Part shown: positions 1 to 26,686 of the stretch, one piece after another
Layout: every line of letters begins with the position of its first letter
Position numbering within the stretch: the first letter of the stretch is position 1
From: a virus
IMG/VR virus record: IMGVR_UViG_3300036716_001916
Coordinates: 1-26,686 of that record
Length of the DNA: 26,686 nucleotides
Strand: one strand, 5' to 3'
Notes under the pieces: model-generated
What the model was told of the DNA's origin: nothing
The model's input: the letters and a program-made list of their open reading frames with translations, nothing else
Databases searched by the model: none
Program-made: the position numbers and the translations under genes

Positions 1-150
1 ACTATCAAGGGAAGTCCACGTTGATTCGTTTGGAGTTGTTACAAAAAGAGTTGGTTTATATTTAATTCGCTTCTTAATTGCATTACCATGATCATATCCA
101 CGATAAAGAAGCATATTACCATATCTGCTTACATTAGTATAAAATTTCAA
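1..150 (-). CDS. gp43: DNA polymerase gp43, N-terminal fragment (runs off the window)
   Basis: Replicative family-B DNA polymerase of T4-like phages; only the first 50 codons are inside the window. The reading frame is open from 150 to the edge and begins with (M)KFYTNVSRYGNMLLYRGY, followed by KPTLFVTTPNESTW, which matches my memory of the exonuclease-side N-terminus of marine T4-like gp43. The start appears to be TTG at 150-148, since no in-frame ATG lies upstream and a GGTGA Shine-Dalgarno-like stretch sits just before it. An early-type promoter at 184-212 gives a leader of about 27 nt. The position after regA and hsp20 fits the marine T4-like gene order. The polymerase and exonuclease active sites are outside the window. 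Confidence 0.85.
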   Translation of the reverse strand, partial: MKFYTNVSRYGNMLLYRGYDHGNAIKKRIKYKPTLFVTTPNESTWTSLDS

Positions 151-183
151 AAGTCACCATTATAATTATCAGTCGTTGGGTAT

Positions 184-212
184 ATTATACCACATTTTTT
201 ATCACTTGTACA
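184..212 (-). promoter_or_regulatory. Early-type promoter for gp43
   Basis: On the minus strand: TGTACA (212-207), a 17-bp spacer ending in TGTGG, and TATAAT (189-184). The TG-N before the -10 makes it an extended -10 promoter. It shares the TGGTATAATATACC core with the promoters at 5809, 8194 and 11956. The start point would be near 177, about 27 nt before the gp43 TTG. Confidence 0.8.
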
Positions 213-226
213 TGCTTAAATTCATA

Positions 227-246
227 GGGGGAAAATTATTTCCCCC
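227..246 (-). terminator. GC-rich hairpin between the hsp20 transcript and gp43
   Basis: Perfect 8-bp stem (five G-C and three A-T pairs) with a 4-nt loop, 13 nt downstream of the 39-aa ORF and just upstream of the gp43 promoter. It probably ends or protects the 3' end of the hsp20 late transcript. There is no clear U-tract on the minus strand, so intrinsic termination is uncertain. Confidence 0.5.
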
Positions 247-258
247 CATGAAAGGTTA

Positions 259-378
259 TTAATGACTAAAAGACGCAAGAAGCATTAATGTTGGTGCTAT
301 TCCTATTGTAAAAAATAGTACTGTAATTAATTCAACTGCGGATCTGATGTCATTTTTGTGCTTACGATAGTAGCCCAT
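259..378 (-). CDS. Small single-pass membrane protein (39 aa)
   Basis: A short ORF with a good Shine-Dalgarno (GGAG, 6 nt before ATG at 378). The product starts MGYYRKHKNDIRSAVELITV and continues with a hydrophobic stretch (LFFTIGIAPTLMLLA) ending in SFSH. The basic N-terminus and one hydrophobic span predict a membrane peptide with its N-terminus in the cytoplasm by the positive-inside rule. It lies 49 nt downstream of hsp20 and upstream of a strong hairpin, so it is probably co-transcribed late with hsp20. I do not recognise a family; the location is only weakly suggestive of a lysis or envelope role. Confidence 0.6.
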   Translation of the reverse strand: MGYYRKHKNDIRSAVELITVLFFTIGIAPTLMLLASFSH

Positions 379-427
379 GATTAACTCCAGTAAATATTAC
401 TTAATATCTACTAGTATTTTCGCTAAT

Positions 428-892
428 TTAGTCTTGAATAAATTCAGGTGACTGCTTCGTTGATTTCCCAGTAGATCCTATGTTGATCTTCCTAGGTCGC
501 TTCTCTTCGGGAAGTTCTACTCTTAAACTAATAACGAGTATTCCGTCCACAAGATCAGCCCCATCTACTACCACAAATTCTGAGATGCGGAAGCTTTTCT
601 CAAATTTGCGTGACGAGATTCCTTTATGTACATAAGCGCGCTCTTCATCAGAAGTTTCACCAGATATCGCTAAGATGCCTTCTTTAACTTCTATGTTTAT
701 ATCCTCTTCAGCAAAACCGGCAACGGCAAGTTCAATCAAGAACTTTTCGTCGTCAATTTTAACTATATTATGAGGGGGATAATTATCTCCAGATCTAGCA
801 GATCCGTGAATACGTTCTAAGTCATCAAACAGATGTTCGAATCCTACAAAAAGCGAACGTGGTACATGCATTTTTATATTATTTCTTGTCAT
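428..892 (-). CDS. hsp20: Small heat-shock protein, Hsp20/alpha-crystallin family
   Basis: An ATP-independent holdase chaperone of 154 aa. Residues about 40-140 form an alpha-crystallin domain: a KFLIELAVAGFAEEDINIEV strand region, then EGILAISGE, SRKFEKSFRI and the conserved DGILVISL strand before a short C-terminal tail. Hsp20 genes are common in marine T4-like phages and are thought to aid folding of virion or replication proteins; the client is unknown here. The ATG at 892 follows AGGAG, and a TATAAATA late box lies about 60 nt upstream at 954-961, so late expression is likely. It sits between regA and gp43, where marine T4-likes usually keep it. The family call is secure; the role is inferred. 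Confidence 0.9.
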   Translation of the reverse strand: MTRNNIKMHVPRSLFVGFEHLFDDLERIHGSARSGDNYPPHNIVKIDDEKFLIELAVAGFAEEDINIEVKEGILAISGETSDEERAYVHKGISSRKFEKSFRISEFVVVDGADLVDGILVISLRVELPEEKRPRKINIGSTGKSTKQSPEFIQD

Positions 893-953
893 AATTTTTT
901 CTCCTATTTAAAGCAAGATTAGTATATGGTCTCCCTAATGGGACAACCGGTTA

Positions 954-961
954 TATTTATA
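954..961 (-). promoter_or_regulatory. Late promoter (TATAAATA) for hsp20
   Basis: An exact T4 late box in the 71-nt gap between the regA stop and the hsp20 start. By T4 spacing the start point would be near 948. The leader contains a weak 4-bp hairpin at 932-943 and an AGGAG Shine-Dalgarno. Confidence 0.7.
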
Positions 962-966
962 CAAGA

Positions 967-1395
967 TTAGTCTTTAGATTGACTATTTCCTATATTATAT
1001 TTAGGACATAATTCCCATATAGACTTATCTTTAAACGGTATTACCTTGATTTGTCTTAATGGTGCAATATCCTTCGCTTGTGTGGGATCAATCATACTAA
1101 CTAATCCCCAGTCAGCTAACAACGTAGCAATTGTATTTCTACGTTGTATATCGTTTTCTATTAAATTAGAAGGTTTTCCATCTAATAGAAACAATTCTTT
1201 AAAATGAACAATAAAATATCTACCTTGTTTATGTAAAATATGACAAGATTGAAATAATTTATTTTCTTTTCTTGATGCTACTCCGATACGAGTCAGCGTT
1301 TCTCGAACCTTTAAAAAGTCGTCAGGTTCATTAAGTGTAACTTCAAGCATATTACTTGGAGTCCACGGGTGTATTTCTTTATTTTCTTCTTCCAC
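967..1395 (-). CDS. regA: RegA translational repressor
   Basis: RNA-binding autoregulatory repressor that blocks translation of early phage mRNAs by covering their start sites. From residue 16 the protein follows T4 RegA nearly end to end: MLEVTLNEPDDFLKVRETLT, then QSCHILHKQGRYFIVHFKEL, LADWGLVSMID and a C-terminal WELCPKYNIGN. Two starts are possible. GTG at 1395 has AGGA about 9 nt upstream and overlaps gp62 by 17 nt (142 aa). ATG at 1350 matches the T4 start (127 aa against 122 in T4) but has a poor Shine-Dalgarno. If GTG is used, the protein has a 15-residue acidic N-terminal extension. It is last in the 44-81aa-62-regA overlap chain, the same neighbourhood as in T4. Confidence 0.92.
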   Translation of the reverse strand: MEEENKEIHPWTPSNMLEVTLNEPDDFLKVRETLTRIGVASRKENKLFQSCHILHKQGRYFIVHFKELFLLDGKPSNLIENDIQRRNTIATLLADWGLVSMIDPTQAKDIAPLRQIKVIPFKDKSIWELCPKYNIGNSQSKD

Positions 1396-1759
1396 CTTTG
1401 TAAATCCTATTTTTCAATGTTAGTAATTCTTCATTACTGAATAAATTATATATAGATTTAGCTTTTTCATCGCTATAACCATAATATTCTTTAATGACCG
1501 CTAAATTCTCTATTTCATTAGCTTTAGTCCACTTAGAGAATCTTTTTCGTTTCTTAATTATATTTATAAAAAAATCGAATTGAAGACGCGCGTCAATATG
1601 ATGGTTTATATTCATTTCATTAGCAAACAAAACAGTATCAGGAAAGTATGAAAGAGATCTATTAACAATAAAACTATTATAATTGTTTTCTGCTATATCA
1701 TCAACCATAACATCTTTTTTTGTTATGTTAATTGCTTTTAAATATTCAAACGGATTCAT
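1379..1759 (-). CDS. gp62: Sliding-clamp loader small subunit gp62
   Basis: Non-ATPase subunit of the gp44/gp62 clamp loader, which opens gp45 and places it on primer-template DNA. The 126-aa protein is shorter than T4 gp62 (187 aa) but keeps its recognisable middle: NYNSFIVNRSLSYFPDTVLF AN, then FDFFINIIKKRKRFSKW, which resembles the T4 segment ending in KRYGKW. The call rests on this resemblance and on the position between gp44 and regA. The start ATG overlaps the upstream stop (ATGA at 1759-1756), and the 3' end overlaps the regA GTG start, suggesting translational coupling. Confidence 0.82.
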   Translation of the reverse strand: MNPFEYLKAINITKKDVMVDDIAENNYNSFIVNRSLSYFPDTVLFANEMNINHHIDARLQFDFFINIIKKRKRFSKWTKANEIENLAVIKEYYGYSDEKAKSIYNLFSNEELLTLKNRIYKGGRRK

Positions 1760-2001
1760 ATGGATTTAGGTGGATCAGAATATAATGCATATTCCCAATC
1801 TTCATATGATGACTCTCTAAGATCTTCAAGATCAGAAAAATCAGAATTTTTAGTATTATTTTTTTGTTTTATTTCATATAATTCAGAAGTCAATTCTCCA
1901 ATACGTTTATATGCATCTTGAAGACTTTTTTGTAGTTCATTAATGTTTTTTTCAAGAACATCTAATTGTTTTACTACGTTTTGTGTTATTTTATCTGTCA
2001 T
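1756..2001 (-). CDS. Small coiled-coil protein between gp44 and gp62
   Basis: An 81-aa acidic protein that I do not recognise. Residues about 5-50 carry a heptad-like pattern (VVKQLDVLEKNINELQKSLQ, then AYKRIGELTSELYEIKQK) that predicts a coiled coil. The tail is Asp/Glu/Ser-rich and contains YEDWEYALYSDPP. It is linked to both clamp-loader genes by ATGA overlaps (2001-1998 and 1759-1756), so it is probably made in step with them. In T4, genes 44 and 62 are adjacent with nothing between. A clamp-loader accessory or a DNA-replication scaffold peptide is plausible but unproven. Confidence 0.75.
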   Translation of the reverse strand: MTDKITQNVVKQLDVLEKNINELQKSLQDAYKRIGELTSELYEIKQKNNTKNSDFSDLEDLRESSYEDWEYALYSDPPKSI

Positions 2002-2933
2002 TTAAATTTGACTCCTGCCATTATTTCTGTTAAACATGCAACGGTATTTAATTCATGATCTGCAACGAATGCATTCTTATATTGATAATCTGCTAAAATT
2101 AAAACCGTTTGTGGGATAGAGGTAACTTCAATATGGTGATACATATGATCATATATTTTTCTATATATAGCAGCAGGTTCACTGTCCATGTTGTCTGATA
2201 CCCACTGTCGCATAAGCTTAAAGTTTTTAAGTTTAAGGTGCTCCATTAAATCACTTATTGCGATATCACTTAATTGTATTAATATACCACTATCGATAAC
2301 ACCGCTAGAGCTATATCGTTGTAATTCATTAATAACTCTACGCCAATCTGGCATATGTTTCATAATAAGTTCTGCGACAACCGCTTCATCGTATGTTATA
2401 TTTTCAGTTTCAAGAATAAATCCACACCGATCTAAAAACTTAGAACATAATACTGCACTATCCCTTTTAGTCATATTAAATTCTATTGTAGTACATCTTG
2501 AATGTAATGGTTCAATAATACGATTTTTAAAATTACATGTTAAAATAAATCTACAATTAGCAGAGAATTCTTCAATAAATCCTCTAAGCGCTGGTTGAGT
2601 TGATTGTGGATTAAGGTAGTCTGCTTCGTCGAGGATGACTACTTTATAACCACCCTGTAAGGATACCGACGAAGCAAACTGTTTGATCTTGGTTCGAAGT
2701 GTGTCAATTCCACTTTCTTCCGAACCGTTTATTAAAAGAAAGTCCAAAGACAATTCATTACATAAAGCTTTTGCCACTGTTGTTTTACCTAAACCGGGAG
2801 TTCCGGTTAGAAGCATATTGTGTAATTCACCGCCTTTAACAATATCTTCAAAAGTTTTCTTTATTGGCTCTGGTAAAATACAATCAGCGATTGTCTTTGG
2901 TCTATACTTTTCACACCATAAAAATTCTTGCAT
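1998..2933 (-). CDS. gp44: Sliding-clamp loader ATPase gp44
   Basis: AAA+ subunit of the clamp loader, about 311 aa against 319 in T4. From the chosen start: MQEFLWCEKYRPKTIADCIL is the RFC-family N-terminal signature; Walker A is GTPGLGKTT (about residues 44-52); Walker B is VVILDEADYLN (DEAD at 102-105); the arginine-finger SRC motif is LHSRCTTIEF (about 145-147). A further 23 in-frame codons lie upstream, but they fall inside the preceding gene. The GGGAGG Shine-Dalgarno sits directly before tandem ATGs at 2936 and 2933, and the preceding TGA overlaps them. I prefer 2933 for its 7-nt spacing. The 3' end overlaps the 81-aa gene by ATGA. Confidence 0.95.
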   Translation of the reverse strand: MQEFLWCEKYRPKTIADCILPEPIKKTFEDIVKGGELHNMLLTGTPGLGKTTVAKALCNELSLDFLLINGSEESGIDTLRTKIKQFASSVSLQGGYKVVILDEADYLNPQSTQPALRGFIEEFSANCRFILTCNFKNRIIEPLHSRCTTIEFNMTKRDSAVLCSKFLDRCGFILETENITYDEAVVAELIMKHMPDWRRVINELQRYSSSGVIDSGILIQLSDIAISDLMEHLKLKNFKLMRQWVSDNMDSEPAAIYRKIYDHMYHHIEVTSIPQTVLILADYQYKNAFVADHELNTVACLTEIMAGVKFK

Positions 2934-3190
2934 CATAATACCTCCCAACCTAGAACTGTATCTAAACGAAAAGATCTCCAATCTTCTTTGTCTAATGCCC
3001 AAGCAGCATAATGCTCTGATTCTGGTGTGATATTACCGATTTTTTGATTGATACCAAAAGCTTCTAATACTATTGGATTTAGAGTGCATGGCATAACTCG
3101 AATCTCGTCCGAGTTAATTTTTTGAAAGGTTACAGTTACTGTACCTTGTTTAAGTGCCTCGAATAGGCGTTGTTTTTCATTACGATCCAT
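2933..3190 (-). CDS. Small SH3-barrel-like protein (DUF2693 type)
   Basis: An 85-aa conserved protein of T4-like phages with no known biochemical role. The pattern resembles the DUF2693 group: a short helix (KQRLFEALKQG), a TVTVTFQKINSDEIRVMPCT beta-hairpin, then a tail reading WALDKEDWRSFRLDTVLGWE. The WRSFR segment is the family's most recognisable part. I assign this from memory of the family, not from a search. The ATG follows GGAG at a normal distance. It overlaps the gp44 start and so probably couples to it. A weak hairpin at 3221-3239 lies just upstream. Confidence 0.75.
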   Translation of the reverse strand: MDRNEKQRLFEALKQGTVTVTFQKINSDEIRVMPCTLNPIVLEAFGINQKIGNITPESEHYAAWALDKEDWRSFRLDTVLGWEVL

Positions 3191-3220
3191 TAATGATCTC
3201 CATAATATAATATAAAATGC

Positions 3221-3239
3221 GTGAGGGAGCTACCCTCAC
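3221..3239 (-). terminator. Hairpin between the 85-aa gene and the DUF2693 gene
   Basis: A perfect 7-bp stem (GTGAGGG with CCCTCAC) and 5-nt loop, followed on the minus strand by GCATTTTATATT. The short, broken T-run makes it at best a partial terminator. It could tune how much late transcript from 3613 reaches gp44. Confidence 0.5.
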
Positions 3240-3254
3240 ATTAAGCTAATCGAG

Positions 3255-3512
3255 TTAAGCTTCTTCGGCTTCTACAGTCTCGACAACTGGCTCTTCTTGA
3301 GGAACTGTTCCTTCTGGAGCTTGTTCACCTTGCGGTTGATTAGCTTCCAAGAATTTAACAGTTCTAGTTCTCAAAGAACCTACTGCTTCCATTTCTGGAC
3401 CTTCAAAACCGCCTCTTTTAGAACAGATGTCGATAATCTGTACCATTGTTGCGATATCTTGAAGCGAGAGTTGTACAGGCTCTGCTGCTTGATTTTCTAC
3501 TTGATCAGTCAT
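3255..3512 (-). CDS. Conserved T4-like small protein of unknown function
   Basis: An 85-aa protein with an N-terminal helical part (LSLQDIATMVQIIDICSKRG, then GFEGPEMEAVGSLRTRTVKF) and an acidic, Pro/Glu-rich tail ending in VETVEAEEA. I recall very similar small proteins near gp45 in marine T4-like phages, but none with a known function. It has a strong AAGGAG Shine-Dalgarno. Unlike its neighbours it has its own TATAAATA late box at 3613 and a structured leader of about 95 nt, so it probably peaks late although it sits among replication genes. The acidic tail could be a DNA-mimic or protein-docking tail; that is a guess. Confidence 0.8.
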   Translation of the reverse strand: MTDQVENQAAEPVQLSLQDIATMVQIIDICSKRGGFEGPEMEAVGSLRTRTVKFLEANQPQGEQAPEGTVPQEEPVVETVEAEEA

Positions 3513-3546
3513 TTTGTTTTCTCCTTTGCAAAGTAGACTATATTAA

Positions 3547-3595
3547 GAAGACCCGCAATTGCGGCATCTTCCACCATATCCTCATGATATATGAG
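3547..3595 (-). promoter_or_regulatory. Structured 5' leader with two hairpins
   Basis: Two hairpins lie between the late box at 3613 and the start at 3512. At 3581-3595 there is a 5-bp stem (CTCAT/ATGAG). At 3547-3571 an outer 5-bp stem (GAAGA/TCTTC) and an inner CCGC/GCGG stem close an AATT loop. They would sit near the 5' end of the late mRNA; stabilisation or translation control is inferred. Confidence 0.5.
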
Positions 3596-3612
3596 AATTT
3601 CTTTTACATGTA

Positions 3613-3620
3613 TATTTATA
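3613..3620 (-). promoter_or_regulatory. Late promoter (TATAAATA) for the 85-aa gene
   Basis: An exact T4 late box overlapping the end of gp45 (stop at 3616-3618). The predicted start near 3607 gives a leader of about 95 nt to the ATG at 3512. It would also feed DUF2693, gp44 and downstream genes late. Confidence 0.6.
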
Positions 3621-4290
3621 CATGAAATTCAGACGTTTTTTCTAAAGCGATAAAATAATTTACCGGAAAATCCGTATTCTGCCACGATGAAATCAATTTA
3701 GATGAAATCATTAAGAAGTAATCGCCTTCTAATAGCTTTAAATTTGCAATATTAATTACAAAACTAAATTTATTTTTACAATCATTGTCATGATCTAAAT
3801 GCATTTCATAAGAATTAGCAGTTGCATCTTTTAAATCAACAACCTTTGCACTTACATCTCCATTTTCACCACTAATAACTAATTCATTGTGTCCTAAAAC
3901 TGCAGAAGCTTTTCTAATATTGTTTAAAGTATCCATTGATAATGATATACTAAATTCTGCTTCTGGCATTGTTAAATCTTTTTCAGGAGATGTTAAAATT
4001 TCAGGAGCAGAAAAATAATAGTTCATTCTCTGTTTATGATCTCCATTAATAGTAACAAATTTATCTTCAAAAGATAATGATGCATTATCCATCAAACCTA
4101 CCACAGATAAAAATTCGTTTAAATCATAGATTCCGAACTCTTGTGGAAAATCCTCAGGGATTGTGCACGATGCAAGTATGTTTTTTGCATCTGATATGGT
4201 CGATAATTTTTGACCAGGTTTACAAACGATATTTGGATTAATCGTTGCAAAGTTTTTTAACACTTTTAATGTGTCATTTGATATATTCAT
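3616..4290 (-). CDS. gp45: Sliding clamp (processivity factor) gp45
   Basis: Trimeric DNA clamp that tethers gp43 polymerase and, in T4, also couples late transcription to replication through gp55. The 224-aa length matches T4 (228). Shared features are LKNFATINPNIVCKPGQ at the N-terminus, FGIYDLNEFLSVVGLMDNA, an FSFVINIANLKLLEGDYFL segment near the C-terminus, and NYFIALEKT at the end. The start has a GAGG Shine-Dalgarno. The gene lies 14 nt after DUF3310 and is probably read from the early promoter at 5809. Clamp, loader and polymerase are all within this window, as in T4. Confidence 0.95.
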   Translation of the reverse strand: MNISNDTLKVLKNFATINPNIVCKPGQKLSTISDAKNILASCTIPEDFPQEFGIYDLNEFLSVVGLMDNASLSFEDKFVTINGDHKQRMNYYFSAPEILTSPEKDLTMPEAEFSISLSMDTLNNIRKASAVLGHNELVISGENGDVSAKVVDLKDATANSYEMHLDHDNDCKNKFSFVINIANLKLLEGDYFLMISSKLISSWQNTDFPVNYFIALEKTSEFHV

Positions 4291-4304
4291 AATATAATCC
4301 TCAA

Positions 4305-4583
4305 TTATAGTTCACGCTCATCATGAACCGAAAGTGCGATAATTGCATAGTGTAAAACCTTCATCAGATCTTTTCTATTATAACCATCTTTTTTACCATA
4401 TCGTTGTGCGTACTTCAATATGTTTCCTAAACAAAAGCCTTCACCATGACCACCGTCAATAATAAATTCGGTTGCTTGAAATTTGTTTTTAGAATAATGC
4501 GCAGTATACGTACTATCTATGTAGGCTTTGAGCTCATCACAGAGCTCACCTTCATTAAATTTATAATCGACTTTTTTACTCAT
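4305..4583 (-). CDS. DUF3310-like small protein
   Basis: A 92-aa protein resembling the DUF3310 family ('nucleotide kinase-related' small proteins of phages). The core is EGFCLGNILKYAQRYGKKDG followed by YNRKDLMKVLHYAI, close to the family pattern of a LGNxxKYxxRxGKK loop and a helix. The true function of the family is unknown; the kinase label is historical. The start overlaps the AAA+ stop by ATGA (4583-4580), so it is the second cistron of the AAA+ operon and lies directly upstream of gp45. Confidence 0.75.
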   Translation of the reverse strand: MSKKVDYKFNEGELCDELKAYIDSTYTAHYSKNKFQATEFIIDGGHGEGFCLGNILKYAQRYGKKDGYNRKDLMKVLHYAIIALSVHDEREL

Positions 4584-5764
4584 TCGTCATCTTGTTCGTT
4601 ATAATCATCATAATCTGTTGCAATTTCATCACTAATAGGAGATTCAAATACAACACCAGAATCTACTTTTGTATACAAATCAAGAAATGCTTCTTTTGTA
4701 TCATCATCAAATCGTGCTATACAAAGATCAATTGCTTTCATTCTATCATTAAATATAGAATATGTTTGAACAATGTGACAAAGGCGTCTTGTTGAAATAA
4801 CTTCATCAACACCATCATCATAAAACGTTTTTCTAATTATGTCTGCCCAATCAACTAAGTTTTTAGTAAAATCTTTAATATCTTGATCAATTTTCATTCC
4901 AAATTTTTCGAAATGATTAATAACAATTTTACTTTCAGTTCTTGCTGCAGGAAATGCTTGATCAATTGAAATTGTAAATCGTTCTAAGAATGCATCATCG
5001 ATAATAGTTGCTGCAGTAAATCTTCCATCTTCAGAACCTTTACCTTTTGTATTAGCAGTAGCTATAACGTTAAATCCTGGAGAAGGTCTTACAATCTCAC
5101 CAGTTTTCTTAACAAGAACAGGTTTTCCTTCGAGAATACCTTGAAGACACATAATTTTATTTGTAGCTCTATCAATTTCATCAAGAAGCAAAATAGCTCC
5201 GTTTTCCATTGCTTTAAGTACTGGACCTTTTGAAAATACAGTTTCACCATTTAGTAATCTAAATCCACCAATTAAATCATCTTCATCAGTTTCAGGATTT
5301 ATTTGAACTCGTATAAACTCCTTTTTAAGTTTTGCACAAGTTTGTTCAACCATAAATGTTTTACCATTTCCTGATAATCCAGAAATATATACTGGATAAA
5401 ACATTCCAGATTTTACAACTTTAGTAATATCCGCATGTGCTCCCCATGGAACATATGAAGGATCAACTTCTGCAAATGTTTTTTCCGAATTTACAATTGA
5501 ATGCAATTGTGCAGCGGTTTGTGGAACAGTTATATTTGTTTCTGTTTCTGGATGTAAAGGTACTACCATACCAGCAAGATCAAACGTTCCACGTCTAATT
5601 CTAAATTCTGATGAGATAATATCTTTCCAATCACCATACTTATAACCCAAAGATTTTGCAGTCTCTATGATTGTCGCAGTACGAAATTCATTTTGATCTG
5701 GAAATCTTGAAGATAATTCTTTCAAGATGTTTTGGGTTGATGGTTTCATTTCACTTTTTTTCAT
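4580..5764 (-). CDS. cobS: CobS-like MoxR-type AAA+ ATPase
   Basis: A 394-aa AAA+ protein of the MoxR/CobS type. After an N-terminal domain (about 1-100), Walker A is GLSGNGKT (129-136), Walker B ILLLDE (191-196), sensor 1 IATANTKG (about 234-241), and the DAFLERF segment (about 258-264) supplies an arginine finger. CobS is the ATPase of the aerobic cobaltochelatase CobNST; many marine T4-likes carry a homologue labelled cobS. No CobN-type chelatase is visible here, so a general remodelling role with the adjacent VWA/HExxH protein is equally likely. It is driven by the promoter at 5809-5837, whose whole leader is duplicated in front of the partner gene. The AAGGAG Shine-Dalgarno sits about 10 nt before ATG. 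Confidence 0.85.
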   Translation of the reverse strand: MKKSEMKPSTQNILKELSSRFPDQNEFRTATIIETAKSLGYKYGDWKDIISSEFRIRRGTFDLAGMVVPLHPETETNITVPQTAAQLHSIVNSEKTFAEVDPSYVPWGAHADITKVVKSGMFYPVYISGLSGNGKTFMVEQTCAKLKKEFIRVQINPETDEDDLIGGFRLLNGETVFSKGPVLKAMENGAILLLDEIDRATNKIMCLQGILEGKPVLVKKTGEIVRPSPGFNVIATANTKGKGSEDGRFTAATIIDDAFLERFTISIDQAFPAARTESKIVINHFEKFGMKIDQDIKDFTKNLVDWADIIRKTFYDDGVDEVISTRRLCHIVQTYSIFNDRMKAIDLCIARFDDDTKEAFLDLYTKVDSGVVFESPISDEIATDYDDYNEQDDE

Positions 5765-5772
5765 AATGTATA

Positions 5773-5901
5773 CACTCCTTACAGTGTTTTATTTTTTAAT
5801 ATAGGTATATTATACCATAAACATATAGCTTTGTACATGCTTTTTTTCACTTTTTTTCATTTATTTTCATTTTGTGTGACCATAGTGATATATTAGTCAC
5901 A
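5773..5901 (-). repeat. Direct repeat copy A (promoter and leader unit)
   Basis: A 129-bp copy of the sequence at 8158-8285. The first 47 bp (Shine-Dalgarno, leader, -10) are identical. A promoter spacer of about 14 bp differs. The remaining 67 or so bp (-35, A-tracts, dyad) differ at about two positions. It begins immediately after the TAG stop of the CobT-like gene. The far end holds a TGTGAC/GTCACA inverted repeat, and A-tracts about 10 bp apart precede the -35 like an UP element. Confidence 0.9.
5809..5837 (-). promoter_or_regulatory. Early-type promoter for the AAA+/DUF3310/gp45 operon
   Basis: On the minus strand: TGTACA (5837-5832), 17-bp spacer ending in TATGG, TATAAT (5814-5809). 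It lies inside repeat copy A. The start point near 5802 gives a leader of about 37 nt containing AAGGAG within a small ACACT/AGTGT hairpin. Confidence 0.85.
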
Positions 5902-8154
5902 CTATGCTACCGCTTTACCAAATCTTGTTAATAACACTTTGTTTGTTTTCTTTGATTTAGCTTGTTTTTTAAACGCGTTCCTAACTTGAGCAGTTGAAGA
6001 ATCATCATTTAAATCAGACATTGGTTCATCGCCTTGAGCAGATAGCGTTGCTCCACCTTTAATGATGTAATATTCATTATAACCTAATACATTATTTTTA
6101 ACTACGCATTTATTTTTGCGAAATTCTGTATTTGAGTTTTTCTTAAGATCTTTCCATTCTTGTGAATAATAATCAATAAATTGTGATTTTTCTGAATCCA
6201 TAACAGCAGATTGAATTCTATTATAAAAATGTCTATTGTCATCTGCCATAAAAAACCCTAAAGTATTAGTATTATATCTTTTTTGAATATTGAGTAATAA
6301 CTCTTTGGTTGCACCCTTTGAGCTATCACTTGTCTTGATATTTTTACCATCAATAGTAATATTTAATCCAGATCTACCCCAACTATTTGTTTCTGTTCTT
6401 TTACTAGTAAGCTTATGATCATGTATAACATGCATTTGATTAGTATCTCCATCAGATAAACATACAAAATTCATTTTTTCAACACCATGTTTCATTTTGA
6501 ATTTTTTAATGAGATGATGAGATACAACTAAAGCAGCATTTAATGGAGTTGATCCCCATTGTTCATACTGACTAGTAAATCCACTATTCCAAGTGGATGA
6601 CTTTATTTTACAATGTAAGTTAGCCATTGCAGTAATATATTCATTTTTCTTCAAATTTGAAGAAACCAATAAAGGCATTGAAAGATCATCTATGGATAAA
6701 GATGCATCTTTAAATTTTTTAATATTATTGTTTACTATTGTGTTATGAGATTCAATGAAAGCTTTACGTTCAACATCATCATCTTCTCTATGATGCCAAT
6801 TAACAAAATTTGGGTTTCCAGTAGTAAATGCATATACTTCAAAAGGTATATTTACTGCTTTACAAAATACTATTAAATGCATCAATTGATCTAAAACATA
6901 TGGCATTGATTCACACATTGAACCACTATAATCGATAATCATAATCATACCATGATTTTTAGCATCTGCTAATGAAGTAACTCTTGCAAAAATATCTTCA
7001 TTATATTTATAACTATGTACTTTATTAACATCTAAAGAACCAGTTTTAGCTGTAGTAGCTCTTTGCCATTGATGTGCTGCCTTTCTCATTTCAAATTCTT
7101 TAATAGCAAAATTAACATTCTTACGAGTATCTTTCATATATTGCTTAAATTCTAAATTACGATTTTCTAAAGACTTATTATTATTTAGTTTTGTTTGATA
7201 TAATCTATCTTTAGCTAATGTTTTATAATCGATTACAATTTCGTTAATAAGCTCTTTAGATATACCTGAAGAATATAATACTTCATGACCTAAATGATCT
7301 TTTGCAACTAATCCACTTTCGTTTTCTCTAAATATTGTATCAGTTATTGAGGTATCTTCATGATCATTATGTATAGGTTCTTTAGAAACAATATTATTTT
7401 TATCTTCTTTTGCTTCTTCATTTTCTTTTGCTTCTTGAGTTGAAGAATTTTCTTCTTCCTCATTTTGAGTAGAAGAAGTTTCTTCTTGAGGAGAAGCTTC
7501 TTCAGAATCCATATCATCATGACCTTTAGGTATATCATCATTACCTTTAGGTAATAGTGATGGTTCAACATTAGGTAATAGTGCGGGTTGATCCATTAAT
7601 TCTTTTTGATTTTCTTTAGTATATGCAAGAACATCTTTTACTAATTCAACTACTTCTTCAAACGTTTCTGTTAACATTGCTCTGTCAAATAAAGCTTGCT
7701 CTAGTGTATTAAATCGTATATCAATTTCTTTACCTAATTTTGCTTTAAGGTTAATTTTATCGATAAGCTTAACTTGTTGCATCTTTAATTTATCTAAATC
7801 ACCAAAAAAGTTATCAGCAGAAAGCTTTTTATATCCTCTTAAGAAAGGACCAACAAGACCAGGATATGCTCGACGTACTAGTTTTTCAATACGAGCATCT
7901 TCAATTACATTAATATAAGATCTAGGACAACCTTTTAATTTTTCAGGAGAATCGTGCCATCCTTCAAAGGGGGTAAATAATGCATGACCAACTTCATGAC
8001 CAATTAACAAATCATATACATCTTTACCATGATCTGCCCATTGCGGAAGTCCCAAAGTTCTGTTTTGTATGTCAAACCAAGCGGTATGATAATTACCATG
8101 TTGAATAGTAATATTCTCTTTTGCGAGTAATTTACCTATTGTTTTGTTTTGCAT
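5902..8154 (-). CDS. CobT-like HExxH metalloprotease/VWA protein
   Basis: A 750-aa three-part protein. The N-terminal domain has the zinc motif HEVGH (about residues 53-57) and a later NVIEDARIE (E near 85) that fits a gluzincin third ligand. A central linker (about 215-260) is very Glu/Ser-rich. The C-terminal VWA domain has the MIDAS motif IIDYSGSM (D near 408) and a later CLSDGDTNQ. CobT of cobaltochelatase also joins an EDARIE-like region to a VWA domain, and marine T4-like homologues are often called 'peptidase'. With the AAA+ partner it forms a MoxR/VWA pair. Target and protease activity are unproven. The start is ATG at 8154, after AAGGAG; a GTG at 8160 falls too close to the Shine-Dalgarno. 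It has its own promoter (8194) and is exactly bracketed by direct repeats. Confidence 0.85.
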   Translation of the reverse strand: MQNKTIGKLLAKENITIQHGNYHTAWFDIQNRTLGLPQWADHGKDVYDLLIGHEVGHALFTPFEGWHDSPEKLKGCPRSYINVIEDARIEKLVRRAYPGLVGPFLRGYKKLSADNFFGDLDKLKMQQVKLIDKINLKAKLGKEIDIRFNTLEQALFDRAMLTETFEEVVELVKDVLAYTKENQKELMDQPALLPNVEPSLLPKGNDDIPKGHDDMDSEEASPQEETSSTQNEEEENSSTQEAKENEEAKEDKNNIVSKEPIHNDHEDTSITDTIFRENESGLVAKDHLGHEVLYSSGISKELINEIVIDYKTLAKDRLYQTKLNNNKSLENRNLEFKQYMKDTRKNVNFAIKEFEMRKAAHQWQRATTAKTGSLDVNKVHSYKYNEDIFARVTSLADAKNHGMIMIIDYSGSMCESMPYVLDQLMHLIVFCKAVNIPFEVYAFTTGNPNFVNWHHREDDDVERKAFIESHNTIVNNNIKKFKDASLSIDDLSMPLLVSSNLKKNEYITAMANLHCKIKSSTWNSGFTSQYEQWGSTPLNAALVVSHHLIKKFKMKHGVEKMNFVCLSDGDTNQMHVIHDHKLTSKRTETNSWGRSGLNITIDGKNIKTSDSSKGATKELLLNIQKRYNTNTLGFFMADDNRHFYNRIQSAVMDSEKSQFIDYYSQEWKDLKKNSNTEFRKNKCVVKNNVLGYNEYYIIKGGATLSAQGDEPMSDLNDDSSTAQVRNAFKKQAKSKKTNKVLLTRFGKAVA

Positions 8155-8157
8155 ATC

Positions 8158-8285
8158 CACTCCTTACAGTGTTTTATTTTTTAATATAGGTATATTATAC
8201 CATATGGACCGGGTATGTACATGCTTTTTTTCACTTTTTTTCATTTATTTTCACTTTATGTGACCATAGTGATATATTAGTCACA
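8158..8285 (-). repeat. Direct repeat copy B (promoter and leader unit)
   Basis: The second copy of the 129-bp unit (here 128 bp), ending a few bases before the ATG of the CobT-like gene. It differs from copy A mainly in the promoter spacer (16 bp and GC-rich here, 17 bp there). The 85 nt between this copy and the gp46 stop (8286-8370) contain no ORF or clear signal that I can support. Confidence 0.9.
8194..8221 (-). promoter_or_regulatory. Early-type promoter for the CobT-like gene
   Basis: On the minus strand: TGTACA (8221-8216), 16-bp spacer containing ACCCGGTCC and ending in TATGG, TATAAT (8199-8194). The shorter spacer is the only one in the set and may weaken or strengthen it relative to the copy at 5809. 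Confidence 0.82.
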
Positions 8286-8370
8286 GTGTTGATTTTTTTG
8301 TGAGCGGGTGTGCGTTTTGAAACAGTTACTAAGGTATACATACGCAACAATTCACACCAGAGCTGTTTTT

Positions 8371-10086
8371 CTATCTAATCTTAGAAAAGTTCCTATCTTT
8401 ATAGAATTCTATCTTAGATCTGAACTTATTTTCTAAAATATCACCTTTATGTGATATAATGAACACATTTGTGCCTTCCTCGAGCGTATTTAGTATCTTG
8501 GTGAGATTATCTATGCCATCTACGTCTAAACTAGAGTCAAAAGTCTCATCTAGGATCAATAAATTACTACTTGCACTGTTTTTCATTTTAGCTAACTGGC
8601 GCCAAGTAAAGAGCAAAGCTAAGTCTATTCTTTGCTTCTCTCCTTCAGAAAATGAAGCATAATTGAATGAATCTCTGTGGCGAGATCTAATTGTTTCATT
8701 AAATGATTCATCTAGATGAAATGCAACAAAGAAATCTAATACTTGAAGATAATTATTAATTAATCTATTCATTACTGGAAGATATTGTTTAATCACTTTA
8801 GTTTTAATACCAGTATCTTTAAGCATTTCTCCAATTACTTCATTATATGTACGTTCTTCTACATATGTTAGTTTTCTTTCTGTACATTTATCTTTTTCTA
8901 GTCGTAATGTTTCTAAATCTCTTTTGGCAACTTTTACATCACCTGTTTGGCCACTTAAGTTTTTTATTTCATTTTGAATACGATCAATTTCTTTTTGTAA
9001 TATTGTTACTGCGTCATTGTTTGAATTAATTTTTATTTGACGATTTTGTAATTTTTGCATAATCTTTTTGTTTTCATTTAGATCTACTATTGCTGCATCT
9101 AATTCTTTCTTTAATATATTCATATTAGATTGCATTGATCCTGCAGTTTTACCTAAAGATAATAACTTTGATGCTTTCGTTTCTTCATCTATATTTTGAT
9201 CACATGTAGGGCAGTGATCATTGTCTTCATAAAACCTTGCTTCTTTAACTAAACCTTTAATAGCCTCTTTATTAGAATAATCTTTTGAATTTAATTGACT
9301 AATATTATCTGATATTTTAGAATTAGTTTTTGCATTAATATCCATTTCATTAGTTAGATTTTTTCCTAATTTTTTTGAATTTGCAAAATATTCTAATATT
9401 TCTGTTTTATGATCTTTAATAGATAGCTCTTTTTGTTCTATCATATCTTTATTAATACCTTGTAGATCTTTTATATATTTGTTTTGTGAATCTGTTTTTG
9501 TTTTATTTAGATCTAAGCGATGTGTAATATCAATTAATTCATCTTTAATTTTATTGTTTCTTTCTTTTAATAAACCATTCATTTTAGAGAATATGTTAAT
9601 ATCTAAGAGATCTTCAATTACTTCTCTTCGAGTCCAAGTTGGTAATTGCATAAAGGGAATAAAACTTGAAGATCCTAGAACTACAACTTGATGAAAAGAT
9701 TTATGATTTAATTTAAGTATATTTTGTTCGAGATATTTTTGATGATCTCTGGCATTTGAAGCTTGATTAATTTGATGACCGTTTTGGTATATTTCAAATT
9801 TATTAGGTTTAATTCCTCTATAAATTCTAAACGATTGACCTCCAACATCAAACTCTACTTCAACAACTGTACCTTTTTTATTAATACTATTGATCATTTG
9901 ATCTTTTTTAATGTCTCTGTGTGGTTTTCCAAATAAACCAAAGGAAATAGCATCCAAAAGAGTAGATTTACCAGCTCCGTTAGCTCCGACTATTAATGTT
10001 GTTGGTTCTTTATCTAATTGAATATTGGTAAATTCATTACCAGTGGATAGAAAGTTCTTCCACTTACACGATTTAAATTCGATCAT
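8371..10086 (-). CDS. gp46: Recombination endonuclease subunit gp46 (SbcC/Rad50-like)
   Basis: SMC-like ATPase of the gp46/gp47 nuclease that resects DNA ends for recombination-dependent replication. The 571 aa match T4 (560). Walker A is GANGAGKST (34-42); a long coiled coil (about 165-440) is split by the zinc hook CPTC (292-295); the ABC signature is FSEGEKQRIDLALL; Walker B is LLILDETFDSSLD; the H-loop is IISHKG near the end. The start overlaps the gp47 stop (ATGA at 10086-10083). It is the last gene of the gp55-69aa-47-46 operon from the promoter at 11956. Confidence 0.96.
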   Translation of the reverse strand: MIEFKSCKWKNFLSTGNEFTNIQLDKEPTTLIVGANGAGKSTLLDAISFGLFGKPHRDIKKDQMINSINKKGTVVEVEFDVGGQSFRIYRGIKPNKFEIYQNGHQINQASNARDHQKYLEQNILKLNHKSFHQVVVLGSSSFIPFMQLPTWTRREVIEDLLDINIFSKMNGLLKERNNKIKDELIDITHRLDLNKTKTDSQNKYIKDLQGINKDMIEQKELSIKDHKTEILEYFANSKKLGKNLTNEMDINAKTNSKISDNISQLNSKDYSNKEAIKGLVKEARFYEDNDHCPTCDQNIDEETKASKLLSLGKTAGSMQSNMNILKKELDAAIVDLNENKKIMQKLQNRQIKINSNNDAVTILQKEIDRIQNEIKNLSGQTGDVKVAKRDLETLRLEKDKCTERKLTYVEERTYNEVIGEMLKDTGIKTKVIKQYLPVMNRLINNYLQVLDFFVAFHLDESFNETIRSRHRDSFNYASFSEGEKQRIDLALLFTWRQLAKMKNSASSNLLILDETFDSSLDVDGIDNLTKILNTLEEGTNVFIISHKGDILENKFRSKIEFYKDRNFSKIR

Positions 10087-11147
10087 ATTATTTCTAAGTT
10101 TTGAGCCTCTGTATATAATTCTCTTAATTTCAATTTTATAGCATCTTTATCAAGATCAGTTTCAACTGCTTCAACATACGAATCTAATAATTCTGTTGTA
10201 TCTTCCATTGGATTAATTGACTCATCGTCTACATTATTACCAATAAACTCTTCGAAGTTTTCTGCTATTTTTAATTCATATGTATCTATGCTTTGTAATT
10301 TGTCTACAAATTTATCAAACATATAAAGATCTGTTTTATTTACTACGATAAATTTAACGAATTTTTGTCTAAATTGTTGTATATCAATAGTATTATAATC
10401 AACCTTCTTATCATCATATACAAACTTCTTAAATATTGTAATAGGATTTCTAACTGGTGTTAATTCTCGAGTTTCTGTATCTAATACATGAAAATATTTA
10501 GGATCATCAACATCTGCCCATGTCATTTCAAATTGTGCACCCAAATAATGTATTGGATCTCTATCTGATTTTGTATGAAAATGTCCTGATAATACCATTT
10601 CAAATCTTTGAAATATTTCAGAGCTCATACCATGAGGATTCGGCATACCAGGCATCATATCAAAACCTTTTAATTCTAAATGTGCACCTATAATATCTGC
10701 TTTACATGTTTTTAACCATTCAGTATATTCACTATAATTAGAATTATTAATCCATGGAACTACACCAATTTTACAACCATCATAGTCTAAGACTGTAGGT
10801 TTCATTATAATATTAACATTAGATGTAAAATATCCGAGTAATTCTTTAAGACTGCATAATTCATTAGTGTTTTTAAAGTAAACATCATGATTACCTGGAA
10901 TGATATCCATAGTAATACCTGCATCACGCATAGGTTCTAAAAAATCTCTTCGATTTTGATTTAACGCTTTAAAATTAACAAATCTTCGGTGTTCATAATA
11001 ATCACCTAAATGCAATATGTTTTTTATATTGTGCTCTTTAAGATATGGAAAGAATTCTTCTTCGTAAAATCGTTTTTGATAATTTAAAAATATATCAGAG
11101 GAATTTCTAACACCACAATGTGTGTCATTCAATATAGCTATTTTCAT
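10083..11147 (-). CDS. gp47: Recombination endonuclease subunit gp47 (SbcD/Mre11-like)
   Basis: Calcineurin-like phosphoesterase, the nuclease partner of gp46. The 354 aa compare with 339 in T4. Metal-binding motifs are in the family order: NDTHCG (D8, H10), HLGDYYEHRR (D49), IIPGNHDVY (N86-H87-D88) and GHFHTKSD near residue 200. The C-terminal third (after about 240) is the capping/gp46-binding part and is poorly conserved. The start is TAATG-coupled to the 69-aa gene, and the end is ATGA-coupled to gp46, so subunit ratio is probably set by coupling. Confidence 0.96.
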   Translation of the reverse strand: MKIAILNDTHCGVRNSSDIFLNYQKRFYEEEFFPYLKEHNIKNILHLGDYYEHRRFVNFKALNQNRRDFLEPMRDAGITMDIIPGNHDVYFKNTNELCSLKELLGYFTSNVNIIMKPTVLDYDGCKIGVVPWINNSNYSEYTEWLKTCKADIIGAHLELKGFDMMPGMPNPHGMSSEIFQRFEMVLSGHFHTKSDRDPIHYLGAQFEMTWADVDDPKYFHVLDTETRELTPVRNPITIFKKFVYDDKKVDYNTIDIQQFRQKFVKFIVVNKTDLYMFDKFVDKLQSIDTYELKIAENFEEFIGNNVDDESINPMEDTTELLDSYVEAVETDLDKDAIKLKLRELYTEAQNLEII

Positions 11148-11356
11148 TATAGCAATTGACCTGTTTTTACTTCAACCTTATTACCATATTTAACTTGAAG
11201 ATACTTAATTTTTTCTAATTTCTTTTGAATTCTATTAAGTTTTCGCATAGAAGCAATTATTAGTTTTACACGAGGTCTACGTTTAAGATCTTTTTTATGT
11301 CTTTTTTTGCCAAGGTTTGTTTGAATATCCTTTTGCGCTCTTGTTAATTTCTTCAT
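11147..11356 (-). CDS. Small highly basic protein between gp55 and gp47
   Basis: A 69-aa protein very rich in Lys and Arg (for example KKRHKKDLKRRPRVKL and MRKLNRIQKKLEKIKYLQ). It is predicted helical with a basic face and has no hydrophobic segment. I recognise no family. It is coupled to gp55 by ATGA (11356-11353) and to gp47 by TAATG, so it is probably a real gene of this operon. The charge suggests nucleic-acid binding or docking on an acidic partner; this is inferred from composition only. Confidence 0.72.
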   Translation of the reverse strand: MKKLTRAQKDIQTNLGKKRHKKDLKRRPRVKLIIASMRKLNRIQKKLEKIKYLQVKYGNKVEVKTGQLL

Positions 11357-11922
11357 ACCATAAATAACTCTAATTTTGACAATTTCTTTTTCTCTTCTTT
11401 TCCAAATGCTTTAATAGCTTTATCAGTATTTCTAATTTTAGAGATTCTACTTCTTAGAGTATCTACATATGCCGCAGTCTGACCTGCACCTTCTTCATCC
11501 ATACCCATTGATACAAAATCATCAATACCCATTTTTTCAATGAATCTAAACTTTATTTCTTGTTGTTTTTTCTCTTTGGCAATTCTACGTATAAATGCAA
11601 AGAAACAAATTTGAGTAAAATATGAAAATGCGTTTGGTTTGCCTGTTCTTGTAGCAGTTTCAATATTATAATTATTGATTGCTCTTAAACAGTTTTCAAC
11701 TGCATCCATAACCATTTCTTCGCGGTATGTATACCTAACAAAGTTTGGTCTATGTGATAATCCTTCAGAAATTTTTAAAAAGCATTGTGCAACATAATCT
11801 GTTACTACCGGTACTTTTTCTCCTTTGGCTTTTGCCTCATTAGCAGACTTTACGTATTCTACAACTGCATATGAGAATTCTTTATTATTGATATAATGTG
11901 CTTTCTTTTTAGGATCAGCCAT
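11353..11922 (-). CDS. gp55: Late-transcription sigma factor gp55
   Basis: Divergent sigma-70-family factor that directs host RNA polymerase to TATAAATA late promoters and contacts gp45. The 189 aa match T4 gp55 (185). The conserved centre is EEMVMDAVENCLRAINNYN followed by RTGKPNAFSYFTQICFFAF and IRRIAKEKKQQ, the sigma region-2-like part that binds core polymerase and the -10 element. The C-terminal KEEKKKLSKLELFMV tail resembles the clamp-binding end of T4 gp55. It is the first gene after the early promoter at 11956. Six TATAAATA boxes in this window are its probable targets. Confidence 0.95.
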   Translation of the reverse strand: MADPKKKAHYINNKEFSYAVVEYVKSANEAKAKGEKVPVVTDYVAQCFLKISEGLSHRPNFVRYTYREEMVMDAVENCLRAINNYNIETATRTGKPNAFSYFTQICFFAFIRRIAKEKKQQEIKFRFIEKMGIDDFVSMGMDEEGAGQTAAYVDTLRSRISKIRNTDKAIKAFGKEEKKKLSKLELFMV

Positions 11923-11955
11923 AATATAATCTCCATTTTTAGCTTGTTAGGGTAT

Positions 11956-11984
11956 ATTATACCATATTTTTTAAGCTTTGTACA
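11956..11984 (-). promoter_or_regulatory. Early-type promoter for the gp55-gp47-gp46 operon
   Basis: On the minus strand: TGTACA (11984-11979), 17-bp spacer ending in ATATGG, TATAAT (11961-11956). The start point near 11949 gives a leader of about 27 nt with a GGAG Shine-Dalgarno before gp55. Confidence 0.85.
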
Positions 11985-12027
11985 TAGTTAAATTAAAAAA
12001 TTAATGCGAAATAAATGAAAATAAACA

Positions 12028-12056
12028 TGTACAAATCGCTCCAAATATGGTATAAT
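12028..12056 (+). promoter_or_regulatory. Plus-strand early-type promoter facing the uvsW operon
   Basis: On the plus strand: TGTACA (12028-12033), 17-bp spacer ending in AATATGG, TATAAT (12051-12056), with the same consensus and A-rich upstream stretch as the minus-strand set. It is back-to-back with the gp55 promoter. No recognisable plus-strand gene follows; a GAGGAGG Shine-Dalgarno-like sequence lies at 12076-12082. Transcripts would be antisense to the 128-aa gene and uvsW. Confidence 0.75.
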
Positions 12057-12091
12057 ATAAGAGGCCATTTGAGTAGAGGAGGATACTATTA

Positions 12092-12478
12092 TTAATGATA
12101 TGTCTTCTTTGGAATTGTATCAGAGGGTAATATATCTTCTAGAGTTTCACTCATGTATCTTTCAAGTTCATCAGATAGTTCATCTACAGATCTTATATCT
12201 GCAGGTGACATTGGTGTTGTTACTGCCTTTAAGTAAGTATGCTTTACATCTTCATCAATTAAAACATGTGCCATAATATCAGAATCAAGTATAGTATATA
12301 GTGTTTGAGATGAAAATGAAAACCATGGACGTAATGAATAGCTTCCTATAATGGTTTCCGTAACTATTACAGGTCTTTCTACTATAACTCTGCCTTGTTC
12401 CTTTTTATGAACCAAAGCCAATATATTGTCGCCATTAATAAGCTTAAAATGTCGTATGTTCATATCTTCTGGTTTCAT
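12092..12478 (-). CDS. Small protein with an Sm-like N-terminus
   Basis: A 128-aa protein that I recognise only as a type found beside uvsW in marine T4-likes. Its N-terminal part (RHFKLINGDNILALVHKKEQ, then GRVIVERPVIVTE) reads like an Sm/Hfq-type beta-barrel opening; the middle has RPWFSFSSQTLYTILDSDIM; the C-terminus (ELSDELERYMSETLEDILPS) is acidic and helical. RNA binding would follow if the Sm fold is right, but I rate that as a guess. It is ATGA-coupled to the uvsW stop (12478-12475) and is the last gene of the operon. The plus-strand promoter at 12028 fires into its 3' end. Confidence 0.75.
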   Translation of the reverse strand: MKPEDMNIRHFKLINGDNILALVHKKEQGRVIVERPVIVTETIIGSYSLRPWFSFSSQTLYTILDSDIMAHVLIDEDVKHTYLKAVTTPMSPADIRSVDELSDELERYMSETLEDILPSDTIPKKTYH

Positions 12479-13953
12479 AGGTTTATCTCATTTATATTGT
12501 ATGTAAATTTCTCTTTACTGTATATATTTATTCTTTCTGCCGCATGCTTTAAAGTATAATTCTTTTGAGTTCTCCAATGCAAATCATCAGCAATATCATA
12601 TACTATAGTATTTATACCATCTCCACTCTTACGGAGACCTCTACCAATAGATTGTAAGACTCTTATTTGTGATTTAGAAGGTGATGCAAATATTATATTA
12701 TGTAACTTTTTAATATTAATACCGGTAGAAAATGTTCCCATACTCGCAACAATAATAGCATTATTTTCATTTTCAGTAATAGATCTTATATTTTCTCGTG
12801 TATCAACGTCAGTTTCTCCACTCACATAAAATAATTTTTGATTTTTAGCTACCTTTTTCTTAAGAATATCATGTAGAGGTTTACCATGTTTTTCTACATA
12901 TTGAAATAACACCAATACATTTCCACGTAATTTAACGGTGAGATCTGTTATAAATTCATTTCGTGGACTATGTCCAACAAGAAAATCTAATTCTTCTTGA
13001 TATTTTGCTTTTGCTATGCTACGCATATATCTATCTGCATACTTAAGCAATAATATGCGTATTTCTAATTGAGCTAAATCATCTGCATCCATTAATGATT
13101 TTGTTGATGTAACTCTGTGCACAGGTCCAAATAAACCTTCTAATACTAATTGATGGGTTTGGGTACCATCTAAAGTTCCTGTGGTGCCAATTCTGTATTT
13201 AGCATTAACACATTTTTCTAATATAGCAGTGAGAGATTTAGCTTTAAAATTATGAGCTTCATCTCCTATAACCATACCATATGAATTAAACCAAGACAAA
13301 TTCATTTTATATACAGATTGCCAAGTTGTTATAATAACTCTATGTTTTAAATTTATTTTTTCTTTACCAGAATATATTCTATGACAATTGTTATCAACAT
13401 TCCAACTATCGGTTGAACTATAATCTCCAAAATCAGTATACATTTGTTCTACTAATGATGTTGTAGGAACCACTATTAATATGTTTTGTTTATCATTAGA
13501 TTCTAAAAAATGTCTTATCATTAAATATATCATTAATGATTTACCGCTTGCAGTAGGAGATAACAATAAGGATTTATTATTAGATAGAGCATGTTTAATA
13601 CCTTCTATCTGGTACCCGCGCGGGTGGATAGGCGCGCCCGCGGCCGTCAGGGGCAGGCGGGAGATAAGTTCATCTACATTTTCTGTGCTGGTAGGTTCAT
13701 AATCTGTAATTATTTTATAACCACGTTCTTGTGCAAACTCTTTTAAATAATTAAATAGTCCACAATAGATTTGTTTTTTACGATAATCAAATAATCTAAT
13801 CTTACCATCCCATACTCTATTACGGTATGCCGGCATAAATTTATATCCAGGTACATAAAAACAGAAGTGTTCTGATAACTCTCTTTCTGTACTGGATTCG
13901 CAACTAATTTGTAAAAAACTTTCGTTTAATTTAGATATTACAATCTGTTCCAT
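12475..13953 (-). CDS. uvsW: UvsW recombination helicase
   Basis: SF2 DNA/RNA helicase that branch-migrates recombination intermediates and unwinds R-loops, helping the switch to recombination-dependent replication. The 492 aa compare with 503 in T4. The N-terminal domain (1-100) has GYKFMPAYRNRVWDGKIRLF, equivalent to the T4 NWDGRIRLL region. Then follow a Q-like motif PRGYQIEGI (111-119), Walker A SPTASGKS (132-139), DEAH (231-234), an IGTTGTLDG motif III, YVSGETDVDTR, and motif VI QSIGRGLRKSG. Residues 97-115 are encoded by a 57-bp block of GC-rich codons unlike the rest of the gene (see 13609-13665). It is the third gene of the uvsY operon. Confidence 0.96.
   Translation of the reverse strand: MEQIVISKLNESFLQISCESSTERELSEHFCFYVPGYKFMPAYRNRVWDGKIRLFDYRKKQIYCGLFNYLKEFAQERGYKIITDYEPTSTENVDELISRLPLTAAGAPIHPRGYQIEGIKHALSNNKSLLLSPTASGKSLMIYLMIRHFLESNDKQNILIVVPTTSLVEQMYTDFGDYSSTDSWNVDNNCHRIYSGKEKINLKHRVIITTWQSVYKMNLSWFNSYGMVIGDEAHNFKAKSLTAILEKCVNAKYRIGTTGTLDGTQTHQLVLEGLFGPVHRVTSTKSLMDADDLAQLEIRILLLKYADRYMRSIAKAKYQEELDFLVGHSPRNEFITDLTVKLRGNVLVLFQYVEKHGKPLHDILKKKVAKNQKLFYVSGETDVDTRENIRSITENENNAIIVASMGTFSTGINIKKLHNIIFASPSKSQIRVLQSIGRGLRKSGDGINTIVYDIADDLHWRTQKNYTLKHAAERINIYSKEKFTYNINEINL
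13609..13665 (-). other. GC-rich in-frame patch inside uvsW
   Basis: 44 of 57 bases are G or C (77%) in an AT-rich gene. Read as uvsW codons, 18 of 19 end in G or C, encoding ISRLPLTAAGAPIHPRGYQ, while codons on both sides end mostly in A or T. The frame is intact and residues still fit the UvsW family. It contains several palindromes, including ACCCGCGCGGGT, GGCGCGCC and CCGCGG. Origin unknown: recombination, recoding or assembly error. Confidence 0.9.
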
Positions 13954-13959
13954 TTAAAT

Positions 13960-14883
13960 TTAATCTTTAAACCTACTTATATTAAAAATTTCATTCAACC
14001 TATTCTTTGTGCTTTCAACATCATAACAAAGATAATCATTAATGTACCAATATATAAATTTCATGGCCTTTTCTTTTTTATGCCAACTTATATCATTACA
14101 TAATTTAGGTAATTGAGTTAAGCTTTGTAGCTGTTTAGTTACCCAATGATACTCCGGAAAACCATATGATATAATAGGTACTTCATGCATTAAACATTCT
14201 ATTCCTGCAGTACTATTATCTAATATTGCAACTCGAGTATGCGGAAGGAAGTCATGTATAGATTCATATCCATCTCTTACATCTATTCCATCTTGAATCC
14301 ATTTATCTACAATATCTTTTTGTTTGCCTCTTAGCTTTAATCTTGGATGAATCTTTACTACGATTGGAAACTCTGTTACCTGTGCATATAATCTTTCTAC
14401 TATCAATGTAATACTTTCCCAATGACCACCTAAACCAAATCCTTTTACAGTTTCATCATCGGGCATCTGGCCGATAACTAATATATGCTCTTTTGGTACA
14501 TCTTTAGCCTTTCTCCATTTGAGTAATATAGAATCATCCCATTTATTAGATCTTTGATTAATTAGAGTTTCTATTTTACTCCAATCCATATTGTTCTTAG
14601 AATTTAAATGAGAATACATTATATCTGGTTCATATGGTTCTTCGAAAGCCAATTTAGAAGCATTAGCATATCCAATAGTATCAATTGCAAAATGTTTTGA
14701 AGTAGGTGCTGTAGGTTTAACAAATAACACATTCGAATAATTCATCTGAGTTAAATCAGTATGATTAAATATATTAAGATCTTCTGGATAATCTATTTGT
14801 TCCAATGCTTGTTTTATACACGTACGTGCATAATCGAAGTTCCCTTTCCATTCAAACTTATGATCATATATTTTATATGCCAC
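13960..14883 (-). CDS. KpsC/KpsS-like sugar transferase
   Basis: A protein of about 307 aa resembling the capsule-synthesis (KpsC/LpsZ, KpsS) transferase family that adds Kdo to lipid or polysaccharide acceptors. Matching stretches are LVIGQMPDDETVKGFG (the family GQ-x-x-DD motif), FPIVVKIHPR (K-x-HP) and AILDNSTAGIECLMHEVPII followed by SYG (nucleotide-sugar site and Ser/Thr-Gly-E pattern). It would act in the cytosol; the acceptor is unknown, and surface modification of the host or of a virion protein are options. The first ATG is far inside; GTG at 14883, after GGAG, is the likely start, and a TTG at 14904 is an alternative. It sits oddly between uvsY and uvsW, overlapping uvsY by 11 nt. 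T4 has no equivalent there. Confidence 0.7.
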   Translation of the reverse strand: MAYKIYDHKFEWKGNFDYARTCIKQALEQIDYPEDLNIFNHTDLTQMNYSNVLFVKPTAPTSKHFAIDTIGYANASKLAFEEPYEPDIMYSHLNSKNNMDWSKIETLINQRSNKWDDSILLKWRKAKDVPKEHILVIGQMPDDETVKGFGLGGHWESITLIVERLYAQVTEFPIVVKIHPRLKLRGKQKDIVDKWIQDGIDVRDGYESIHDFLPHTRVAILDNSTAGIECLMHEVPIISYGFPEYHWVTKQLQSLTQLPKLCNDISWHKKEKAMKFIYWYINDYLCYDVESTKNRLNEIFNISRFKD

Positions 14884-15316
14884 TGGTAAACTTTCTCCAT
14901 TCAATCATATTCTTAATGTTCTGATGTCTCCATTTAATATTCTCTAACATTTCTTTAAGAACACTTGTAATTTCTTCTAAATATGCAATTTTGGCTTGGT
15001 GTTCTTGAATAATTGGATCTGCATCATAATATTTATCTAAGTCTCCTTTGAGCACAGTATTACCATGTAAAGGATCATATTCCCATCCTTTTGAATCCAT
15101 TTCTTCTTGAGTTAATTTACCGCCATAATGATTAAACTTATCTTTAAGTATAACCTTATATTCTAATTGAGCTTTCTTTAACCGCATGCGATTTGAACTT
15201 AAGAGCTCTAAGTATTTAGAATGTAAATTTGCAGATTGACGAGAAGCTTCGTCTAAGGCCATTTCATCTATTTGTGAATCTTTCTTCCACATTTCTAGAA
15301 TAGTATCTAAATCCAT
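14873..15316 (-). CDS. uvsY: UvsY recombination mediator
   Basis: Mediator that loads the UvsX recombinase on gp32-coated single-stranded DNA. The 147 aa match T4 (137). The family pattern is visible: ALDEASRQSANLHSKYLELL, RLKKAQLEYKVILKDKFNHY, the YYDADPIIQEHQAKIAYLEE segment, and a C-terminal IKWRHQNIKNMIEWRKFTSG that matches the T4 helix ending in HIQDMRAFEAGK. I prefer ATG at 15316 over 15328 because GGAG sits 6-7 nt upstream of it and overlaps the codons after the first ATG. It is first in the operon from the promoter at 15346-15374. Confidence 0.9.
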   Translation of the reverse strand: MDLDTILEMWKKDSQIDEMALDEASRQSANLHSKYLELLSSNRMRLKKAQLEYKVILKDKFNHYGGKLTQEEMDSKGWEYDPLHGNTVLKGDLDKYYDADPIIQEHQAKIAYLEEITSVLKEMLENIKWRHQNIKNMIEWRKFTSGI

Positions 15317-15345
15317 AATTTTCTCCATATTATAGTTAACTGTTT

Positions 15346-15374
15346 ATTATACCACAGTTTCACTCAAAAGTACA
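15346..15374 (-). promoter_or_regulatory. Early-type promoter for uvsY-GT-uvsW
   Basis: On the minus strand: TGTACT (15374-15369), 17-bp spacer ending in TGTGG, TATAAT (15351-15346). It has one mismatch in the -35 relative to the others. It lies between the late gene ending at 15382 and uvsY. Confidence 0.8.
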
Positions 15375-15381
15375 TGTTTTT

Positions 15382-15846
15382 TTATTTAAATTCAAAGTAC
15401 GTATATTTAAATGTCACAGAAGCTTGTAAATACTCAACGTCATTAGCTATTGATGTAAAATCAGCTCCACTTAAAGATGTAGGAAAACAATCTTTAAATA
15501 TAATTTCCTGTGTAACATTATTGTGTGAAGATAACACACTCAGTGTAGCATCGGAAGTGAAAGATTCATTTGTTGTAATACTATTATGCATCCAATCAAA
15601 CGTTTCTTTATAGTTTTCCATATTCTCTGTTATATTAAATGTAATAGTTAAATCATCAAATTCTAATCTATCACCGGTAAAACCTAAATTAACACCCTTA
15701 TATGGAGTATCAACTCCTGCTAAAGATATACTTGGCAATGTTACAGAATTACAAAAATATTCTAAATTAGGATACAAAGTATTATCAATAGAAAATTTAA
15801 ATCCTATTGGAGTTAAAAAATTCTTATTTGCTGTTAACGTTGCCAT
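15382..15846 (-). CDS. Tail-tube-fold structural protein (gene 3 position)
   Basis: A 154-aa protein that I place in the gp19-like tail-tube fold group. It has NFLTPIGFKFSIDNTLYPNL, the strand-rich LEYFCNSVTLPSISLAGVDT, FTGDRLEFDDLTITFNITEN, and FDWMHNSI, echoing gp19's order of CK-(I/A)-P, AGDRxFDD/ENV and a FxxWMN motif. It is a paralogue of gp19 at 21134-21661 and sits where cyanophages place gene 3 (tail completion), so it may cap or terminate the tube. The assignment to gp3 is uncertain. The start has GGAG 8 nt upstream. It overlaps the preceding 100-aa gene by 23 nt, suggesting coupling. Confidence 0.7.
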   Translation of the reverse strand: MATLTANKNFLTPIGFKFSIDNTLYPNLEYFCNSVTLPSISLAGVDTPYKGVNLGFTGDRLEFDDLTITFNITENMENYKETFDWMHNSITTNESFTSDATLSVLSSHNNVTQEIIFKDCFPTSLSGADFTSIANDVEYLQASVTFKYTYFEFK

Positions 15847-16126
15847 TATTTATTCTCCATTTTTCTTTTAACCAAGATTGAAACTTTACAGTGTATTCTT
15901 TTTGTGTATATCGCGTTGAACCAAAAGCAAGATTTTCATCACAATTATCTAACCACATTCTAGTACAAAACTGATTATATGACACTTTTTCACTATCTGA
16001 AAAAGCAATATTGTCTGAAGGATTTAAAGCAAAGGCTGAAGCAATCTTCGAATTAACATCGTCATCAACATTACCATCCCAATTAAGATCAATCATTTCT
16101 AATTGTTGCGTTTTATAATTTTTCAT
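15824..16126 (-). CDS. Unknown 100-aa late protein downstream of gp23
   Basis: I do not recognise this protein. It contains LEMIDLNWDGNVDDDVNSKI, YNQFCTRMWLDNCDENLAFG and a basic C-terminal FQSWLKEKWRINNGNVNSK. Tryptophans and Asp clusters are notable; there is no membrane segment. The start is ATG at 16126. Six more codons upstream, from TTG at 16144, are in frame but lie within the promoter. No Shine-Dalgarno precedes the ATG; the TATAAATA box at 16132-16139 places the predicted transcript start at or next to the A of the ATG, giving a leaderless mRNA. It overlaps the tail-tube-fold gene, so it may be a virion or assembly protein of the tail. Confidence 0.7.
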   Translation of the reverse strand: MKNYKTQQLEMIDLNWDGNVDDDVNSKIASAFALNPSDNIAFSDSEKVSYNQFCTRMWLDNCDENLAFGSTRYTQKEYTVKFQSWLKEKWRINNGNVNSK

Positions 16127-16131
16127 ATATC

Positions 16132-16139
16132 TATTTATA
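16132..16139 (-). promoter_or_regulatory. Late promoter (TATAAATA), possibly leaderless
   Basis: An exact late box just past the U-tract of the gp23 terminator. T4 geometry (-13 to -6) puts +1 near 16126, the first base of the downstream ATG. Confidence 0.65.
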
Positions 16140-16142
16140 CGC

Positions 16143-16170
16143 AAAAAAAAGCAGGATCCGAAGATCCTGC
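16143..16170 (-). terminator. Rho-independent terminator after gp23
   Basis: On the minus strand: 8-bp stem GCAGGATC/GATCCTGC closed by a UUCG tetraloop (16162-16159), then eight U (16150-16143). It is the classic strong T4-type terminator and ends the 21-22-23 transcript. Confidence 0.93.
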
Positions 16171-16197
16171 TTTAAAAGCGCTAAGTCTTTTTTTGGT

Positions 16198-17532
16198 TTA
16201 GACCATAATGTCGTCAACGCGGAAGATACGGAAATAAGGATTAGCCCTATTAGTACCTGTTCCATCAGCTGCAACAAATGGGTTAGCAACCATACCATAT
16301 CGAGTTTTAAATCCGATGCGAGGTTGGAAGTCATTTTCACCAATAGCTTTGACCATAGTCAAAGGAACATATGGGCAATAGAACATACCAGCATCATATG
16401 GATTAGATCCTCTATAACCTACACACGCGAAGTCTGTAGTTGAATAAGGATCAATATAAACCTTCATACGACCGTTAAGAACACCGGCAAAAGTATTACC
16501 AGTATCATCAACGTTTAGGTTAGTTGCAAGAGCTGGAGAATAATCCAACACACCAGCAGCAGCTAGTGCAGAAGCAACGTCAGAAGAACAAACAACAAAG
16601 TTGCCTTTTCCTCTACGAGTTTCTTTAGAGATCACATTAGCTTCTCTTTCGAGTTGCATAACTAGACCTTTGAATTTTTCAGCCATCCAACGACCATCAC
16701 TATCAGTACCGACATCAAAGATACCAGATACTGCAGTTGAAGTTTGAAGTGCACCGATTTTTGCTTTAGTAAGAATAGTTCTTACCATTTCACGGTTAAT
16801 TTCAGCTAAGATTTCAGCTGAAAGAATGTTAGCAAGTTCGCCTTCAGCGTCTAGACCGTGGACTGCTTTAAGATCTTGAGCAAGTTCCATAGTGTATTCA
16901 GCTTTAAGAGCTCTTGATTTAGCTGTAACGGTTGATTTCTCGATTGAGAAAGCCATTTCGCCAAATGCGTCACCACCAGCAATTGCTGAACCAGCTACGT
17001 GAGTACCTTGGGCTTCAGCTTGAGCTGTAGTATCGCCTTCACCGTAAGTTGATATTACATCAGCAGTATCAGCAATAGATCCATCAGTATCAGCATCAAC
17101 TACACCAGCAAGTCCAGTAGGATCTGCTTGATGAGTACCTGCTCCTGAGAAATCAGTATCAGCTTCGTCGAATAATGCTTCAGTACCACCTTGAGTGCTG
17201 TACTTAGACTTCATTGCAAAGATTAGACCAGTTGGACCAGTCATAGGTTGAACGCCAGCAATATCATAAGCGATAAGGTTAGGCATTGCACGCCTTACTA
17301 AAGAGATCAAAACCGGATCAAAGTTAGCAACATTAGCACCGGTAGCGTTAGCTGCGGCTGCTTCTGTAACAAAACCTTGAGTTTGGTTTCGCTCTTCTTG
17401 CAAAGCAATTTCTTGGTTTTCCAAGAGTCGAGCAGTAACGGCTTGCTTGTACTTGCTGTCTATAGCTGGAGCATCTGAGTGCTCAAGTACTGGTTGCCAT
17501 TTCTCGACTAATTTATTATCTGTATTAAACAT
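16198..17532 (-). CDS. gp23: Major capsid protein gp23
   Basis: HK97-fold major head protein, 444 aa against 521 in T4. Recognisable parts are FDPVLISLVRRAMPNLIAYD followed by IAGVQPMTGPTGLIFAMKSKY near the N-terminus, SRALKAEYTMELAQDLKAVH, ILAEINREMVRTI, GKGNFVVCSSDVASALAAAG and a C-terminal ENDFQPRIGFKTRYGM. The region near residues 90-170 is a short Asp/Gly/Thr-rich loop in place of the larger T4 insertion. A gp21 cleavage site is likely after E57 (FVTE then AAAANATG), which fits the family's x-x-E rule. It has a strong Shine-Dalgarno (AGGGGA). It follows gp22 after 23 nt and ends at a UUCG terminator. Confidence 0.97.
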   Translation of the reverse strand: MFNTDNKLVEKWQPVLEHSDAPAIDSKYKQAVTARLLENQEIALQEERNQTQGFVTEAAAANATGANVANFDPVLISLVRRAMPNLIAYDIAGVQPMTGPTGLIFAMKSKYSTQGGTEALFDEADTDFSGAGTHQADPTGLAGVVDADTDGSIADTADVISTYGEGDTTAQAEAQGTHVAGSAIAGGDAFGEMAFSIEKSTVTAKSRALKAEYTMELAQDLKAVHGLDAEGELANILSAEILAEINREMVRTILTKAKIGALQTSTAVSGIFDVGTDSDGRWMAEKFKGLVMQLEREANVISKETRRGKGNFVVCSSDVASALAAAGVLDYSPALATNLNVDDTGNTFAGVLNGRMKVYIDPYSTTDFACVGYRGSNPYDAGMFYCPYVPLTMVKAIGENDFQPRIGFKTRYGMVANPFVAADGTGTNRANPYFRIFRVDDIMV

Positions 17533-17555
17533 ATTTGTCCCCTAATTAGATAAAA

Positions 17556-18707
17556 TTATTTTGAGTTAGTAATAGCTTGTGTGTATCTGCTCATATTATC
17601 TGAAAGATCAACCGGAGCTGAATCATTTCCTATAACTGCATCTACTTCAGATTCTGTTTCACTTACATCAGACTTGAAGTATGATTCTTTGATAGTAGTT
17701 ACTTTCATAGTGAAAGTTTCTAGATCTTCAAAATCAATAGATTCAACTAATGATGCGAGTTTCTCAGCTTCTGTATCAGCAAGCCCTGAAGAAGCTTCTC
17801 TTATTACTTGAGCGCGCGCATATGTTTGCGTAGTTTCATGTAACTTGATGTTTTCTTCTGTGGATTTATTGAGTTGTTCCTCTAGTTCAGCAACTTGCTC
17901 GGCCATATCGTCGATTAAATCTGCTTTACCTTCTGGTACTTCAATGTAATGTTCCTTAAAGACAGTTTGTAAAGAAGCCATAAAGTCTTCAGCAATCTCA
18001 GTCCTAAGACCAGTACTTACTGCTACTTCATTTTCTTTCATCCAAGATTCTACAACATAGTTCAAGTAGTTATCTACTTTTTCTACGATAGTCTTTTGAA
18101 TATCACCAACTTCTTCTTCAAGGTTTTGCGCGTATTCGCCTTCTAATCTATCGATTTCTGCACCTAATTTTGACTTAAGTGTTGCTTCGAAGATTGCTTC
18201 AGCTTTTGCTCTGAATCCTTCAGACAATGTAGCTTCCTCAGATACTAATGCATCTAAATCTTCTGAATAATCAAATTCCACTGCTTCTGCTTTCGCAGAT
18301 GCATCACTAGGTTTAGCTTTAGGATCAACAGCTTTCGGTGCTTTCTTAATAGCTTTATCTAGGGAACCATCATCTTCAGACTCATCGACTTTATTCATCT
18401 TTGCAAACATAGCTTGCGCTTCATGTTTTTTTGCCTTTTTAAGCATCTCAACTGCAGCGTTAATAACACCAGCTTTAGTAGAAGGAGTTTTAAAAGCAGG
18501 AGCAGTTTCTTCTACTTCTTCTTTTTCTTCTTCTTCTTTTTTAGCTTCTGTTACTTCTCCAGCATCAGCGTCTTCAGAAATTTCCTCGTTTCCAACTTCG
18601 TTTTCAACGAGCTCTTCTGAAGTTTCCACTTCAACTTGCTCTGCATCTTGAGATTCGCCTAAATCGACTACAGTTTCTTCAACTGCTTTTGTGTCTAATT
18701 CTGACAT
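17556..18707 (-). CDS. gp22: Prohead scaffold protein gp22
   Basis: Main internal scaffold of the prohead, degraded by gp21 during maturation. The 383-aa protein is strongly acidic at its N-terminus (Glu-rich tract about 20-70), has Lys/Ala-rich segments in the middle, and long helices toward the C-terminus (ADLIDDMAEQVAELEEQLNK then STEENIKLH). It is longer than T4 gp22 (269 aa), mainly from the acidic N-terminus; this extended form is common in marine T4-likes. The assignment rests on composition, helical content and the 21-22-23 order. It has an AGGAG start and runs directly into gp23. Confidence 0.9.
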   Translation of the reverse strand: MSELDTKAVEETVVDLGESQDAEQVEVETSEELVENEVGNEEISEDADAGEVTEAKKEEEEKEEVEETAPAFKTPSTKAGVINAAVEMLKKAKKHEAQAMFAKMNKVDESEDDGSLDKAIKKAPKAVDPKAKPSDASAKAEAVEFDYSEDLDALVSEEATLSEGFRAKAEAIFEATLKSKLGAEIDRLEGEYAQNLEEEVGDIQKTIVEKVDNYLNYVVESWMKENEVAVSTGLRTEIAEDFMASLQTVFKEHYIEVPEGKADLIDDMAEQVAELEEQLNKSTEENIKLHETTQTYARAQVIREASSGLADTEAEKLASLVESIDFEDLETFTMKVTTIKESYFKSDVSETESEVDAVIGNDSAPVDLSDNMSRYTQAITNSK

Positions 18708-18727
18708 TTTTCTCTCCTATTATAGAG

Positions 18728-19375
18728 TTAAAGTTTAGAGAGGAAATTTTTAAACGCTCTTATTTGCGCCTCAGCTAAATGCTTCGACGGCGTACGCTTA
18801 ATTTCAGTCTCAATCTTTTCAATTTCTTGTGCTTCTAAAATACCATTATTCCATATCCAATCTACTCCTTCCATAATTCCATTGACAAATGCCTCTGGAG
18901 CGGAAGGATCTTGAACGATATCTACTGTGGCTAACATAAAGTCAGACCCAACATAACTAGTACCATTTTTCTGTACAAGACTACCCATACCACGACTTGA
19001 TACACCAAGCTTAACTCCTCCATCTAACAAACCTTCAACGATTTGTCCCATAGGGGTTTTAAGAATTGATGCTTTTCCTACAACATTATTTCCCTCAAAT
19101 CTGAGGTCTGTAATTTTGTGTGAAACCTTATCTAGATTAATAGTAGGACCTTCGGGGTGATTTAACTCACCAACTGCCCTACCACTGAGAACTTGCTCAG
19201 CGACATATTTGTCAACTGCAGCCTCTAGAATTTTTTTCTCATATATGCGGCCATTACGATTTTTCTTATCAGCCTGCATAAACACGCCTTCAATAACATG
19301 TTGTTTTCCACCGGATTTAGTAGCTTCGGTGAAATGACTAATATTGCTTTCTGTATATTCCGTAATTAATTTCAT
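18728..19375 (-). CDS. gp21: Prohead maturation protease gp21
   Basis: Herpesvirus-type serine protease that processes the prohead. The 215 aa match T4 (212). Motifs are NRNGRIYEKKILEAAVDKYV, GRAVGELNHPEGPTINLDKV with the likely catalytic His73, and VKLGVSSRGMGSL with Ser126 or Ser127 as nucleophile, followed by a FMLATVDIVQDPSAPEAFV segment typical of the family. The C-terminus (after about 170) is a helical tail probably removed or used for self-processing. It starts 1 nt after the stop of the 56-aa core protein and has a weak Shine-Dalgarno, so coupling is likely. Confidence 0.95.
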   Translation of the reverse strand: MKLITEYTESNISHFTEATKSGGKQHVIEGVFMQADKKNRNGRIYEKKILEAAVDKYVAEQVLSGRAVGELNHPEGPTINLDKVSHKITDLRFEGNNVVGKASILKTPMGQIVEGLLDGGVKLGVSSRGMGSLVQKNGTSYVGSDFMLATVDIVQDPSAPEAFVNGIMEGVDWIWNNGILEAQEIEKIETEIKRTPSKHLAEAQIRAFKNFLSKL

Positions 19376-19376
19376 T

Positions 19377-19547
19377 TTAATCCGCTTGTTTTTCTTTAAC
19401 GCGATTGATTACAGTAGAGCCCAACTCAACTTTCTTAGCATTCATAGCAGCATCTATTTTTGCTGTCATAATACCGTCGAAAGCTGTTTTAGCTTTTACC
19501 AAATCATCATCTTTTACGTTACCAATAAGTTCTTCAATTTTACTCAT
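19377..19547 (-). CDS. Small prohead core protein (gp67/gp68 position, 56 aa)
   Basis: A short ORF between gp20 and gp21, where T4 has genes 67 and 68. It begins MSKIEELIGNVKDDDLVKAK and contains TAFDGIMTAKIDAAMNAKK, then ends with VINRVKEKQAD. Marine T4-likes encode similar 50-80 aa helical prohead core proteins with an xIMxxK pattern, which is why I call it a core protein. AAAGGAAAG supplies the Shine-Dalgarno. A TATAAATA late box at 19567 gives a leader of only about 14 nt, and the gene is the first of the 21-22-23 operon. Assignment to 67 rather than 68 cannot be made. Confidence 0.8.
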   Translation of the reverse strand: MSKIEELIGNVKDDDLVKAKTAFDGIMTAKIDAAMNAKKVELGSTVINRVKEKQAD

Positions 19548-19566
19548 TCGTTTCTTTCCTTTAATA

Positions 19567-19574
19567 TATTTATA
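19567..19574 (-). promoter_or_regulatory. Late promoter (TATAAATA) for core protein-21-22-23
   Basis: An exact late box just past the gp20 stop. The predicted start near 19561 leaves about 14 nt to the 56-aa gene. No other TATAAATA box lies in the gaps before gp21, gp22 or gp23, so this box is the nearest source of capsid mRNA. Confidence 0.75.
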
Positions 19575-19579
19575 ATAAT

Positions 19580-21067
19580 TTAGATGTCAAGGTCTATATC
19601 GTCGACGTCCCCAGCAGCTTTTTCAGCATTTATTTGCTTATCTAGCTCTTTTATTTCAACATCGGACTGTCTTAAGATCTTTTTTCTAATCCATTCATCT
19701 GAAACATACTTTCCAACGTAATCTTCCAACGTTCCTAACATTTCAAATCTTTCTCTATACATTTCAGATTCTTTAAGTTCTGCAAAATAATTATCTTCAA
19801 TAAAATCAAAAACAATATCTTGTCTAAACTTAGTCCAATCTTCTTTTGTAATTATACCTTTAAGCAATAACTGTGTTTTCAATACTTGCATAAAGACATC
19901 TGAGAACCTTTTTCGAAGTCTATCAATAAACTTCTTAAACTTCACTTCATCTCTTGTGATTTCAGTGCTTCTACCTAAACTAAATTGAACTTCTTGTTCT
20001 AATCTAGCCATAGGTACATTTAAACTTCTATATAGTTTCTTTTGGAAATATAAAATATCATCAATTTGTCCAAGATTCTCTCCACCTGGAAGAGTACTAA
20101 TTTCAGTACCTCGACCACCTTCACGTCTCGGTAAGAAGAAATCTTCTAACATCGACATGTGTTTACGATCATCCTTAACTGCACCAGTACTAGCATCATA
20201 TACCATTTTGTTACGATACTTATTCATGATATTGGTTAAGTATTCTTCTGCTTTACCTTTAGGTAAGTTACCAACATCAATATAGAATATACGCCTTTCT
20301 GGTGCACGTGATATTCTGTATATTACAAGTGAATCTTCCATCATTCTTAATTGATTCACAGGCTTAATTGCTTTATGCAAATAAGATAAAATTCGTTTGC
20401 GAGAAGGATCTAACATTCCAGAAGTGCCATATACAATAGCATCTGGATGTATTTTTAAACCTTCATTTGATTGTCCTATTTTGTCATCTTGAAATAAGAA
20501 ATATTCTTTTTGCTTAACAATAACATCGGCATTAGTTTTTGGATCTCTTTTAGATTCAATTTCTTTTACCTTCCTAAGCTTTAAAGGATCAATATACCTA
20601 AGCTCTTTAATTCCAGCTTTAGGATTTGTGTCATCTATCATCACATGATATGGTAATCTACCATCAATATACCATTTTCTAAAAATATCATTTCCATATG
20701 AAGTAAAATCAAGTAAACGTATTACTGTTTTAAATTCATTTCTAATAGAATCTTTTATTTTATCTGATGCATCAACTTTGTCTAATACTATAAAGACTGG
20801 AGCTGAATCTCCATCACCAATAATTGCCTCATTTACAATATCTTCAATAGCCGCATCAGTTTCAGGCTGAGTAGCTACATCTCTATATTTAATAATGAGA
20901 TCTTGTTCATTCTTTTGTTTATCACCGTCTAAATCAACATATGCACCAAAATGTCCACCGCTAGATATTACACCTGCACCGTCCTGTTCGGTATCTGGCA
21001 CAAAAGAGATCGGTTCCCCGCCTTTTCCACCTTTTCTGTTGATTTCGAATCCGAAAAATTCTGCCAT
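19580..21067 (-). CDS. gp20: Portal protein gp20
   Basis: Dodecameric portal at the head vertex, which starts head assembly and is the DNA channel. The 495 aa compare with 524 in T4. Characteristic parts are LIIKYRDVATQPETDAAIED followed by IVNEAIIGD, FRKWYIDGRLPYHVMID, ELRYIDPLKLRKVKEI, the clip/stem-like LPKGKAEEYLTNIMNKYRNK then MVYDASTGAVKDDRK, and FLPRREGGRGTEISTLPGGE with QIDDILYFQKKLYRSLNVP. The last segments are used widely as a gp20 marker. It has its own late box at 21116 and an 8-bp hairpin in the short leader. Confidence 0.97.
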   Translation of the reverse strand: MAEFFGFEINRKGGKGGEPISFVPDTEQDGAGVISSGGHFGAYVDLDGDKQKNEQDLIIKYRDVATQPETDAAIEDIVNEAIIGDGDSAPVFIVLDKVDASDKIKDSIRNEFKTVIRLLDFTSYGNDIFRKWYIDGRLPYHVMIDDTNPKAGIKELRYIDPLKLRKVKEIESKRDPKTNADVIVKQKEYFLFQDDKIGQSNEGLKIHPDAIVYGTSGMLDPSRKRILSYLHKAIKPVNQLRMMEDSLVIYRISRAPERRIFYIDVGNLPKGKAEEYLTNIMNKYRNKMVYDASTGAVKDDRKHMSMLEDFFLPRREGGRGTEISTLPGGENLGQIDDILYFQKKLYRSLNVPMARLEQEVQFSLGRSTEITRDEVKFKKFIDRLRKRFSDVFMQVLKTQLLLKGIITKEDWTKFRQDIVFDFIEDNYFAELKESEMYRERFEMLGTLEDYVGKYVSDEWIRKKILRQSDVEIKELDKQINAEKAAGDVDDIDLDI

Positions 21068-21086
21068 AATTACTCCAATATTATCA

Positions 21087-21106
21087 GAGAGGACAATTGT
21101 CCTCTC
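21087..21106 (-). promoter_or_regulatory. Leader hairpin of gp20
   Basis: A perfect 8-bp stem (GAGAGGAC/GTCCTCTC) with an AATT loop between the late box and the gp20 Shine-Dalgarno. It would begin about 5 nt from the predicted 5' end of the mRNA. There is no U-tract, so a leader element is more likely than a terminator. Confidence 0.65.
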
Positions 21107-21115
21107 CTCTAATAT

Positions 21116-21123
21116 TATTTATA
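21116..21123 (-). promoter_or_regulatory. Late promoter (TATAAATA) for gp20
   Basis: An exact late box in the 66-nt gap between gp19 and gp20; predicted start near 21110. Confidence 0.75.
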
Positions 21124-21133
21124 CAACTTATTT

Positions 21134-21661
21134 TTAGCTAGTTGTGTCAGATTCCCAATAGCTACAAACTAAATCAACTGCAAATTCTTCAATTTCATCT
21201 GAAGAATCATAGTTAAGTTCAATTGCTGCTACTGAAACAGGCCAACACCCTCTCATATTATAAGTTTTTACTGTTGCGCCACTTTTATCAAGTTGTTCGA
21301 TGATTATATCGGCTGAATAATCAGTAACATTGGCTATGCCAGTATTACTTTCATGTCCATTAATTCCGTTCATCCATCGTTCGAACGCGTTCCTAACAGC
21401 AAAGTCAACATCATTAATGATAGTTAATCCGACATTTTCGAATATTCTATCACCAGCAATACTAAATTTTCTTCCGCGGAAAGCAACTTCAACAGCACCT
21501 ATAGTAGATGCAGGAATTGAAATTTGCTTACACATAAAGGAAGTTAACTCAACATCACCCTGAGCATAGCTCGGGAAGTTAACAGTCGCTTTGAACATAT
21601 TAGGACGTGCACCGCCACCAGTAAGTTTAGATTTAAAATCATCTACTCCTAAGATTGCCAT
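21134..21661 (-). CDS. gp19: Tail tube protein gp19
   Basis: Major subunit of the inner tail tube, 175 aa (T4 163). Matching parts are GGGARPNMFKATVNFPSYAQ, FMCKQISIPASTIGAVEVAF, GRKFSIAGDRIFENVGLTII, AFERWMNGINGHESNTG, MRGCWPVSVAAIELNYDSSD and a final FAVDLVCSYWES, which follows T4 gp19 closely in order. The Shine-Dalgarno is AGGAGG. It follows gp18 after 15 nt, so the pair is probably made from the same late mRNA from 23455. Confidence 0.96.
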   Translation of the reverse strand: MAILGVDDFKSKLTGGGARPNMFKATVNFPSYAQGDVELTSFMCKQISIPASTIGAVEVAFRGRKFSIAGDRIFENVGLTIINDVDFAVRNAFERWMNGINGHESNTGIANVTDYSADIIIEQLDKSGATVKTYNMRGCWPVSVAAIELNYDSSDEIEEFAVDLVCSYWESDTTS

Positions 21662-21676
21662 TATACTGTCCTCCTA

Positions 21677-23377
21677 TTAAGAACCTGAGATTTCAGAGAA
21701 ATCTACACCGGTTCTAGTTGCAATAAAGTTCAAAGTTATGAAGTTAATAGATCTTGCAGGTTTAATATAAATATCAGCTACAAAATTATTAGTATCAATG
21801 ACTTGACCCGTGTTATTGGTTGTATCGCAAACAACTGAAAAATCAGTTATTCCTCTACGACCTTTTACGTCTCTTAAAAACGGTTCAACTAAGTTTCTAA
21901 ATTGCGCTCTTGTAAATTCATCATTGAATTCGAAAAGCTGCGCTCTAGCAGCAGTTGAAATTGCTTTTTCTAAAGTATTAAACAATCTACGTACGTTAAT
22001 ACGATCGAAAGCTGAAGGCTTAGAAAGCAAAGTTTTATCACCAAAGAGAAGTGTTCCTTCTCCTGGGAATGAGACAACTGGATTAACCCGCGCTTTATAG
22101 AGAGTATCTCTATCGGCTTTAACAGGATTAAATGCCAATTTAATTACACCAAACAGTTGACCTCTTGTTGCTCCTGCAGGTGAAAACCATGCATCGGCAG
22201 TTTTATCGGTAGCTGCACAAAGACCAGCAATATGGCCAGCTGCTCCAATCCATCTATATGCATCATTATATTTGTCATAAACATAAATCGCACCAGAATC
22301 GGCAGATGCGTAAGAACTTGAAGTGAGCGTGTCAGCCCAAGCTTTAACGTCAGCTGCTGGAGTAGTAGCGTTAACTGTGTCGTCGATTGGTGGAGATACA
22401 AATGCCATACAATCTTTTCTTGCGGCTGCAATAGAGATTAAATCATTTGATATCGTATTTGCTCCATTTGCATCTGGATATGCAAATAGAAGTTGAACAT
22501 CAACTGTTTCAGCATCTTCTAATAAGTCGAATGCTGTTGCAATTTCTGCTGCGTTTGGTGTACTATCATCAACACCACCTGTTAGAGATCTACCAGTTAC
22601 TTCCACGTCGGAAGCACTTGATAAACCAGCCATAGATGATACTGTGCTAATTGCACTACCCGCTTCGGTTAATGTTGTGTGATGATCCATCCATCTAATA
22701 TAAGAAGAACCAGTATTGATTACGTCTTTATAATAGTTTGATGTGCCATCTTCTTTTTTAGCGTCAGAACCTTGTGACATGAATGCAAAAGTTTCTAGAA
22801 CTGTTCCAGCAGTTCCGCTAATGTCGCCATCTTCGTCAATAACGATTACGTGTAGTTCGTCTCCAATGGAGCCTTTACCCAATGATGTCGCATAGTTAGA
22901 AGTACCAGGAGCAGAGTCAAAGCTTGAAGCATATGCCCAACCGGCAAATAAACTGCCCTCTGTACACATAGCTACTTTAAGACTATTTCCTTTAATTCCG
23001 GAGTATTTGGCTGCCCAAATTCCTACAGAAGCTGCACCACTACTATATGAAGCATCATACACTGAATCATTTTTGATGGATAGGCCTGAACCATCAGCAG
23101 TAGCATTACGCATGCTTGTGCTATCGGTTCGAACAACTTTTAGGCTGTTACCGTATTTAAGAAATCCGGCAGCAGTTAAAAAGTATTTATATGTACTGTT
23201 GTCTGGTGTTCCGAATACTTCCGCTAAGTTCTTTTCAGAGCTTATTGAAACTACTTCGCCTACCGGACCCCAGTTAAATGCACCTACAGTTCCGCCAATA
23301 CTGGTAGAGACTGCTGGTACCACGCCCGTTGCGTCAATTTCTTTGACTTGGACGCCTGGTGATACTTGAAATGCCAT
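21677..23377 (-). CDS. gp18: Tail sheath protein gp18
   Basis: Contractile tail sheath, 566 aa against 659 in T4. The N-terminus MAFQVSPGVQVKEIDATGVV followed by PAVSTSIGGTVGAFNWGPVG is the conserved sheath opening. The C-terminal half has YDKYNDAYRWIGAAGHIAGL, WFSPAGATRGQLFGVIKLAF, INVRRLFNTLEKAISTAARA, QLFEFNDEFTRAQFRNLVEP and YIKPARSINFITLNFIATRT, the core that makes the sheath-sheath and sheath-tube contacts. The middle (about 110-300) is the variable outer domain and is Ser/Thr/Asp-rich here. It has GAGAGGA before ATG. A late box lies at 23455 with a small leader hairpin. Confidence 0.97.
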   Translation of the reverse strand: MAFQVSPGVQVKEIDATGVVPAVSTSIGGTVGAFNWGPVGEVVSISSEKNLAEVFGTPDNSTYKYFLTAAGFLKYGNSLKVVRTDSTSMRNATADGSGLSIKNDSVYDASYSSGAASVGIWAAKYSGIKGNSLKVAMCTEGSLFAGWAYASSFDSAPGTSNYATSLGKGSIGDELHVIVIDEDGDISGTAGTVLETFAFMSQGSDAKKEDGTSNYYKDVINTGSSYIRWMDHHTTLTEAGSAISTVSSMAGLSSASDVEVTGRSLTGGVDDSTPNAAEIATAFDLLEDAETVDVQLLFAYPDANGANTISNDLISIAAARKDCMAFVSPPIDDTVNATTPAADVKAWADTLTSSSYASADSGAIYVYDKYNDAYRWIGAAGHIAGLCAATDKTADAWFSPAGATRGQLFGVIKLAFNPVKADRDTLYKARVNPVVSFPGEGTLLFGDKTLLSKPSAFDRINVRRLFNTLEKAISTAARAQLFEFNDEFTRAQFRNLVEPFLRDVKGRRGITDFSVVCDTTNNTGQVIDTNNFVADIYIKPARSINFITLNFIATRTGVDFSEISGS

Positions 23378-23428
23378 CGCTTTATCCTCTCAATGAGTTT
23401 TAGTTATAAGTCCACATTATAAGTTAAT

Positions 23429-23442
23429 TAACCTTTCGGTTA
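23429..23442 (-). promoter_or_regulatory. Leader hairpin of gp18
   Basis: A 5-bp stem (TAACC/GGTTA) closed by a GAAA tetraloop, about 7 nt from the predicted start of the gp18 late mRNA. The stem is short, but GNRA loops are stable. Confidence 0.45.
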
Positions 23443-23454
23443 CATTCATACTTA

Positions 23455-23462
23455 TATTTATA
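23455..23462 (-). promoter_or_regulatory. Late promoter (TATAAATA) for gp18-gp19
   Basis: An exact late box in the 97-nt gap between gp17 and gp18; predicted start near 23449, leader about 72 nt. Confidence 0.72.
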
Positions 23463-23474
23463 ATATAAAATATT

Positions 23475-25088
23475 CTAGAAAACACCGTCATGTCTTCCAT
23501 TAGGTGTTTCGAACCATACTTGACCATCTTCGTCTACTTCATACTTAGGTTTTTCTGGATCATCGTTAACAAAACCAAACGGAATTACATCATCCTGAAT
23601 AGCTTTAAGTTGTTCGTTATATAACATCTTCTTCATTTCTATATCTGTCATACCCAAAAAGATGTCAGTTGTTGTAAACCAACCAAATAATACTAGATTC
23701 ATCATTAAATCATCATGATTACTAAGTGAAGCTTCAAAAGATTGACCTTTTGCAACAAATGTACTCATTTCTACTATTGTGTTTGCATCTACAATGTTTA
23801 TTTTTCTTTGTTCTATTAAATCTTTTATATTAGAACAACCAATACGCTTAACTCTACGAGTCATAGTAGCACCAATTGCTCCTCGTTTAACAGTCGATTC
23901 TACAAACATATTTTCATATTCTAAATCATAATATAATCCATTACATACCAATTGGCCAGCATCATTAGATTCTATAATCACATAAGCTTTATTAAACAAA
24001 TATGCGTATTTATAAATTAGATCTGGATATAATATAGGCGATATAATATTATCTCTAAAGACCGCAACTTGTTGAAATGGATTTGTACTAATATCAATAA
24101 TAGTAAAAGTTGAATAATCTTGTCCTCTACCTCTGGCCACATCAACACACATTACATATTCATGATCTTGCAAAGGCATTTCATAAATATATACGTTTTC
24201 TTTTACCATAACCGGTTCATGCATCTTTTGTGCAAGCAAAGAATTTGCATCTATTAGAGTCCCGCCCCGGCCTAGGAAGGTATTACCAAATTCTTGATCG
24301 AACTGTAATTCTGAAGTATTAGCAATTGTTAATGCTTTCCAAGTTTCATCTCTACCCGGAACATCCCACCAATCAACTCTAAACGCTTTAAATTCATTTT
24401 CTTTTGAAACTGCACCTTCCCATAATTTGTGATATACATTACCAACACCATTTGCAGTAGAAGTAACAATTATTTTAGTGTCACTACCTGATGAAATAAC
24501 AGGATATGTTGAAGTATAGAATTCTGCATCATTTTCTACAAAAGCAAACTCATCAAGAAACAATAAATTAACAGATAAACCCCTAATTGAAGAAGCAGAT
24601 GTTGCAGTTGCAATAATTCGTGAGTTATTTGAAAATTCTATTGAGCCTTTATTGAGTGCCTTTGTGCCTGGTTGCAAAAAGAATGGAATATTTTCTAATG
24701 CTAAAGTAACACGAGCTAACATTTCTCTTGCAACTACACCCTTGTTTGCCAAGATTGCAATAGTTTTTTCAGAATGAAATAGAGCATACCATAAAAGATA
24801 TACTACACTAGATATTGATTTACCGCTTTGTCGACATGCTAAACATATACTGAAACGATTAGCATTAAAATGATTAAACATTTCTTCTTGGTATGGATAT
24901 AAATCAAATGGAACTAAACCTTCATCAAGAGATATAATTTTTACATAAGTTTTTGCAAAATATGCAGGATTATCCATGCACTTTTTGTATTCTCGAACTT
25001 GTTCCGCAGTAAAACCTTCTTCAAGGCCATCTCGCTTTACATTAACATTACCTAAATAACCAAATTCGTTATTTTTAATCTTCGCCAT
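23475..25088 (-). CDS. gp17: Large terminase (packaging ATPase-nuclease) gp17
   Basis: Packaging motor and headful nuclease, 537 aa (T4 610). FDLYPYQEEMFNHFNANRFS precedes Walker A ACRQSGKS (84-91); Walker B is LLFLDEFAF (DE at 179-180) with TSTANG (motif III) shortly after; the FLGRGGTLID linker precedes the nuclease domain, whose first acidic residue is D316 in MCVDVARGRGQDYS; VIESNDAGQLVCNGL and SNHDDLMMNLVLFGW carry further nuclease residues. It overlaps gp16 by 14 nt and has a poor Shine-Dalgarno, so coupling is likely. A short GC-rich run (24261-24277) lies in the FLGRGGT linker. Confidence 0.97.
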   Translation of the reverse strand: MAKIKNNEFGYLGNVNVKRDGLEEGFTAEQVREYKKCMDNPAYFAKTYVKIISLDEGLVPFDLYPYQEEMFNHFNANRFSICLACRQSGKSISSVVYLLWYALFHSEKTIAILANKGVVAREMLARVTLALENIPFFLQPGTKALNKGSIEFSNNSRIIATATSASSIRGLSVNLLFLDEFAFVENDAEFYTSTYPVISSGSDTKIIVTSTANGVGNVYHKLWEGAVSKENEFKAFRVDWWDVPGRDETWKALTIANTSELQFDQEFGNTFLGRGGTLIDANSLLAQKMHEPVMVKENVYIYEMPLQDHEYVMCVDVARGRGQDYSTFTIIDISTNPFQQVAVFRDNIISPILYPDLIYKYAYLFNKAYVIIESNDAGQLVCNGLYYDLEYENMFVESTVKRGAIGATMTRRVKRIGCSNIKDLIEQRKINIVDANTIVEMSTFVAKGQSFEASLSNHDDLMMNLVLFGWFTTTDIFLGMTDIEMKKMLYNEQLKAIQDDVIPFGFVNDDPEKPKYEVDEDGQVWFETPNGRHDGVF

Positions 25089-25491
25089 GTTCTATTATAT
25101 TTTCATTTTTTGAATTTAACATTTTTTGCAAATCAGTAGTACTTCCGACAAAAACATTATTATTAGTAATACGCTTATTTGCATCTAAACGTTCTTTATT
25201 TAATTTTTTCTTTGTTGTTTGTAAAGCCATAAGTTTATCCGTGACATCAGCAATATTCTTAATGGAATTGCTAAGTACTTCGAAAGCTCTAGGATGCTCA
25301 GACTCTCTGGCTAATTCTGACATAACATCTAATGATCTTGTACCATTGTGTATTAAATCTCTATAAGTTGCCCGTGAGAATTCATAATCGTCTTTTATGT
25401 CTTTATTATCGATATCGTCTGTTGTTAAAATTCTATCTTTTTGTGGTAGATTTTTTGCGAGACTATCTTCTAATTTCTTTCTTTTATTCAT
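25075..25491 (-). CDS. gp16: Small terminase gp16
   Basis: Small packaging subunit that recognises DNA and activates gp17; 138 aa from the chosen start (T4 164). The central coiled coil reads RATYRDLIHNGTRSLDVMSE followed by LARESEHPRAFEVLSNSIKN and IADVTDKLMALQTTKKKLNK, the best-conserved part of the family. I take ATG at 25491 (MNKRKKLEDSLAKN), 13 nt after the gp15 stop. An in-frame ATG at 25521 would overlap gp15 and add HHTHKIGNI, which looks unlike the family. The Shine-Dalgarno is weak in either case. The 3' end overlaps gp17. Confidence 0.87.
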   Translation of the reverse strand: MNKRKKLEDSLAKNLPQKDRILTTDDIDNKDIKDDYEFSRATYRDLIHNGTRSLDVMSELARESEHPRAFEVLSNSIKNIADVTDKLMALQTTKKKLNKERLDANKRITNNNVFVGSTTDLQKMLNSKNENIIEHGED

Positions 25492-25504
25492 AATATTACC
25501 AATC

Positions 25505-26524
25505 TTATGTGTATGATGCAACAGTTATTGTAGCACCAGACGTTGAACCAGTCAAAACTTCACCTATATTTAACCAACCTGTTGGTTGTGCAACTGTAAT
25601 TGTTCCAGTATCAGGATTAGTTGTATATGCAGTATTACTCACTTCCATTGTATTATTTGAAATCGAAGAAGTAATAGTTTCGCCAGAAACAAACGTACCA
25701 CTTAACACAGTACCATATATTGCGAATGATTCTGGAACACCTATAGGATCATATGCGGTAGTTATTTTATATTCATTTGCTCCTGGAGTTCCAGAAGATA
25801 TAAGTGTATCTTCAGGATCAGCCGTAAGAGGATTAAGTCCTAAATCAACACCATAAAATTTTTCGTCGGTATTAGCTTTATTAAAGTAATCTATATCTAT
25901 TTCTTTAATTATAGCAGTATTTGCAGTAGGTCCAAAGAATCTCATTTTTAATGTAAAATCTAATGTATACATAAGAACTCTTCGAGTTGCAAAATCACCT
26001 TCATAATCATCTTCTATTGCAGTACTATTTAAAATAATAGGAACATCTTGTTTATATGACCAACCATTAATAGGTTTAATAGAAACGGTATATTCAGGTT
26101 GAAAATATGGAAGTATTTGTTCTAAAATTTGTAAACCATCATCTTGGTTTTTTGCCATAATAGTAAGCTGCATACCAATATTATATGGCGACATATGCTT
26201 AACTACCTTTTTCTTATAAGAATCTGTTGCATGTTTTTCTGAAATAACTGCCATTTTATTTAATTTAGAAGTATTATCTTGTTCTAAACTTGTAATTTCA
26301 AATGACATTCTAGGTAGTTTTAAAGCCATACTTGCATCTGAACCAGTACTAGCGTCTATTCTAGATAAGAATTTTTGTTTAGGTCCATAAGAAAGAGGAA
26401 CTTTAATTTGATTTAATACTCCTCCAGAACCGTCTAATCTAATAACACTAATATTATTAAACATCGTACCAAAAACTGCTACGGATTTTCTTAAGGTTGA
26501 ATGATAAAAATGAGTTCCAAACAT
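25505..26524 (-). CDS. gp15: Tail sheath stabiliser gp15
   Basis: Tail completion protein that caps the sheath and joins it to the neck. The family pattern is clear in residues 1-225: MFGTHFYHSTLRKSVAVFGT, MFNNISVIR, KVPLSYGPKQKFLSRID, LPRMSFEITSLEQD, YNIGMQLTIMAKNQDDGLQI and LEQILPYFQPEYTVSI. The protein is 339 aa, longer than T4 (272). The extra C-terminus (about 255-339) holds two similar beta-type units, GTFVSGETITSSISNNTMEV and WLNIGEVLTGSTSGATITVA. It starts with a TAATG overlap with the upstream gene. Confidence 0.93.
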   Translation of the reverse strand: MFGTHFYHSTLRKSVAVFGTMFNNISVIRLDGSGGVLNQIKVPLSYGPKQKFLSRIDASTGSDASMALKLPRMSFEITSLEQDNTSKLNKMAVISEKHATDSYKKKVVKHMSPYNIGMQLTIMAKNQDDGLQILEQILPYFQPEYTVSIKPINGWSYKQDVPIILNSTAIEDDYEGDFATRRVLMYTLDFTLKMRFFGPTANTAIIKEIDIDYFNKANTDEKFYGVDLGLNPLTADPEDTLISSGTPGANEYKITTAYDPIGVPESFAIYGTVLSGTFVSGETITSSISNNTMEVSNTAYTTNPDTGTITVAQPTGWLNIGEVLTGSTSGATITVASYT

Positions 26525-26686
26525 TAGTAATTTTCCGATGCATCGCCAAACGGATTAGATTCAGTGAAGTCTAAGAAACCATCGGCTTCAACTTCAAAGG
26601 TTAAATTACCCGATTGATCGTCAGTTGGATCTACATATATGCTATTATCGCCTATATCGTAAACCTTAGTTATTGTAATTGTATTT
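26524..26686 (-). CDS. gp14: Neck protein gp14, C-terminal fragment (runs off the window)
   Basis: An open reading frame enters from the right edge and ends at TAA 26526-26524, overlapping the gp15 ATG. The visible C-terminus includes VYDIGDNSIYVDP and DGFLDFTESNPFGDASENY. I call it gp14 because gene 14 precedes gene 15 in T4-like phages and the FLDFTExNPFGD ending looks familiar from marine gp14; sequence support is thin. It would be part of the head-tail neck. Confidence 0.65.
   Translation of the reverse strand, partial: NTITITKVYDIGDNSIYVDPTDDQSGNLTFEVEADGFLDFTESNPFGDASENY

Follow-up and report, generated by a model that had tools for sequence, protein, structure and literature searches.

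Mosaic and micro-recombinant genes occur in phages and bacteria, and the GC-rich patch described here, which lies inside a phage uvsW gene, resembles them in being a short in-frame replacement with sharp edges and a foreign composition. It differs from them in its age and in the retention of its composition, and in that no donor was found. A second point of comparison is provided by conserved rare-codon clusters, with which the patch shares a rare synonymous run, a fixed position in homologues and extreme %MinMax values (Chaney et al. 2017, PMC5438181). That survey found such clusters to be under-enriched close to the boundaries of domains in genes of E. coli and human, and the word "phage" does not appear in its text. 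The uvsW patch departs from these clusters in that it is built of GC-ending codons in an AT-rich phage gene, is restricted to one clade, and involves amino acid changes as well. A search of the literature found no paper on a GC-rich synonymous stretch in phage uvsW.

The protein itself is homologous to T4 UvsW (PDB 2OCA, 1RIF) over its whole length (E=1e-91). The preliminary description had aligned the patch with a stretch of T4 UvsW ending in IEPHWYQ, and the phmmer alignment to 2OCA, which reads ...KRIEPHWYQ, bears this out. A patch of such strength at this site is found, among the relatives examined, only in the carriers described below.

A GC-rich patch in a T4-type uvsW gene

The window, by which we mean the whole 26,686-base virus record analysed here, contains a uvsW gene on the minus strand (12475..13953) that encodes a 492-residue T4-type DNA/RNA helicase. 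The UvsW N-terminal domain and the SF2 helicase domains are present, with matches to UvsW_N (PF21241), ResIII (PF04851) and Helicase_C (PF00271) above the Pfam cut-offs. The gene has T4-like neighbours in the record, namely those for uvsY (14873-15328, near uvsW; Pfam), the tail tube, the major head protein and the late sigma factor. Between uvsW and uvsY there is a gene of 314 codons with a Capsule_synth (PF05159) match (13960-14904, minus strand). Elsewhere in the window we note a pair of near-identical direct repeats (97-98%; 5769-5901 and 8154-8285), a four-copy family around TATATTATACCA...GTACATG (178-222, 5803-5847, 11950-11994 and 15340-15384) and an 80-nt inverted pair (15994-16073 and 18165-18244), all of which are possibly promoter or terminator elements. 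There is also a 12-base run composed entirely of G and C (CCCGCCCCGGCC, plus strand, 24261-24272) inside an AT-rich coding region.

The patch occupies positions 13609-13665 of a gene that is otherwise poor in G and C (31% GC for the gene, 44 of 57 bases in the patch), and 18 of its 19 codons end in G or C when read in the gene frame (ATC TCC CGC CTG CCC CTG ACG GCC GCG GGC GCG CCT ATC CAC CCG CGC GGG TAC CAG); the sequence and coordinates given in the preliminary description are exact. The first of these codons, codon 97 (ATC, 13663-13665, minus strand), lies beyond what we regard as the core, codons 98-115 (SRLPLTAAGAPIHPRGYQ; 13609..13662, minus strand), in which 17 of 18 codons, spanning 54 bases, end in G or C, compared with about one in five genome-wide. 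The core falls on the same codons in all four of the four carrier lineages. The edges had been described as sharp with A/T-ending codons on either side, and the flanking codons are indeed of this kind, GAA CTT before the patch and ATA GAA GGT ATT AAA after it. No other part of the window comes near this composition: the best 57-bp segment in the 26.7 kb is at 13607-13663 (44/57 G+C, 0.77), the next best reaches 0.58, and the maximum in 300 first-order Markov simulations of the window is 0.63. A sliding comparison of codon usage, as proposed at the outset, gives the same picture; measured against the codon usage of the window itself, the patch stands out as its most extreme run of rare codons, with a %MinMax of -86.8 against -34.3 for the next lowest segment. 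The codon CTG, for example, is used four times in all of the window's genes outside uvsW codons 96-125, and twice in the patch. Three palindromes that had been singled out are all present, but such words are common in GC-rich sequence anyway.

The patch is not a purely synonymous recoding. The encoded peptide, ISRLPLTAAGAPIHPRGYQ, aligns without gaps to those of relatives such as TNGLSLTAGGNKIQPRDYQ, its amino acids are shifted toward Ala, Gly, Pro and Arg, and G replaces the usual D of PRDYQ in all carriers. In the predicted UvsW structure (mean pLDDT 85) the patch covers the linker that joins the UvsW N-terminal domain to the first RecA-like domain. The former (aa 9-84; 13702..13929, minus strand; Pfam and predicted structure) lies upstream of the patch, and its last predicted strand, aa 80-83, comes just before it; the latter (ResIII, aa 109-261; 13171..13629, minus strand; Pfam and predicted structure) begins within it. 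The patch thus spans the end of a predicted helix at aa 93-99, the linker proper, and part of the first helix of the RecA-like domain (aa 113-125, PRxYQ), within which it ends.

Carriers and descent of the patch

The patch is real, and is common to a clade of marine T4-like phages with at least four related members. Seven further IMG/VR contigs, drawn from seven datasets and four lineages, have it in identical or homologous form. Two of these contigs, L082 (3300008961) and L083 (3300031757), are 99.95% and 99.99% identical to the window over 10.1 kb and 8.0 kb respectively and carry the patch unchanged; one of the sites at which L082 differs from the window is a few codons downstream of the patch, and L082 is therefore not a copy of the same assembly. 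Homologous patches at the same codons are found in L086 (with L166), L164 and L165 (with L220), whose uvsW genes are 78-81% identical to that of the window. The right end of the L220 contig falls inside the GC-rich patch, which suggests that the patch may hinder assembly.

The left edge is identical in all carriers, the patch starting with TCC CGC CTG CCC CTG, and the window lineage has a right edge of its own. Codons 116-122 (13588..13608, minus strand) are A/T-ending there (ATA GAA GGT ATT AAA CAT GCT) and GC-rich in L086, L164 and L165 (for example CTG GCG GGG GTG AAG CAC GCA), so that in these the patch is longer by about seven codons (CTG/CAG GCG/GCA GGG GTG AAG CAY GCA). When codons 91-131 are left out, the uvsW protein tree recovers the carriers as monophyletic with a support of 1.0, in the order (L086,(WIN,(L165,L164))), where WIN is the window, and their nearest relatives are without the patch; L087 and L100, of the neighbouring group, have no more than TGCCCCTG in common with it. 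By this tree, codons 116-122 are the right third of the ancestral patch, and their loss in the window lineage is the derived state. Because the carriers form one clade in a tree from which the patch was left out, both a recent transfer and a marker are ruled out. The recent micro-recombination raised in the preliminary description fails by the criterion set there, since the block has come down to the relatives by descent, and the distances between the patches of the four lineages track the gene tree. We consider it very likely that the patch has been inherited vertically and maintained.

Retention of GC in the patch

Given a G or C at a third codon position in one carrier of a pair, the other member of the pair also has G or C in 78-94% of cases within the patch, against 21-39% in uvsW outside it, depending on the pair (Fisher p 3e-4 to 7e-8). 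When the comparison is restricted to four-fold sites, the figures are 77-100% in the patch and 0-19% elsewhere in the gene. Exchanges between G and C account for 13 of the 29 changed third positions in the patch and for 12 of 462 elsewhere, counts that are not independent, as the pairs overlap. Synonymous sites in the rest of uvsW have thus been heavily turned over while the patch has kept its GC. Neutral decay from an all-GC ancestor, simulated with a simple F81 model on three taxa, for which branch lengths were estimated from 99 four-fold sites of uvsW outside the patch and bootstrapped, predicts that 21.8 (sd 3.6) of 39 sites would be G or C; 36 are observed, and none of 20,000 runs reaches this number. 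Decay would be faster, not slower, under a stronger GC-to-AT mutation bias. Synonymous-codon conservation among the carriers peaks in the gene at aa 92-104, with a ratio of 1.53 (gene mean 1.01, sd 0.17), and general synonymous constraint at the patch site is absent in non-carrier relatives (ratio about 0.9-1.0). The composition has been kept despite the mutational erasure that is to be expected, and therefore something is probably selecting for the patch; its GC content is very probably held by selection. As judged by the retention tests and the simulation, the placement of a rare-codon run at the same codons in four lineages is beyond chance, with all four lineages belonging to one clade.

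Origin of the patch

The patch probably had a single origin on the stem of the carrier clade, in which 18-24 codons were replaced in frame by a high-GC sequence. The sharp edges, the shift toward Ala, Gly, Pro and Arg, and the G in place of D in PRDYQ suggest that high-GC coding sequence was brought in, and not that codons were recoded step by step; the likely mechanism is micro-import through short homologous or microhomology-directed recombination. Searches of phage records, viral contigs and bacterial genomes with a limited set of peptides and with exact and degenerate DNA patterns yielded no donor, and a search of genome contigs with the patch peptide yielded no relative. Higher-GC uvsW genes retrieved through the SPTASGKS motif include T4-like examples of 50-58% GC, none of them with LPLTAAGAPIRPRGYQ. 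As no donor was found, we infer import from composition only, and we lean modestly toward it. Of the micro-recombination with a high-GC relative that had been put forward initially, an ancient in-frame import is thus plausible, and a recent one is not. We also considered a homing-endonuclease site; the homing endonuclease of Klebsiella phage Roth04 lies downstream of uvsW and not inside it, and the split uvsW genes of two other phages have no insertion at the patch site.

Possible reasons for persistence

The reading that we tentatively prefer is that the patch is an old, vertically inherited and selectively maintained rare-codon run in the linker, which arose by one in-frame replacement and may be kept for translation pacing. 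The ribosome exit tunnel holds some 30-40 residues, so that slow translation at the patch would coincide with emergence of the N-terminal domain. A run of very rare codons would slow the ribosome as this domain, with its last strand at aa 80-83, leaves the tunnel, and the slowing would help the domain to fold first; persistence for this reason is the weakest step of the reading. Translation pacing may be the most plausible selective cause of the persistence of the patch, a suggestion we make with some diffidence. Three observations speak against it: the survey of conserved rare-codon clusters cited above found them under-enriched where domains meet, the window lineage has lost the right third of the patch, and uvsW has a second GC-rich hotspot (aa 377-391) that in the predicted structure is away from a domain boundary.

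This second hotspot emerges from a wider comparison. In 93 distinct relatives, GC3 corrected for amino acids has two peaks along uvsW, and 45 of the 57 extreme GC3 segments start at aa 80-139 or 340-399. Codons 377-391 (VSGETDVDTRENIRS; 12781..12825, minus strand) are ordinary in the window, and are strongly GC-rich in L099, L150, L042, L104, L108, L096 and L097, which belong to a different clade, and in L025/L090. These patches, which lie over VSGETDVDTRE at about codons 377-391, consist of rare codons and have a G/C retention signature like that of the window patch. Differences between L104 and L108 that cluster in this hotspot were considered as a conversion tract and are not unusual for the pair. 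A scan of related fragments revealed few other GC-rich segments of this sort. One in-frame patch is in a 1942-residue open reading frame, at about 2095-2165 of L188 (the first 18.4 kb of the L082 contig), and encodes ASGGYAPLAGPALTGAPTAPTAA, which we take to resemble a widely shared phage tail-fibre motif. It is conceivable, and we put it forward tentatively, that patches at uvsW aa ~97-122 and ~377-391 in marine T4-like phages arise repeatedly and are then held by nucleotide or codon selection, whether for translational pacing or for a hidden nucleic-acid signal.

The recurrence of GC-rich patches at two uvsW places across many lineages is also what would be expected if an ancient micro-import had been followed by continued exchange, with short tracts from high-GC relatives renewing the GC at hotspots and no selection involved. 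The GC-rich patch that the same phage species has in a tail-fibre-like gene and the existence of T4-like uvsW genes of 50-58% GC fit such exchange as well. However, the searches returned no matching donor, the divergence of the patch among the four lineages mirrors that of the gene, and every carrier has the same left edge, and we regard continued exchange as doubtful.

The patch could instead be a nucleic-acid element that requires a GC-rich sequence, for example a binding site for a protein, a signal for replication or packaging, or an RNA hairpin. Two features speak for it: both TCCCGCCTGCCCCTG and GGGTACCAG are invariant across all carriers, and the palindrome CCCGCGCGGG of the window has CCCCCGGGGG as its counterpart in L164/L165, where the change is symmetric. 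Against this, the folding energies of the patch are ordinary by comparison with dinucleotide shuffles (z 0.58 to -1.51), the covariation term in the RNAalifold result for the patch alignment is unfavourable and a single pair is compensatory, Rfam has no match for the patch, and its variable sites tolerate many G/C exchanges. An RNA hairpin or other conserved RNA structure is thus unsupported. Of the GC-rich structural or RNA element under selection that was suggested at first, the selection is borne out by the retention of GC and the conserved RNA structure is not, and we think a nucleic-acid element of any of these kinds unlikely. An antisense or alternative-frame gene was considered too; an antisense frame of 52-53 codons is open in all four lineages and is not conserved as protein, with only 27 of 53 residues agreeing between the window and each other carrier.

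A neutral relic, in which a GC-rich import simply has yet to decay, would account for the sharp edges and for the right third already lost in the window lineage, but at the gene's own four-fold rates decay never left as much GC as is seen, and G-to-C and C-to-G exchanges are strongly over-represented among the changes, making this reading improbable. Finally, an assembly chimera, a marker or deliberate recoding, each entertained in the preliminary description and each in keeping with the artificial look of the composition and of the restriction-site-like palindromes, is excluded to the point of being negligible by the occurrence of the patch in contigs of several independent datasets and of diverged versions in four lineages of one clade.

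Implications

The effect is large and confined to 54 bases, and so simple recoding can tell selection for codon speed from selection for binding of the DNA or RNA, and both of these from repeated micro-recombination. The uvsW patch is a compact natural case in which composition, beyond protein sequence, has seemingly been held in a phage gene over long evolution.
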